A stretch of 59,312 nucleotides of DNA from Chitinophagales bacterium (GTDB lineage Bacteria; Bacteroidota; Bacteroidia; Chitinophagales; Saprospiraceae), in NCBI GenBank assembly GCA_013298955.1, contig JAAFJT010000018.1, forward strand, positions 1 through 59,312. Direction: 5' to 3'. Below, piece by piece: positions 1 to 59,312 of this stretch. Within the stretch, counting starts at the first letter, position 1; the number at the start of each line of letters is the position of its first letter. Under the pieces are notes generated by a model. It searched no databases, was not told where the DNA came from, and saw only the letters and a program-made list of their open reading frames with translations. The position numbers were made by a program, and so were the translations under genes.

Positions 1-2
1 AA

Positions 3-296
3 GTCGCAGGTACGACGGCTGTTGAGGATGGTCAAATCATTGGCATGGGCAACGCTTATGAGCAAACGAAATGTATTTTAAATAAAATTAAAAAAGCCAT
101 TGAAGCATTAGGCGGTGATATTCAACAAGTTACGCGGACGCGTATGTATGTAACGAATATTCAAGATTGGCAGGAAATCGGACGCGCTCATGGGGAAATG
201 TTCGGCGAGATTCGCCCTGCAACAACAATGGTAGAAGTGAAAGGTTTGATTGATAAAGAGATGCTGGTGGAAATAGAGGCAACTGTGGTGCTTTAG
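3..296 (+). CDS. RidA family protein, 5' end outside the window
   Basis: This is the C-terminal three quarters of a RidA/YjgF/YER057c-type protein. Family members hydrolyse reactive enamine or imine intermediates to ketoacids in the cytosol. The reading frame is open from the left edge (VAGTTAVEDGQ) through the ATG at 45, so that ATG is internal and the true start lies upstream. The tail contains the family's typical stretches TRTRMYVTNI and RPATTMVEVKGL, the latter holding the conserved arginine that binds the substrate carboxylate in characterised RidA proteins. The gene ends at a TAG and is followed ten bases later by a strong palindrome at 306-338. Family identity is confident; the exact subfamily and substrate cannot be decided from this fragment. 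Confidence 0.88.
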   Translation, partial: VAGTTAVEDGQIIGMGNAYEQTKCILNKIKKAIEALGGDIQQVTRTRMYVTNIQDWQEIGRAHGEMFGEIRPATTMVEVKGLIDKEMLVEIEATVVL

Positions 297-305
297 ACAC
301 GGCTC

Positions 306-339
306 AAAGTCGTCGAGATTTAAAATCTCGACGACTTTT
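306..339. terminator. Perfect palindrome followed by T-run, likely bidirectional terminator
   Basis: A perfect inverted repeat with 16-bp arms (left arm AAAGTCGTCGAGATTT) around a single central base, followed by TTTT on the plus strand. It sits just after the RidA stop and between that gene and minus-strand sequences. It is one of the palindromes found at every convergent junction in the window. Confidence 0.7.
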
Positions 340-344
340 GCATT

Positions 345-369
345 TAGTGGGAAATAAATTTCCCGACTA
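345..369. repeat. Imperfect palindrome, GGGAAATAAATTTCCC family
   Basis: A short inverted repeat built on GGGAAAT/ATTTCCC with flanking TAGT/ACTA. Related sequences occur at about 18869-18895 and 35818-35878, so this is a dispersed family. It overlaps the region where an effector-associated-domain-like remnant ends. Confidence 0.55.
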
Positions 370-528
370 CTATTCAATTTCCAAACCATCTATCATGCTT
401 ACCAACGAATCATTCAAGCCATTGCGTGCAATCGTTGCTTCTTGGTTGCCAATCACACCTTTATTTTCTTGCGTATTTAAACGATTGAACTGTGCCGATA
501 GTTTTCTTTTTTTTGCAAGATAAAGTTG
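370..528 (-). pseudogene. Remnant resembling the C-terminal part of an effector-associated domain protein
   Basis: Read on the minus strand, this stretch gives about 50 codons without a stop that read like protein: LYLAKKRKLSAQFNRLNTQE, then KGVIGNQEATIARNGLNDSL, ending VSMIDGLEIE at a TAG (bases 370-372). The pattern of a basic/aromatic helix, a short turn with G-[IV]-[IL] and a second helix ending in a hydrophobic pair resembles the small C-terminal effector-associated domains (EAD11-type) found on caspase-like, NACHT and TIR proteins of conflict systems. There is no start codon or upstream domain, so it is a decayed fragment. The family assignment is from memory of the pattern and is tentative; the decay is what the sequence shows. 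Confidence 0.35.
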
Positions 529-532
529 CCGC

Positions 533-778
533 CCGCAGCATATGATGAATTATCACAACTCACGAATGAGGATGAAGCATTGAGAAATGAACGCGTTAAA
601 TACATGATAGAATTATTTCAATTAAAAGCGATTCCTTTACCCCAGCTCATGCAAGAATTGGGCTTAAAACCCATTCAAATTAAATCGTATTGGAATTGTT
701 AATTTGCGTTCTCTATTGAAATTGGCTGGATTACATCCACTACCTTTTTCTAATCCGTTATCAGCGCAGGATGATTAA
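533..778 (+). pseudogene. Degraded plus-strand coding remnants, family not recognised
   Basis: Two protein-like stretches lie in different frames. The first, about 530-702, reads KLPPAAYDELSQLTNEDEAL and continues through RVKYMIELFQLKAIPLPQLM to a TAA after KSYWNC. The second, about 712-778, reads RSLLKLAGLHPLPFSNPLSA and ends QDD at a TAA. Neither has a plausible start. They look like the tail of one or two genes broken by frameshifts or deletions. I do not recognise the family. Together with the fragment at 370-528 they make the 297-877 interval a gene graveyard with no intact gene. Confidence 0.35.
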
Positions 779-877
779 ACAGAAATCCATGACCGTATTT
801 TTAGTAAACGGTGAAAAATTGGACGAGTTTTCACGAAATTTATATCGAACTTCGTGAAAATTCATTCAATTCGTGTC

Positions 878-1996
878 CTATTTGCCTTTCGGCAACGCAT
901 CCACATCAAAACCCAATGCTTTCAATTTTTCCTTACTTAATTCATCTAAATTTTTGATTTCCAATACATTATCTTTGCCTTCTTGATTTTTAACCGTGAT
1001 GATTAATTTTTCCCCATCTGAAGATTTAGTTTTGGCAGTTAGTGCTACTGCTTCTAATGATTTTGATTTTGCCTCTGCTTTTTGCAACGCATCATTCGCT
1101 TTCGTAATATCTTTTTGTGCATCATCCAATTGCTTTTGCAAAACTTTGGAATTATCGGCATTCGATGCGAATATTTTTTTCAAATTTTCCAATTCCGCTT
1201 TGAGCGCGTTCAATTCATTTTCGCGGGCTTTTCGGGCTTCTTCGGCTTTGGCGCGTTCCAAAGCAGTAGCTTGTTCCGCACTGCGCAATTTCAATTCCTC
1301 ATGATTGATTAAATCGTTGCAATTTTGCAATGTTAATAAATGTTCCAAACTCACTAAATCGACCGACACGATATAATCTACTTTAAATTGGTCAGCACTG
1401 CTATACACTTCGCCGCCGAGACAAAAAACCGTTCCTGTCACAATCGCTGATTTTTCATTTTTGCGAAAAGCGCGGGTAAAAACCGTCGTTAATTTGGCAG
1501 AACGCACGTAAAACATTTGTTTTTTGACTTCGGGCGTTACTTTGGTAGATGCTTTACAAATATCCAAATAGGGAATATAATCTTCGGGCAAAAACGCAAC
1601 GCCAATATCCGTAATGACCACTTCATAAACCGAATTTTCCTTCACGGACGCGGACGCAATCGCATACGAACCATTCGCCTTGAAACGATTGTCAATTTTA
1701 GAATTGTAAATCACATCCGAAGTGGAAGCCGTCACAATCGGCGGTTTGCCCTGTTTGACGAAGCGCGTCAAGACACTTGATTTATGTTGAGGGTCAATCA
1801 GGATGAGCGAACCGACTAATTGGTCAATATTATTGACAAATCCAGCCAAACCTTTGATAAAAGTCCGTTCCCGATACGTTGTTGGAAACTCCTCGTTAAC
1901 GGTGACGGTTTCCAACTGCACTTTCCGGGAGCGCAATTGAGCATGACTTGCGGCAATGCTTTGAGTGAATGCGAGGAATAGGATAAATTTTTTCAT
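878..1996 (-). CDS. Secreted coiled-coil protein of unknown function
   Basis: A 372-residue protein I do not recognise. It begins with a signal peptide (MKKFILFLAFTQSIAASHAQ), so it is exported to the periplasm or outer membrane. Residues about 30-230 form a soluble domain rich in beta-type patterns with short hydrophobic strands. Residues about 240-330 are a long, Ala/Lys/Glu-rich coiled coil with abundant heptad leucines. The tail carries GEKLIITVKNQEG, ending in a lysine-rich cap. No catalytic motif is visible. The gene stands alone: a palindrome-bearing 100-bp duplication separates it from the next minus-strand gene. A structural or stress-related envelope role is possible, but nothing in the sequence proves it. 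Confidence 0.75.
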   Translation of the reverse strand: MKKFILFLAFTQSIAASHAQLRSRKVQLETVTVNEEFPTTYRERTFIKGLAGFVNNIDQLVGSLILIDPQHKSSVLTRFVKQGKPPIVTASTSDVIYNSKIDNRFKANGSYAIASASVKENSVYEVVITDIGVAFLPEDYIPYLDICKASTKVTPEVKKQMFYVRSAKLTTVFTRAFRKNEKSAIVTGTVFCLGGEVYSSADQFKVDYIVSVDLVSLEHLLTLQNCNDLINHEELKLRSAEQATALERAKAEEARKARENELNALKAELENLKKIFASNADNSKVLQKQLDDAQKDITKANDALQKAEAKSKSLEAVALTAKTKSSDGEKLIITVKNQEGKDNVLEIKNLDELSKEKLKALGFDVDALPKGK

Positions 1997-2097
1997 GCTA
2001 TGTTAAACGCTTTTATCCAATCTTTTATGCTAAAATAAGGTTTTAAAAGTATAAATTGGAAAACGGATAAGTAATTCAATTGAAAGAACCTATCCAA

Positions 2098-2129
2098 AAG
2101 GTCGGCGAGGTTGCAACCTCGCCGACCTT
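2098..2129. terminator. Perfect palindrome, GTCGGCGAGGTT family, copy 1
   Basis: A 32-bp perfect palindrome (left arm AAGGTCGGCGAGGTTG). It lies in the unit of the tandem duplication that is nearer to the coiled-coil gene. It probably folds into a near loop-less hairpin in RNA and may end transcription from either side. Confidence 0.6.
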
Positions 2130-2197
2130 GATTCGATACCAATCAGTTGATTATCAATGAATTCCATTAAGTAATTCAATTGAAAGAACCTATCCAA

Positions 2198-2229
2198 AAG
2201 GTCGGCGAGGTTGCAACCTCGCCGACCTT
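2198..2229. terminator. Perfect palindrome, GTCGGCGAGGTT family, copy 2
   Basis: Identical to the palindrome at 2098-2129. It lies 24 bases downstream of the stop codon of the small membrane-protein gene (minus strand), where a transcription terminator would be expected. Confidence 0.6.
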
Positions 2230-2253
2230 GATTCGATACCAATCGGTTGATTA

Positions 2254-2418
2254 TCAAAGCCAATCCATCGCTTGTACGAAGTACGTGCAGACAAACGGCA
2301 AAACGACCCAAAACCATTCTGGGCGGGTGCATAATAAACCAATCATGACGGCTAATGAAATGCCGAATAGCATCCAATAGCGATTGCCCGCAGGTGCATC
2401 TGTATTTTTAACACTCAT
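2254..2418 (-). CDS. Small two-helix membrane protein, 54 residues
   Basis: A short open frame from ATG at 2418 to TGA at 2254-2256. The protein starts MSVKNTDAPAGNRYWMLFGI, a short polar head, and then has two hydrophobic helices (about residues 15-31 and 35-50) separated by CTRPEW. It ends at MDWL. The composition, the aromatic residues at the helix ends and the loop proline are typical of a genuine small inner-membrane protein rather than a chance frame. A run of Ts and As precedes the start. It lies between tRNA-Asp and the coiled-coil gene, all on the minus strand. Function is unknown, and no family can be named with confidence. Confidence 0.65.
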   Translation of the reverse strand: MSVKNTDAPAGNRYWMLFGISLAVMIGLLCTRPEWFWVVLPFVCTYFVQAMDWL

Positions 2419-2586
2419 TTTTTTTAAAATTTTTTAAAAGGTAAAAAATATTACTGAAAATCTGCAACAAAGGTAGGCTTTTTTGTAAAAAGGAGAAAAG
2501 AAGTCGGTGAATTTTTGTTTTTATTTAGAAAGGTTCTAAAAACAGAAAAGCGCAAAACATTGTTTTTCAATGAATTGCGCTTTAAG

Positions 2587-2660
2587 CGGTCCGGACGGGG
2601 CTCGAACCCGCGACTCCATGCGTGACAGGCATGTACTCTAACCAACTGAGCTACCAGACC
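2587..2660 (-). tRNA. tRNA-Asp (GTC)
   Basis: The minus strand folds into a standard cloverleaf. The acceptor is GGTCTGG paired with CCGGACC with one G-T pair, the D-loop region is AGCTCAGTTGGTTAGAGT, the anticodon loop CTGTCAC has GTC at 2624-2626, and the T-arm has GGGTTCGAGCCCC. The discriminator is G at 2587. CCA is not encoded. GTC decodes aspartate codons GAC and GAU. Confidence 0.95.
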
Positions 2661-2790
2661 TTTTTCTTACATTTTATTTGCTATTGCTTCCAATTGCGAT
2701 GCAAAGGTAATATGCTTTTTAATACTGTGCAAGTTTTTTTTGCTTTTTTTTTAAAAAAAAATAATTTTTTTTTTGTCTGCATAAAAATAG

Positions 2791-2798
2791 TACTTTTG
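2791..2798 (+). promoter_or_regulatory. TAnnTTTG promoter box for accA-thyA
   Basis: TACTTTTG matches the -7 element of the Bacteroidota primary sigma factor. It lies 75 bases upstream of the preferred accA start, in an A/T-homopolymer-rich stretch, and is downstream of the divergent tRNA gene. Confidence 0.6.
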
Positions 2799-2873
2799 TA
2801 CTCGAAAAAAGGAGCTATTGGAATATAGTTTTTTTAAAAATTGAGTCACTTTTGCATAAAACCTTTACCCATA

Positions 2874-3845
2874 ATGGTCTTTTTGGAGTTTGAAAAACCG
2901 TTGGAAGTGCTGTACGAGCAGTTGGATAAACTAAAACAGATTTCCGAACAAGGCGATATTGATGTCACGGCTTCCATCACCGATTTGGAAACGAAAATTA
3001 AAAATAAACTGAAAGATATTTATGATAATCTTTCGGGTTGGGAAAAAGTCCAATTGTCGCGGCATCCGGAACGACCTTACACGTTGTTTTATGTGCAACA
3101 AATGTGTAAAAAATTCATCGAATTACATGGCGACCGTCATTTTTCCGATGATAAGGCGATTGTCGGCGGCATGGCGGATTTGGATGGTCAAACGTTGATG
3201 ATGATTGGGCATCAAAAAGGCATTAATACGAAGATGCGCCAATATCGCAATTTTGGGATGGCGAATCCCGAAGGGTATCGAAAAGCCTTGCGGCTGATGA
3301 AAACGGCGGAACGGTTTAATATTCCTGTGGTTTGTTTGATTGATACGCCGGGTGCAAACCCTGGTTTGGAAGGCGAAGAACGCGGTCAAGCAGAGGCGAT
3401 TGCGCGTAACTTATTTGAAATGGCTCAATTACGTGTGCCGATTATTTGTATTGTCATTGGCGAAGGTGCGTCAGGCGGAGCGATTGGGATTGGTTTGGGC
3501 GACCGCGTGTATATGATGGAAAATACTTGGTATTCGGTGATTTCGCCCGAATCCTGTTCGTCGATTCTTTGGCATTCTTGGGATTACAAGGAGCAGGCGG
3601 CAGAAGCCCTCAAATTAACCGCAGAACATATGTATTCTTTTGGGTTGATTGATGGGATTATTCGGGAGCCACTGGGCGGCGCACATACCGCGCCCGAAGC
3701 GATGGCGGCAACGTTGAAAGCGCAAATCAAACGCGCTTTGGCAGAATTAAAACATTTAGACCCCGATGAACGCATCGAATTGCGCATTAATAAATATTGT
3801 CGCATGGGTACTTTTGAAGATACGGGTAAAATCGAACATACATGA
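2874..3845 (+). CDS. accA: Acetyl-CoA carboxylase, carboxyltransferase subunit alpha
   Basis: AccA pairs with AccD to move the carboxyl group from biotin carrier protein to acetyl-CoA, giving malonyl-CoA, the first committed step of fatty acid synthesis. I chose the ATG at 2874 ([13 protein letters not shown]), which matches the family N-terminus. An earlier TTG at 2841 would add 11 non-conserved residues. The 323-residue product carries [12 protein letters not shown], the crotonase-fold stretch [36 protein letters not shown] (the oxyanion-hole glycines) and [12 protein letters not shown]. This is the full family length. Its stop overlaps the thyA start in an ATGA, which couples translation of the two genes. 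There is no accD in view. Confidence 0.96.
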
Positions 3846-4636
3846 AAATATACCATGATTTATTGCGCCACATTCAAGCAAATGGGGTGAAAAAAGAAGA
3901 CCGAACGGGTACTGGCACTATCAGTACCTTTGGTTACATGATGCGTTTTGATTTGTCAAAAGGCTTTCCGCTATTGACAACCAAACAGTTACATCTTAAA
4001 TCCATTATACATGAGTTGTTATGGTTTTTAAAAGGCGACACCAATATTGCCTACCTCAAACAACATAAAGTGCGGATTTGGGATGAATGGGCAGATGCAA
4101 AAGGCGATTTAGGACCCATCTATGGCAAACAATGGCGCAGTTGGGCAACGCAAAATGGGGAAACCATTGACCAAATCACAGAAGCCATTCAAACGATTCG
4201 GCAAAATCCTACGTCTCGGCGTATTATTGTCAATGCTTGGAATGTAGGCGATTTAAAACAAATGGCGTTGACTCCATGCCACTGTTTGTTTCAATTTTAC
4301 GTGAGTGAAGGCAAATTATCGTGTTTATTGTATCAACGCTCTGCGGATGCGTTTTTGGGCGTGCCGTTCAATATTGCCTCTTATGCGTTGTTGACGATGA
4401 TGATAGCGCAAGTTTGCGATTTAGAAGTGGGTGAATTTATTCATACGTTTGGCGATTTGCACCTTTATTTGAATCATTTGGAGCAAGCCGAATTGCAATT
4501 AACTCGGATACCGAAAGATTTGCCCCAAATGATACTCAATCCTGCGGTTAAAAATATTTTTGATTTCAAATATGACGATTTTAATTTGAAAAATTATGAC
4601 CCACATCCTGCTATCAAAGCGGCTGTATCAGTGTAA
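3842..4636 (+). CDS. thyA: Thymidylate synthase
   Basis: ThyA methylates dUMP to dTMP using methylenetetrahydrofolate in the cytosol. The protein has 264 residues, the same length as the Escherichia coli enzyme. The catalytic cysteine is C146 in [12 protein letters not shown], followed by the dUMP-binding [17 protein letters not shown] and the [12 protein letters not shown] segment. [11 protein letters not shown] near residue 18-29 is the phosphate-binding loop. The start ATG overlaps the accA stop by four bases. No dihydrofolate reductase gene follows, although ThyA creates dihydrofolate and folA is a frequent neighbour elsewhere. Confidence 0.97.
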
Positions 4637-4793
4637 AACGAAGCTGCTTTTGTGCATTTTGAAGCATTTTTGTAATATTTTTAAAAAAAATTTATAATTT
4701 GCTAAAAGCGCATAAAGATTTGATTTTGAATAAATTGCAAGTTTGCAAAAAAAATATGTTATAATGGTTTAGCGATTTTTTTGAAAAAAAGTA

Positions 4794-4822
4794 TTGTGGT
4801 TACAAACAAACTGCTACATTTG
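4794..4822 (+). promoter_or_regulatory. Promoter of the PUR-domain gene (TTG-N18-TACATTTG)
   Basis: TTG at 4794-4796 and TACATTTG at 4815-4822 are separated by 18 bases, as in the -33/-7 architecture of Bacteroidota. The rest of the 4637-4864 gap is A/T-rich with no other recognised element. Confidence 0.65.
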
Positions 4823-4864
4823 TTCTGTCATTGAAAAATTTTCGTTCATCAAAATGTTGTTCCG

Positions 4865-5314
4865 GTGAGTAACGAGAGAGATTCCAAACGCTTTGAAAGC
4901 GTCTATTCAAAGAAAATGCGTGCGGGCAAACGGAGAACCTATTTTTTCGACGTTCGCAGAACGAAAGGAGAGGATTATTACCTGACTTTAACGGAAAGTA
5001 CCAAAAATTTTAACGGCGGGTATGAGCGTCACAAAATTTTCTTGTATAAAGAGGATTTCAATCGTTTTATTCAATCGTTGGAGGAAACAATCCATCACAT
5101 CAAAACCGAACTGATGCCTCAGTACGATTATGATGAGTTTGCGCGCCGTCAAGAGGAGTTTGAAGCGCGAAACGGGGCAGAAGAAGACCGTGAACGCCCT
5201 GTTATGGATGGGACGGAGGGATTGCCGAATCCTAACATTGGGACGGTTACGCCTGTCGCTGCTACGGTAAAAGCATCTAAACCTTTGGAGGAGGAGGATG
5301 ATATGAGCTGGTAA
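4865..5314 (+). CDS. DUF3276 family PUR-domain nucleic-acid-binding protein
   Basis: A 149-residue cytosolic protein of the DUF3276 family, whose fold is the PUR-alpha-like single-stranded nucleic-acid-binding domain. The domain fills residues about 10-90: VYSKKMRAGKRRTYFFDVRR, then YYLTLTESTKNF, HKIFLYKEDFNRF and a helix ending KTELMPQYD. The last 50 residues are acidic and low-complexity. The start is a GTG at 4865. The ATG just upstream runs into a stop, and the next ATG would cut off conserved residues. It has its own promoter and an intrinsic terminator at 5359-5391, so it is probably monocistronic. Spirochaete relatives act as DNA- and RNA-binding regulators; a similar role here is inferred. 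Confidence 0.9.
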   Translation: MSNERDSKRFESVYSKKMRAGKRRTYFFDVRRTKGEDYYLTLTESTKNFNGGYERHKIFLYKEDFNRFIQSLEETIHHIKTELMPQYDYDEFARRQEEFEARNGAEEDRERPVMDGTEGLPNPNIGTVTPVAATVKASKPLEEEDDMSW

Positions 5315-5358
5315 TAAGGTTTTTTTTACAAAAAAATGTTATTTCATAGTTGTATTTT

Positions 5359-5391
5359 AAAGCGAAGTCCCAAACGGATTTCGCTTTTTTT
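5359..5391 (+). terminator. Intrinsic terminator of the PUR-domain gene
   Basis: AAAGCGAA pairs with TTCGCTTT across a 13-base loop, followed by a run of Ts. It lies 45 bases after the TAA at 5312-5314. Confidence 0.8.
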
Positions 5392-5537
5392 GAAATAGGA
5401 TGGTTATGATTTCAAAGATTGGAAAGATTTTTTCAGTTCAAGTTTCAAAATTGACGAAAGTTTAGTTTACCAACTGATGTAGGACACTCATGTTACGCAG
5501 TGCTTTTCGAGGGCAAAATATTGTTCTGTAAAAAGGG

Positions 5538-5572
5538 TATGTTTCGGAAACCTTGAAGGTTTCCGAAACATA
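5538..5572. terminator. Perfect palindrome, GTTTCGGAAACC family
   Basis: A 35-base perfect palindrome (left arm TATGTTTCGGAAACCTT) around a central G at 5555, between two convergent genes. A near-copy lies at 11476-11510. It is probably a bidirectional terminator. Confidence 0.65.
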
Positions 5573-5578
5573 TTCACT

Positions 5579-5652
5579 CATGATTTCAAAGATTGGAAAG
5601 GTGTTTCCGATTGAAAAACTCAAAAAAATCCTTCCAATCCTTGAAATCATAA
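5579..5652. repeat. Inverted repeat TGATTTCAAAGATTGGAAAG
   Basis: The arm TGATTTCAAAGATTGGAAAG at 5580 faces CTTCCAATCCTTGAAATCA near 5633-5651 across about 34 bases. A direct copy of the left arm also lies at 5406-5425. The whole 5392-5662 interval contains no gene I can support. Confidence 0.6.
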
Positions 5653-5662
5653 GCATCCTATT

Positions 5663-6859
5663 TCAAAAATGCTTCATTAACGTTTTAAGGTTTAATAAAC
5701 GCTCTTTTATGCCAAAACTATCTAATCGTGCGCGGGTGTTTTGGGCAAAAGTGTGCATTTTAATCCTTTCAGATAACGACATATTTAAAATATTTTGAAT
5801 CGTATCTTGATAGGCACTAATCGGTATGGCAAAATAATTGCCTTTCGCACCAGTCGGCGTGTATCGCAAAACGGGCAAATAACGATAATCAATAATATTC
5901 GTTTTGCCGCGAGCCTTTTTGACATCCACTTCAAACAAAATACCGCCTTCTGTATTTTCATAAGGCTGCGCCGAAATGAAATTGCCCAAAGAATACGCGG
6001 TCAATTGCGGTTTTGATTTTTCATAAATCATTTTAATCGGTTGCACGACATGTGGATGCGAACCCACCACCATATCCGCGCCCGCCCGATGCAGCAACTT
6101 TGATAAAACTTCTTGTTCCTCATTTTCATGCAACTGATATTCAACGCCCCAATGCACAAAAGCAATGATAAAATCAGGATTCATTTTTTTCGCCAACGTT
6201 ATATCTCGTTGAAAATCAGCGATTTCTAAACGATTGACTAAGGCAGGTTGAGGCGTTTTGATACCATTTGTGTGCAAAGTGTAATTCACTAAGGCAAATT
6301 TTATCCCTTTTTTGTAAAAAATAAATGGATAATAAATGCGCTTACTGAACGAATCGGCAAAAGTTCCTGTGTGCAAAAGGTGATTTTTGTCCAATGTTTC
6401 CAACGTATGCGTGATGCCTTCTAATCCGCCATCATTAGAATGGTTGTTTGCCGTCACCAAAATATCAAAACCGGCGTGTGCAAGCGCGGCGGCAAAAGTG
6501 TCAGGACTGCGAAAATTGGGATAACCTGTGTACGGCGGATGTCCGGGCATCGTAAATTCTAAATTGCCCAATGCTACATCGGCTCGTTCCAAAACAGGAC
6601 GCATGTATTGAAAACACGATTCAAAATCATATCGGTCAGGAGCGATTTCAGCAGACTCAATTTGCAATAATTGACTCATAATATCGCCCGCAAATATCAA
6701 TTTGACCGTTGCAGAATCGTCCTCCGCAACAGGATCTTTCACAAAAACAGGTTTTTCGAGCGTTTTTGCAACAAATGGTTTTGTAAGAGGGCTGTTAATA
6801 AGTTGTCCGCCCGAGAGAAACAACGGGAGAATGCCCGATAAAAAAAGGTAACGAAGCAT
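5663..6859 (-). CDS. CapA-family (PgsA-like) metallophosphatase-fold protein
   Basis: A 398-residue CapA-domain protein. The family is named after capsule and poly-gamma-glutamate synthesis genes but also includes many orphan phosphoesterase-fold proteins. The N-terminus is hydrophobic (MLRYLFLSGILPLFLSGGQL), suggesting export or membrane anchoring. Family motifs follow in order: KLIFAGDIMSQ near residue 55, GNLEFTMPG, TANNHSNDGG, a long central part, and MVVGSHPHVVQPI with YSLGNFISAQ. These histidines, aspartates and asparagines match the metal-binding positions of the calcineurin-like fold. No pgsB or pgsC neighbour is present, so a role in polyglutamate synthesis is not supported here. The gene is isolated between a convergent and a divergent neighbour. 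Confidence 0.85.
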   Translation of the reverse strand: MLRYLFLSGILPLFLSGGQLINSPLTKPFVAKTLEKPVFVKDPVAEDDSATVKLIFAGDIMSQLLQIESAEIAPDRYDFESCFQYMRPVLERADVALGNLEFTMPGHPPYTGYPNFRSPDTFAAALAHAGFDILVTANNHSNDGGLEGITHTLETLDKNHLLHTGTFADSFSKRIYYPFIFYKKGIKFALVNYTLHTNGIKTPQPALVNRLEIADFQRDITLAKKMNPDFIIAFVHWGVEYQLHENEEQEVLSKLLHRAGADMVVGSHPHVVQPIKMIYEKSKPQLTAYSLGNFISAQPYENTEGGILFEVDVKKARGKTNIIDYRYLPVLRYTPTGAKGNYFAIPISAYQDTIQNILNMSLSERIKMHTFAQNTRARLDSFGIKERLLNLKTLMKHF

Positions 6860-7001
6860 GTGGTAATTGCAATTTTCACTGTAAACGGTATGTTGGTCTC
6901 ATTAGGTTCTTTCAAGCGTGTTTTTGAACAGAACTTTGCGCAAATTAACTAAAAAATACTTACAATGGGTGATTTTTAGGCTCAAAAAAGCGCATTTTTG
7001 T

Positions 7002-7009
7002 TATTTTTG
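7002..7009 (+). promoter_or_regulatory. TAnnTTTG promoter box for the moeB-rhodanese gene
   Basis: TATTTTTG lies 29 bases upstream of the ATG at 7039, in the divergent gap with the CapA-like gene. No clear -33 TTG at the usual distance is seen. Confidence 0.5.
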
Positions 7010-7038
7010 CAAAAATTATTCACTATTCAGTCTTCGTT

Positions 7039-8169
7039 ATGAATCTTTCGTCAGCAGAATTATTGCGTTACGGTCGCCACTTGACTTTGCCCGAATTGGG
7101 TTTGGAAGGGCAGTTGAAATTGAAAAAAGGGAGCGTTTTGGTGGTTGGTGCGGGCGGTTTGGGCAGCCCGATGTTGCTGTATTTGGCGGCGGCGGGCGTT
7201 GGACGCATTGGCATCATTGACCCTGATGTGGTGGATGTGACGAATCTGCAACGACAGATTTTGTACAATAGTGCCGATGTGGGCAAATCCAAAGCGGAAA
7301 CAGCTCGCCGCAAATTATTGGAACTCAATCCGCATATTGATATTACAGTTTATCCTATTGCGTTAACGCGCCATAATGCGTTACAAATCATTGAAAACTA
7401 TGATGTTATAGCAGATGGTACGGATAATTTTCAAACGCGGTATTTGGTCAATGATGCTTGTGTTATCAAAGGAAAAGTGAATATTTATGGTTCGATTTTT
7501 CGGTTTGAAGGGCAAGTTTCAGTGTTCAATTATCCGCAGGCGAATGGAGAACGCGGTGTGAATTATCGGGATTTGTTTCCCGCGCCGCCGCCGCCTGATA
7601 TGATTCCTGATTGTGCAGAAGGGGGCGTTTTGGGCGTTTTGCCCGGCATTATTGGCAGCATTCAGGCGAGTGAGGCGATTAAAGTACTGACAGGAGTGGG
7701 CGAACCACTCGCTGGGCGACTTTTTTTATTTGATGCAGCGAGTTTTATGACCCGCGTGTTGAAAGTTTCTAAAAATCCAAACCTTGCACCTATCACGGAA
7801 TTGGTGGATTACGATATTTTTTGTGGTATAAAACCTATCGTTCAAAATAATATTCGGAATATAAGCGCAAGCGATTTATTAAAACAATTGAAATCCAATG
7901 AATCCTTTCAACTCATTGATGTACGCGAAAAGCACGAATTTGAAAGTGGCTTTATGGAAGGAGCGCAATCCATGCCTTTGAGTCAATTAACGACTTTTAT
8001 TCCAGAGATTCAAAAAGATAAAAAAGTGATTTTGTATTGTCAGAGTGGGAAACGCAGCGCGAAAGCATTAGGGCAACTTATTGATAATCATGGTTTTACA
8101 AATGTGGTACATTTAGAAAATGGTTTTGCAGGTTGGTTAAAATTTGAATCAGGCAAGAAGGAATTGTAG
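7039..8169 (+). CDS. moeB: MoeB/ThiF-type adenylyltransferase fused to a rhodanese domain
   Basis: E1-like enzymes of this group adenylate the C-terminal glycine of a MoaD- or ThiS-type carrier, and the rhodanese domain supplies persulfide sulfur for molybdopterin or thiamine synthesis. The 376-residue protein has the ATP site GAGGLGS at 37-43, DPDVVDVTNLQRQI, ADGTDNFQTRYLVND and CAEGGVLGVLPG. The C-terminal rhodanese covers about residues 275-372, with the active cysteine C334 in ILYCQSGKRSA. The first CxxC pair that binds zinc in E. coli MoeB and eukaryotic MOCS3 is missing: the linker runs SKNPNLAPITELVDYDIFCG and keeps only the last cysteine. Molybdenum use is supported by the coxSLM-like genes at 36-40 kb; thiamine use cannot be excluded. 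Confidence 0.9.
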   Translation: MNLSSAELLRYGRHLTLPELGLEGQLKLKKGSVLVVGAGGLGSPMLLYLAAAGVGRIGIIDPDVVDVTNLQRQILYNSADVGKSKAETARRKLLELNPHIDITVYPIALTRHNALQIIENYDVIADGTDNFQTRYLVNDACVIKGKVNIYGSIFRFEGQVSVFNYPQANGERGVNYRDLFPAPPPPDMIPDCAEGGVLGVLPGIIGSIQASEAIKVLTGVGEPLAGRLFLFDAASFMTRVLKVSKNPNLAPITELVDYDIFCGIKPIVQNNIRNISASDLLKQLKSNESFQLIDVREKHEFESGFMEGAQSMPLSQLTTFIPEIQKDKKVILYCQSGKRSAKALGQLIDNHGFTNVVHLENGFAGWLKFESGKKEL

Positions 8170-8193
8170 GAATAAAGGAGGCATATAACGGAT

Positions 8194-8226
8194 AACGTTT
8201 GGAGGGTTTAAAACCCTCCAAACGTT
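8194..8226. terminator. Perfect palindrome, AACGTTTGGAGGGTTT family, copy 1
   Basis: The arm AACGTTTGGAGGGTTT meets its complement around one central base, between the convergent moeB-rhodanese and FAD-oxidoreductase genes. Further copies are at 21880, 21960, 41257 and (variant) 45885, often followed by GTTGTCG. Confidence 0.7.
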
Positions 8227-8257
8227 GTTGTCGTTATTTAAATTCAAATATTTGTCG

Positions 8258-9451
8258 TCAAATCCGTTTGCATGATTCAAACCAAATCGGTTTTAATAAA
8301 GTCGGTTTATCCAATTTTGGTAAAGTAGATTGAGCTATTGCCTTGATTTTCAAGGATTTAAAAATAGTTAAAACTTTATCAGCAACTTCTGGCATCAAGG
8401 CAAATTTGACAGGGAAGACTTGAATTGCATTCATGCAAACATCCACACAGACATCTGTTGGCAAACTTGCTGCCGCTTGCAACGGTTCAGCCCTATCTAC
8501 GCGCAAAGTGGTCCAAGTCGCGTCCGACCAATGAAGGTGTGGCAATAATCGTTGCATCTCGGTTTGGGCAAAGCTAATTTGCTCTTTTTCAGACCGTTCA
8601 ACCCCTTTGGTTGCTATATCACCGCCCAAATACCAAACTTTTTGTTTTTTATTATTATAATGAGTCGTAATGATGACAGGTGTAAAAGCACCTTGCTCTG
8701 GCGAAACGCAGACCCCATAAAAAGAAGGCAAATCTGGTTTCTGAATCAACACTTGATGCAAAGGTCTTTTTTGTATTTTTTGAAACGATTGAAATGATAA
8801 TGAATTGATTTTCAAATCATTCATCAACGATTCATTGCCCGCGCCCGCGCAAAAAATAAAGAATTGAGCTTCAATTATAGTGTCCTTTTCTAAACGAATG
8901 GCGTTCATAGAACCGTTTTCATTGAAATAAAAAACTGGTTTATCCTTGATTTTAAAAATACAATCAGCAACATTTTCATACAAATTGTTTATCAAAGAAG
9001 GCATATCTAAAACCATTTCTGCTGCTTCAAATACTTGACCCGTATAATTAGGATGTTTTAAAACGGTTGGAAAATCGGTTTTAGACAATCTTTTAAAATC
9101 ATCACCCACTAAATCATCATAAAAATCAGTATTAACCGTTTTATTTTGCGTCCAATAATGCTGTTTTTGCGCAAAAATCTTGGTTTTCGTCAGTTGCACG
9201 ATTCCGCTACCTTGCAAGGCATCTATCCATGCTTGGCGCATCTGCTTCAATTGGGCAACAATGATTGGATTATTTTGATATTTAAAACCACTATGTATAA
9301 CACCTTGTGAATGAATAGTTTGAATACCACCAAGCGATTCATTTTCCAATAAAATTGCCGAATAGCCGACCTGTTTCAAATGATTTAACAACCAAAGTCC
9401 TGCAACACCGCCACCGAAAAGCACCACATCTGTTTTGTATATCGTTTTCAT
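8258..9451 (-). CDS. FAD-dependent oxidoreductase (DAO superfamily)
   Basis: A 397-residue flavoprotein of the D-amino-acid oxidase/glycine oxidase-like superfamily. The dinucleotide-binding motif is at the N-terminus (VVLFGGGVAGLWLLNHL, residues 9-25), followed by GGIQTIHSQGVIHSGFKY and an FICAGAGNESLM strand. The C-terminal FAD-contact part contains TLRVDRAEPLQ. The preferred ATG is at 9451 (MKTIYKTDVVLF); the frame could be extended by 11 residues, but those overlap the preceding gene and are not conserved-looking. Its ATG shares one base with the stop of the AlbA_2 gene (TAATG), so the two are translationally coupled. The substrate is unknown. No signal peptide is evident, so it should be cytosolic. 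Confidence 0.82.
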   Translation of the reverse strand: MKTIYKTDVVLFGGGVAGLWLLNHLKQVGYSAILLENESLGGIQTIHSQGVIHSGFKYQNNPIIVAQLKQMRQAWIDALQGSGIVQLTKTKIFAQKQHYWTQNKTVNTDFYDDLVGDDFKRLSKTDFPTVLKHPNYTGQVFEAAEMVLDMPSLINNLYENVADCIFKIKDKPVFYFNENGSMNAIRLEKDTIIEAQFFIFCAGAGNESLMNDLKINSLSFQSFQKIQKRPLHQVLIQKPDLPSFYGVCVSPEQGAFTPVIITTHYNNKKQKVWYLGGDIATKGVERSEKEQISFAQTEMQRLLPHLHWSDATWTTLRVDRAEPLQAAASLPTDVCVDVCMNAIQVFPVKFALMPEVADKVLTIFKSLKIKAIAQSTLPKLDKPTLLKPIWFESCKRI

Positions 9452-11376
9452 TACAATTGAAATAAATTCGGTTTTGCAACCCATTGTTTATGAATCCTAA
9501 AATCAGGTTTGCCTTTATCGGTTATGGACTTGCCATCCTTGCGCACGATAAAACCCTTGTCTTCCAATTGATTAAATATAAGTCTAATTTTTCTTTTAAA
9601 ACTTTCATAATTATTTAAATCAATTTTTTTGAATTGATTTAAATAAGCAAAAGTGCCTATGCGATTCGCGCTTACCACTTCTGTTTGACTCGCAAATTCA
9701 TTATGCACATAAATCGCATTCAACACCATTTGAGAATCAGGTTTTAAAAGCAACCATTCATTCCCAAAAATCGTACGCAACTCATGGGAAAAATCTTTTT
9801 TCATTAAAATTCTATCCACTTGATAAATTGGATAAATCTCAATACTACTCGGATTTTTAAAAATCAATCCATTTTCTTCCAATGCAACAATGGTTTCATT
9901 GTGATTATTGTCCATCGTAAGCAAAATCGTATAGCGTTCCAAGTGATTTAAGCGTTCTGACTTATAAAAAAAACTTAACATCACTTTTTCATCGTTACTT
10001 GGCATTCTACCCAATTTTGTGACGATATAATGGGCAAAACTACTTAACCAAATGTCCATTTCTTCATCATAAACCTTGCCTGTAGGGATAAATAATTTAA
10101 TTTCGCCCTCCGAAAGCACATAATAAGGCACATCAATCTGGTTGTCCAAACAAGCATCTATCAAAGAGGTCAGCCCCCTCCCTTTGCCTTCCCAATAATC
10201 AAAAATTTTCAATAAGAGCGTTAATTTAGGGTTTCGAGCCACTTGAATCGGTATAATACGCCGTATTTTACCCAAATCAGTATCCAAATAAATGCGCTGT
10301 CTGCGTTCAAACATGCCAGGATTGCGAATCATCAAACTTTCATTGGGGCGAATTTCAATAATGACGAACCTATCATTCCGATAATTTCGATGCGCCAGCG
10401 CGTTATTGATGCTTTCTCGAATCAATGCTTCGGGATATTCAGGTTCAGCAGTACCACCATTCGCATATGTAACACCTATTTGAATATTACGCCAAATAAA
10501 ATTGAAACTCCGTTCAATTAAATCTATAATATTATCATTTATAACCTCTTTACTTTGTGCTATTTTTGAAACATGGGGCGCAAGCACGTAACAATCGACC
10601 TCACATTTTCCTTGAATATAATTTTCAACAAAATCCCCACAAACCAACATGCCTAAAATCGTTGGTTGCATATCACGAACAAAATTTTGGCGCACTAAAA
10701 AAGATAGCGCATGGTTTAAATCTGTTTTCAACGTTTCACCTTTCCGTTTTCCCTTATTGAAACGCATAATATATTGATTTAATTTATCTATATTCATCAC
10801 TTCAATCGGTACATTGGGCACGATGGACAATTCTTGACTATTCACAATATCGCGTTTCAACTCTTCAAAAGACTCTATCTCCGCTAAGGTCAGGGCGTGA
10901 TCGCCTGTCAATTTTCTACGATATGCTGTTCCTTCATAGTAAACGTATTTTTCATCATCCGCTAATTCTTCCACATAAACAGCAGCTACTTTGCCACCCA
11001 TGAAATCAATAAGCTCAAATTTGGATATATAATGAGCTAAATTCAATATATTTCCATGCTTGTCACTGAATTTTTTAGGCAAATCTTGTTTTAAATGCTT
11101 TTCTCGGGCATCACTGTTGTCATAACCTGTAAATTTATAATAAGGTGGTTTTGCATTATTTTTATCATTAATACCAATTAAAATAATGCCTCCATTTGTA
11201 TTCAAAAAGGCACAAACGGTTTTATACCAATCATTTCCCCAATTGGCAGAAATATCTTTCAATTCAAAGCGATGCGTCTCCACTTCTTTATATTCATTTT
11301 TACGAATGCATTCTGCTATGATTAGCAAATTTTTCTCAACAATATCCATTCCCAACGATTTATTTAAATGAGCCAT
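9451..11376 (-). CDS. AlbA_2 (Schlafen-like) and GHKL-type ATPase putative regulator
   Basis: A 641-residue protein with an N-terminal AlbA_2 (Schlafen-related) nucleic-acid-binding domain, about residues 15-150: FELKDISANWGNDWYKTVCA, then TNGGIILIGINDK. The middle contains an ATP-binding module of the type found in many AlbA_2 transcriptional regulators: EALIRESINNALAHRNYRND followed by IRNPGMF and GKGRGLTSLIDAC. The C-terminal third is winged-helix-like (LEDKGFIVRKDGKSITDKG). Such proteins are usually annotated as putative transcriptional regulators or ATP-binding proteins; few have tested functions. A TATATTTG promoter box lies just upstream. It overlaps the FAD oxidoreductase by one base, suggesting the pair works together, but that is an inference. 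Confidence 0.8.
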   Translation of the reverse strand: MAHLNKSLGMDIVEKNLLIIAECIRKNEYKEVETHRFELKDISANWGNDWYKTVCAFLNTNGGIILIGINDKNNAKPPYYKFTGYDNSDAREKHLKQDLPKKFSDKHGNILNLAHYISKFELIDFMGGKVAAVYVEELADDEKYVYYEGTAYRRKLTGDHALTLAEIESFEELKRDIVNSQELSIVPNVPIEVMNIDKLNQYIMRFNKGKRKGETLKTDLNHALSFLVRQNFVRDMQPTILGMLVCGDFVENYIQGKCEVDCYVLAPHVSKIAQSKEVINDNIIDLIERSFNFIWRNIQIGVTYANGGTAEPEYPEALIRESINNALAHRNYRNDRFVIIEIRPNESLMIRNPGMFERRQRIYLDTDLGKIRRIIPIQVARNPKLTLLLKIFDYWEGKGRGLTSLIDACLDNQIDVPYYVLSEGEIKLFIPTGKVYDEEMDIWLSSFAHYIVTKLGRMPSNDEKVMLSFFYKSERLNHLERYTILLTMDNNHNETIVALEENGLIFKNPSSIEIYPIYQVDRILMKKDFSHELRTIFGNEWLLLKPDSQMVLNAIYVHNEFASQTEVVSANRIGTFAYLNQFKKIDLNNYESFKRKIRLIFNQLEDKGFIVRKDGKSITDKGKPDFRIHKQWVAKPNLFQL

Positions 11377-11390
11377 AGAATTTCACTCCG

Positions 11391-11398
11391 CAAATATA
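11391..11398 (-). promoter_or_regulatory. TAnnTTTG promoter box for the AlbA_2 gene
   Basis: TATATTTG on the minus strand lies 14 bases before the ATG at 11376, which predicts a very short leader. Confidence 0.55.
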
Positions 11399-11475
11399 CA
11401 AACAAAGCTGCAAAAGTCCAAAAACAAGCATCAACTACAAAATTTATTCATATCCTTATCGTTTTACGTAAAGAG

Positions 11476-11510
11476 TAGGTTTCGGAAACCTTCAAGGTTT
11501 CCCAAACCTA
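11476..11510. repeat. Near-perfect palindrome, GTTTCGGAAACC family
   Basis: TAGGTTTCGGAAACCTT faces its complement with one mismatch, around a central base at 11493. It is the second copy of the family at 5538-5572, here between a pseudogene and the AlbA_2 promoter. Confidence 0.65.
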
Positions 11511-11532
11511 GACTCATACGTTTTTAATTTTA

Positions 11533-11885
11533 TCAAAAATAGCGCATTGGGTCTTCCTCGAAAACACGCAAATTTTCATTCAAACCGCACATCAAAACCA
11601 TGTCATCTTGCGCAATCTTAAAATCAAATACATCAAAATTTTCTTTCAACCGATGAACCGTAGCCGATTTCGGAATCGTCGAAATCCCTAAATCCAAACC
11701 CCAACGAAAATGAACACGTCCTGACGCAAAATGCTTGTATTGCGAATCGCATTGCCGACTTCGGTTTCGTTGCGATACATCGCAGCCGTATCAAACAGGC
11801 GATAGCCGATTTCAATCGCTGATTCAATCGCGTGTTCTGCGACCTTATCATACCTATCGTAAACGCCTAATCCTAACATCGGCAT
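11533..11885 (-). pseudogene. Aldo/keto reductase pseudogene with an internal deletion
   Basis: The N-terminal part reads MPMLGLGVYDRYDKVAEHAI, continuing through IEIGYRLFDTAAMYRNETEV, which is the start of an aldo/keto reductase including the D-x-A-x-x-Y catalytic aspartate and tyrosine. After LRQDVFIF the sequence jumps, in another frame, to RWGLDLGISTIPKSATVHRL and KENFDVFDFKI, ending EDPMRYF at TGA 11533-11535, which is the family's C-terminal end. The central 150 or so residues, including the catalytic lysine and histidine, are gone. So this is a clear deletion pseudogene of a 2,5-diketogluconate-reductase-like enzyme. The N-terminus also lacks an in-frame start before NNGVEMPM except the ATGs at MPM. 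Confidence 0.85.
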
Positions 11886-12024
11886 TTCGACTCCATTATT
11901 TAATTTAGAATATAATTAGTTCATTTTCAATAATTTATATAATTATGCAAACGCAAATTGGCAGTCTTTTTGATTTTTATGTTCCAAAGATAGATTTTTT
12001 TCTATAAAAAACCAATTTTTGAAG

Positions 12025-12032
12025 TAGTTTTG
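12025..12032 (+). promoter_or_regulatory. TAnnTTTG promoter box for prs
   Basis: TAGTTTTG lies 22 bases before the prs ATG. A/T-rich sequence precedes it. Confidence 0.6.
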
Positions 12033-12054
12033 CGCGGTCAAATCGTACAAAATT

Positions 12055-12990
12055 ATGACCAATAATATCAAACTTTTTACGGGAACGAGTTCCCGAATCT
12101 TAGCCGAGCGCATTGCCGACGAATATTACCAAAAACTTGGTGACTTGACAGTTGCAAAATTCAGTGACGGCGAAATTCAACCTGTCATCAACGAATCCGT
12201 GCGCGGTGATATGCTTTTTTTCATTCAATCGACTTTCGCGCCATCCGACAATTTGATGGAACTTTTGTTGATGATTGACGCTGCAAAACGCGCTTCCGCA
12301 GGTTACATTACAGCCGTCATTCCGTTTTTTGGCTACGCCCGACAAGACCGCAAAGATAAACCGCGTGTCCCGATTGCTGCCAAACTCATTGCTAATTTGT
12401 TGCAAGCCGCAGGTGCAAATCGGATTATGACGATGGATTTGCATGCAGACCAAATTCAAGGTTTTTTCGATATTCCAGTGGATCACCTCAAAAGCGAACC
12501 CATTTTCATACAATATTTGGAAAATTCTAACATTGACAATCTTTTATTTGCTTCTCCTGACGTTGGCGGTGTGAAACGCGCTCGTAATTTTTCGAGAATT
12601 TTGGACAAAGATTTCGTGACTTGCTCCAAATATCGCAAAAAAGCCAACGAAATTGCAGAAATGAATGTGATTGGGGATGTCGAAGGTTTCAATGTCGTAC
12701 TCGTGGACGATATGGTGGATACCGCAGGGACGCTTTGCAAAGCGGCAGAAGTCATCATGGCAAAAGGCGCGAAAAGTGTCCGAGCCTTATGTACACATGC
12801 TGTTTTGAGTGGAAAAGCGTATGAAAATATCGAAAAATCGCAATTGACCGAGTTAGTCGTCTGCGATACGATTCCGTTGAAAGAGCAAACGCCTAAAATC
12901 AAAGTGGTTTCGACTGCAAAACTATTTGCCCGCGCTTTGCGCAATACGCACGAACATCGGTCTATTTCAGCTATGTTTGGAGGGGAATAA
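12055..12990 (+). CDS. prs: Ribose-phosphate pyrophosphokinase
   Basis: PrsA makes phosphoribosyl pyrophosphate from ribose 5-phosphate and ATP, the precursor for purines, pyrimidines, NAD, histidine and tryptophan. The 311-residue protein has SDGEIQPVINESVRG (about 37-51), FGYARQDRK at 92-100, the catalytic MDLHADQIQGFF with H130, and the PRPP loop VDDMVDTAGTL at 217-227. Its length is typical of class I enzymes. It has its own promoter and ends before a long inverted repeat shared with the convergent guaA. The two purine-related genes are thus neighbours but not an operon. Confidence 0.97.
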   Translation: MTNNIKLFTGTSSRILAERIADEYYQKLGDLTVAKFSDGEIQPVINESVRGDMLFFIQSTFAPSDNLMELLLMIDAAKRASAGYITAVIPFFGYARQDRKDKPRVPIAAKLIANLLQAAGANRIMTMDLHADQIQGFFDIPVDHLKSEPIFIQYLENSNIDNLLFASPDVGGVKRARNFSRILDKDFVTCSKYRKKANEIAEMNVIGDVEGFNVVLVDDMVDTAGTLCKAAEVIMAKGAKSVRALCTHAVLSGKAYENIEKSQLTELVVCDTIPLKEQTPKIKVVSTAKLFARALRNTHEHRSISAMFGGE

Positions 12991-13096
12991 GGTTTTCATC
13001 CATAAGATTTAGGAAAATATAGGAAAGGGTTTGGCAAATCATTCCGCATGGCTTGCGCAAAAAATGGATGCAGCCCAAACCCAAAGCAGCTATTTA

Positions 13097-13206
13097 AATT
13101 AGGAATTAGGGCTTTTTTAGGAATAAAGGACGGTATTTGCTTGATTTTTTGGTAAAAAATCAAACAAATACGGTACTTTATTCCTAAAAATCCCTAATTC
13201 TTAATT
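13097..13206. terminator. Long imperfect inverted repeat between prs and guaA
   Basis: Arms of about 50 bases (left arm begins AATTAGGAATTAGGGC; right arm ends CCCTAATTCTTAATT) with a few mismatches and a short central loop. It fills the gap between the convergent prs and guaA stops and can form one long hairpin on either strand. Confidence 0.65.
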
Positions 13207-13214
13207 CAATTGAA

Positions 13215-14753
13215 TTATTCCCATTCAATCGTCGCAGGTGGTTTCGTGCTAATATCATATACGACTCGATTCACACCGCGCACTTGATTGATAATATCCG
13301 TCGAAACTTCTGCTAAAAACTCATAAGGCAATCGACTCCATTCTGCTGTCATGCCATCCGTACTCGTGACGGCGCGTAAGGCAATCGTGCGTTCATAGGT
13401 GCGCTCATCACCCATGACACCAACAGATTGTACGGGCAAAAGCATCGTTCCTGCCTGCCAAACTTGGTCATAAAGTCCATGCGATTTCAATTTTGACATG
13501 AAAATAGCGTCTGCATTTTGCAAAATCGCTACTTTTTCAGGCGTAATGTCGCCCAAAATGCGGATTCCTAAACCCGGTCCCGGAAACGGATGTCGATTTA
13601 AAATATTCGTAGGTAAATCCAATGCTTTGCCGACCCTTCTCACTTCGTCTTTGAACAACATCCGCAACGGTTCGATGATTTTCAAATTCAATTTTTCGGG
13701 CAAACCGCCGACATTATGATGTGATTTTATCGTAACCGATGGACCGTGTACCGAAATCGATTCAATCACATCAGGATAAATCGTTCCTTGTCCCAACCAT
13801 TTGATGCCTTGTAATTTTTTCGCTTCCGCTTCAAAAACTTCGATGAAAACGCGCCCAATCGCTTTTCGTTTTTTTTCAGGGTCGGTAACGCCGCTTAACG
13901 CTTCATAAAAATTATCTTTTGCATTAATACCGATTACATTCAAACCCAATCCTTTGTAGGAAGTTAAGACTTCTTCAAATTCGCCTTTGCGCAATAAACC
14001 GTTGTCAATAAACACGCAATGCAATTGTTTCCCAACCGCCCGATGCAGCAACAACGCCGCAACACTCGAATCCACCCCGCCCGAAAGTCCTAACAAGACA
14101 TTATCGGTTCCAATTTGTTGGCGCAATCCGTTGATAGATTGTTCAGCAAAAGCACCTGGAGTCCAATCGCCTTTGCAACCTGCAATATTTTTAACGAAAT
14201 TGCCCAAAATTGTCGCACCATCCAAACTATGCGTCACTTCGGGGTGAAATTGCAGACAATATAAGGGTGTTTCACCGCGTTTCGCCGTTTTTTTGTACGC
14301 AGCAACAGGAATGCTATCGGTATCCGCCAATAATTCAAAACCATTCGGCAGCGTTTTCACAGAATCGCCATGCGACATCCACACTTGCGAACCTTTTTTA
14401 ATGCCTTTGAATAAGGGGTCACGACGGAAGATATTAGCAATTTTTGCTTTACCATATTCGCGCTTATCGGACTGCTCCACAACGCCACCATAATATTGTG
14501 CAACATATTGTGCGCCGTAACAAATGCCTAAAATCGGTTTTTGACCAACAATTTTGGACAAATCCGTGTGTAAAGCATTTGCATCCCGCACCGAAAACGG
14601 GCTACCCGATAAAATAATGCCTTTAATCGAATCGTCCAAAACGGGTATTTTGTTATACGGGACGATTTGGGAATAGACATTCAATTCCCGAATGCGGCGG
14701 GCAATCAATTGTGTGTATTGCGAGCCAAAGTCTAAAATCAATATTGTTTCCAT
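13215..14753 (-). CDS. guaA: GMP synthase (glutamine-hydrolysing)
   Basis: GuaA aminates XMP to GMP with ATP and glutamine. The 512-residue protein has the class I amidotransferase domain first: [15 protein letters not shown], the nucleophile C78 in LGICYGAQ, and H170 and E172 in QFHPEVTH. The ATP-pyrophosphatase domain follows (LSGGVDS at 223-229). The C-terminal dimerisation domain ends with the family signature KPPATIEWE. The start [10 protein letters not shown] is the only sensible one, and a TACTTTTG box sits only seven bases upstream, so the message may be leaderless. No guaB is in view. Confidence 0.97.
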
Positions 14754-14760
14754 GATGGGG

Positions 14761-14768
14761 CAAAAGTA
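14761..14768 (-). promoter_or_regulatory. TAnnTTTG promoter box for guaA, unusually close to the start
   Basis: TACTTTTG on the minus strand ends seven bases before the guaA ATG. Since transcription starts a few bases after this box, the leader would be only zero to about four bases. No -33 TTG is visible at the usual distance. Confidence 0.5.
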
Positions 14769-14772
14769 ATGG

Positions 14773-14809
14773 AATTTTCACCACAGCAGTACTTTTGTGG
14801 TGAAAAATT
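14773..14809. terminator. Hairpin between the AAA-nuclease gene and guaA
   Basis: AATTTTCACCACA pairs with TGTGGTGAAAAATT across a ten-base loop, with one bulged A. It lies downstream of the 14891-16498 gene and just upstream of the guaA promoter box on the same strand, so it may insulate guaA. Confidence 0.5.
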
Positions 14810-14890
14810 CTTTCAAGGAGCGAAAATCCTATATTTTAAAATAAACGCAGGTCTAAATGTACAAATTATTTTGGAAATAGGCATAAAATC

Positions 14891-16498
14891 TTAGTCCAAA
14901 ACTTTCACAATCCAAGTATCACTCACTCGTTCTTTTCTATTGAAATTAACGCCAATACCAACAATTATTTTGTTGGATAATTTATATTTGCGAGCATAGC
15001 CTCTCTCTCTAATTTGTTGAAAGGCTTCATCCGCCGTTTTATTAAATTTAAATTCAAAAATATAAATATGCGTTTGGGTTTGAACGATACTATCAGCTCG
15101 CCCTTTTGACGTATGCACTTCGCTCTCAATGAACGCGCCCAAATATTTAAACATCAAGTGAATCAGTCCATGAAAGAAATTTTCAGCCAGCAATGCCGCA
15201 TCAATATATCTATCCAAATCTTTGGAATCTTTGCGCACTTGTTTTTCAAACAAATTGTATGGAACATCTGAAAAAAGCGTATTCACAATGTCTTCAACGC
15301 GCCCTAAATCATTGCGTTGAAACGCTCTACTCAAATCTTGAACGGTGATTTCAGCAGGTTGTGATGTATAATGTGGTGATAAACAATCCATTAAATAGGC
15401 GTACATACTATCTCGAACCTCTCGGTTCGGATAACCCAAAACCATTTCACCCGTGTCAAAATTGCGTTTTTTAACCGTTAAGTAACCTGTTTGAAATAAA
15501 AGTGCAATTAAATCTAAATTATCCAAATCATATTTGTCCAAAAGCGTTCCACTTGACAAGGCATTTTCAAAAGTAAATTGAGTATGCCTTCGCATGATAT
15601 GAAATAAAAAGGTAGGTGTACCAGTACTAAACCAAAAATTGCGAAAATCGCCTTCGTATAAAAAATTAAGCGTTCCAAATGGATTATATAAAGTATGAAT
15701 GCCATCCCAACTAAATCCATTATACCATTCTTTAATCCGCCCTAACAAACTGGCTTGGTCAATCTGACGCTGACGCATTAACAATTCAATGTAATCTTCA
15801 AAATAAAATTCTAATTCATGCTGCGTATAACCAACAATATTTGCAAATTTCCGAATTAAGGTAATATCTTGCAAATGGTTTAAATCAGAAAAAATAGATA
15901 CTTTTGAAAATTTAGAAACGCCTGTGATAAAAATTAAACGCAGATATTTTTCAGAACTTTTCAAAACCGAATAAAACGCTTTCAAGGTTTTTTGATTGGC
16001 TTTTGCCTGTTTCAATCCTGATTGTTCTAAATAATCTATAATCGGTTTATCATATTCGTCAATTAAAACAACGACTTTGCCATATTGAGCATATAAAGTT
16101 GCTATCAACTCACTGAATTGACCTTTAAATGATTTTTTGGTTAATTGAATATTTTTGGTTTTCGCAATATCCAATAACTTATCCGTAATAGCGTCCGCCA
16201 AACCTAAATTTTGATAATCTAAGCTATCAAAGGATAGGTAAATTACAGGGTTTTTTTGAGACCAATCCCATTTATCCGCTATCCATAAATCATTGAATAA
16301 CAACTGATTCCCTTCAAATAATTCGCTTAAAGTGGAAACCAATAGTGATTTTCCAAACCGTCTCGGACGTGACAAAAAATAAACGCCTTCTGTGGATGCA
16401 ATTTGATAAACATATTCCGTTTTATCAACATACACATAATTACTCGACCTCATTTTGAGGAAGGTCTGAACGCCAATAGGGAGCTTTTTGAGTGACAT
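14891..16498 (-). CDS. AAA-ATPase-like protein with PD-(D/E)XK nuclease domain
   Basis: A 535-residue member of the widespread AAA-ATPase_like plus PDDEXK_9 (DUF1703) family. The N-terminal half has the family's modified P-loop SRPRRFGKSLLVSTL (about 43-57) and Walker B VVVLIDEYDKPI with D147 and E148. The C-terminal nuclease-like domain keeps the D-(x)n-E-x-K signature: D468 in GRADSIV and E482/K484 in YIFEFKFNK. The family is abundant and often repeated in Bacteroidota genomes, and its biological function is not established. A broken paralogue sits at 34809-35756. A TATCTTTG promoter box lies 27 bases upstream of the ATG. Confidence 0.88.
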   Translation of the reverse strand: MSLKKLPIGVQTFLKMRSSNYVYVDKTEYVYQIASTEGVYFLSRPRRFGKSLLVSTLSELFEGNQLLFNDLWIADKWDWSQKNPVIYLSFDSLDYQNLGLADAITDKLLDIAKTKNIQLTKKSFKGQFSELIATLYAQYGKVVVLIDEYDKPIIDYLEQSGLKQAKANQKTLKAFYSVLKSSEKYLRLIFITGVSKFSKVSIFSDLNHLQDITLIRKFANIVGYTQHELEFYFEDYIELLMRQRQIDQASLLGRIKEWYNGFSWDGIHTLYNPFGTLNFLYEGDFRNFWFSTGTPTFLFHIMRRHTQFTFENALSSGTLLDKYDLDNLDLIALLFQTGYLTVKKRNFDTGEMVLGYPNREVRDSMYAYLMDCLSPHYTSQPAEITVQDLSRAFQRNDLGRVEDIVNTLFSDVPYNLFEKQVRKDSKDLDRYIDAALLAENFFHGLIHLMFKYLGAFIESEVHTSKGRADSIVQTQTHIYIFEFKFNKTADEAFQQIRERGYARKYKLSNKIIVGIGVNFNRKERVSDTWIVKVLD

Positions 16499-16525
16499 GA
16501 TGCGATTTTTTTTAGTTTTCTATGG

Positions 16526-16533
16526 CAAAGATA
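16526..16533 (-). promoter_or_regulatory. TAnnTTTG promoter box for the AAA-nuclease gene
   Basis: TATCTTTG on the minus strand, 27 bases before the ATG at 16498, in the divergent gap with tex. Confidence 0.55.
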
Positions 16534-16580
16534 GCCTTTTTAAACGAAAAACGTGCAAAAATACAATCCTTCTCAAAAGT

Positions 16581-16614
16581 TTTGAAACTTGGTCAAAACC
16601 TTTATGTACTTTTG
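16581..16614 (+). promoter_or_regulatory. Promoter of tex (TTTG-N22-TACTTTTG)
   Basis: TTTG at 16581-16584 and TACTTTTG at 16607-16614. A second TTG at 16589-16591 is also possible as the -33 element. The box supports the ATG at 16661 as start, because an upstream start at 16589 would lie before the promoter. Confidence 0.6.
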
Positions 16615-16660
16615 CGCCCTTCCTAAAAGTTTTTTTTCAAAAAAAATAAATGATAAAAAA

Positions 16661-18787
16661 ATGAATAACATACATCTTCAAATCATTGCGAAAGATTTGA
16701 ATCTGCCCCTCCGAAAAGTGGAAAGTACGGTGGTTTTATTGGCGGAAGGCGCGACGATTCCGTTTATTGCGCGGTATCGCAAAGAATTGACGGGTTCTTT
16801 GGATGAAGTGCAAATCGCGGATATTTGGACGCAGTACCAAAAATTGCAAGAATTGGAAAAACGGAGAGAAACCATCCTTAAATCCATTGATGACCAAGGG
16901 AAATTAACCGATGAATTGCGGAAACGCATTGTGAATACTTATAATTTGACAGAATTAGAAGATATTTATTTGCCTTTCAAGCCAAAACGCAAAACACGCG
17001 CTTCCATCGCCAGAGAACGCGGGCTGGAACCATTGGCAGATGCAGTCATGAGTCAAAAACATAAAGACGTACAAATATTAGCAAAATCTTATTTGAATGA
17101 CCAAGTGCCGACCGAAGAAGATGCCTTGCAAGGTGCGAGAGACATCCTTGCGGAACGGGTGAATGAGGATGAGCGCGCCCGTTTATTGGTGCGACATGCC
17201 TTTGAAAAGAAAGGCGCGTTGCACTGTAAAGTGGTCAAAGGCAAGGAGGAAGAAGGGATTAAATATAAAGATTATTTTAAAAGTGAAGAGTTATTAAGCA
17301 AATGTCCATCGCATCGATTGTTGGCGATTCGGCGCGGCGAAGAGGAAGGTTTTTTGCGTGTCAGCATCGCGCCTGATGAGGATGAAGTGATTCAAGTTTT
17401 GTCGGATGAGTACGTCAATAGTAGTAATGCGTCTGGTCGGCAAGTTTTGGAAGCTGTCAAAGAGGCGTATGAACGGTTGTTATCGGCGAGTATTGAGACG
17501 GAATTTAAAAATAAGTCGAAAGAAAAGGCAGATGAAGAGGCGATTCGCGTATTTGTCAACAATTTGCGTCAATTGTTGATGGCTGCGCCTGTTGGTCAAA
17601 AGCGGGTGATGGGGCTTGACCCCGGTTTTAGGACGGGTTGTAAAACCGTTTGTCTGTCTGATACGGGTGATTTACTTTATAACGATACGATTTATCCACA
17701 TTTATCGCAAAATCAGGAGGAAGATGCTGCATTTAAAGTCGAAAAATGGGTGAAACAGTTTCAAATCGAAGCGATTGCCATTGGCAATGGAACCGCAGGA
17801 CGTGAAACAGAAAGTTTTATTAGAAAATTGAAATTTGATAAACCTGTTTCGATTTTCATGGTGAATGAGGCAGGCGCGTCCATTTATTCGGCTTCGGAAG
17901 TGGCGCGAACCGAGTTTCCTGACCTTGATTTAACAGTGCGCGGCGCGATTAGCATCGGGCGGCGGCTCATGGATCCGTTAGCGGAATTGGTAAAAATTGA
18001 TGCCAAAAGCATTGGTGTAGGTCAATATCAACATGATGTGAATCAAACGATGTTGAAATCGAGCTTGGATAGGACGGTGGAAAGTTGTGTAAACACAGTG
18101 GGCGTGAATTTAAATACGGCAAGTAAACATTTATTGACTTATATTTCTGGTTTGGGTCCCGCTTTGGCGCAAAATATTGTACTGTATCGAACCGAAAATG
18201 GGTTGTTTAAAAGTCGAAATGAGTTGAAAAAAGTAACTCGATTGGGCGCAAAAGCCTTTGAACAAGCCGCAGGGTTTTTGCGGATTCGGAATGGGGCGCA
18301 TCCTTTGGACAATACGGCGGTGCATCCTGAAAGTTATCACATCGTCGAAAAAATGGCAACTGATTTGCAACTAACGGTTAATCAATTGATTGCAGATAGA
18401 AAATTGCGTACTGCGATTGATTTGAATGGTTATGTAAATGATAAAATTGGTTTGCCAACATTAAATGATATTATGAAAGAATTGGATAAACCAGGACTTG
18501 ACCCCAGAGGAGAAGCGAAATCTTTTGCTTTTGCAGACGGGATTCGCACGATAGATGACCTGCGTGTAGGCATGATTGTTCCCGGTTTGGTCACCAATAT
18601 TACCAATTTTGGTGCGTTTGTGGATATTGGCGTAAAGCAAGATGGTTTGGTGCATGTTTCGCAATTGGCAAATCGGTTTGTACGCAATCCGAATGAAGTC
18701 GTCAAATTGCAACAAATCGTTGAAGTTAAAATTATTGAATTGGATAAAAGTAGAAAACGGATTATGCTTTCTATGAAGGATGTGTAA
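16661..18787 (+). CDS. tex: Tex-family RNA-binding transcription accessory protein
   Basis: Tex is a conserved cytosolic nucleic-acid-binding protein, related to eukaryotic Spt6, linked to transcription and RNA turnover. The start at 16661 (MNNIHLQIIAKDLNLPLRKV) gives 708 residues and the correct N-terminus. Visible parts are the N-terminal helical domain with GATIPFIARYRKELTG, the YqgF/RNase H-like domain (VMGLDPGFRTGCKT, about 345-360), the helix-hairpin-helix region with YISGLGPALAQNIV, and the C-terminal S1 domain (VPGLVTNITNFGAFVDIGV, then DGLVHVSQLA). The family's usual length is 700-780. The frame upstream to 16589 lies before the promoter and is not translated. Confidence 0.96.
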   Translation: MNNIHLQIIAKDLNLPLRKVESTVVLLAEGATIPFIARYRKELTGSLDEVQIADIWTQYQKLQELEKRRETILKSIDDQGKLTDELRKRIVNTYNLTELEDIYLPFKPKRKTRASIARERGLEPLADAVMSQKHKDVQILAKSYLNDQVPTEEDALQGARDILAERVNEDERARLLVRHAFEKKGALHCKVVKGKEEEGIKYKDYFKSEELLSKCPSHRLLAIRRGEEEGFLRVSIAPDEDEVIQVLSDEYVNSSNASGRQVLEAVKEAYERLLSASIETEFKNKSKEKADEEAIRVFVNNLRQLLMAAPVGQKRVMGLDPGFRTGCKTVCLSDTGDLLYNDTIYPHLSQNQEEDAAFKVEKWVKQFQIEAIAIGNGTAGRETESFIRKLKFDKPVSIFMVNEAGASIYSASEVARTEFPDLDLTVRGAISIGRRLMDPLAELVKIDAKSIGVGQYQHDVNQTMLKSSLDRTVESCVNTVGVNLNTASKHLLTYISGLGPALAQNIVLYRTENGLFKSRNELKKVTRLGAKAFEQAAGFLRIRNGAHPLDNTAVHPESYHIVEKMATDLQLTVNQLIADRKLRTAIDLNGYVNDKIGLPTLNDIMKELDKPGLDPRGEAKSFAFADGIRTIDDLRVGMIVPGLVTNITNFGAFVDIGVKQDGLVHVSQLANRFVRNPNEVVKLQQIVEVKIIELDKSRKRIMLSMKDV

Positions 18788-18868
18788 GGAAAGGAGGACA
18801 ATATCATCGAATAAAATACCCAAACAATCGACCCCAAAGGGACGTATTCCAGTAGGTCAACTTATTTC

Positions 18869-18897
18869 TCGCAAAACGCGGGAAATAAATTTTCCGA
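18869..18897. repeat. Partial GGGAAATAAATTTTCC palindrome
   Basis: CGGGAAATAAATTTTCCG resembles the palindrome families at 345-369 and 35818-35878. It lies between tex and the dienelactone hydrolase gene, where it may act as a weak hairpin. Confidence 0.45.
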
Positions 18898-18950
18898 GTC
18901 CTAAATTTTGACTACTTTGCGCCTTTATTTCAATAAAATCATTCAAAAAA

Positions 18951-19799
18951 ATGAATAGAATACTCCTATTTTGTTGCCTCACTTTGGTTTTAAACCCAAG
19001 TTTTACCTTTGCGCAATCTTGTTGTGAACCGCAAAATCAAGCGGATTTTCAATTATTGGCAGATAATAAAGCCTTTCGCATGTCGCATGACGAACCGCGC
19101 CCGTTCACTTTTGTCTCGCAAACGGGTGGCGAAATGATGACTTTTAAAACACCTGACGGCAAAACGGCTAACGGTTTTCTCCTAAAAGCGAAGTCTAAAT
19201 CTAAAAAATACTTATTCGTTTATCAAGAATGGTGGGGTTTGAATGATTACATCAAACAAGAAGCGGAAAAATGGTATAACGAATTGGATGGACAAGTCAA
19301 TGTCTTAGCAATAGATATGTATGATGGAAAAATTGCAACTAATCGAGATGACGCGGGCAAATACATGAAAGAGGCGCAAGAACCGCGTTTGGAACAGATT
19401 GTGAAAGGCGCGATTGATTTTGCAGGTCGCCGAGCGAAAATTGCGAGTATTGGCTGGTGTTTTGGCGGCGGCTGGTCTTTGAAATCGGCTTTGTTGGAAG
19501 GCAAACGGGCGGTCGGTTGTGTCATGTATTATGGCATGCCCGTCAAAGAAGTCGAAAAATTGAAAACATTGCGGACAGACGTATTAGGTATTTTTGCAGG
19601 ACGTGAAAAGTGGATTAGCAAAGCAGTCGTGGCTGATTTTGAAAAAAATATGAAATCGGCTGAAAAATCGGTAACAACTAAGATTTTTGATGCAGAACAC
19701 GCCTTTGCCAATCCGTCAAATCCCAATTTTGATAAAGCGGCAACCGCAGAAGCCTTCAAAATGGCAAGTGATTATTTGAAAACGCGCCTTTTGAATTAA
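18951..19799 (+). CDS. Secreted dienelactone hydrolase family protein
   Basis: A 282-residue alpha/beta-hydrolase of the DLH family, with a signal peptide (MNRILLFCCLTLVLNPSFTF, then AQ), so probably periplasmic. The nucleophile is C170 in SIGWCFGGGWS, where DLH enzymes carry cysteine instead of serine, and the base is H250 in DAEHAFANP. The position that is usually the acid aspartate (G-x-D-x-W-I pattern) is a glutamate, E219 in FAGREKWIS. This could preserve or weaken activity. VYQEWWGLNDYIK is the family's early strand-turn motif. The substrate is unknown. It follows tex in the same direction across a 163-bp gap. Confidence 0.85.
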   Translation: MNRILLFCCLTLVLNPSFTFAQSCCEPQNQADFQLLADNKAFRMSHDEPRPFTFVSQTGGEMMTFKTPDGKTANGFLLKAKSKSKKYLFVYQEWWGLNDYIKQEAEKWYNELDGQVNVLAIDMYDGKIATNRDDAGKYMKEAQEPRLEQIVKGAIDFAGRRAKIASIGWCFGGGWSLKSALLEGKRAVGCVMYYGMPVKEVEKLKTLRTDVLGIFAGREKWISKAVVADFEKNMKSAEKSVTTKIFDAEHAFANPSNPNFDKAATAEAFKMASDYLKTRLLN

Positions 19800-19816
19800 T
19801 TTTTTCTGTGAAGGCA

Positions 19817-19939
19817 GATACGAATTGGAACGCGGATGACACAGATTGGGCGGATTTTCACGGATTTTTAATTTTGTTTAAAAATTAAAAATCCGTGAAA
19901 ATCTGCTAAATCCGTTTCATCCGTGTTCCAATTCCTATC
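19817..19939. repeat. Long inverted repeat, TTGGAACGCGGATGA family
   Basis: Arms of roughly 55 bases: the left begins GATACGAATTGGAACGCGG and the right ends with the complement (GTGTTCCAATTCCTATC). The inner part contains ATTTTCACGGATTTTTAATT and its complement. It fills the gap between two convergent genes. Related copies are at about 21834, 24960-25099 and 28220. Confidence 0.75.
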
Positions 19940-19947
19940 CATAATTT

Positions 19948-20379
19948 TCAAAATAAGCCTTGCAATTGTTTCCACAAATCATTTTTTGCTTGTTTGTTGG
20001 GTTCTAAAAGCGATAATCTATCGGCAAAAATATACGTACATTCGTTCAAAATCAATCGTTTATACATAGGATATTCAAAGGAAAAGCCTATGCGCTGCGG
20101 CGAAACGCCAAATATCAAGACCCGATAAATGGGCGCAACACCCCGAATTTGTGCCACCGTAGGCAACACGCCGTGTGGCGCGGCGCGCAACAAAAGCGCG
20201 TCTGTTTCCAACGAAATACGTATCGAACTCAATATTTTTTTCAAAAAAACAATGCCTTCTGGCAATCCTTCTTCCAAAACAACAATTAAAATCCCTTTTT
20301 GACCATCGCCCGACAAACTTTCTAAAAATTTCTCCGTATCGGAAATTTGGAATATTTTATAATCGAAAAATTCTAACAT
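19948..20379 (-). CDS. Hypothetical 143-residue protein
   Basis: A small acidic/hydrophobic protein that I do not recognise with confidence. It has no signal peptide and no obvious membrane span. It contains alternating strands such as KGILIVVLEEGLPEG, YRVLIFGVSP and TYIFADRLSLLEP, then a helical tail KQAKNDLWKQLQGLF. The overall pattern (a mixed alpha/beta domain with a final L-W-x-x-L helix) is reminiscent of small Bacteroidota proteins sometimes labelled DNA polymerase III psi-like, but I cannot support that from motifs. It is alone, convergent with the DLH gene and divergent from ilvE. Confidence 0.65.
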   Translation of the reverse strand: MLEFFDYKIFQISDTEKFLESLSGDGQKGILIVVLEEGLPEGIVFLKKILSSIRISLETDALLLRAAPHGVLPTVAQIRGVAPIYRVLIFGVSPQRIGFSFEYPMYKRLILNECTYIFADRLSLLEPNKQAKNDLWKQLQGLF

Positions 20380-20704
20380 AGCAATATATTATTTTGACTT
20401 GTTTTTATATTTTAATTATACGCATTTGAAAAACCTAATATAAAAAGGTTAAAAACATTTTTTGTAAAATTTTATTTATAAAAAAACTTGTTTTTTACAA
20501 TAAAATATTGAATCTTTGTATTGTATTTTTTAGTGCATGTAAAAGTGCAAAGAGCTTGATTATATTCGCACCCAATTTTGCCCCGAATTTCAGCTTTTTT
20601 TACCAACAATTTATATAAATTTGTAAAAAGTTTGTATCATTCGGCAAAACTAACTTGTCCACCAAATAAAATCAAATTTTTATTTTTTTAAACCAATTTT
20701 TCCA
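20380..20704. other. A/T-rich intergenic region upstream of ilvE
   Basis: A 325-bp divergent gap with no gene. The only recognisable element is TAAATTTG at 20616-20623, a candidate -7 box giving an ilvE leader of about 75 bases. I looked for a leader peptide rich in branched-chain codons and saw none. Confidence 0.4.
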
Positions 20705-21823
20705 ATGAAGTACAATATTCGGGTTTATCAAGCGAAAAAATCTAATTTGTCGAAAGTGGATTTTAACAATATCCCTTTCGGACAAACGTATAGTGACCAC
20801 ATGTTCGTCGCCGATTATAAAGATGGACAATGGCAAAATTTGCAAATTCGCCCTTTAAGCCATTTGTCTTTTCACCCCGGATTGATGGCGTTGCATTATG
20901 GGCAGTCGTTTTTTGAAGGCATGAAGGCTTCTAAAACCAATGCGGGTGTCCCCATGTTGATGCGTCCCGAAATGCACGCGCAACGGATGAATCATTCTGC
21001 GGAACGCCTTTGCATGCCTGCGATTCCAGAGGCTCTTTTTGTTCAAGCCTTAGAAAAATTGGTGGCTTTGGATAAAAATTGGATTCCACAAACACCGGGT
21101 GCGGCGTTATATCTCCGTCCTTTTATGTTTGCGACCGATGAAACGTTGGGCGTGCGACCTTCTAATACGTATAAATTTATCATTTTGACGGGTCCCGTTG
21201 GTCCTTATTATGCCAAACCAGTCAAACTTTGGGTCGAACAAAAATATGTTCGGGCGGTTGCAGGCGGTACGGGAGAGGCGAAAGCGGCGGGCAATTATGC
21301 TGGTTCGCTCTATCCGATGAAGTTGGCGGCAGAACGCGGTTATGACCAAATCATCTGGACGGATGCATTTGAACATAAATATTTGCATGAAGCTGGGACA
21401 ATGAATTTGTTTTTCGTGATGGATGGAAAAGTAATTACGCCTTCTACGGATGGGGAAATTTTGAAAGGGATTACGCGGGATTGTTTTTTAAAAATTTTAA
21501 AAGCAAAAGGTATTCCACACGAAGTCAGACCTATACATATAGACGAATTAGTGCAATCGTATAAAAATGGCAAATTAGAAGCCGCTTTTGGGGCAGGTAC
21601 AGCAGCTGTTGTTTCGCCCGTATGCGAGATTACATATGGCGATTTTAAAATGACTGTGCCTGAAATGAAACCGAATAGTATTCCTGCGTTGTTGAAAGCC
21701 GAAATTGAAGGTTTGCGCAATGGCACGATTCCAGATACGTATGGCTGGATGCACCCGATTGAAACCGCAGCAGTTGTAACTGCGCCGAAAAAGAAAAAAG
21801 TATTGGTTTTAGAACCTGCGTAA
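20705..21823 (+). CDS. ilvE: Branched-chain amino acid aminotransferase
   Basis: This PLP enzyme interconverts leucine, isoleucine and valine with their 2-ketoacids, using glutamate/2-oxoglutarate. The 372-residue protein belongs to the longer, BCAT-type class IV aminotransferases. The Schiff-base lysine is K193 in GGTGEAKAAGNYAGS. Further signatures are YGQSFFEGMKA (65-75), LYLRPFMFATDETLGV, EAGTMNLFFVMDG and FGAGTAAVVSPV. No ilv biosynthesis cluster is adjacent, so synthesis versus degradation cannot be decided from context. Two palindromes follow the stop. Confidence 0.95.
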   Translation: MKYNIRVYQAKKSNLSKVDFNNIPFGQTYSDHMFVADYKDGQWQNLQIRPLSHLSFHPGLMALHYGQSFFEGMKASKTNAGVPMLMRPEMHAQRMNHSAERLCMPAIPEALFVQALEKLVALDKNWIPQTPGAALYLRPFMFATDETLGVRPSNTYKFIILTGPVGPYYAKPVKLWVEQKYVRAVAGGTGEAKAAGNYAGSLYPMKLAAERGYDQIIWTDAFEHKYLHEAGTMNLFFVMDGKVITPSTDGEILKGITRDCFLKILKAKGIPHEVRPIHIDELVQSYKNGKLEAAFGAGTAAVVSPVCEITYGDFKMTVPEMKPNSIPALLKAEIEGLRNGTIPDTYGWMHPIETAAVVTAPKKKKVLVLEPA

Positions 21824-21833
21824 CTCATTTTGA

Positions 21834-21862
21834 TACGAATTGGAACGCGGATGATATGGATA
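21834..21862. repeat. Half copy of the TTGGAACGCGGATGA element
   Basis: ATACGAATTGGAACGCGG with the following ATGATATGGA resembles the left end of the inverted repeats at 19817 and 24960. The opposite arm is missing here and palindromes of another family follow. Confidence 0.6.
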
Positions 21863-21879
21863 AGTAGTTGAACGACAAC

Positions 21880-21912
21880 AACGTTTGGAGGGTTTAAAAC
21901 CCTCCAAACGTT
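21880..21912. terminator. Perfect palindrome, AACGTTTGGAGGGTTT family, copy 2
   Basis: A 33-base perfect palindrome downstream of ilvE, in the convergent gap with the RibF-GT2 fusion gene. Confidence 0.65.
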
Positions 21913-21959
21913 ATACGACCCAAAAATACACGCTAAAAGGTTGATTTTCAATAAAGTAT

Positions 21960-21992
21960 AACGTTTGGAGGGTTTGAAACCCTCCAAACGTT
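21960..21992. terminator. Perfect palindrome, AACGTTTGGAGGGTTT family, copy 3
   Basis: A second 33-base copy exactly 80 bases after copy 2, followed by GTTGTCGATTCTTT, a 3' flank also seen after the copy at 41257. Two tandem copies in one gap suggest local duplication or repeated insertion. Confidence 0.65.
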
Positions 21993-22079
21993 GTTGTCGA
22001 TTCTTTAACTTATGGGGCGGATTTGTTTGATTTTTTTGCAAGAAAATCCATCCTTAGTTCCCTAATTCTTGATTCAACC

Positions 22080-24101
22080 TTACGCAAGTAACTCTGAGAA
22101 TTTTTTCTTCCCACGAATATAAAATTGAAAAACGGCTGAACCTTTATAAACGCCTCCAAAATTGGGCGCACCAATGCGATTCGCTTCAACAATCGCTGAT
22201 ACGGCTTTGCGTTTTTCAATCAATTTGAAAATATTTTTGTAAAACGAACCATGTGCCTGCACGATTGCCCAAGTCTGTTTCCATTGTTGTTTGAATAAAA
22301 ACCGAACTCCCACTACCCCATCCAACATCAATCGCAAGGGTAATAACCACATTAATTTCAAAACAGGTTCGTTTTTAAATAACAAATATAAATTATTCCG
22401 AAAATTCAAATACGTTTTTTTAGGATTTTCATACTCCAATGTCCCGCCGCCAACATGGAAAACAACGGAACGCGGCTCTACCATAATCTTATAACCTGCC
22501 CGCCGCATTCGCCAACATAAGTCAATTTCTTCTTGATGCGCCCAAAAATCGGCATCCAATCCGCCAAATTTTGCATACAAATCAGCCCGAATCACCATAG
22601 CCGCCCCACTCGCCCAAGCGATTTCAGACACGTCATCATATTGTTTTCGGTCTCTTTCCACCTTTTCAAACACCCGACCGCGACAAATCGGATAACCTAA
22701 CACATCAATCCATCCGCCAACCGCACCTGCATATTCAAAATATTTTCGTTTTTGATAAGCCCGAATTTTAGGTTGCACGGCAGCAATCGTATTATCGGAT
22801 TCCATCAATTCAATCAAAGGCAATAACCATTCTTTGCGCACTTCTACATCCGAATTTAATAAAACAAAGTATTTATACGTTTTTTCTTCCTGCAAACGCT
22901 CCAATGCTTTATTGTAACCTAATGCAAATCCATAATTTTCTTTTAAATCAATCGCCCGAATGCGCTGATGTCCATAATAATTGGGCAATCCATCCAAATT
23001 TTTTTCGAGGATAAAATCCATCGTCCCATCTGTTGAACCATTGTCTGCCACAATTACATCATAATTTGCATATTGCGCCGCCAAAACAAATGGTAAAAAT
23101 TTATCTAATAATTCTTTCCCATTATAATTCAAAATCACAACGCCCACTTTCGGAAACGATTGATTTTCAATCTCTTGCAAAATTTCCTTCGCAGATGTTT
23201 CATCATTCGCCAACTGAACCACCAAATCTTCTAACGATTCAAAATACTGGTCAGGACGTAAATATTCGACCAAATCCACTTTCAACGTCTCGCCATAAAT
23301 GTCTTTATCAAAATTAAAAATATTGACTTCAATCGTCACATTATGATAATTTTTCAATACAGGACGGTCTCCGCGATACATCATGCCCTTGTGTCGAATG
23401 CCTTTGTGCCAAACAAAAACAGCGTAAATCCCATGCGGCGGCACTAATTTATGCGGGTCACTGACCGAAATATTGGCAGTTGGAAAGCCAATGCCGCGCC
23501 CAATTTGTTGCCCTTTCACCACCGTACCCGTGAACGAATAATAATGCCCCGATAATTTTGCAGCAGTACCCACATCGCCGCGCTCCAGCGACTTGCGCAC
23601 CTGCGTAGAACTCACGGCAATATCGTCAATGACTTGTTTTTCGATTTCTTGCACTTCATAACCAAATTTTGTTTGGTTCATTTTCAAAAAATCAATATTT
23701 CCTGCGCGTTTAGCCCCAAAATGATGGTCATAACCAATGACAATATATTTAGGTTTGAAATATTTAACTAAGAATTGTTCGATATAATCCTCTGGAGATT
23801 GCTCCGAAAACGCCTTTGTAAAAGGCGCAACGACGACATAATCCATGCCTTGTTGTTCCAACAAAATGGTTTTTTCATCCGTCAAAGTCAACAATTTGAT
23901 GGGTGCAGCAACACCTTCCACGACCAAACGCGGGTGTGGATGAAAAGTAATGACCACAGAAGGGAGTTTCACCGCTTCCGCCAACGCCTTGACGCGTTTC
24001 AAGATAGATTGATGTCCTGTATGCACCCCGTCAAAAGAACCAATCGTAAGGACGGTATTTTTGAAATCAGGCAATTCGGATAGATTGTGAAATATTTTCA
24101 T
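22080..24101 (-). CDS. Fusion of bifunctional riboflavin kinase/FAD synthetase with a GT2 glycosyltransferase
   Basis: The 673-residue protein joins two complete enzymes. Residues 1-160 are the FAD synthetase (FMN adenylyltransferase) domain with TIGSFDGVHTGHQ (19-31). Residues about 185-308 are riboflavin kinase with GRGIGFPTAN (201-210). Together these make a normal RibF, converting riboflavin to FMN and FAD in the cytosol. From residue 318 a second domain starts like a stand-alone GT2 enzyme (PKVGVVILNYNG), with VADNGSTDGT, LLNSDVE (the DxD-type site), GAAMVIRADL and the acceptor-side HQEEIDLCWR. Length and order suit both families. The frame is continuous, and the junction codon for Q314 (CAA) is one transition from TAA. 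A TATTTTTG box lies eight bases before the ATG. The acceptor of the glycosyltransferase is unknown. Confidence 0.9.
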   Translation of the reverse strand: MKIFHNLSELPDFKNTVLTIGSFDGVHTGHQSILKRVKALAEAVKLPSVVITFHPHPRLVVEGVAAPIKLLTLTDEKTILLEQQGMDYVVVAPFTKAFSEQSPEDYIEQFLVKYFKPKYIVIGYDHHFGAKRAGNIDFLKMNQTKFGYEVQEIEKQVIDDIAVSSTQVRKSLERGDVGTAAKLSGHYYSFTGTVVKGQQIGRGIGFPTANISVSDPHKLVPPHGIYAVFVWHKGIRHKGMMYRGDRPVLKNYHNVTIEVNIFNFDKDIYGETLKVDLVEYLRPDQYFESLEDLVVQLANDETSAKEILQEIENQSFPKVGVVILNYNGKELLDKFLPFVLAAQYANYDVIVADNGSTDGTMDFILEKNLDGLPNYYGHQRIRAIDLKENYGFALGYNKALERLQEEKTYKYFVLLNSDVEVRKEWLLPLIELMESDNTIAAVQPKIRAYQKRKYFEYAGAVGGWIDVLGYPICRGRVFEKVERDRKQYDDVSEIAWASGAAMVIRADLYAKFGGLDADFWAHQEEIDLCWRMRRAGYKIMVEPRSVVFHVGGGTLEYENPKKTYLNFRNNLYLLFKNEPVLKLMWLLPLRLMLDGVVGVRFLFKQQWKQTWAIVQAHGSFYKNIFKLIEKRKAVSAIVEANRIGAPNFGGVYKGSAVFQFYIRGKKKFSELLA

Positions 24102-24109
24102 AGCGGCTG

Positions 24110-24117
24110 CAAAAATA
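24110..24117 (-). promoter_or_regulatory. TAnnTTTG promoter box for the RibF fusion gene
   Basis: TATTTTTG on the minus strand ends eight bases before the ATG at 24101, predicting a leaderless or nearly leaderless message. No FMN riboswitch is visible; the distance leaves no room for one. Confidence 0.5.
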
Positions 24118-24306
24118 GCAAGAATCGACGTATAAAAAATTTTTTTTAGACGATGTTGGGCTTCTTTTGATTTTTTTGCCCAAAATTAAAACAAATAAAT
24201 CAAATCGCATTCAACAATAAGCATCAATTGCTCAAAACCATAGATTTTAACTCAAAAACAAGGCAAGATGTTTACAAATTATTGATAAATTTGCGCTTGC
24301 AAATTA

Positions 24307-24314
24307 TATCTTTG
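24307..24314 (+). promoter_or_regulatory. TAnnTTTG promoter box for the uridine-kinase-like gene
   Basis: TATCTTTG lies 16 bases before the ATG at 24331. TTG at 24282-24284 is 22 bases upstream and could be the -33 element. Confidence 0.55.
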
Positions 24315-24330
24315 ATTTTTACTAATATCT

Positions 24331-24960
24331 ATGCAATCCAATACACCATTTATTATAGGCGTGACAGGCGGTTCTGGCTCTGGCAAAACAACGCTGATTA
24401 AACAATTAAGGCAACTTTTTCCCGAAAACGCGCTTTGCGTGATTTCGCAGGACGAATATTACAAACCGCGCGACGAACAATGGGTCGATGCCAATGGATA
24501 TAAACATTTTGATTTGCCAACTTCTATTGATGATAAAGCATTTTTAAAAGATATTAAAAAATTATTAAAAGGCGAAATCATTGAAAAACAGGAATATGTG
24601 TTCAATAATCAGGATGCTACCCCTGTTATGAAATATTTTCGACCTGCGCCGATTATCGTTGTGGAAGGGCTTTTTGTGTTTCATTATCCTGCGATAAAGG
24701 CATTATTTAATTTGAAATTATTTGTTTTTGCGGAGGAAAATTTGAAAATCATTCGACGCATTCGCCGCGACCAAGTGGAGCGCGGATACCCGATAGAGGA
24801 TGTTTTATATCGATATGAACACCATATTGTGCCGAGTTATCAACAATTTATTGAACCGTATTTGAAAGAATCGGATTTGATTTTGAATAATAATAACAGT
24901 TTAACACCCAGTTTGAGCGTTTTAGTCGGTTATTTGAAAGATAAATTACGGGGCTTATGA
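24331..24960 (+). CDS. Uridine kinase family protein
   Basis: A 209-residue P-loop kinase of the uridine/phosphoribulokinase family. The Walker A is GVTGGSGSGKTTLI (10-23); then ISQDEYYKPRD, FDLPTSIDD and IIVVEGLFVFHYP follow the family order, and RRIRRDQVERGYPIEDVLYRYE is the lid region. Uridine kinases phosphorylate uridine and cytidine to UMP and CMP in pyrimidine salvage. The nucleoside specificity is inferred from family resemblance, so I leave the gene symbol empty. The stop codon abuts a long inverted repeat that separates it from the next gene. Confidence 0.87.
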   Translation: MQSNTPFIIGVTGGSGSGKTTLIKQLRQLFPENALCVISQDEYYKPRDEQWVDANGYKHFDLPTSIDDKAFLKDIKKLLKGEIIEKQEYVFNNQDATPVMKYFRPAPIIVVEGLFVFHYPAIKALFNLKLFVFAEENLKIIRRIRRDQVERGYPIEDVLYRYEHHIVPSYQQFIEPYLKESDLILNNNNSLTPSLSVLVGYLKDKLRGL

Positions 24961-25099
24961 TACAATTGGAACGCGGGTGACGCGGATTGGGCAGATTTTC
25001 ACGGATTTTTTTATTTCAGCGCAAAAGACTTGGTTTTCGCTGAAATAAAAAAATCTGTGAAAATCCGCCCAATCCGCGTTATCCGCGTTCCAATTGTAT
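24960..25099. repeat. Long near-perfect inverted repeat, TTGGAACGCGGGTGA family
   Basis: Two arms of about 60 bases with very few mismatches (left end ATACAATTGGAACGCGGG; right end CGCGTTCCAATTGTAT) around a loop of about 17 bases. It begins on the last base of the kinase stop codon. This is the best-preserved member of a family also present at 19817, 21834 and 28220. Confidence 0.85.
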
Positions 25100-25175
25100 T
25101 GCATTAAAATCATAAATATTTTATATGAGTAAAATATTATTTCAAATAAAACATATTTTAAATTAACTTTCAACG

Positions 25176-25940
25176 ATGAAACTCAAACAAGTACTTTGGA
25201 CAGCATGCCTTTTGTATAGTTGCGCCTTATCTGCTCAAATCGTCAATATCGAAGATAAACGAGTCAAATTAGGCGATACGATTGCGTTTAAAGGTTTTGC
25301 TGATTTAGGATTTAACTTATATCAAACTGATAAAAAATTGGTTTCTGGGCGCGGCAATATTCAAATGGAATACATTCACAATCGGCATTTTTTATTATCA
25401 CTTACAGGATATAATTTTGTCCAAGCTGATAAAACCAAATATTTAAATGATGGATTCCAGCATTTGCGGTATAATTATGAACTTACGCCTGATGAATGGG
25501 TTTGGGAAGGTTTCGTGCAAGCGCAATATAATGAGCGCACTCGGATTCTTTTTCGCGGTTTGACGGGTACAGGGATTCGTTGGAAATTGCGTAAGTACTT
25601 GAAACAGCGTGTGTATTTGGGTGTTTTATATATGTTTGAACGCAATGAGTTGAATAAAACGGAGATTTTGGAAAATAATCATCGATTGAGCAGTTATTTG
25701 TCGTTCAATTTTAAAATCAATTCGTTTTCTAAATTTTCGAGTACGACTTATTTTCAACCACTTTTGAATCAATTTCGTAATTATCGGTTGTCTTCCGAAT
25801 CTGCTTTGGTGTTTGGTCTGGCAAAAAATTGGAATTTTAAAGCAACTTTCAGCATGAATTATGATAATGACCCGCGTTTGCCTGTTAATTTTCCTGATTT
25901 GACTTATAGTTGGATTAATGGTTTGCGATACGATTTTTAA
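25176..25940 (+). CDS. DUF481-type outer membrane protein
   Basis: A 254-residue exported protein with a signal peptide (MKLKQVLWTACLLYSCALSA). The mature part is a run of amphipathic strands ending in an aromatic residue (WINGLRYDF), as expected for an outer-membrane beta barrel. Spacing and motifs such as LRYNYELTPDEWVWEGFVQA and TGTGIRWKLRK resemble DUF481 barrels. Function is unknown. It lies in the same direction as the kinase gene but is separated from it by a 140-bp hairpin, so co-transcription is doubtful. Confidence 0.72.
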   Translation: MKLKQVLWTACLLYSCALSAQIVNIEDKRVKLGDTIAFKGFADLGFNLYQTDKKLVSGRGNIQMEYIHNRHFLLSLTGYNFVQADKTKYLNDGFQHLRYNYELTPDEWVWEGFVQAQYNERTRILFRGLTGTGIRWKLRKYLKQRVYLGVLYMFERNELNKTEILENNHRLSSYLSFNFKINSFSKFSSTTYFQPLLNQFRNYRLSSESALVFGLAKNWNFKATFSMNYDNDPRLPVNFPDLTYSWINGLRYDF

Positions 25941-26189
25941 AACACATAGGACACATAGGGTACATAGGGGACATAGGACACATAGACAATCCTTTGCAAA
26001 AGTTAAAAAACGCGACCGCTAACGTCGGCAAGGTTTGAAACCTTGCCGACGTTTATACGCGTGCCGCAAATTAGCTTTTTATAAATTTAATTTTCTTTAA
26101 TTTAAAATCAATTGATTTCATTTTCACTCAAAGTGCGAATTGCCCTATGTGTCCTATGTGTCCTATCTACACCTATGTGAACTATGTGT
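25941..26189. repeat. Nested inverted repeat with ACACATAGG reiterations
   Basis: The outer arms are short tandem reiterations: CACATAGGACACATAGGG-type units at about 25942-25985 and the complement CCTATGTGTCCTATGTGTCC at about 26143-26191. A perfect 33-base palindrome is nested inside at 26021-26053. The right outer arm runs into the stop codon of the M1 peptidase gene. Confidence 0.75.
26021..26053. terminator. Perfect palindrome AACGTCGGCAAGGTTT, between convergent genes
   Basis: The arm AACGTCGGCAAGGTTT meets its complement around a central G. It is related in core and in the GTCGGC edge to the palindromes at 2098 and 2198. Confidence 0.65.
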
Positions 26190-28079
26190 TTACTTTTTGT
26201 CATTTACAGGCGCAGGTCGATTCCAAATATTATCATCCAAACGCACATCCGCCAACCTGCCAGAGGGGTCAATTTGAACCGTTTTCACCTTACTATATTT
26301 TTCTGGAATCGAAAATTCATAAGTCGGATGCGTCCAAGTCCAATCAGGCAACAATTTCATTTTCATTTTAGCATCTTCATTTTGTTTTTCGCCGCGCATC
26401 ATGTCCAATGGAATATAAAACAATTCTTGTGTTCCATTTTCATACGTCACGACAATATCCAAAGGCATAGGCATTTGCCCTGTCCGCGATAAACGCACTT
26501 TGGTCGCTTTATCATTATCAGATTCAACTTTTTCAATAGTGTAATCAATTGTATGTGTGGAGTTTACCCAATATTCTTTAAACCAATCTAATTCTAAATC
26601 ACTCATTCGTTCAAAAACGCGAATCACATCATTGGGAGTCGGATGTTGAAATTTCCATTGATTGAAATACTGTTTGAAGGCATCTTTAAACATTTTTTCT
26701 CCAACAATATATTTTAATTGTTGCAAAAACACAGAGCCTTTCACATACGCGCCCACACTGTACGCCGTATTTGTCATATAATGATCGGCATGAATGCTTA
26801 ACGCCTCTTCCCTACCCGACTGCGAAAATCGGCAATAAGCCGCCACATTATCCTTCATCGCATCATAGCCTTTCGCCTTCACGCCCGGAATCCAGCCTTG
26901 TTTGCGCACCCATTCCGCCACATCATTCTCTACATAATTCGTAAAACCCTCATCCATCCAGCCATACAAACTCTCATTACTCGCCAAAACGCCTTGATAC
27001 CAATTGTGTAACGCTTCATGCACCGCCACACCCATCAAACTATTCAACGGACGCTCGCCCGTAATCATGGTCAACATCGGATATTCCATGCCGCCATCAC
27101 CGCCTTGAATAAATGAAAAGGATTCAAATGGGTATTTGCCATAATTTTCTGCAATATATTGAAACGATTTCCCCATAATCTTTGGCAACGATTCCCAAGC
27201 AGTGGTATTTTCACCTTTTTGATAGAAAAAATGCAATTGCGTTCCATCATCCGCTTTGAGTTGCGTATGCGTATAATCAGGGTCTGCCGCCCATGCAAAA
27301 TCATGCACATTGTCCGCTTTGAAATGCCAAGTCAATTTACCATTTTCGGTTTTAGGTTTGACCGCCGCGTCTGTGTAACCTTTGCCGATTTCCAACGGAT
27401 TTTGTAAAATGCCCGTTCCTCCCAACACATATTTCTCATCTATCTTGATGCTCACATCGTATGAACCCCAAATGCCATAAAATTCTCGCCCAATATACGG
27501 GTTCGCATGCCAACCTTGTTCATCAAATTGACACATTTTTGGATACCATTGCGTCATCGTGTAGTCAATTCCTTCCTTATTATTGCGTCCAGAACGCCGA
27601 ATTTGATTGGGAACTTGCGCTTCAAACGTCATATCAAAGACTGCACTACTCGCAGGCGGCATCATTGTCGGCAATTCGACCTCCAAAATAGTGCCTTCAA
27701 CCTTGAATTTACACGGTTTTCCATCCATTGTAAGCATTTTGACCTCCTGCCGACCGATTTCATCAGGTTTCAATTTTGAAATCCTGTCTGCCACACGCGG
27801 GTCTGGGTCTGCGATATTGCGAGAACGCACATCCATCGCGCTATTGGGTTGGAAAGCGTTAAAATACAAATGATAATACGCTTTTCGCAACACTTCTGAT
27901 GAATTATTGTAATACACTAATCGTTGATTGCCTTTGAATTGATGTTTTTTAGCATCAAAATCAACATTCATGGTGTATTCCACTCGTTGCTGCCAACGCG
28001 GTTTAGGTTGCGGTTCGGAACGCTGTGCAGTCCCTTGAACGGCAAGATTCAGCAAGCAAATTGAAATTAAAAATCTCAT
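26190..28079 (-). CDS. M1 family zinc metallopeptidase
   Basis: A 629-residue exported aminopeptidase-type protein. A signal peptide (MRFLISICLLNLAVQGTAQ) directs it out of the cytosol. The N-terminal domain has strands typical of M1 enzymes. The catalytic zinc site is H354-E355-A-L-H358, with the third ligand E377 in WMDEGFTNYVE, exactly 18 residues after the second histidine as the family requires. SFSFIQGGDGGMEYPMLTMI is the substrate-side GxMEN-like motif. It probably trims peptides in the periplasm or at the surface. The gene is monocistronic, and the last codon lies inside the outer arm of an inverted repeat. Confidence 0.93.
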   Translation of the reverse strand: MRFLISICLLNLAVQGTAQRSEPQPKPRWQQRVEYTMNVDFDAKKHQFKGNQRLVYYNNSSEVLRKAYYHLYFNAFQPNSAMDVRSRNIADPDPRVADRISKLKPDEIGRQEVKMLTMDGKPCKFKVEGTILEVELPTMMPPASSAVFDMTFEAQVPNQIRRSGRNNKEGIDYTMTQWYPKMCQFDEQGWHANPYIGREFYGIWGSYDVSIKIDEKYVLGGTGILQNPLEIGKGYTDAAVKPKTENGKLTWHFKADNVHDFAWAADPDYTHTQLKADDGTQLHFFYQKGENTTAWESLPKIMGKSFQYIAENYGKYPFESFSFIQGGDGGMEYPMLTMITGERPLNSLMGVAVHEALHNWYQGVLASNESLYGWMDEGFTNYVENDVAEWVRKQGWIPGVKAKGYDAMKDNVAAYCRFSQSGREEALSIHADHYMTNTAYSVGAYVKGSVFLQQLKYIVGEKMFKDAFKQYFNQWKFQHPTPNDVIRVFERMSDLELDWFKEYWVNSTHTIDYTIEKVESDNDKATKVRLSRTGQMPMPLDIVVTYENGTQELFYIPLDMMRGEKQNEDAKMKMKLLPDWTWTHPTYEFSIPEKYSKVKTVQIDPSGRLADVRLDDNIWNRPAPVNDKK

Positions 28080-28527
28080 ACAGGATAATTTATTAAAAAT
28101 AAAATTAATTCAAATTAAAATAAACGGTCAAAATTACAAATTTCATTTTAATTTTATTGCATCCTAAATCATTTGGAAACATGTAATCCATAAAGTACAA
28201 TTTGTATCGGGTGGTTTTGTGATACAATGGGAACGCAGATGAGGCGAATTTTCACGGATTTTTTTTGATTTTGCACGAATGGTGCACTGAATTTCAAAAA
28301 AATTCGCTTTAAATCAGTTTAAAACAATCATTTATGATTTTAAAAAATATTGTTTTGAAAATGGCGCAAAAACCTTGACAAAGGAACCAATTCAAGTTAT
28401 TTTTGCAGCATGAATTACGAGAAACGAAGAATTTGTTTAAATTTGCGGTAGATGCGGGTGAATTAACGCCCAAAGATTTGTGAGCTGATTTTTTTAAAAT
28501 ACTTTCGGTAAAACATTGAAAAACAAT
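28080..28527. other. Intergenic region with repeat half-copy and coding-like scrap
   Basis: 448 bp between divergent genes. At 28219-28265 lies a diverged copy of the TTGGAACGCAGATGA element without its second arm. At 28398-28405 TATTTTTG is a candidate -7 box for the downstream SDR gene. Bases 28409-28483 read ELRETKNLFKFAVDAGELTP and KDL before a TGA, without a start, which looks like a scrap of a lost gene. Confidence 0.45.
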
Positions 28528-29574
28528 ATGTTAAATTCAAAAATATTCGTTACAGGTGCAACCGGTTTTGTCGGTTCTTATTTAATTCGCACGTTGTTAC
28601 AACAAGGTTATAAAAATATTTACGCGTTGAAACGGGAAAATAGTCCATTAGATTTATTGCAAAACGTTGAAAATCAAATCCATTTTGTAACAGGCGATAT
28701 TTTAAATACACCATTTTTGGAAGACGCATTTAAAAATATAGATTTTGTATTTCATTGTGCTGCAATGGTTTCTTTCGATAATCGGGATACAGAGGCGATG
28801 TATGAAGTCAATGAAATCGGTACTGCGAATGTCGTCAATGTTTGTTTGGCAACAGGTGTTCAAAAATTGATACATGTAAGTTCCGTAGCGGCGATTGGGC
28901 GCGATGACAATAATCCCAATTATACGGAAAAAAGCAGTTGGCAGCGTTCAAAATGGAATACACATTATGCCATTAGCAAATATATGGCGGAACAAGAAGT
29001 TTGGCGCGGCGTAGCAGAAGGTTTGACCGTTGCGATTGTGAATCCGTCCATTATTTTGGGTTCGCAATTTTGGCATCAAGGCACAGGGCGCATGTTTCGC
29101 CAAGTTTGGGATGGTTTGAAATTTTATACGGGCGGCATTACGGGCTTTGTGGATGTACGCGATGTGGCGCGTTTTATGATTTTGCTCATGGAAAATCAAG
29201 ACAAAAACATTGATAATCAACGCTTTATATTGAGTGCTGAAAATTTACCTTATAAAAATGTTTTTGAACAAATCGCTGCTGGATTGAAGAAAACGCCACC
29301 GAGTATTCAAGCGAATGCCTTTTTACGCGGTTTAGCTTGGCGTATGGATTGGATTAAAAGCCGCTTGACGGGGGAACGCACCTTGATTACCAAAGCAACT
29401 GCCATGACTGCCAACAAAATATCTTACTATGATAACCAAAAATCGAAACAATACTTTACAAATTTTCGATATACACCGATTGCGCCCGTCATTCGGGACA
29501 GTTGCGAGCAGTTTTTGAATTGTCAAAAAACGGGTCAACGCGCTGCTTCGCTACCTATCATTGAGTCGAGTTGA
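28528..29574 (+). CDS. NAD-dependent epimerase/dehydratase (extended SDR)
   Basis: A 348-residue extended short-chain dehydrogenase. The Rossmann motif is VTGATGFVGSYLIRTLLQQG near the start, with the catalytic serine in VSSVAAIGRDD and the tyrosine-lysine pair in Y-A-I-S-K, followed by VAIVNPSIILG. These belong to the dihydroflavonol reductase-like/epimerase group, whose substrates vary widely. I start at ATG 28528; a TTG at 28516 would add four residues. The next gene begins ten bases after the stop, so the two are probably one operon, perhaps for a glycan or lipid step, but the substrate is not identifiable. Confidence 0.85.
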   Translation: MLNSKIFVTGATGFVGSYLIRTLLQQGYKNIYALKRENSPLDLLQNVENQIHFVTGDILNTPFLEDAFKNIDFVFHCAAMVSFDNRDTEAMYEVNEIGTANVVNVCLATGVQKLIHVSSVAAIGRDDNNPNYTEKSSWQRSKWNTHYAISKYMAEQEVWRGVAEGLTVAIVNPSIILGSQFWHQGTGRMFRQVWDGLKFYTGGITGFVDVRDVARFMILLMENQDKNIDNQRFILSAENLPYKNVFEQIAAGLKKTPPSIQANAFLRGLAWRMDWIKSRLTGERTLITKATAMTANKISYYDNQKSKQYFTNFRYTPIAPVIRDSCEQFLNCQKTGQRAASLPIIESS

Positions 29575-29584
29575 AAAAATTTGA

Positions 29585-31501
29585 ATGATTATGTCTAAAT
29601 CGAAACCAATCAAAAAACAAAAAGTTTCAATAACTGCGCCTGTCCTTGAAGACAAAAAAAACAATTCGTATGTTTTTCCCAATTGGCTGCCGATTGGTTT
29701 CGTGTTATTAGCAACTTTTCTGGTCTTTTTTCCAACCTTGCAAAATGATTTTGTCAATTGGGATGATGATGTCAATATCCTCCAAAACCGCGATTTGGAA
29801 GGCGCGTTGACTTTTGCAAAATGCAAAGATATTTTCACGCATACGATTATGGGCGGTTATAATCCGTTGTCTATTTTCACTTTTGCGCTTGAAAAAGCGG
29901 CTTTTGGCGTTGAAAATTGGTCAAAAGTGATTCATACTAACAATTTGTGTTTGCATTTAGGCGTTGTTTATTTGGTTTATCAGCTCGTTTTGATGTTGAA
30001 TTGGGATACTTGGACTGCCTTTTTTACGGCTCTTTTGTTTGGAATTCATCCAATGCGCGTAGAATCGGTCGCTTGGGCAACCGAAAGAAAGGATGTTTTA
30101 TTGGGCATTTTTTATTTTTTAGCGATTATTCAATATGTAAAGCATTTAAAATCAAATGATAATAAAAATTTAATTTTAACCTATCTTTTTTTCATACTCG
30201 CCCTTTTTTCAAAAATCCAAGCAGTTGCCTTGCCTTTGACACTATTGGTTTTTGATTATTACTTAGATAAAAATTTGAAAAAAGCGTTGATTCAAAAAAT
30301 ACCTTTTTTCTTAATTGCCTTATTTTGGGGCATTTCGAGTGTTTGGTTTTTAAAAGCCGCTAAAACCATTCAAATCGATAGTGAGATTGTAGCATTCAAT
30401 TTTTTGGAACGACTTGGCATTGCAGGATATGCGTATCTCATCTATTTGGTCAAATGGATTTATCCATATATTATGGCATGCGTGTATCCGTATCCTGCGA
30501 AAATACCGCCTTATTTTTATGTTGGTACCTTGTTAGGAATTGCGAGTATTGGTTTGATTTATCAACAATATTTAAAACAAAACAAACTAATTGTTTTTGG
30601 ATTCGTTTTTTTCATATTCAACTTTATGTTTGTTTCGCAAATTGTAGGCGCGGGACAAGCATTTTTGGCAGACCGTTTTACGTACATTGCTTATTTTGGC
30701 TTATTTTTAATGATGATAGGTTTTTTAAATCATTATAAAAAACAATATCAAATGATGGTCAATGGTTTGCTTAGTTTATACCTAATCATTTGTTGCACAA
30801 TGACTTATGCTCAAGTGCAGACTTGGAAAAATGGCGAAACCCTTTGGACACAAGCCATGAAATACGATTCAAAAACGAGTTTACCTTATGGCAATCGAGC
30901 GATTTATTACCGAGAAAAGAAAGATTTCAAGAAAGCATTGCCCGATTTTGACAAAGCAATTGCGTTATCAGGCAAAGCAGGAACGTTGAATAGTCGAGGT
31001 AAAACCTATTTTGATATGGGACAAAATGATAAAGCGATTGCCGATTACAACGTTGCTTTATCGAAAGATACGACGATTGGTGAGATTTGGGTGAATCGCG
31101 CCGCCGCATTCGGAAAAGCGGGACAGTATGAAGCCGCTTTATCGGATGCGAATAAGGGATTGCGTTTAGACAACAAATTATTGAATGGTTATGGGATGCG
31201 TTCCTTGATTTATCAGTCTATGGGCAATTTTGAGGCGGCACTTGCTGATAATGCCACTTATTTGCAATTGAAACCTGATGATGCCGATACTTGGTTTGAT
31301 TCAGGCATTTTGAGCAGGCAATTGAAACAAGATGTTGTGGCACTGGGACATTTCACGAAAGCAATTGGGTTGAACCCACAAAAAGGCGAATATTATTTGG
31401 AACGAGCGAAATTATATGCGGTTATGGGGAATGTGGAAGCTAAAAATCAAGATATTTTAGTGGCGAAATCAAGAGGATTGGTGATACCGACTGGTTTATA
31501 A
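29585..31501 (+). CDS. Polytopic membrane protein with TPR tail, TMTC-like
   Basis: A 638-residue protein. The N-terminal 420 residues contain about ten membrane helices and motifs of the GT-C type TMTC group: NDFVNWDDDVNI (an acidic loop after the first helix) and FGIHPMRVESVAWATERKDV. From about 435 the protein has tandem tetratricopeptide repeats of 34 residues (YGNRAIYYREKKDFKKALPD, then LNSRGKTYFDMGQNDKAIAD, and further copies). The loops probably face the periplasm. TMTC relatives are O-mannosyltransferases in animals, but in bacteria their acceptors are unknown; glycosyl transfer is inferred. It follows the SDR gene by ten bases. Confidence 0.8.
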   Translation: MIMSKSKPIKKQKVSITAPVLEDKKNNSYVFPNWLPIGFVLLATFLVFFPTLQNDFVNWDDDVNILQNRDLEGALTFAKCKDIFTHTIMGGYNPLSIFTFALEKAAFGVENWSKVIHTNNLCLHLGVVYLVYQLVLMLNWDTWTAFFTALLFGIHPMRVESVAWATERKDVLLGIFYFLAIIQYVKHLKSNDNKNLILTYLFFILALFSKIQAVALPLTLLVFDYYLDKNLKKALIQKIPFFLIALFWGISSVWFLKAAKTIQIDSEIVAFNFLERLGIAGYAYLIYLVKWIYPYIMACVYPYPAKIPPYFYVGTLLGIASIGLIYQQYLKQNKLIVFGFVFFIFNFMFVSQIVGAGQAFLADRFTYIAYFGLFLMMIGFLNHYKKQYQMMVNGLLSLYLIICCTMTYAQVQTWKNGETLWTQAMKYDSKTSLPYGNRAIYYREKKDFKKALPDFDKAIALSGKAGTLNSRGKTYFDMGQNDKAIADYNVALSKDTTIGEIWVNRAAAFGKAGQYEAALSDANKGLRLDNKLLNGYGMRSLIYQSMGNFEAALADNATYLQLKPDDADTWFDSGILSRQLKQDVVALGHFTKAIGLNPQKGEYYLERAKLYAVMGNVEAKNQDILVAKSRGLVIPTGL

Positions 31502-31571
31502 GGACTTTACGTAAGTGTTACCAAAGTGGGCGTAAAGTCCCCCCACTTTGGTAACACTTACGTAAAGTCCT
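31501..31571. terminator. Inverted repeat filling the whole gap between two convergent genes
   Basis: Perfect 30-base arms (31501-31530 and 31542-31571; left arm begins AGGACTTTACGTAAGTGTTA) flank an 11-base loop. The repeat runs from the last base of the TMTC-like stop codon to the base before the RlmI stop codon, so the entire intergenic region is this element. It must end transcription from both sides. Confidence 0.85.
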
Positions 31572-32765
31572 CTACTCGACATACAAAACTAATCCTTTCA
31601 AATACGCGCCTTCTGGATGAAAAAGGCTCACAGGATGATCAGCAGGTTGCGTCAATCGGTGGATGAGTCGTACAGAGCGATTGGTTTCCATCGCCGCCGC
31701 GACAATCGTATTGTAAAACAAATCTATATCTACCACTTGCGAACAAGAAAATGTGAATAAAATGCCACTTGGCATTAACGCCCGTAAAGCCATGATATTC
31801 AATCGTTTATAGGCTTGAACGGCATTGTGTCTCTTCGCCATACTTTTCGCAAAAGCGGGCGGATCTACAATAATGACTTCATATTTTTGGGTTTGATTTT
31901 TGAAAAAAGTCAAGACATCTTCTGCTCGCGCTTCATGTGTTCCTGTAAATGGAGCGTTTAATGCCACATTTTGGGTGGTCAAATCAATGGCTTTGGGCGA
32001 AATATCAACGCTTTCGACATGTTTCGCGCCCGCTTTCAAGGCATAAACCGAAAAACCGCCTGAATAACAGAACGCATTCAACACTGTTTTATCGCGGACA
32101 TAAGCACTTAAAAGTTGTCGATTATTCCTTTGGTCGAGGAAAAAACCTGTTTTTTGTCCTGTAACCCAATCAATAGCAAATGTATGGTCGTTTTCTAAAA
32201 CATTTTGAGGCGTTTCAATACTGCCATACAAATATTCATTTTTAAAATTCAAATTTTTAACATACAAAGGTGGTAAGGTTTCCGCACTTTTATCGTAAAT
32301 CGAAATTATTTTATTTTGATAAACTTCCAATAAAGCATTTTTTATATCGTTGCGCAAGCGATGAATCCCAATCGCATGACATTGTACCACCGCCGTTGTA
32401 TTATAAATATCGATGATTAAACCCGAAATTTCATCGCCTTCTGCATGAATCAATCGATAACAATTGGTTGATTTTGAATCCGTTAGCGCAATTTTTTGTC
32501 TTAACACATAGGCTTTTTCAATTTTCTGTTTCCAAAAAAGCGTGTCCACCACTGTTGGTTCAAAACTCAAAACGCGTACCGCAATACTGCCATCACTGTA
32601 ATAACCGATTGCCAAAAATTGACCTTTGGCATCCATGATTTCGACCAAATCACCTTCTTCAATCGCGCTTTCGATGCGGTGAATCGCGCCTGAGAAAATC
32701 CAAGGATGTCGCCGTAAAAGCGATTCTTCTTTGCCTTTTTTGAGAATTATTTTGACCATTTTCAT
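31572..32765 (-). CDS. RlmI-like class I rRNA cytosine methyltransferase
   Basis: A 397-residue protein with an N-terminal PUA domain (RRHPWIFSGAIHRIE), a central RMT-type domain and a C-terminal SAM-dependent methyltransferase. Motifs are VLNAFCYSGGFSVYALKAGA (SAM-binding motif I), VDISPKAIDL, IIVDPPAFAKS (catalytic DPP motif) and FTFSCSQVVD with the conserved cysteine. In E. coli, RlmI makes m5C1962 in 23S rRNA. I start at ATG 32765, because the longer frame from 32792 begins upstream of the TACTTTTG promoter box at 32776-32783. The gene has its own promoter though it follows the methyltransferase gene. Confidence 0.9.
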   Translation of the reverse strand: MKMVKIILKKGKEESLLRRHPWIFSGAIHRIESAIEEGDLVEIMDAKGQFLAIGYYSDGSIAVRVLSFEPTVVDTLFWKQKIEKAYVLRQKIALTDSKSTNCYRLIHAEGDEISGLIIDIYNTTAVVQCHAIGIHRLRNDIKNALLEVYQNKIISIYDKSAETLPPLYVKNLNFKNEYLYGSIETPQNVLENDHTFAIDWVTGQKTGFFLDQRNNRQLLSAYVRDKTVLNAFCYSGGFSVYALKAGAKHVESVDISPKAIDLTTQNVALNAPFTGTHEARAEDVLTFFKNQTQKYEVIIVDPPAFAKSMAKRHNAVQAYKRLNIMALRALMPSGILFTFSCSQVVDIDLFYNTIVAAAMETNRSVRLIHRLTQPADHPVSLFHPEGAYLKGLVLYVE

Positions 32766-32775
32766 TATTTTGGTG

Positions 32776-32783
32776 CAAAAGTA
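32776..32783 (-). promoter_or_regulatory. TAnnTTTG promoter box for the RlmI-like gene
   Basis: TACTTTTG on the minus strand, ten bases before the chosen ATG. It lies in the 30-base gap after the upstream methyltransferase gene and decides against the longer start. Confidence 0.55.
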
Positions 32784-32795
32784 CACTATCAAACG

Positions 32796-33599
32796 CTATT
32801 TTTTTCTTAAAATCCATACATCTTGATTCAATCCCCAACTTTCTTGCTTGCCCGCTTCATGTGATAAAATTTCACATTGCGTTTTAAACAACTGCGTCAT
32901 GTATGCAGGTGGATGAAAAGTGGTGAAAACGCGGTGTCCTTCAATAGCGTTGTCACGAATCACAAGTTGTTGATTATCAAATAGTTGTGATTCTGTATCC
33001 GTCATAATGGCTTTGAAAATAGTTCCATGTGTGGTTAAAAGTAAAATGCCTTTGGGTTGCAAAACGCGACAAAGTTCCTCAAACCAAAGTCGATGATTGG
33101 TTTCGGCAAGGTGGGTAAAAATGGAAATCCCATAAATCGCATTAAAAAAATCTTTATCAAAAGGCAAGGGCGGATGTAACTCATTTTGAACAAAATGAAT
33201 ACCTTTCAAGTGATTTTGACACCATTGAATGGTTTTTGCATTATAATCTGTCCCAAAAAATTGAGATTTGACATCAAATAGCGCGGGCAAATGCCGCAAA
33301 ATACGCGCAGGTCCGCAGCCCCAATCCAATATTTTCACCTTTTCGGTTGGTAAATAAGGTTGTATTTGCGTTTTTACCCAAGTTGCGCTTTCTTGACCGC
33401 CTACGAAATATTTTTCATAATCCATTTTAAAAGATTCAAATAAAATATAATCTGGCGGCAGCGCAATGTTAGGATGATTTTGTAAAAATCGATTGTTTTT
33501 AGCCCTATTTTTGGTTTTGACCACCCAATATTTGAGTTTATCTAATTGATGCATGAATCCCCATTGGCGAATCCAAAAAGTTATATTACCAGTATTCAT
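32796..33599 (-). CDS. Class I SAM-dependent methyltransferase
   Basis: A 267-residue methyltransferase of unknown target. The SAM motif is VKILDWGCGPARILRHLP (about 88-105), followed by FFGTDYNAKTIQWCQ and a motif IV-like NAIYGISIFTHLAETNHRLW. The latter matches the small-molecule or lipid/sugar methyltransferase group (Methyltransf_11/25). Its ATG lies 27 bases after the stop of the MobA-like gene, so the two may be co-transcribed. There is no signal peptide. Confidence 0.82.
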   Translation of the reverse strand: MNTGNITFWIRQWGFMHQLDKLKYWVVKTKNRAKNNRFLQNHPNIALPPDYILFESFKMDYEKYFVGGQESATWVKTQIQPYLPTEKVKILDWGCGPARILRHLPALFDVKSQFFGTDYNAKTIQWCQNHLKGIHFVQNELHPPLPFDKDFFNAIYGISIFTHLAETNHRLWFEELCRVLQPKGILLLTTHGTIFKAIMTDTESQLFDNQQLVIRDNAIEGHRVFTTFHPPAYMTQLFKTQCEILSHEAGKQESWGLNQDVWILRKK

Positions 33600-33626
33600 A
33601 ATCGTTTTAAATTTTTTTCTAATCGT

Positions 33627-34772
33627 TCAATCACGGTTCAATGCTAAATAGTTTGCCAATTCATCAGGCGTATTGACATTCATCAAGGCTTTTGGATTCG
33701 ACGGCGTGATTAATTGGGTATCTGAATTGATTAAAACTTTGCGCGGACAACTTATGCCTTGCCCAAAAAACGACAAAGCCGTTTGATAACTCTTTGGTTC
33801 CCAAATACTTATCAATGGTTCGGGAAACTCATTCGTTGGATTTAGGAACGCAGTTGCTTGGGCAGAAATCCGCCGATTTTGAATTAATTCGTTTAAAATG
33901 GCTTCATCCAAAAAAGGCAAATCGCAAGCAATCACCAACCAAGCATCATTTGGACGCGCCCGAAATGCTGATAAAATCGCCCCTAATGGACCTAATTCGG
34001 CAAACGTATCAGGTATTAATTCATAATTCAACGATTTCAAATCCGCGACTTGCTCCATTCGACACGACAAATAGGGTTGAACGCCCACTTTTTGCAATAA
34101 TTCACAGACATATTCGCGCTGTGGTTTCCCGTGATAATCCAGATTGCTTTTATCGCGCCCCATGCGCTGACTTTTGCCGCCGACTAAAACCAATCCATTT
34201 AAAATCGGTTTTGGAATCTTACTTTGCAAAAAAGCAGTTATGGAATCTATATCATCCAAATTAAATATTGGAATCTCTTTCCAATTTAAAATATGATTTT
34301 TCAAAAAATCAGGAATCCCATCTGTATCGGTATAGCCGAAACCAGAAGGCATTTTTAAAAAGAGTTGCACATCTGTCAATCGATTCAACTTTTTTTGCAA
34401 AGAAGCTCCTTTTTTCGGGTCTAAAACGACGATTTGACGTACACCTTCAAAATGATTTCCATTGAGTAAGAGCAAATCGCGGTCATTTAAAAAAGAACGA
34501 AATTGAAATTTGCCCCAATTCGCTTGGAAATCCAATCGGTGATAACCGATTTTATCCACATATTGAACGCCAATTGGCAATGCTTTTTCAAGAGAATCGC
34601 CTGCATGTTCTGCATCTAAATACGCTGTTTTCAACGTTTTACACAATTTTAATTCCAACGCATGTGCTAATTTCTGAATATTGCCGCAAGGCGTTCCAAG
34701 AATCGCAAATTCATTGCGCCCGAAATTGCCGAGTGCAGGTTTGGCTAACGCCGTATGTTTGGTATGCTTCAT
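33627..34772 (-). CDS. MobA-like nucleotidyltransferase with N-terminal MobB-like domain
   Basis: A 381-residue protein. Residues about 190-381 are a MobA-type NTP transferase: LVLVGGKSQRMGRDKSNLDY (signature loop with the conserved glycines and lysine), then VIACDLPFLDEAIL. MobA adds GMP to molybdopterin to make the guanine-dinucleotide cofactor; homologues make the cytosine form. Residues about 1-185 resemble MobB (NEFAILGTPCGNIQKLAHAL) but lack a proper P-loop, so that part is probably not a GTPase. The form II CO-dehydrogenase-like operon at 36-40 kb would need a dinucleotide molybdenum cofactor, giving a plausible but unproven link. Promoter box TACTTTTG is at 34790-34797. Confidence 0.78.
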   Translation of the reverse strand: MKHTKHTALAKPALGNFGRNEFAILGTPCGNIQKLAHALELKLCKTLKTAYLDAEHAGDSLEKALPIGVQYVDKIGYHRLDFQANWGKFQFRSFLNDRDLLLLNGNHFEGVRQIVVLDPKKGASLQKKLNRLTDVQLFLKMPSGFGYTDTDGIPDFLKNHILNWKEIPIFNLDDIDSITAFLQSKIPKPILNGLVLVGGKSQRMGRDKSNLDYHGKPQREYVCELLQKVGVQPYLSCRMEQVADLKSLNYELIPDTFAELGPLGAILSAFRARPNDAWLVIACDLPFLDEAILNELIQNRRISAQATAFLNPTNEFPEPLISIWEPKSYQTALSFFGQGISCPRKVLINSDTQLITPSNPKALMNVNTPDELANYLALNRD

Positions 34773-34789
34773 TTTTAAAATATTTGAAG

Positions 34790-34797
34790 CAAAAGTA
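34790..34797 (-). promoter_or_regulatory. TAnnTTTG promoter box for the MobA-like gene
   Basis: TACTTTTG on the minus strand, 17 bases before the ATG at 34772. Confidence 0.55.
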
Positions 34798-34808
34798 AAT
34801 CAATAATC

Positions 34809-35756
34809 CTAATTTTGCATATAAGGCAAAATTTCATGACACTTATCACCCACAAACACCAAACAAAATCCTAAAAGATTCGGTCTTTGAAAGCGCGGCA
34901 GTGCCATATATTCACAAAGTTGTTGATAACCTTTCTCTACAATTTCCCAACGCCATAAAATAGTCGTAATACAAGCCTTTGATGACATAATTCGGCATTT
35001 GAAACGTGTAATCGTTCCCAAAAACAGCTTTAATCGTCGTCATACCCGAATAAAAAAGCATACTCCAAATATCACTAATCGTGAATCCCAATTCTGGATT
35101 AAAACGTTCCGTTAGGTAACTATTGATTTCCCCCTTTTCTAAAAATTGGTTTAACTGCGTTAACGCGAGTCCTTCTTGATTCCCAATCCGAAAAATATTG
35201 GCAATTTTTTTATAATCCGTTGCGAAATTAGCCGTCAACATTTTGTTGGGATAAACCTTCTCACTCTGATAATACGTTGCAAAATATAAAACCATTTCGG
35301 GATTGTACAGATGCTCAGACACTTCCAGATTAAACCGATAGCCATCATACCAGTGACGCAAATCTGCCAAGATTTGGGAACCGACATTGTGACTAATCAA
35401 CTGTTGAAACCCTGATTTGACTTTCATCAAAAAAGCGTCATGTACTTTGCTGACATCATTGGTCTCAATGCCGCTAAAATCAAACCGTAATATCATAAAT
35501 TGGTTTGCTAACACCGTTTTATTTCGACCAATATTTAAATCACCAAATAATAATTGGAAATCATCGACTTTATTCACATCGTAATAATGTTACAAAATGC
35601 TAATCCACAACGATTTGCCAAACCGTCGTGGGCGCAAAAACATCGCATAGCGCGTTCCATGAACCTCCAATAATTCGATGAAATGCGTTCTATCAATATA
35701 AAAAATCGCGCCTCAATGTATCAAAATGTGCCAGCGCGTAAGGGATATTGACCATG
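34809..35756 (-). pseudogene. Decayed AAA-ATPase/PD-(D/E)XK paralogue
   Basis: Starting at ATG 35756 the translation reads MVNIPYALAHFDTLRRDFLY, then needs a one-base shift in a T-run to reach IDRTHFIELLEVHGTRYAMF and the P-loop-like LRPRRFGKSLW. A TAA interrupts the frame before HYYDVNKVDDFQLLFGDLNI. A long open middle follows (RHWYDGYRFNLEVSEHLYNP to about 34912). Finally a frameshift joins to LLGFCLVFVGDKCHEILPYM, with the nuclease catalytic region deleted. It is the same family as the intact gene at 14891-16498. At least three lesions make it a pseudogene; the T-run shift alone could be an assembly error, but the TAA and the missing nuclease segment could not. Confidence 0.85.
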
Positions 35757-36095
35757 ATTTTCAAGTTTAAAAAGACAAAAGTAGGCTTTTCTATGGAAGC
35801 GTGCAAATCATTGAATTTTGGTAGTCGGGAAATTTATTTTTCCGCGATTCGCGGGGAAATAAATTTCCCAACTACCAAGTTTGGGCGTTACATGTTGATT
35901 TTTTATCTTTTTTTACAGTTCAAATTTTGTGATTTCAACAATAAATTCTACCTTGACGCGGTTTTTAAGTGCATAATTGCTTGAACCTTCTGTTAGATAA
36001 TTTTTTATTTTGAAAGAAACAACGCTAACCTAATGTTTTATAAGGCTTAATTATGCCAAATGCCTGTTCTGTTTATAGTTTAAACCAATTTTGTT
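35757..36095. other. Intergenic region upstream of the coxSLM-like operon
   Basis: A 339-bp gap. It holds the palindrome at 35818-35878 and A/T-rich sequence. I found no clear TAnnTTTG box close to the coxS-like start and no regulator gene. Confidence 0.4.
35818..35878. repeat. Palindrome, GGGAAATAAATTTCCC family with GCG inner stem
   Basis: TTGGTAGTCGGGAAATTTAT faces its near-complement (ATAAATTTCCCAACTACCAA), with an inner CCGCGATTCGCGG hairpin. It is the longest member of the family seen at 345 and 18869. Confidence 0.7.
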
Positions 36096-36578
36096 ATGAA
36101 AATTCCTATTAAAGTCCTCATCAACAACAAAGAAGTCAAAACAATGGTAGAGCCGCGCCAATTGTTAGTCTTCTTATTGCGAGACCAACTTCGACTGACA
36201 GGAACCCACATTGGTTGCGATACCAGCAGTTGTGGTGCTTGTACGGTTCATTTAGATGGCAATGCGGTTAAATCTTGTACTGTACTTGCCGTCCAAGTCG
36301 ATGGGCGCAGCGTTCATACCATTGAAAGTATGGCGGGCAGCGCGTTACACCCGATTCAAGAGGGTTTCAAAGAAGAACATGGCTTGCAATGTGGCTTCTG
36401 TACGCCCGGAATGATTATGACGACTGCCAATCTCTTGCGCACTTGTCCGAATCCGTCTGAACATCAAATCAGAGAAGCCTTGGAAGGCAATATTTGTCGT
36501 TGCACAGGTTATCACAACATCATTAAAGCGGTACAATATGCTGCCGATAAATTGCAAAAGGAGGTAAAACATGTCTAA
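36096..36578 (+). CDS. (2Fe-2S) subunit of a xanthine-dehydrogenase-family oxidoreductase
   Basis: A 160-residue small subunit like CoxS of aerobic CO dehydrogenase. It carries the two cluster sites in the standard order: C41, C46, C49, C61 for the plant-ferredoxin-type cluster ([16 protein letters not shown]), and C99, C102, C134, C136 (QCGFCTPGM and NICRCTGYH) for the second one near the molybdenum. It moves electrons between the molybdenum cofactor in the large subunit and FAD in the medium subunit. There is no Tat signal, so the complex should be cytosolic. It overlaps the large-subunit gene by eight bases. I withhold the cox symbol, since CO oxidation is not shown. Confidence 0.93.
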
Positions 36579-38943
36579 TACCAATTATATCGGTCAATCC
36601 CCTAAACGGGTCGAAGACAAGCGTTTCACTACTGGAAACGGTCGTTACACGGATGATATCGTCCTTCCTAACATGACTTTTGCGCATTTTGTGCGCAGTC
36701 CGCATGCTCATGCGAAAATTGTGAGCGTCGATACGAGTGAAGCCCTTGCCATGAAAGGCGTTGTGGCGATTTTCACTGGTCAGGATATGAAAAAGACTGG
36801 GATTGTAGGCGTTCCTGCGGGCTGGCAAGTTGATTTTATCAATGGCGACCGCATGAAAGAACCGCCTCATGCCCTTTTGGTGTGGGATAAAGCCCGCCAT
36901 GTCGGAGATGGAGTTGCGATGGTGATTGCGGAAAGTCGTGCTGCGGCAAGAGATGCGGCGGAAGCAGTCGTCGTCGAATATGATGTATTGCCTGCGGTGG
37001 TCAATGCTGCCAAAGCGGTACATGATAACGCGCCTTTGGTACACGATGATGCACCGAATAATAAAGCATTTGACTGGACTTTGGGCAATCCAATTGGCGA
37101 AGTTGATGCGGCAATAGCAGCTTGCGCTCATGTGACGACGTTGGAATTTACCAATCAACGCTTGTCGCCAAATGCGATGGAACCGCGTTGTGCGATTGGC
37201 AATTATGACCAATACAACGAAAAATACACGTTATATACGACTTCTCAAAACCCGCATTTGACGCGTTTGTTGATGTGCGCTTTTGTGTTGGGCATTCCAG
37301 AACATAAAGTTCGAGTGGTTGCACCAGATGTAGGTGGTGGTTTTGGTAGTAAGATTTTCCATTATATTGAGGAAGCGATGGTGATTTGGGCTTCTAAACA
37401 AATCAATCGTCCGATTAAATGGACTTCCACCAGAACGGAAGCCTTTTTGACAGATGCACACGGGCGTGACCATGTGACAAAAGCCGAAATGGGTTTTGAT
37501 AAAGACGGTAATGTCAAGGCTTTACGCGTGAATACTTTTGCAAATTTGGGCGCGTATTTGTCCACCTTCGGACCCGCAGTACCAACTTATTTGCATGGAA
37601 CGTTATTGCAAGGTTTATATACGACTCCGAAAATCAATGTCAAAGTGACAGGCGTTTTCACCCATACAACCGCCGTAGATGCGTATCGGGGCGCAGGTCG
37701 TCCTGAAGCGACGTATTTATTGGAGCGTTTGATGGATAAAGCCGCTTTGGAAATGAACCGCGACCCTGCGGCATTGCGTTTTCAAAATTTCATCCCGCCT
37801 TTTGATGGCGTGACGCAACCCGGTTATGTAACACAAGTGGCACTTCAATATGATAGTGGCAATTATGGACCCGTTTTGGAACGCGGTTTGGAAATGGTTG
37901 GTTATGAAAATTTCCGTGCGGAACAAGCAGCAGCGCGTAAAAAAGGCAAATATCTCGGTATTGGCTTTTCAACCTATATTGAAGCCTGCGGGATTGCGCC
38001 GTCTGCGGTGGTAGGCGCGTTAGGAGCAAGGGCAGGTTTGTACGAATCGGCACAAGTTCGCGTTCAACCGACAGGAAAAGTCAGTGTTTATTCGGGTTCG
38101 CACTCGCATGGACAGGGACACGAAACGACGTTTGCACAAGTGGTTGCGGATAAATTGGGGATTCCAATGAGCGATATTGAAATCGTACACGGTGATTCTG
38201 AGGCAGTTGCGTTTGGAATGGGAACGTATGGTTCTCGGAGTTTGGCAGTGGGCGGTAGCGCGATTGTCAAAAGTATCGAAAAAGTTTTGGAAAAAGGAGC
38301 TAAAATCGCAGCATTCAAATTGGAAGCAGCCGTTGAAGATTTGGAATACGCGAATGGTAAATGGACGGTCAAAGGCACGAATAAATCTATTGGTTTCGGC
38401 GATGTGGCGTTGACGGCGTATGTGCCGCATCATTATCCTGCTGGTTTGGAGCCGGGTTTAGATTTTTCCAGTTTTTATGACCCTGCGAATTTCACGTATC
38501 CATTTGGTTGTCATATTGCCATCGTGGAAGTGGATATTGAAACGGGCAAAGTCAAACTCAATCGATTTATCGCGGTGGATGACGTAGGCAATGTTATCAA
38601 TCCAATGATTGTGGATGGACAAATTCATGGTGGTTTGGCACAAGGCATTGGACAAGCGATGTTTGAAGAAGTGCTTTACGACGACGATGGACAATTGGTC
38701 AATGCTTCGTACATGGATTACACCATGCCGCGTGCAGATGATTTGCCGATGTTTGAAACCGATAGAACGGTTACGCCGTGTCCGCACAACCCGTTAGGCG
38801 TGAAAGGCGCGGGTGAAGCGGGCTGTATTGGTTCAACGCCTGCGGTAGTGAATGCGGTGATGGATGCGTTGCACCCATTTGGCATCAAAGATTTGGTGAT
38901 GCCGATGACTCCAGAACGCGTTTGGCGGGCGATTCATGGCTAA
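36571..38943 (+). CDS. Molybdopterin-binding large subunit, form II CO-dehydrogenase-like
   Basis: A 790-residue large subunit of the xanthine dehydrogenase family. The N-terminal part (KRVEDKRFTTGNGRYTDDI) and the two molybdenum-cofactor domains are complete. The active-site loop reads VDAYRGAGRPEATYL (near residue 371), the AYRGAGR signature of form II (CoxL-like) enzymes. The form I signature AYxCSFR with the copper-binding cysteine is absent. The catalytic glutamate is in KGAGEAGCIG near the C-terminus. Form II enzymes oxidise various aldehydes, purines or heterocycles, and CO oxidation has not been generally demonstrated. So the substrate is open. Confidence 0.93.
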   Translation: MSNTNYIGQSPKRVEDKRFTTGNGRYTDDIVLPNMTFAHFVRSPHAHAKIVSVDTSEALAMKGVVAIFTGQDMKKTGIVGVPAGWQVDFINGDRMKEPPHALLVWDKARHVGDGVAMVIAESRAAARDAAEAVVVEYDVLPAVVNAAKAVHDNAPLVHDDAPNNKAFDWTLGNPIGEVDAAIAACAHVTTLEFTNQRLSPNAMEPRCAIGNYDQYNEKYTLYTTSQNPHLTRLLMCAFVLGIPEHKVRVVAPDVGGGFGSKIFHYIEEAMVIWASKQINRPIKWTSTRTEAFLTDAHGRDHVTKAEMGFDKDGNVKALRVNTFANLGAYLSTFGPAVPTYLHGTLLQGLYTTPKINVKVTGVFTHTTAVDAYRGAGRPEATYLLERLMDKAALEMNRDPAALRFQNFIPPFDGVTQPGYVTQVALQYDSGNYGPVLERGLEMVGYENFRAEQAAARKKGKYLGIGFSTYIEACGIAPSAVVGALGARAGLYESAQVRVQPTGKVSVYSGSHSHGQGHETTFAQVVADKLGIPMSDIEIVHGDSEAVAFGMGTYGSRSLAVGGSAIVKSIEKVLEKGAKIAAFKLEAAVEDLEYANGKWTVKGTNKSIGFGDVALTAYVPHHYPAGLEPGLDFSSFYDPANFTYPFGCHIAIVEVDIETGKVKLNRFIAVDDVGNVINPMIVDGQIHGGLAQGIGQAMFEEVLYDDDGQLVNASYMDYTMPRADDLPMFETDRTVTPCPHNPLGVKGAGEAGCIGSTPAVVNAVMDALHPFGIKDLVMPMTPERVWRAIHG

Positions 38944-38993
38944 TTTGTGCTTAAAATCAATGTAATCATGCTTTTTTTTAAACCATTTATTGA

Positions 38994-39848
38994 ATGATAC
39001 CATCATCTTTTGAATATATGCGCGTTTCGACCGTTGCAGAAGCGATTGACGCGTTACGGCACGATACAGACGCAAAAGTGTTAGCAGGTGGACATAGTTT
39101 AATCCCTGCGATGAAATTGCGTTTGAGTCAACCCTCTAAGTTAATTGATATTTCGCGCATTCCAGCGTTGAATTTCATCCGCGATAGGGGCAAATACATC
39201 GCGATTGGTGCTGCGACAACGCATGGCACGATTGCGACGCATAAAACGACGGTTCAAAAATTGCCTTTGTTGGCACACGCGGCAAGCATGATTGGCGATG
39301 TGCAAGTGCGCAATATGGGAACGATTGGCGGCAGTATTGCCCATGCAGACCCTGCGGCAGATTGGCCCGCTGTTTTATTGGCAGCAGGTGCGACGATTGT
39401 GGTCGAAGGCTCAACAGGCGTTAAAAAAATCCCTGCTTCGGAATTTTTCGTCGATTTTTTCACCACTCAATTGGGTGAAGGCGAGCTGATTACAGAAATT
39501 CATGTCCCAGAACCGACGGTTGGCACGTATCGACAGGCTTACGCCAAATTCGTACAACCCGCTTCTCGGTTTGCGATTGTGGGTTGTGCCATTCAATTTG
39601 AGTTGAAAGACGGCGTGATTAGCAATGCACATGTGGCGTATAATGGAGTTTTGGCATGTGCTTTCCGCGACGCTGCGGTGGAATCCAGCTTAAATGGACA
39701 ACCACTCACAGAGGCAACGATTGAAAATGCCGCTTCCAAAGCAGGCGCAGGGTCAAATATCTTATCGGATAATTTCGCTTCTGCTCCATATCGCGCCCAT
39801 TTGACGAAAATTTACACGAAGCGCGCTTTGCAGAGTTGCCTTGCTTGA
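38994..39848 (+). CDS. FAD-binding medium subunit of the coxSLM-like oxidoreductase
   Basis: A 284-residue subunit like CoxM. The FAD-binding motifs are LAGGHSLIPAMKLRLSQP (about 31-48) and TIGGSIAHADPAADWPAVLL (about 110-129); the C-terminal CO_deh_flav_C domain follows. It passes electrons from the iron-sulfur clusters to an acceptor. A 50-base gap separates it from the large subunit, so the order S-L-M forms a three-gene operon. No maturation genes (coxD/E/F-like or xdhC-like) appear beside it within the window. Confidence 0.93.
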   Translation: MIPSSFEYMRVSTVAEAIDALRHDTDAKVLAGGHSLIPAMKLRLSQPSKLIDISRIPALNFIRDRGKYIAIGAATTHGTIATHKTTVQKLPLLAHAASMIGDVQVRNMGTIGGSIAHADPAADWPAVLLAAGATIVVEGSTGVKKIPASEFFVDFFTTQLGEGELITEIHVPEPTVGTYRQAYAKFVQPASRFAIVGCAIQFELKDGVISNAHVAYNGVLACAFRDAAVESSLNGQPLTEATIENAASKAGAGSNILSDNFASAPYRAHLTKIYTKRALQSCLA

Positions 39849-39896
39849 TTTTTTGAGTCCATTATGAAGCAATTACTGCATTAAGTCCTATTCAAT

Positions 39897-40076
39897 TAGG
39901 TAACCCAAGTTGCGCGGTAGGCGGCTTCGCCGCCGAAAAGAGGGAGATGGGGACTGCTGTGTGTTGTTTTGTTGAATGGGGCAAAGCTCCATTCAACAAA
40001 ACAACACACAGCCGTCCCCAGAAAGTCTTTTTCTGCCCAAAACGGTCTTACCACGCAACTTAGGTTAGGTAATAAT
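39897..40076. repeat. Composite inverted repeat with TAACCCAAGTTGC ends
   Basis: The outer ends are TAACCCAAGTTGCGCGGTA (39901-39919) and the near-complement TTACCACGCAACTTAGGTTA (about 40048-40067). Inside lie a small GCGGCTTCGCCGC hairpin and a long stem, where GGGGACTGCTGTGTGTTG faces CAACACACAGCCGTCCCC across TGTTGAATGGGGCAAAGCTC. A related outer end occurs at about 54755-54785 and 54902-54920. It looks like a miniature, non-coding element. It is not a gene and carries no transposase. Confidence 0.75.
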
Positions 40077-40088
40077 TGGGTTGATGGA

Positions 40089-40168
40089 TGTACAGATTTC
40101 ACGGGATTGATTCGGATTTTGATTCGATTATCTCTATCAGTCCCGTAAAAATTCGTGAAATACGTACA
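40089..40168. repeat. Imperfect inverted repeat with TTTCACGGGATTGA arm
   Basis: TGTACAGATTTCACGGGA faces TCCCGTAAAAATTCGTGAAA and TACGTACA across about 30 bases, just before the threonine dehydrogenase gene. Part of it resembles the TTTTCACGGA motif of the TTGGAACGCGG elements. Confidence 0.5.
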
Positions 40169-40286
40169 CCCGATTTTTACCTATTTATTTCGGGCTGCAT
40201 ATACGACATCCTTCACTCCGAACATTCCTCCGTTCCTAATTCGAAAATTTGAAATGTCAATTGAATCAAAAAAATTAAACGGTTTT

Positions 40287-41246
40287 ATGTCGAAAGAAAA
40301 AATATTAATTATTGGAGCGAATGGTCAGTTGGGTGCTGAGTTGACCCGCGCTTTGCGCCAAATACATGGGCAGGAAAATGTGATTGCTACCGATTTACAT
40401 TTGCCGCACGATGGTTATAATTACTTGCCCTTTGAAATATTGGATGCAACGGATGCTTCTAAAATGAGTTTTTTAGCAGAACGCTATCGCATTACCCAAA
40501 TTTATCATTTGGCGGCAGTGTTTACCAATAAGGGCGAGGTCAATCCATTGAAAACATGGGAAATAAATATGAATTGTTTATTTAATGTCATGGAAGTAGC
40601 GCGGGTTCAAAAAGTGAAAAGAGTGTTTTTTCCAAGTTCAATAGCCGTTTTTGGAAGCAATACGCCGCGCATTATGACTCCACAAGATACGATTAGAACG
40701 CCCGAAACGGTGTACGGTATGAGCAAAGTGGCGGGCGAAAACTGGTGCAGTTATTACCACAATCGCTATGGAACGGATGTTCGGTCGTTGCGTTATCCGG
40801 GTGTGGTGGATTATCAGGGGCAATCTCGCGGGAGTACGGCAGATTATGCCCTCGAAATGTACCACAAAGCGGTGAAAGGAGAGGTTTTTGAATGCTTTTT
40901 GAATGAAAATACGCGGTTGCCTTTTCTTTTCATTGATGATGCGGTGCGTGCGACTTTGGATTTGATGGACGCGCCCGAAAAAAATATAGCGATTCGCAGT
41001 AGTTACAATGTGACTGGTTTCAGTGCAACGCCTGCTGAATTAGCGGATAGCATTCGCCGTGTTTTACCTGATTTTAAAATGCAATATAACCCTGATGAAC
41101 GCCAAAAAATGGCTGATTCTTGGCCCGAAAGCATTGATGATATGCAGGCATTTAAAGATTGGGGTTGGCGACCCAAGTATGATTTAGATAAAATGACGGA
41201 TAAAATGATTGCAACGTTGCAAAAAAAATACGCGCCTACCCTCTAA
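40287..41246 (+). CDS. SDR-type L-threonine 3-dehydrogenase
   Basis: A 319-residue NAD-dependent epimerase-fold enzyme. It matches the bacterial threonine dehydrogenases that belong to the SDR rather than the zinc alcohol dehydrogenase family; those oxidise L-threonine to 2-amino-3-ketobutyrate. Motifs are LIIGANGQLGAELTRALRQ, the serine in FFPSSIAVFG, Y-G-M-S-K (catalytic tyrosine and lysine), SLRYPGVVDYQGQSRGSTAD and IRSSYNVTGFSATP, all in the order expected for the group. I start at ATG 40287; the frame extends upstream to 40155 but that part runs through a repeat. Substrate specificity is an inference from family pattern. Confidence 0.83.
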   Translation: MSKEKILIIGANGQLGAELTRALRQIHGQENVIATDLHLPHDGYNYLPFEILDATDASKMSFLAERYRITQIYHLAAVFTNKGEVNPLKTWEINMNCLFNVMEVARVQKVKRVFFPSSIAVFGSNTPRIMTPQDTIRTPETVYGMSKVAGENWCSYYHNRYGTDVRSLRYPGVVDYQGQSRGSTADYALEMYHKAVKGEVFECFLNENTRLPFLFIDDAVRATLDLMDAPEKNIAIRSSYNVTGFSATPAELADSIRRVLPDFKMQYNPDERQKMADSWPESIDDMQAFKDWGWRPKYDLDKMTDKMIATLQKKYAPTL

Positions 41247-41256
41247 TTGGCAGTAT

Positions 41257-41290
41257 AACGTTTGGAGGGTTTTAAAACCCTCCAAACGTT
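41257..41290. terminator. Perfect palindrome, AACGTTTGGAGGGTTT family, copy 4
   Basis: A 34-base perfect palindrome between the convergent threonine dehydrogenase and M13 peptidase genes, followed by GTTGTCGATTCTTT as at copy 3. Confidence 0.7.
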
Positions 41291-41361
41291 GTTGTCGATT
41301 CTTTGTTCCTTGATTTGCGCAACAAATTTCGTAAATTTTTCAAATTTACGAAATTTTAAGA

Positions 41362-43395
41362 TTACCAAATGACCACTCTATCTTTCCCCTGTCGATACAT
41401 TTTATGATTGGGTTGCACCTTAAACGCATTATAAAATTCTAACACATTTGAAAAGGGTCCATTGACGCGCAAAAAGGCAGGTGCATGTACATCCGTCATA
41501 ATTTGCATTTTCAATTTTTCAGGACGTGCTTGTGTCATCCACCCCAAAGCATAACCCATAAAATAACGCTGTTCAGGCGTATAGCCAACGATTGTTTCGT
41601 TTTTATGGAATTGTTCCGTTTTTTTGAAGGCTTCAAAACCTAAAACCACTCCACCCAAATCGGCAATATTCTCACCCAAACAGGCTTCTCCGCGCACATG
41701 AATCGTATCCACTGCGACATAATCATTGAATTGATGGACTAAATTTTGCGCTTTTGATTTAAATTGCGCCTCATCTATGGCAGTCCACCAACTTTTGAGA
41801 TTGCCTTTTTCGTCAAATTGACGACCTTCATCATCAAAACCGTGCGTGATTTCATGCCCAATCGTACTCGCACCGCCGTAACCATAAGCCACTGCATCAT
41901 CAATTTCGGTATCTTGATAGCCCGGAATCAAGAAAATGGCGGCAGGTAAAACGATTTCATTATTGCTCGGATTGTAATAAGCATTATATGTTTGCGGAGT
42001 CATATCCCACTCGGTGCGGTCAACAGGTTTGCCCAATTTGCTGATTTCATACTGATACCACCACTTGCCCGCATTCAACGTATTGCCCACATAGGAGCTT
42101 TTATCAATCGTCATGGTCGAAAAATCTTTCCATTTGTCGGGATAGCCCACTTTTTTGACCACTTTAGACAGTTTTTGCAAGGCTTTAGTCTTGGTTGCCG
42201 CTGACATCCACTCCGATGACTTGATGCGTTCTGCGAAAGCTGCCATGACATTATCCGTCATGGTGAGGTAACGCTGTTTTGCAGTGTCATTGAAGCAGTT
42301 TTTTACGAAAAGTTGACCTAATGCGTCCCCTAACACTTTTTCTTGGGCTGCCAAAACCCGTTTCCAGCGCGGTTTCATGGCTTTTTTGCCTGATAACACT
42401 TTATCAAAAAAATTAAAATCCGCTTCTTCAAACGCATTGGGCAATCTATCGGACAATTGCATTAAGAGTTGCCAACGCAAATAATTTTTCCAATCTTCAA
42501 GCGGTGTATTTTTCAAAACCGTTTCAACGGCTTTAAAAAATTCGGGTTGCCCAACAATAACCGTATCTGCGGAAAGATTCATTTTTTTGAATAAATCAGA
42601 CCAAACCATAGTGGGCGTTAAGGCTTGTAACCCTTTGATAGTCAATTTATTATAATTTTTTTGCGGGTCTCTCAATGCTTCTAAACGACGCGATTCTTTT
42701 GCCAAACGGGTTTCTAATTTTAAAATCGAAGCCGCATGTTGTGGTGCAAGCGTTGCCGAATCGCCTGCTAATTTCAAAATTAACGCAATATGTTTTTCAT
42801 ACTGCGCCCGAATCGAATCATTTTTTGCTCCAAAATAATAATCTCTATCAGGCAATCCCAAACCGCCTTGACTGAGATAAAGCGCGTATTGGTCACTGTT
42901 TTTGAGGTCTTGATAAACGCCTACATTAAACAATGTTTCGATATTAGCGGTGTGCCATTGTGCGACGATATTTAAAATATCTTGTATGTTTTTAACCGCA
43001 TTGATTTTATCTAATTCGGGTTTCAAGGGAGTCAAACCAGCTTTTTGAATACCCATAGAATCCATGCCTGTTGTCCAGAAATCGCCTATTTTTTGAGCAT
43101 TGGAGCCTTGTGGATTTTGAGCAGCAGCCGCATTTTTGCTAATCTTTTTGACTTTTTCCAAAATATCCTCTTGTACAATACTGCCAATACCCCAATTACT
43201 TTCGGATGCTGGAATTGGATTGCGTTTCAACCAACCGCCATTGGCAAATGCAAAAAAATCATCTGCGGGTTGTACGCTGCTGTCAATGTTTGCTACCACA
43301 ACATCTAACTTAGGCTTGGGCGCGGTTTTCGGCTCCGTTTTACAATGAAAAAAGAGGGATGCGATACTGGTTAGTAAAAAAAATGTTTTTTTCAT
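41362..43395 (-). CDS. M13 (neprilysin/PepO) family metallopeptidase, lipoprotein
   Basis: A 677-residue zinc endopeptidase. The start at ATG 43395 gives MKKTFFLLTSIASLFFHC, a lipoprotein signal with C18 as the lipidated cysteine (lipobox LFFHC, somewhat loose). The zinc site is H514-E515-I-T-H518 in GHEITHGFDDEGRQFD, and E575 in ENIADLGG is the third ligand. The C-terminal part has the family's NGPFSNVLEFYNAF. M13 enzymes cleave small peptides; here probably in the periplasm or at the cell surface. A frame upstream to 43425 overlaps the promoter box (TATATTTG at 43424-43431), so it is not used. Confidence 0.94.
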   Translation of the reverse strand: MKKTFFLLTSIASLFFHCKTEPKTAPKPKLDVVVANIDSSVQPADDFFAFANGGWLKRNPIPASESNWGIGSIVQEDILEKVKKISKNAAAAQNPQGSNAQKIGDFWTTGMDSMGIQKAGLTPLKPELDKINAVKNIQDILNIVAQWHTANIETLFNVGVYQDLKNSDQYALYLSQGGLGLPDRDYYFGAKNDSIRAQYEKHIALILKLAGDSATLAPQHAASILKLETRLAKESRRLEALRDPQKNYNKLTIKGLQALTPTMVWSDLFKKMNLSADTVIVGQPEFFKAVETVLKNTPLEDWKNYLRWQLLMQLSDRLPNAFEEADFNFFDKVLSGKKAMKPRWKRVLAAQEKVLGDALGQLFVKNCFNDTAKQRYLTMTDNVMAAFAERIKSSEWMSAATKTKALQKLSKVVKKVGYPDKWKDFSTMTIDKSSYVGNTLNAGKWWYQYEISKLGKPVDRTEWDMTPQTYNAYYNPSNNEIVLPAAIFLIPGYQDTEIDDAVAYGYGGASTIGHEITHGFDDEGRQFDEKGNLKSWWTAIDEAQFKSKAQNLVHQFNDYVAVDTIHVRGEACLGENIADLGGVVLGFEAFKKTEQFHKNETIVGYTPEQRYFMGYALGWMTQARPEKLKMQIMTDVHAPAFLRVNGPFSNVLEFYNAFKVQPNHKMYRQGKDRVVIW

Positions 43396-43423
43396 ATATG
43401 GTTGTTTTATTTTGTAAAATGAC

Positions 43424-43431
43424 ACAAATAT
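43424..43431 (-). promoter_or_regulatory. TAnnTTTG promoter box for the M13 peptidase gene
   Basis: TATATTTG on the minus strand, 28 bases before ATG 43395. It excludes the longer frame start at 43425. Confidence 0.55.
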
Positions 43432-43483
43432 AGTAATTAATCTATTTTTTGAGACTCTTTTTTCAAGACTGAATCAAAAAGGT

Positions 43484-43566
43484 CTGAATTAGGATTCATA
43501 GGATTGAAAGGATTGAAAATCAATCCTTTCAATCCTGTAAAATCAATCCTATGAATCCTAATTCAG
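43484..43566. repeat. Inverted repeat of AATTAGGATTCATAGGATTG
   Basis: CTGAATTAGGATTCATAGGA faces its complement ending TCCTAATTCAG, with inner reiterations GGATTGAAAGGATTGA and CAATCCTTTCAATCC. It lies downstream of the DUF922 gene and upstream of the M13 promoter, and probably ends transcription of the RNase-barstar-DUF922 cluster. Confidence 0.7.
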
Positions 43567-43593
43567 GCATTATCAAAAAAAATAGATACAAAA

Positions 43594-44217
43594 TTATTTA
43601 GGAAAAACCGAAAATTGCCTATTTTTATAATCTTGTAATGCTGTTAATTCATTGAGAATCAATTCATTCCAATATTGTTGTTGGGCGGCATGGATGCCAT
43701 GTGCAGTGGCGGCATCATAAGCGCGTTGACGAGCAAAACAATCATTGCGCGTTTCTTGAATGATATTTTCAACCATTTCATTGCAATTGACAGCCATCAA
43801 TTTTGTTGATTGCAATTTTTTGCGCATTTGACGGGCGTAGATTTCGCCTAAATCAAAATGTTTTTGCTCATGTATGAGCAATTCAGCCGTCGGATTGGGT
43901 TTTATCCAAGACGCATTTGGATAAAACCGACAAATAATTTCTATTTGTAACTCATTGTCATTCAACCATTCCCATCGATTGCTGACGGAATACGAAGTCG
44001 ATGCTTGATAAGTCGAATTGAAATCCGCTTGCGCCAAATAATCCGAAGGCGATAACGCATATCCTTCGGTCCAAGCCATAAATGGCGGATCCACAGGATG
44101 ATGCGAACTGGTTAATAATAAACAAATCGCAACGCAACTTGCCGCAAGTTTGAAACTTGCGGCAAGTTTTTTAATTATAAAATGTTGATTATCAACATTT
44201 TGATTATAATTCGGCAT
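43594..44217 (-). CDS. DUF922-type putative metallopeptidase, exported
   Basis: A protein of 207 residues if started at ATG 44217 (MPNYNQNVDNQHF). The frame is open further upstream to 44265, but that overlaps barstar more deeply. It has a hydrophobic segment (CVAICLLLTSSHH) for export, and then a domain with LLIHEQKHFDLGEIYARQMR, the H-E-x-x-H pattern and following helix of DUF922 proteins, which are thought to be zinc peptidases. The repeated KLAASFKLAAS before the hydrophobic core is encoded by a perfect palindrome, and NVDNQHF by another, so the N-terminus may have been remodelled by repeat insertion. It overlaps barstar by 14 bases. Substrate unknown. Confidence 0.7.
   Translation of the reverse strand: MPNYNQNVDNQHFIIKKLAASFKLAASCVAICLLLTSSHHPVDPPFMAWTEGYALSPSDYLAQADFNSTYQASTSYSVSNRWEWLNDNELQIEIICRFYPNASWIKPNPTAELLIHEQKHFDLGEIYARQMRKKLQSTKLMAVNCNEMVENIIQETRNDCFARQRAYDAATAHGIHAAQQQYWNELILNELTALQDYKNRQFSVFPK
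44136..44168. repeat. Perfect palindrome AACTTGCCGCAAGTTT inside a coding region
   Basis: A 33-base perfect palindrome around a central G at 44152. It lies within the DUF922 frame and encodes the duplicated KLAAS motif just before the hydrophobic export segment. The core matches the intergenic palindromes (GTTTGAAAC). Confidence 0.8.
44173..44211. repeat. Palindrome AAAATGTTGATTATCAACATTTT
   Basis: AAAATGTTGAT and its complement surround one T (44179-44201), with outer AATTATAA/TTATAATT. It spans the junction of the barstar end and the DUF922 start. A hairpin in the mRNA at this place could modulate translation of the DUF922 gene. Confidence 0.6.
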
Positions 44218-44611
44218 CTGCCAAATCTTTGACCACTCGTTCAGACGGTTCGACATGGATTTCAACTTTTACTTTTTTGCGCCCTTTCAAGTTTTTCCAT
44301 TCAGTGGCAGCATCGTTTAAAATATGTAGAATATCCCAGCGCGTATTTTTATCTTCTTTTGATAAAAAATCATCATATGATTTCAAAACAAAATGAATGG
44401 CTTTAAAATCGTCCATCCAAGATAAATCGCACAATAAATCAAACAAAGCATCCATATTTTCCCCGAAATATTCTGGAAAATGCAATGGTTTGGAGATTTG
44501 GCGGAAAAAATCTCGAGTTGTAGTACTTTTTTTGCCGTCTATTTCGACAATGACTAAGCCTTCACTCGGCTTATGCGCATAGGCATGTTTTAAAATTTTA
44601 AAGTTGGACAT
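44204..44611 (-). CDS. Barstar-family ribonuclease inhibitor
   Basis: A 135-residue cytosolic protein with the barstar fold. Family motifs are the early strand LVIVEIDGKKSTT, the helix DFFRQISKPLHFPEYFGENM that carries the inhibitory surface, and DALFDLLCDLSWMDDFKAI. Barstars bind guanyl ribonucleases and block the active site. The gene starts 13 bases after the RNase stop, an arrangement expected for a toxin and its immunity protein. Its 3' end overlaps the DUF922 gene. The barstar name is confident; pairing with this RNase is a strong inference from position. Confidence 0.88.
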   Translation of the reverse strand: MSNFKILKHAYAHKPSEGLVIVEIDGKKSTTTRDFFRQISKPLHFPEYFGENMDALFDLLCDLSWMDDFKAIHFVLKSYDDFLSKEDKNTRWDILHILNDAATEWKNLKGRKKVKVEIHVEPSERVVKDLADAEL

Positions 44612-44624
44612 GTTGCAGGATGTA

Positions 44625-45137
44625 TTATTTCATTTCAATAAAAGTTCTGTAATGGTCGCCTGTATAATAGGCTTTGACAGGCGATGTAATCATGCGTTCT
44701 GCGCCCCGATTTCGACCTTGAATTTTGGGATTAACATCCCATTCTTGGTAATTGATGCGCCGATTGACTTCATCTTTTTGCGGTAATCGCTTTTCGTAAT
44801 TGCCAAATCGCCTTCCGCCTTCATAACCGCTTGGCGCAACCCCATTTTCCCGAACATATTTCAATACTTTAAATGCTTTTGTTGGAATACGCGTATCGGT
44901 GGAGACATTGGGTGGCAATGGTGGGGCTTGATTGGGCGCGGGTCGAGTTGCACCTGCTGCAATCGGCGGTGTTGCAAGGTCGGAACGCGGCGTTCCTGTT
45001 GCAAGGGTCGGGTTCGTTGCAATGGTGGCAGGCGTGACGGCTTTATCCACAGTGGGCGCGTCTTTGGGTTTCGCAACATTGGTGCAACCCAAAAGCAACG
45101 TCAAAAAAAATATAGGTATTTGAATCAGTCGAATCAT
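44625..45137 (-). CDS. Guanyl-specific ribonuclease (RNase N1/T1/barnase type), lipoprotein
   Basis: A 170-residue protein with three parts. Residues 1-18 are a lipoprotein signal with lipobox LLLGC (C18). Residues about 20-85 form a proline/threonine/alanine-rich linker. Residues about 88-170 are a complete guanyl-RNase domain: [15 protein letters not shown], then E132 in YQEWDVNP, R148 in RGAERMI and H162 in GDHYRTF. These are the catalytic glutamate, arginine and histidine of the family. The enzyme cleaves RNA after guanine. A lipid anchor means it is exported and probably sits on the outer membrane, while barstar protects the cytosol. It may be a contact-dependent toxin or a nutrient-scavenging RNase. 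Confidence 0.9.
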
Positions 45138-45245
45138 GTATCAATTATTGGTGAACAATCACATATCAAAGTCCAAATGTACGGTAATTGTGGAATTTTT
45201 GTTATTTTGTGTTTCAAAAATATCATGATTTTGAACTTGGATTTG

Positions 45246-45307
45246 TTGGATGGAGTGGATTTTGTGGATTTTGTGATAAAAAAAAACCTAAAATCCACTC
45301 CATTCAA
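45246..45307. repeat. Inverted repeat with TGGAGTGGATTTT arms
   Basis: ATGGAGTGGATTTT and AAAATCCACTCCAT face each other across about 27 bases between gldH and the RNase gene on the minus strand, where it may end the gldH transcript. Confidence 0.6.
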
Positions 45308-45324
45308 TAAATCTAAGTTTAAAT

Positions 45325-45846
45325 TTATCGTTTGCGTTTTTTAGAAGTGGCAGCAGCTTCTGCGGCTAAATCGCGTTTATTGCCTGTATCGGTCAATCGA
45401 AAAGCAATGCTTTCAATGCTTTTTAAGGAATCTATCCGCATAAATTGCGCTAAGGTAATCTGATAAGACCCCACTTGATTGAAAAACGCATTTTCTTGTA
45501 AAGTGATTTCAACATCACAATTATCACCACTGCATTTCCCTGCGGATTTGCCAGTTCGGTCACTCAAATCAAGGCTTAATGTTTGATGAATGCGTTGATT
45601 ATCAGGAAATTGTGTATAAATTTGCGTATAAATATTTCGATAACTGTAATCCGCCCGATGTTTGACGCGCAACACCATATCGTACAAAGCCATCGTATCT
45701 TTGATTTTAAATCCGAAATTTAAGGTATCTTGATACGTCCATGTTTTGGACGGGGCAAAATCGTATTTTTTATCACATAAGTTGGTTTTGCCGCACGCGC
45801 TCCATAAAAAAAGACTGCATACGCTTAAAAAAAATGGATTCCTCAT
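45325..45846 (-). CDS. gldH: Gliding motility lipoprotein GldH
   Basis: A 173-residue lipoprotein of the GldH family, found in gliding Bacteroidota. The signal ends in a lipobox with C18 (LFLWSAC). The mature part matches the family: CDKKYDFAPSKTWTYQDTLN, HRADYSYRNIYTQIYTQFPD and SYQITLAQFMRIDSLKSIES near the end, then a lysine-rich tail. In Flavobacterium johnsoniae, gldH mutants lose gliding. GldH supports the T9SS-based surface machinery, although it is not one of the core secretion channels. Here it sits beside a giant adhesin with a T9SS sorting domain, but a palindrome separates the two. Confidence 0.87.
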   Translation of the reverse strand: MRNPFFLSVCSLFLWSACGKTNLCDKKYDFAPSKTWTYQDTLNFGFKIKDTMALYDMVLRVKHRADYSYRNIYTQIYTQFPDNQRIHQTLSLDLSDRTGKSAGKCSGDNCDVEITLQENAFFNQVGSYQITLAQFMRIDSLKSIESIAFRLTDTGNKRDLAAEAAATSKKRKR

Positions 45847-45884
45847 GAATGTGGTTTTAATTAAAATTTTAAAAATAATCGATA

Positions 45885-45921
45885 ATAACCTTTGGAGGGT
45901 TTGAAACCCTCCAAAGGTTAT
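45885..45921. terminator. Palindrome, CCTTTGGAGGGTTT variant of the AACGTTTGG family
   Basis: A 37-base perfect palindrome (left arm ATAACCTTTGGAGGGTTT) around a central G. Only AACG to AACC (and the matching CGTT to GGTT) differs from the other copies. It lies between the adhesin gene and gldH, both on the minus strand. Confidence 0.65.
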
Positions 45922-45975
45922 ACGTTATACGGTCAGGAACGTTTTTTAATGATTTTTAATTGTTGAAAAATGGCT

Positions 45976-46011
45976 AAAAAAAACTTGGCGCAAGTTTGCA
46001 CTCACGCCAAG
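45976..46011 (-). terminator. Intrinsic terminator of the adhesin gene
   Basis: On the minus strand CTTGGCG pairs with CGCCAAG across a 14-base loop and is followed by a run of Ts. It starts 25 bases after the adhesin stop codon. Confidence 0.8.
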
Positions 46012-46036
46012 CCACATAATCATTTTACACAATATA

Positions 46037-49000
46037 TTACTTTGACATTTTTACAATTTTGCCCAAACCTGCTTTCTGATTGCCCACAATGACATGAATC
46101 ATATACAAGCCTGCTGCCCAATTTTCTGTAATCACCTCAACTCGATGTCCGTTAATCGCTTGGCGGTGGATTTCACGTCCGAAAGCATCCGTAACGCTGA
46201 TGTAATCGCCTGTATGGAAATTCAAGGTCAAATCCCTAAATTCGATAAATAAATTATCAGAAGTCGGATTTGGATACACCAACGCATTCAAATTTTTCAA
46301 CAGTTCATTATTACCCACCTTTGTAATCGTAATCGTATTGGTAACGGAATCGCGGCAATTGCCCGCAGAAGTCACCACCAATTTAACGGTGTATGTTCCA
46401 TTGTAACGATATGCATGGGTTGTATTAGCGGTGGTTCCCAAATTGGTTGTATCGCCAAAATTCCATGAATACGTATTACCATTTGTAGAAGTATTCGTAA
46501 ACGTTGCATTGCCACCCAATGAAGTCGCTGTGAACGATGCAATCGGTTTCGGATTCACGGTAATCGTAATATCAACACTGTCTGTACAACCTGCGGCATT
46601 TGCTACCACTACTTTGTAGTTACCACTTGTTTTTGCAACCACAACACTATCGGTTTTTACACCTGCGGGAGTTGTCCAACGATAAGTAACGCCATTTCTG
46701 GCGCGCAAAATCGCACTGTCGCCTTGACAGAAAGTTGATACGCCTGTCACACTCAATCCTGCACTTGGGCGTGCATTGACGGTTATCATTCTGGAGGTGC
46801 TATCCACACAACCTGCTGCATTCGTCACGGTTACTTTGTATGTGCCTGCTGTTTTGACATTGACACTTGCAGAAGTGGCTGCGGTTGACCAAGCGTAAGT
46901 TGCACCGCCACTTGCTGTTAATACAGTGCTATCGCCTGCACAAATCGCTGTTGCTCCTGCGACGGCTGCTGTTGGACGCGCATTAGTTGTGATTGCAACC
47001 ATGGAGCTATCCACACAACCGCCTGCATTCGTTACGGTTACTTTGTAAGTACCTGCTGTTCTTGCAGTGATGCCTGCACTTGCCGCGCCAGTTGACCAAG
47101 CGTAGGTTGCGCCGCCACTTGCGGTCAATACCGTACTGTCTCCTACGCAGAAAGTCGTTGGACGATTATTGGCAATCGCAACGGTTGGACGTGCGTTTAA
47201 CGCAACCGTTACCATCGTGCTATCCATACAACCTGCGGCATTTGCCACTTTCACTTTATAAACGCCTGCTGTTTTTGCTGTAATGGAAGCAGTTGCTTCA
47301 CCTGTTGACCACATGTAAGTTGCACCGCCACTTGCTGTCAATACCGTGCTATCGCCCGGACAGAATGTCAATGGACGGTTGTTCGCAATCGCTGGAATTG
47401 GCAATGATGCAACGGTTACGGTACGAGTTGCTGTTGAAGTACAACCTGCTAAGGATACGGCTGTTGCTGTATAAGTGGTTGTTGCTGCAGGTTTTGCATA
47501 GACTGCTGCCGCAGTACCACTGACATAAGGGGTTGTAGCTGCTGCATCTGTGAAAAGTCCTGTCGTCAATGCCTGCCAATTGCAACCGACAAGGGTTGTA
47601 AAAGTGACATTTGGACGGCTTGTCGAAGTCGTTGCTACCGTCGCTGTTGCAATGGCACTTGAGCTTACACCATCAGTGCGATAGTAATTACAGGCATCGA
47701 AAGCCAAACTATTCGTCATCTCTGTTTGAACATTATCCGTACTGGTACCTGTATTGGCATTAGAATAAGAGGTTTCAAGAATCAAATTGCTCGTACCATC
47801 CCATACAAACGGCGTAGAGAAGTTATGTTCAATGTCTCCGACTGTAATTGGCACGACGGAAGGAGCCACTACTTGCGTCAAACCTGTTTCAAAAGCGGTT
47901 GTCAACGCCGTAAGCGTTGTATGACCTACTTTCAAATGGAAATCTTGCAAACTGCCTGTGAACGTTGTACCAACGCCTGTGACGGTAAATTTAATCGATT
48001 TAATCGGCGAACCTGTGAGTAAACCTGCTGCCCTCAATTCTGCTGCGGTGAACAACAATTGGTGTTTTGCACCGCCAAAATAATTGTTATACGGCGCAGG
48101 ATAACTGGTTGTACCGTTAGAAGCTCCTGGTGTACCAATTTTTTGAGGCACACTCGTCGTCAAAGCCGCTAATTGAACGGCGGAACCACCTGTACACAAA
48201 GTTGCGGTCGCAGGAGAAATAATCGGTGTTGTTGGCAATGGATTGACCGTTACCGTAACACTTGCGTTATTTTGACAAAAATCACCTGTTGCTTGTGCTG
48301 CTGATAAAGTATAAGTCGTCGTTCTGGCAGGGTTGAATACGGCAGAAGTCGTACCCGTTACGCCTGTTGCAGGCGACCAAGTATAATTGGAATAATCTCC
48401 TAATGCGGATGTAACGGTAACGGCTGTTGTCGGCGTACCTGCACAAGTAGCTGGTGCTACGCTGCTCAATGTCAAAGCGGGTGGTGTTGTCACCACTGCA
48501 TTGACGGCAACGCGTGCAGATTTACAAATTTCAATCGCACTGATATTATGGAAATAATTATAAGTGGTTGTAGAAGCACCGAAGTCATAACCACCTGTAA
48601 TGGTTCCTAATGAACTCAAATTATTGTATGCCGCCGTCGTATAATCGGCACCTGTCGTAATCCGATTGACTGATGAGGTGAAACCTGCCATTAAGCGATA
48701 GGTTCTACCTGCTGTAATGTCAAAATTCATGTTCATCGTGTACCAACCAGGGTTTGCCCCTTGGACAATCGGTAACGTAACGGTATTTAAAATGGCTCCA
48801 TCTGCATCATTTAATAATCGAACCGTTACAGTATTCGTTACATTGAGTGTAGGCGAATAGTATTGTGCGGACACTAAAAGGAAACTTTTATCTGCCCTAA
48901 ACACGATACCGCGTTCAGAAGATGCACCTGTTCCTGCAGGTACGCTGGATGTATCTTTCCCCATTGCCTCATAAGTACCTGCAATGATGGAAGATTCTGC

Positions 49001-52000
49001 ATAGAAAGGCGTTGTACCTACGGTATTGACGGTTGGGGTGTAACTTGTACCTGCACCCAATGATGTACCGCCTGTGGGTGCAGCAAACCAGTTGATAAGA
49101 CCAAAGTTACCTGTTACGCCCAAAGTCACTGCACCCGGTCCGCATTTGGTCGCATTGACAGGCGCACCTACGGTTGGACTGGTTACGGAAATGGTTAAGG
49201 TATTAGAAAAAATACAATTTGAACCGCCTGTTTTCCGAACTGCCAAACGGTAATATCGGGTTTGAGTAATGCTTGGTGCATTGTAAGTAGCTGCATTTGC
49301 GCCCGGGGCATCTATCCAAGCATTGTTATCTGGTGATTCTTGCCATTGCAAAATGCCACCTGCGGGAGCCGCAGGAACACTCAAAACAGCCGAACCCGAA
49401 GTACAAAACTGAGCAACACCTGCAACATTTGCTACAATACTGGTTGGCAATACACTTACGATAGCTGTTTGGCTATTCGTGCAAAGCGCGTTTGCAGAGT
49501 TACACGTATAAGTGGTTGCACCTGCGGTGCTGCTTTTGGCATATACTTGTGCGGCACTTGAACCTGCTACATAAGCTACTGTACCCGCCGCGTCTGTAAA
49601 CAAACCTGCCGCAGGAGACCATACATACGTATTGAAATTGCCCATAGGCGAAGTCACTTGTAAACCAACTGCTTCATTATTACAACCTGTTGTATTAGAA
49701 CTCACCGTCAAAAGTTCAGGCGTAGTTACGGTCACGGTGATTGGAACGCGATTGCTTTCGCAAACGCCATTGTATTCTGCTACGAAGAAAGTCGTGGTTC
49801 TTGCAATCGAATAATTCGTCAAAGTGGCTCCGTTTTCACCTGCGAGTGGCGTACCATCCGCGCTGACTAAGTACCAACGGAAAATCGGCGTTGCTGCACT
49901 TGTGGTAGAAGTGGCTCTACACGTTGGAACCCGCGTACCACATTGAGTGGTTGGAGTTGCCGTCGGTGTGCTTGGGAAAGGGACGGTTGCCACTGCTGCA
50001 CTGCCTGTCAATAAACAACCTTGTGGATTCGTAATCCGAACATTGTATGTTGTATTGGCATTGACAATGGGTGTAATGGTTTTCGTATTACCCACATTGG
50101 CACCACCGCCATCCGTCCAAACATAGTTTAAAACAGGCGTATTATTGAATGTAAATTGTGGACGACTTGAAACCGTTGCTCTTGTAGATACCGTTGTGCC
50201 ACAAAGTACTGCTGGAGTTGCCAAATCTGCTTGATGCGGTAAAGCACTTGCGAAAGTGGTTACATCTGATTTTACAGTAGATGAAAGCTCGTTTGTTGAA
50301 GTGGGCTTCGTCCAACAAAAAGTGATAACAATATTAGAGACTCCATCCCAAGTAAATGGACTGGTAAATGTAAATGTATTTGCGCCAACCGTTGGGGTGT
50401 AACCTGCATTACTATACACATCACTGCTTCCCGAAATAAAAGTACTGGTCATACTGGCAGCATTCGTATTGGCCATGGCAATCGCAAAATTGGGATACGC
50501 TTGTCCAGAAACGGCGGTACAATTGATGGTTAATGACGTGATAGTATTTGATACAGGCAAAAAACCTGATGCAAATAATTCAGATGCCCGAATGAGGTAT
50601 TGGGTTTTCGTGCCACCCCATCCACCTGCAAAAGGCGTAATCCCCGTTGTAGAAGAAGCAACTGCACCAGCTCCAATCGCAGTGGTGGGTCTGAAATTAG
50701 CCGTTATAGAAGTTGCAGTCGTTGCACAAACCGTTGTCGGCGTTGCTGCTGCGGTCACAACGACTCCTGCTAATGGGTCATCATTATAAACCGTTCCTAA
50801 TTTTGAACCCGAATAAATGCCATCGGTCGCTTCAACATACCAAGCAACAACCCCATTCGTTGGACTTGCCGCAGGGATTGTACCCATCCAATTCGATGCA
50901 ACACCGGGGTCTCCACCCGTCATTACAACCGCACGCGGATTGGCTCCATTGATGGTGTAATACAACGTTACGGCGGTCAATGGATTGATAGGCGTAACCG
51001 TTGCTGTAATACTTCTTGCTCTTGCAACGCATTGAGTTGTTGGAATATCAATGGCAACTGCATTCACACGCGGCACCGCAGGTGCGCCATCAAACTCATC
51101 TGCACCAATGTCATAAGACGTACCACCGCCATTCACCGAAGCAAGCGGACCGGGACGATTATCGCCATCAAAATCGGTATTGAACAATGGAATATTCACG
51201 CCATTGCTTTCCAAAATATTCAGTGCGGGACCTGATGGAATATGCAAATAATTCGCTGATGAACTATTCGTACTCACCCAAGCAGGATTCGTTGTTACAG
51301 AAGATGCATCAAAAGGCGTAACCAATGCTTTGTAAGATGCCAAAGTTGGGTTACTGACCGTTCCATCATAAAAAATCAAATTCGTTGCACTTGGCACACC
51401 TGCGTAAAACGCATTGTTATTAGACAATGGGTCATAAACGCTTGATGTATAAGCACCTGCCCGCCGAAATGCAGTTGTAAAACCCGTTGCACCAACAGGC
51501 GTAGAATTATTAACCAATAAATTATTATTCAACCTCAAAGGGGAAGTCGCTGCTGCATACAACGCCGTCGTACCAAAAGCCGCACCTGTACTGGTGGCAT
51601 TTAAATACACGGTATTATTGTAGAGATTGTTATTAGTACCTCCTGAAGCGTAAATTCCTGCGATTGCGATAGCAACATTTGCCGCTGGTGTGCGCAAATC
51701 ACCGATAATATTATTATAGACATTATATGTTTGGGAAATCGTATAAATACCATAAATCGTCGCACTTGTACTTGTCGAAGACAAGTCGTATAGTTTATTT
51801 TTATGAATATTGTAAATTCCTCCTGCGGTTGCCCCTGAGCCGTAAATTCCATAAATAGTCGTAGCAGTACCACTAAATCCATATACGACATTATCACTAA
51901 TATTAATGGCATTACCATAACCGACTCGAATACCATAGAATGTAACTGTTCCTGTACTGGCAGTAGAAATATTAAAAACGCTATTATTTTTAATATCTTT

Positions 52001-53380
52001 AACACCACCCAGTGTATTTTGATAAATGGCATAAAAACTAACAGTACCTATTGCAACTGAATTAGTTATATTTGAAATAATATTATTATTAATAGATTCG
52101 TTGGTTGAACTGCTACCGCTAAACAAACCATAAGTAGCACTTGCTGCACCGCGATTGATGTTTGTAATTGTATTGTTACTAACCGATAAGGTGGTAGCAC
52201 TTCCCCAAGAGATAGCATACATAGTACCTGTGGAAGCGGCAGTAGTTGTTATATTTCGGATTGCATTTCCATTAATATTAATGGTATTGCTACTTGCTCC
52301 AGTCAGATTATAAATACCATAAATGGAACCAGTCGTACCAATAGACAAATCTGAAATAACATTGTTATTCAAGTTACAAGCCAAAGCCGCAGTGGATAAA
52401 GCTAACAAATAAACGCCATAAAAACTGCCAGCACCGCCACCAGACAATGTTAAAGAGCCTGTTCCAGTACTACTCGCATAACCAAGGGTATTTCCTGTGA
52501 TTGTGATACCACTACCATAAGTTGAGTTGGAAAAGTAAAAACCATACATAATACTGGTCATCGCACGGGCAGCCGTTTGATACACCTTGTTATTAGTCAT
52601 GCTCCATTCTGTATTCCCCGCTGAGGCATACACACCTGCACAACCACCTGCCAAAAAGTAATCATAGATATTACAACCTGTAATACTGATGCCACTGTTT
52701 GCATGGGTTGCACTCGTGGTTGTACCATTGCCATAAATGGCTTTGGAAGGCAAATTCGTACCTGCGGCAGCAATATCACAATTGGAAATGGTATTGTTAT
52801 CATTTCCTGTTGTGATAGCGGTTGCGAAATAAATCGTACCCCCATTCGTAGCCAAAGGCGTAGTACTGGATCCTAAAATGGTACATTTTTGAATCAAATT
52901 ATTCGTTGCATCCACTGCAAACCGAATCGTACTCGTACCAGACGATGCGGATGTACTCGTATTGGAGATAGTCAAACTATTGCCGCCTGTATTCAGACCG
53001 TCAATCGTCACATTATCCGCACCGAATAAATCAATCAATGAATAACCTGCGGCAACCCCTGTAACCGTTGCTGCCCCAATCGGTGTAATCCGAACACTGG
53101 TATAAACAGCTGTAAGCCCAGCATTGCCCGCCGATAAAGAAGCACTTGCACTTGAAACGGCGGTCGGTTCTGTGGTCGTGCCTGTAATGGTGATGGCGAT
53201 AGCTCCTTGATGCGTACCTGCGTTAATCGCCGCGAATGCAGCCGATAACGTTGCGTACGAACCTGTCGCAGTACCGCCCGTAGCCGTAAGTCCGACTTGG
53301 GCATTGATTTCCGAGTGGGCAAGACCACAAATCGAAAGGATGCACAAGAAACTCCGACTCCATTGTGTAAAATGAGTCAT
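46037..53380 (-). CDS. Giant T9SS-exported adhesin-like protein with beta-helix, Ig-like repeats and PKD domain
   Basis: The frame runs to 53452 (2471 residues), but the second methionine at 53380 gives a clean signal peptide (MTHFTQWSRSFLCILSICGL, then AHSEINA). Residues up to about 790 are Ser/Thr/Gly/Asn-rich with regular short strands and N-N-x-[IV] turns, the look of a right-handed parallel beta-helix. Middle parts carry several unrelated beta-sandwich domains. Near the C-terminus are at least four near-identical Ig-like repeats of 75-80 residues (SVLTASGGATYAWSTG and GTYKVTVTNAAGCVDS), then a PKD domain (TNTSTNGNTYSWNFGDTTNL), and finally a type A sorting domain (VYPNPTSDNLFIEF and WAAGLYMIHVIVG). 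The function is probably surface adhesion or glycan binding. Confidence 0.88.
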   Translation of the reverse strand: MTHFTQWSRSFLCILSICGLAHSEINAQVGLTATGGTATGSYATLSAAFAAINAGTHQGAIAITITGTTTEPTAVSSASASLSAGNAGLTAVYTSVRITPIGAATVTGVAAGYSLIDLFGADNVTIDGLNTGGNSLTISNTSTSASSGTSTIRFAVDATNNLIQKCTILGSSTTPLATNGGTIYFATAITTGNDNNTISNCDIAAAGTNLPSKAIYGNGTTTSATHANSGISITGCNIYDYFLAGGCAGVYASAGNTEWSMTNNKVYQTAARAMTSIMYGFYFSNSTYGSGITITGNTLGYASSTGTGSLTLSGGGAGSFYGVYLLALSTAALACNLNNNVISDLSIGTTGSIYGIYNLTGASSNTININGNAIRNITTTAASTGTMYAISWGSATTLSVSNNTITNINRGAASATYGLFSGSSSTNESINNNIISNITNSVAIGTVSFYAIYQNTLGGVKDIKNNSVFNISTASTGTVTFYGIRVGYGNAINISDNVVYGFSGTATTIYGIYGSGATAGGIYNIHKNKLYDLSSTSTSATIYGIYTISQTYNVYNNIIGDLRTPAANVAIAIAGIYASGGTNNNLYNNTVYLNATSTGAAFGTTALYAAATSPLRLNNNLLVNNSTPVGATGFTTAFRRAGAYTSSVYDPLSNNNAFYAGVPSATNLIFYDGTVSNPTLASYKALVTPFDASSVTTNPAWVSTNSSSANYLHIPSGPALNILESNGVNIPLFNTDFDGDNRPGPLASVNGGGTSYDIGADEFDGAPAVPRVNAVAIDIPTTQCVARARSITATVTPINPLTAVTLYYTINGANPRAVVMTGGDPGVASNWMGTIPAASPTNGVVAWYVEATDGIYSGSKLGTVYNDDPLAGVVVTAAATPTTVCATTATSITANFRPTTAIGAGAVASSTTGITPFAGGWGGTKTQYLIRASELFASGFLPVSNTITSLTINCTAVSGQAYPNFAIAMANTNAASMTSTFISGSSDVYSNAGYTPTVGANTFTFTSPFTWDGVSNIVITFCWTKPTSTNELSSTVKSDVTTFASALPHQADLATPAVLCGTTVSTRATVSSRPQFTFNNTPVLNYVWTDGGGANVGNTKTITPIVNANTTYNVRITNPQGCLLTGSAAVATVPFPSTPTATPTTQCGTRVPTCRATSTTSAATPIFRWYLVSADGTPLAGENGATLTNYSIARTTTFFVAEYNGVCESNRVPITVTVTTPELLTVSSNTTGCNNEAVGLQVTSPMGNFNTYVWSPAAGLFTDAAGTVAYVAGSSAAQVYAKSSTAGATTYTCNSANALCTNSQTAIVSVLPTSIVANVAGVAQFCTSGSAVLSVPAAPAGGILQWQESPDNNAWIDAPGANAATYNAPSITQTRYYRLAVRKTGGSNCIFSNTLTISVTSPTVGAPVNATKCGPGAVTLGVTGNFGLINWFAAPTGGTSLGAGTSYTPTVNTVGTTPFYAESSIIAGTYEAMGKDTSSVPAGTGASSERGIVFRADKSFLLVSAQYYSPTLNVTNTVTVRLLNDADGAILNTVTLPIVQGANPGWYTMNMNFDITAGRTYRLMAGFTSSVNRITTGADYTTAAYNNLSSLGTITGGYDFGASTTTYNYFHNISAIEICKSARVAVNAVVTTPPALTLSSVAPATCAGTPTTAVTVTSALGDYSNYTWSPATGVTGTTSAVFNPARTTTYTLSAAQATGDFCQNNASVTVTVNPLPTTPIISPATATLCTGGSAVQLAALTTSVPQKIGTPGASNGTTSYPAPYNNYFGGAKHQLLFTAAELRAAGLLTGSPIKSIKFTVTGVGTTFTGSLQDFHLKVGHTTLTALTTAFETGLTQVVAPSVVPITVGDIEHNFSTPFVWDGTSNLILETSYSNANTGTSTDNVQTEMTNSLAFDACNYYRTDGVSSSAIATATVATTSTSRPNVTFTTLVGCNWQALTTGLFTDAAATTPYVSGTAAAVYAKPAATTTYTATAVSLAGCTSTATRTVTVASLPIPAIANNRPLTFCPGDSTVLTASGGATYMWSTGEATASITAKTAGVYKVKVANAAGCMDSTMVTVALNARPTVAIANNRPTTFCVGDSTVLTASGGATYAWSTGAASAGITARTAGTYKVTVTNAGGCVDSSMVAITTNARPTAAVAGATAICAGDSTVLTASGGATYAWSTAATSASVNVKTAGTYKVTVTNAAGCVDSTSRMITVNARPSAGLSVTGVSTFCQGDSAILRARNGVTYRWTTPAGVKTDSVVVAKTSGNYKVVVANAAGCTDSVDITITVNPKPIASFTATSLGGNATFTNTSTNGNTYSWNFGDTTNLGTTANTTHAYRYNGTYTVKLVVTSAGNCRDSVTNTITITKVGNNELLKNLNALVYPNPTSDNLFIEFRDLTLNFHTGDYISVTDAFGREIHRQAINGHRVEVITENWAAGLYMIHVIVGNQKAGLGKIVKMSK
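46560..47390 (-). repeat. Tandem in-frame repeats in the adhesin gene
   Basis: At least four adjacent copies of a unit of about 230 bases encode the SVLTASGGATYxWST block followed by TAGxYKVxVxNAxGC. Copies differ mainly in third positions and in the linker (NARPTVAI versus NARPTAAV). The pattern shows recent duplication with selection for protein sequence. Confidence 0.8.
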
Positions 53381-53452
53381 AAGGGATGGATTGATTGTTA
53401 GTAAATCTCCGCTATCAGTATTAAGCCGATAGGGGAATGAATTTTTTTTCAT

Positions 53453-53817
53453 GTAGAAGGAAGCTATCCTAAAAAAATTATTTTAAAAAACGTATATTCT
53501 TATATCAGTTGAATTGGGATTCAAAGGGTTCAATCGTTCATAGTTCGTTGTTGATGGAACCTGTTTCATCCAGAAGTGTATTTGGAATGGCGTTGTAAAA
53601 AAACGATTTTTTAAGCCTTTGACAAAATAGCGTTGCTTATTGTACCGTATTTTTGTGACAGAACAAATATTTTTTATAAATATAATTTTAAATAAACCCC
53701 ATTTTAACAATCTGTTAAAAATGAATTATTTGACTTTGTAAAAGCATCAGGGTCAGCCGTATAAAATCATTTATTTTTTTAGATTGATTGAAATTTGTGA
53801 CAAAAAAAATCCTGCTT
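53453..53817. other. Intergenic region between adhesin and amidase genes
   Basis: 365 bp with no supported gene. It is A/T-rich with long A and T runs. I did not find a clear TAnnTTTG box on the minus strand for the adhesin gene; the one at about 53648-53655 (TATTTTTG) faces the opposite way. Confidence 0.35.
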
Positions 53818-54687
53818 TTACCAAAATTTTCGAGCAACTTGCCACAAAACCTTTTTATCCGATTCGGTCAAAGGGCGGAAATCCACTTTTTTGAGGTACT
53901 TTCTTTTAAAAACCGTTTGCACAGCAGTCGTATCGCGCATGTCGTACCCAATCAAGCGCAAAGCCATTGACGGATTAAAATCCGCAGGCAACTCATCTGT
54001 TGTCTCCGAATACCAATGTCCAAAACCATTGTCTGCCAAGCGTTTCCAATCAAAATACACAGAAGGGTCATCTTTTCGAGTGGGCGCAATATCGGCATGT
54101 CCGATAAAATTCGCGGTCGGAATGCTGTATGCTTTTTTTAAATTGGTCAATAATTGTAATAAACTGTTCATTTGCGGTTCTGCGAAAGGCTCTTTGCCGT
54201 CATTATCCAACTCAATGCCGATGCTAATCGAATTGATGTCGGTAATATTGCCCCACCGACCCGCGCCCGCATGCCATGCCCGCAACATATCATCCAACAT
54301 ATGATGCACCGTTCCATCTTCACAAATCACGTAATGTGCGCTCACTTGAGTTCGTTGCAACGTAAACGTTTTCAAGGTTTGTTCACAACTCGTTTGCGCG
54401 GTATGATGAATGATGACAAAATTTGGACGACGCATATTGAAATTCACCGTTCCAACCCAAAAAGGCGGTTGCGCCAAACCGAATGTGTCGATTAAAGGCG
54501 TTTGCGACAACCGTTCTGCATATTTTTGAACTTGTTGTTGATAAAGCGCGTTTGTTTCCGCATACGGTTTTGGTTGAGTGGGCGGCACAGGTGTTTTAGG
54601 CACAGGCGTTTGTTGCACCACCTGTGGCGTGTGGCAAGCCATGATAATCGATAAACTGATGCCGAAAAATAAGAAGTATTCTTTCAT
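53818..54687 (-). CDS. N-acetylmuramoyl-L-alanine amidase (Amidase_2/AmpD-like), lipoprotein
   Basis: A 289-residue peptidoglycan amidase that cuts the bond between N-acetylmuramic acid and the stem peptide. The signal has lipobox IMAC (C18), followed by a proline-rich linker. The zinc ligands and catalytic residues are visible in VIIHHTAQTS, ISIGIELDNDG and GHADIAPTRKDDPSVYFDW, with RAWHAGAGRWGNI at the active site. These are all family marks. A lipid anchor places it in the periplasm or outer membrane. The TACTTTTG box at 54706-54713 lies 18 bases before the start. It may act in cell-wall turnover, or on foreign cells. Confidence 0.93.
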   Translation of the reverse strand: MKEYFLFFGISLSIIMACHTPQVVQQTPVPKTPVPPTQPKPYAETNALYQQQVQKYAERLSQTPLIDTFGLAQPPFWVGTVNFNMRRPNFVIIHHTAQTSCEQTLKTFTLQRTQVSAHYVICEDGTVHHMLDDMLRAWHAGAGRWGNITDINSISIGIELDNDGKEPFAEPQMNSLLQLLTNLKKAYSIPTANFIGHADIAPTRKDDPSVYFDWKRLADNGFGHWYSETTDELPADFNPSMALRLIGYDMRDTTAVQTVFKRKYLKKVDFRPLTESDKKVLWQVARKFW

Positions 54688-54705
54688 TTTTAACTATTTT
54701 TACAA

Positions 54706-54713
54706 CAAAAGTA
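54706..54713 (-). promoter_or_regulatory. TAnnTTTG promoter box for the amidase gene
   Basis: TACTTTTG on the minus strand, 18 bases before the ATG at 54687. Confidence 0.55.
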
Positions 54714-54754
54714 ATACAAGTTCTGCATTTTAGCGTCCTTGAAATTAAATAATT

Positions 54755-54925
54755 CAATTTGCGCGGTAAGGTTTGAATTAGGATGTTTAGGATGATTTGG
54801 ATTCAATTGGGATTGATTTTTAGGATTTTTTAGGATGAAATCCTAAAAAATCCTAAAAATCAATCCCAATTGAATCTTAAAAATCCCATCAATCTTAATT
54901 CAAACCTTGCCATGCAACTTGGGTT
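54755..54925. repeat. Composite inverted repeat with TTGCGCGGTAAGG ends
   Basis: The outer ends are TTTGCGCGGTAAGGTTTGAA (about 54759-54777) and CAAACCTTGCCATGCAACTT (54901-54920, continuing GGGTTA). Inside are perfect arms (54799-54835 and 54841-54876; arm GATTCAATTGGGATTGATTT, continuing with reiterated TAGGATTTTT). The end sequences match those of the element at 39897-40076, though the inner sequences differ. It lies in a divergent gap. Confidence 0.75.
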
Positions 54926-54952
54926 ATATTATTTAAAAAAATATTATAATAT

Positions 54953-56107
54953 ATGATTATTTACACCTGCATAAGTATTTGCTTATCAATTCTTTATAGT
55001 GGATTTTTGTTGCGTTATGTCTATTTTTGGGAACAAATGCCACTCGCACCTGACCCACAAGAGGACTATCAACCCATCACTGCGATTACTGTATTAATCC
55101 CTGTTCGCAATGAAGCAGCCTCTATTTTAAATGGTTTAAAAACAATAAGACAAAATAATTATCCGCCCGATTTATTAGAAATCATTGTTTTGGATGACCA
55201 TTCAACCGATGAAACGCCGCGTATTGTTTATGAAACCATTGATAATCAATCGTTTAAAAATTTGCGTTTATTACAATTAAAAAATTATCCGCCGCCTGCA
55301 TCGCCCGCTTTTAAAAAACATGCGATTCAACTCGGTATTGAAGCCGCAAAAGGTACGTTAATTGTCACCACCGATGGCGATTGTCGCGTTCCAGATAGAT
55401 GGTTGTTCCACATTGCCCAATATTATGAAACCAAACAGGTCAAATGTATTGCTGCACCCGTCCGTTTTGAGGGCGAATGCAATGATTTTCAACGGTTTCA
55501 ATCCTTAGATTTTCTCGGCATGATGGGCGTAACAGGCGCGGGCATTCAAGGCAAATTTACCTTAATGGCGAATGGAGCTAATTTTGCTTATGAAAAAGCG
55601 GCATTTCACGAAGTCAATGGTTTTCAAGGGATTACACATCAAGCATCAGGCGATGATATGTTGCTGATGGAAAAAATAGCGCACCGTTATCCGAATGAAA
55701 TTGGTTTTATTAAAAACAAAAAGGCAACTGTTTTGACTTTGCCGAAACCAACAATTGCCGATTTCCTAAGTCAACGCTTGCGCTGGGCATCGAAAACATC
55801 CACTTATACGCGTATAGAGACGATTATACAATTGGCAACAAGCCTCCTTTTTGCTTTAAATATCGTAGTAAGTGGATTGTTGTGTTTTTGGAAAATAGGC
55901 TTTCTACCGATTTTTGTCCTACAATTGTTGACCAAAACCATGATAGATTATTCTTTTTTAAATCAAATGGCAACCTTTTTTGACCGAAACGATTTAATGT
56001 TGCGATTTCATAAATCAGAATTATATCATATCTTGTATATCGTGATTGTCGGGATTGGGGTTCAATTTAAAAAAACATATGAATGGAAAGGACGAACCGT
56101 AAGATAA
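54953..56107 (+). CDS. GT2 family membrane glycosyltransferase, processive type
   Basis: A 384-residue glycosyltransferase. One membrane helix lies at the N-terminus (IYTCISICLSILYSGFLLRY); the catalytic domain shows ITVLIPVRNEAA, VLDDHSTDETP (first DxD-like), VTTDGDCRVPD (second) and the processive marker QRLRWASKTS (Q-x-x-R-W). Two or more helices near 285-335 end it. These motifs match enzymes making cell-surface polymers or glycolipids from nucleotide sugars at the inner membrane. The product is unknown. It precedes the restriction-modification gene by 72 bases, though co-transcription is not evident. Confidence 0.87.
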   Translation: MIIYTCISICLSILYSGFLLRYVYFWEQMPLAPDPQEDYQPITAITVLIPVRNEAASILNGLKTIRQNNYPPDLLEIIVLDDHSTDETPRIVYETIDNQSFKNLRLLQLKNYPPPASPAFKKHAIQLGIEAAKGTLIVTTDGDCRVPDRWLFHIAQYYETKQVKCIAAPVRFEGECNDFQRFQSLDFLGMMGVTGAGIQGKFTLMANGANFAYEKAAFHEVNGFQGITHQASGDDMLLMEKIAHRYPNEIGFIKNKKATVLTLPKPTIADFLSQRLRWASKTSTYTRIETIIQLATSLLFALNIVVSGLLCFWKIGFLPIFVLQLLTKTMIDYSFLNQMATFFDRNDLMLRFHKSELYHILYIVIVGIGVQFKKTYEWKGRTVR

Positions 56108-56179
56108 CGCTTGATTCAAAAAAAGTTTTGAAATAGGAGTGAAAAAGCGCAACTTTGCCCTTTAAAAACTCTAAACATC

Positions 56180-59100
56180 ATGTCTCTATTTCAACGCGCC
56201 GTCCAAAAGGAAGCCATTCATAAACTGAATAGTTCTAATGTTGCTCAAGCCTATCAACGGTTTCAGCAACAGTTTGGCAATATCGATTTTCAAAATAATG
56301 TTCGGCTTTCCAAAGAAGAAAGTTATCAAGCAGGTTTTTTAAACGATTTGTTTGTCCATATTTTAGGTTATACCTTGAATCCGCAACCCAATTATAACCT
56401 TGTCACGGAGCAAAAGAATGTTGCCAATGCTCAAAAAGCAGATGGTGCTATTCTGAAAAATGGTCAACCGATTGCGGTCATCGAACTCAAATCGGTGCGT
56501 ACACCCGTCGATTCCAAAACGATTGTAGCGCAAGCCTTTGGTTATAAATACAATCAACCGACGGCGCAGTACGTGATTACATCCAATTTTCAAAAATTGC
56601 GTTTTTACATCGATGATGCGGTCGCGTTTGAAGAGTTTGATTTATTCGCGCTCACGGAAACGGATTTTTCGTTGTTGTATCTTTGTCTGCACAAGGAACA
56701 ATTGTTGGCGGATGTGCCGAAACAACTCAAAATCGCTTCGATTCATAAAACGGAACAAATTACGCATCAATTATATTTAGATTATTCCAAATTTAAAGAT
56801 GAATTATATACCAATTTAAAACAATGGAACCGTCAACACGATGCTTTGACGCTTTTTAAAAAATCGCAAAAATTATTAGATAGGTTTTTATTTTTCTGTT
56901 TTGCGAAAGATAAAGGTTTGTTGCCTGCCAAGACCTTGACAAAAATTTTAGAAGATTGGGACGCGCTCAATGCGTTGGATGAATCAAAACCTTTATATGA
57001 TATTTTTAAAAAATATTTTCGGTATCTCAATGACGGGTTTAGTAGCCCGCATTTGACTATTTTTGGGTATAATGGCGGCTTGTTCGCGCCTGACCCCTTG
57101 TTAGATTCGTTGAAGATTCCAGATGGGTTGTTGTATTCGTATATTCCGACTTTGGGCAAATATGATTTTGATTCGGATGTGGATACCAATATTTTAGGGC
57201 ATATTTTTGAGCATAGCCTCAACGAACTCGACGAAAAAACAGCCCAAGCGATTGGGCAAACGGCGGATAAATCGAAAACGAAACGCAAAAAAGATGGGAT
57301 TTTTTATACGCCGCGTTACATTACGCAGTACATGGTTGAACAGACGATTGGCGCATTGTGCCAACAAAAACAAACGGAATTGGCGATTGACCGCTTGGAT
57401 TGGTGGGAGGATTGCCCTTCTGCAACGGCGATGATGCGTTTGCATACGTATCGCGGGTGGTTGTTGCAATTGACCGTTTTAGACCCTGCCTGTGGTTCGG
57501 GTGCGTTTTTGAACCAAGCGTTTGTCTTTTTACGGGCGGAACATCGGATGATTGACGCAATGTTAGCCACGTTGACGGGCAAAACGGTGGAAATGACGGA
57601 TTGGGCAACCCACATTTTAGACCACAATTTGTTTGGAGTCGATATTAATGAGGAAAGTGTCGAGATTGCGAAATTGTCGTTGTGGCTGCGGACTGCCAAA
57701 GTCGGGCGCAAACTCAATGATTTGAGTGCCAATATTCAAATCGGCAATTCGCTGATTGATGACCCCGAAATCGCAGGTGATTTGGCGTTTGATTGGCAAA
57801 AAGCGTTTCCACAAGTGTTTGAAAAAGGTGGGTTTGATGTGGTGATTGGGAATCCGCCGTATGTCAGGCAAGAATTATTAGGCGACTTTAAACCTTATTT
57901 GAGTAAAAATTATCAAGTGTATGCGTCATCCAGTGATTTATTTGCGTATTTTTATGAACGCTCTATTCAGGTTTTAAAACAAAATGGTTATTTAGGATTC
58001 ATTTCCAATACGTTTGATAAAACGACCGCAAGTCAACAACTTCGCACTTTTTTACAAGAACAAACGACTTGGCGCGTTTACGCAGACTATACAGCCGTGC
58101 AAGTTTTTGAAGGTGCGACGACGTATCCGATTATCTTTATTGCTCAAAATCAATCAAATAAAAATAATAATTTTTCATATATAAAAATAGTACCCGAAGC
58201 TGTTAATGACATTAATAATTCACTGCATTCGATTCAAACCATTGCGCAAGCAAACCTCCATGCTGAAAGTTGGTCATTTCAATCAGGTAAGGGAAATAAT
58301 TTAATACAAAAAGTATTGAAATATGAAACCGTTAAACAACAATTTGGAAAATGTTATTATGGCATTAAAACAGGTTTAAATGAAGCCTTTATCCTCACGG
58401 GTGCGGAAAAATCACAGATTTTGAAAGCAGATCCGCAATCTGCGGCATTGATAAAACCGTTTTATGAAGGCAAAGATTTATGTAAATGGAATACACCCGA
58501 AATTGATAAATATATCATTTTCACAAAACGCGGAACAGATATTGAAAAATATATAGGTATAAAACATTGGTTATCAAAATATAAGAATCAATTAACACCC
58601 AAAGAAGACGCAAATTCAGCACAAGGCAGAAAAGCTGGCAAATATTTATGGTTTGAATTGCAAGATAGTGTTGATTATTACAAATTATTTGAAAGCCCTA
58701 AAATTACATGGAGTAACCTACAAGTTACGAATAAATTTTGCTATGAAACGAAAGAATATTACATTAATGCGCCTTGTGTTATTTTGCCGACTGATGATAA
58801 AGCGTTGTTAGCGATTCTAAACTCGAAAGTAATTTGGTATTTTTTAAAAACAATTTGTGTTGTAAGAAGTGGCGGCTACATCGAAGTCAAACCGCAATAT
58901 TTTGAACAAATCCCGATTCCTGCCTTAACGAGTTCCAATAAAGCATCGCTTTCTAAATTAGCAGAACAAGTAATTCATCTGACTATTCAATTACAAAGCG
59001 CGCAAACCGATTTTCTCCACTTACTGACCGATAATTTCACGCATTTGAAAGTGAATCGAGCGATTGAAAGTTGGCATGAAGGCGATTTTGCAGCATTTAA

Positions 59101-59296
59101 AAAAACATTGGAAAAGCAAAAAATAACCATTCCATTGAAAGCGCAAAAAGAATGGCGCGAAATGTTTGCATCCTCCAAAACCGCCTATCAAAACGTGCAA
59201 ACGCAAATCGCCACAACCGATAAAGCAATAGATGCCGCCGTGTACGCACTCTACGAATTGACAGCAGCTGAAATACAACTTATTGAAAATCAATAA
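56180..59296 (+). CDS. Type IIG (Eco57I/BREX-like) restriction-modification enzyme
   Basis: A 1038-residue single-chain enzyme. The N-terminal part is a PD-(D/E)XK-type endonuclease: a DGA motif in KADGAILKNGQPI followed by E102-L-K104 in VIELKSVR. Then comes a helical linker and an adenine-specific methyltransferase domain with motif I VLDPACGSGAFLNQ (near 434) and motif IV VIGNPPYVRQE (near 557). The C-terminal 400 residues form the TaqI-like target-recognition domain, including KRGTDIEKYIG and SGGYIEVKPQYFEQIPIP. All catalytic motifs are intact and no stop interrupts the frame. It would methylate adenine and cut unmodified DNA; the target site is unknown. The gene stands alone; the window ends 16 bases after its stop. 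Confidence 0.92.
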   Translation: MSLFQRAVQKEAIHKLNSSNVAQAYQRFQQQFGNIDFQNNVRLSKEESYQAGFLNDLFVHILGYTLNPQPNYNLVTEQKNVANAQKADGAILKNGQPIAVIELKSVRTPVDSKTIVAQAFGYKYNQPTAQYVITSNFQKLRFYIDDAVAFEEFDLFALTETDFSLLYLCLHKEQLLADVPKQLKIASIHKTEQITHQLYLDYSKFKDELYTNLKQWNRQHDALTLFKKSQKLLDRFLFFCFAKDKGLLPAKTLTKILEDWDALNALDESKPLYDIFKKYFRYLNDGFSSPHLTIFGYNGGLFAPDPLLDSLKIPDGLLYSYIPTLGKYDFDSDVDTNILGHIFEHSLNELDEKTAQAIGQTADKSKTKRKKDGIFYTPRYITQYMVEQTIGALCQQKQTELAIDRLDWWEDCPSATAMMRLHTYRGWLLQLTVLDPACGSGAFLNQAFVFLRAEHRMIDAMLATLTGKTVEMTDWATHILDHNLFGVDINEESVEIAKLSLWLRTAKVGRKLNDLSANIQIGNSLIDDPEIAGDLAFDWQKAFPQVFEKGGFDVVIGNPPYVRQELLGDFKPYLSKNYQVYASSSDLFAYFYERSIQVLKQNGYLGFISNTFDKTTASQQLRTFLQEQTTWRVYADYTAVQVFEGATTYPIIFIAQNQSNKNNNFSYIKIVPEAVNDINNSLHSIQTIAQANLHAESWSFQSGKGNNLIQKVLKYETVKQQFGKCYYGIKTGLNEAFILTGAEKSQILKADPQSAALIKPFYEGKDLCKWNTPEIDKYIIFTKRGTDIEKYIGIKHWLSKYKNQLTPKEDANSAQGRKAGKYLWFELQDSVDYYKLFESPKITWSNLQVTNKFCYETKEYYINAPCVILPTDDKALLAILNSKVIWYFLKTICVVRSGGYIEVKPQYFEQIPIPALTSSNKASLSKLAEQVIHLTIQLQSAQTDFLHLLTDNFTHLKVNRAIESWHEGDFAAFKKTLEKQKITIPLKAQKEWREMFASSKTAYQNVQTQIATTDKAIDAAVYALYELTAAEIQLIENQ

Positions 59297-59312
59297 GTAG
59301 TTAAATTTAAAT

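Follow-up and report, generated by a model that had tools for sequence, protein, structure and literature searches.

The locus described here raises the question of why a gene for riboflavin kinase/FAD synthetase (RibF) should run on, in frame, into a GT2 glycosyltransferase. It has to be asked whether this is a real gene, whether it makes one protein, and whether the joint says anything about the chemistry of the two halves. The gene was found in a window, i.e. the whole stretch of DNA analysed, of 59,312 nucleotides from a genome of the Saprospiraceae (Bacteroidota; Bacteroidia; Chitinophagales). Family, order, class and phylum refer below to those of this genome. In a tree, RibF sequences from other families of the order are interspersed with those of named Segetibacter and Taibaiella, in keeping with Chitinophagales as the order.

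RibF and GT2 in one open frame

The gene is encoded on the minus strand at positions 22080-24101, with its ATG at 24101 and its stop at 22082-22080, and its product is 673 amino acids long. In brief, residues 14-166 (23604-24062) form the FAD synthetase (FMN adenylyltransferase) domain (Pfam PF06574, FAD_syn, 6.4e-49), with conserved motif residues, and residues 185-308 (23178-23549) the riboflavin kinase domain (PF01687, Flavokinase, 4e-38). The junction QEIENQSF, residues 309-316, is encoded at 23154-23177. Residues 317-673 (22083-23153) make up the GT2 half, in which PF00535, Glycos_transf_2, matches at 321-455 (2.4e-18). All of these lie on the minus strand. Both halves are thus found by Pfam in one open frame of 673 codons, as the preliminary description of the locus had proposed. 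A class IV aminotransferase gene (20705-21823) lies downstream and a uridine kinase-like gene (24331-24960) upstream, both on the other strand.

The first half is a bifunctional RibF. The NCBIfam models TIGR00083 (residues 17-308) and NF004160 (residues 7-311) both match above their cut-offs. In enzymes of this type, FDGxHxGH-type and SST-type motifs mark the N-terminal nucleotidyltransferase domain, and a PTAN motif and a catalytic Glu mark the C-terminal flavokinase domain; both domains are present here with these motifs. Among 65 fused sequences, G21, D24, H27, H30 and S165 of RibF and T208, A209, N210 and E258 of the flavokinase are invariant; P207 is present in 62 and changed in three, and the position of G29 is occupied by A in seven. 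Residues 1-308 resemble the bifunctional RibF entries PDB 1mrz and 2x0k in domains, domain order, motifs and length (sequence match to 1mrz, E 1.5e-40). The PDB chains listed match the RibF half alone, whereas here a whole GT2 follows in frame.

A profile search of the genome gave a single flavokinase match, the fusion protein itself. The same holds for the family, where 116 of the 120 genomes that are at least 90% complete have exactly one flavokinase; none was found in the other four (G014, G028, G163 and G075). In these 116 genomes the single flavokinase is part of an open frame of 654-732 amino acids in 89 cases and of a short frame in 27. In most sampled family members, an enzyme of an essential pathway exists in a single copy, and this copy is joined to another whole enzyme that serves an unrelated process.

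GT2 enzymes carry a D-x-D-type motif followed downstream by an E-D motif. The second half has, besides the PF00535 match, N416-x-D418, E524, E525 and D527, and these residues are invariant in all 65 fused sequences, as are D353, N354 and D358. The NCBIfam glycosyltransferase models all score far below their own cut-offs on this half, and neither Pfam nor NCBIfam gave a match with a flavin-related role in it. The next GT2 match shown in the same genome is 28% identical. The individual conserved residues of RibF and GT2 would have the roles known from their families, and because the motif residues are invariant in the 65 fused sequences, we expect both enzymes to be active.

The most hydrophobic 19-residue stretch of the protein begins at residue 581 and has a mean hydropathy of 1.46; the same maximum has a median of 1.59 across 109 GT2 sequences. 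A value of 1.6 is commonly taken as the mark of a membrane-spanning helix. The stretch, being below this mark, is compatible with membrane contact of the GT2 but no proof of it. An AlphaFold model from one job with eight sequences had a mean pLDDT of 62.3. Much of the RibF half is fair, but in the GT2 half approximately every second residue scores below 50. A predicted helix at 290-315 runs into a strand at 319-325, and with these scores the model is too poor to place the domains relative to each other.

Fused and split states in the family

In 143 of 150 family genomes we found a match at E 1e-60 or better; seven had no match at that threshold. The match is single and approximately full-length in 113 genomes. 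It is uninterrupted in 111 of these, and in the other two (G023 and G152, loci L009 and L119) it contains one TAA at the junction. The fusion is genuine and far beyond chance. Its presence in 111 of the 150 genomes also answers a concern raised when the locus was first described, that relatives might always have two genes and this assembly alone a frameshift.

The genome is a draft of 204 contigs, which on its face allows for an assembly or sequencing artefact, or for a pseudogene in decay. Against this stand the same frame throughout the family, a relative of the same genus (G001) that is 61% identical over residues 1-672, the invariant motif residues and the lack of any other flavokinase match in the genome. 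We reject this explanation, to which we give next to no probability.

The remaining 32 family genomes with a match inform about how the two halves came together. In 28 of them ribF and the GT2 gene are adjacent on the same strand, which supports the proposal that two neighbouring genes merged. In 23 split genomes at most 232 bases separate the ribF stop from the aligned GT2 on the same strand. The two genes are likewise adjacent on one strand in G143, G110 and G141, with ribF truncated by the contig end in the last. Of the others, G122 (locus L105) has 1.4 kb between ribF and GT2 with a 375-amino-acid frame on the opposite strand, apparently an insertion into the pair. The two genes are on separate contigs in G099, no GT2 match was found within the stretch fetched around ribF in G079, and G163 has one match and no flavokinase. 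Both halves could be placed in 142 family genomes, and in 139 of these they are linked, being either fused (111) or directly adjacent (28).

In several split genomes the stop of ribF and the start of GT2 touch or overlap. We read 27 borders of adjacent pairs; in 24 the two genes are in different frames, and in three (G022, G023 and G152) they are in the same frame. One genus (g17) holds both states, with G017 fused and G146 split. For ribF and GT2 the family thus offers a natural series that runs from fused genes through overlapping and spaced ones to separated ones. By eye, short tandem-like repeats are seen in the spacer between ribF and GT2 at loci L098 (G137) and L106 (G160), hinting at how spacers may grow.

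The codon for Q314 is indeed CAA at 23162-23160, one of the features noted initially. Being one transition away from TAA, it had been taken to suggest that a stop between two genes was lost, and this part we do not uphold. The matching codon in G001 is also CAA, and the fusion therefore predates the split between G001 and the genome of the window, which leaves the codon as no firm sign of a lost stop. The variable linkers and the 24 of 27 split borders that are out of frame also speak against this reading of the codon. In the 65 fused genes the linker, measured between the equivalents of residues 306 and 321, is 10-24 residues long (median 20) and shows little likeness from gene to gene.

Such variable linkers would also suit a gene that gives two proteins, with the GT2 freed by an internal start or by cleavage. 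Eight of the 65 linkers contain an ATG and 30 contain any of ATG, GTG or TTG. In the window, the junction itself (309-316) has none of these codons but is flanked by TTG at 308 and GTG at 319. On the other hand, 57 of the 65 linkers are without an ATG, and only 8 of 1208 linker codons are ATG where approximately 16 are predicted from the codon use of the genes themselves. Across the 65 linkers we found no conserved start codon from which a free GT2 could be made, and since ATG is under-represented there, a start codon kept for this purpose is unlikely. We consider it rather unlikely that two proteins are made.

The history of the two states was analyzed with a FastTree phylogeny of both halves, comprising 65 fused, 26 split, one separated and 16 outgroup sequences. 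Counting the separated sequence as split, the tree requires eight state changes, compared to a mean of 23 in 200 shuffles of the labels; a quick IQ-TREE analysis gave 11. On the FastTree phylogeny, 12 changes are needed if only fusions are allowed and nine if only fissions are allowed. Under a two-state model, a fused ancestor followed by losses scores slightly better (lnL -31.4) than a split ancestor (lnL -33.3), a difference that is not decisive. A single fused clade has a log-likelihood 72.7 lower and is not rejected by the AU test (p 0.159). We take these results to mean that the state probably changed more than once, while the AU test allows for one fused clade.

GT2 outside the family

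Full-length matches appear confined to the family. In a sample of the order (n=248), all 57 listed full-length matches come from it; five further family genomes and 16 genomes of other families were listed without one, and 170 genomes without a match were counted, not listed individually. One genome of another family in the order (G188) passed the threshold through the GT2 alone. All five full-length matches in a sample of the phylum (n=395) are from the family as well, with 370 genomes without a match not itemised. No relative of the fusion was found in viral contigs.

The GT2 itself is widespread. In a sample of the class (n=90), at least 82 of the 89 other genomes have a free GT2 match that is 43-54% identical to the fused GT2 half and of similar length. 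In contrast to the fused GT2, this orthologue is encoded away from ribF. Among the matches listed, 64 genomes have both genes, and the GT2 adjoins ribF in none of them: the pair is on different contigs in 58, where a contig break could in principle conceal neighbours, and approximately 45 kb or more apart on one contig in six. From these matches, the GT2 appears to be a separate, free-standing gene in the class outside the family. Long open frames hinted at other fusions in three class genomes (G764, G766 and G376), but the stretches showed separate genes.

At two loci outside the family the genes are looser neighbors. At locus L033 (714-6014, in a record titled Sphingobacteriaceae) ribF and GT2 point the same way with 3.3 kb between them, and the intervening genes include one for a GWxTD protein and one that by eye is leucine-rich-repeat-like. 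At L074 the distance is approximately 9.6 kb, with GT2 upstream.

The preliminary description knew of no metabolic reason for joining the two enzymes and offered either simple co-expression or a glycosyltransferase that depends on a flavin-linked or FAD-coupled process. For flavin-linked sugar transfer we found no support. If the activities were coupled, the GT2 might use or modify a flavin (flavin glycosylation), or locally made FMN or FAD might feed a flavoenzyme of the same envelope pathway. Selection for such a link is conceivable given that the linkage is so well kept in the family. However, it is not seen in any of the 64 class pairs listed, full-length matches in the order and phylum samples all belong to the family, split and fused states occur side by side in one genus, and the GT2 half gave no flavin-role match. 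Coupling of the two activities is in our opinion very improbable.

The neighborhoods of the separate genes give a clue to the function of the GT2. Neighboring genes were identified by running Pfam on a single member of each cluster; the GWxTD gene of L158 was named by likeness. In many of the loci read outside the family, ribF comes after uppP (BacA) and truB, and ftsX and a DUF3098 gene often lie further upstream. The GT2 adjoins a GWxTD-domain gene at L033 (3339-6014), L064, L152 and L158 (2587-5070), and is one gene away from such a gene at L063 and L150. It adjoins a lipid A acyltransferase-like gene at L063, L068 and L150. These neighbors, from few outgroup loci, suggest an envelope role for the GT2. 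A literature search on GWxTD found no paper. At many family loci the GT2 is followed by a pseudouridine synthase gene, and ribF is preceded by a gene of the NUBPL/Mrp type.

Origin and meaning of the fusion

We suggest that the gene probably makes a single RibF-GT2 polypeptide, the product of two merged neighbors, in which each half keeps its usual job and the two share no chemistry. In an ancestor of the family, the GT2 gene would have arrived immediately 3' of ribF, in the same orientation. A short or overlapping border between them may then have become one frame, either once with later re-separations or several times. The RibF half would synthesize FMN and FAD as usual. The GT2 half would transfer a sugar onto a glycolipid or polysaccharide precursor of the envelope on the cytoplasmic side of the inner membrane. 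Fusion would bring co-expression and may place RibF at the membrane, without any shared chemistry.

Retention of the fusion in 111 genomes across the family exceeds what one would readily expect of a neutral accident, and some benefit of being fused is therefore possible. We speculate, with considerable doubt, that it is kept because a membrane-contacting tail of the GT2 tethers flavin synthesis at the inner membrane, beside some flavin-requiring step in envelope assembly or respiratory assembly. If this were true, the family would possess a membrane-tethered FMN/FAD synthase.

Henry et al. (2016, PMC4921024) have collected fusions in riboflavin biosynthesis; they describe the two activities of RibF as highly prone to be fused with each other and, for further partners, refer to a figure and to supplementary tables. 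The text of that paper makes no mention, in the parts available, of a fusion of RibF with a glycosyltransferase, which the figure or the supplementary tables may list. A literature search of partial coverage found no paper on a RibF-GT2 fusion. As an apparent merger of unrelated neighbors, the fusion is a warning against reading every fused gene as a functional link (Rosetta-stone inference). It also draws attention to the GT2 that is found class-wide.

Elsewhere in the window, positions 29585-31501 on the plus strand encode a 638-amino-acid protein that by eye has a hydrophobic N-terminal half, with TPR repeats in the C-terminal half.
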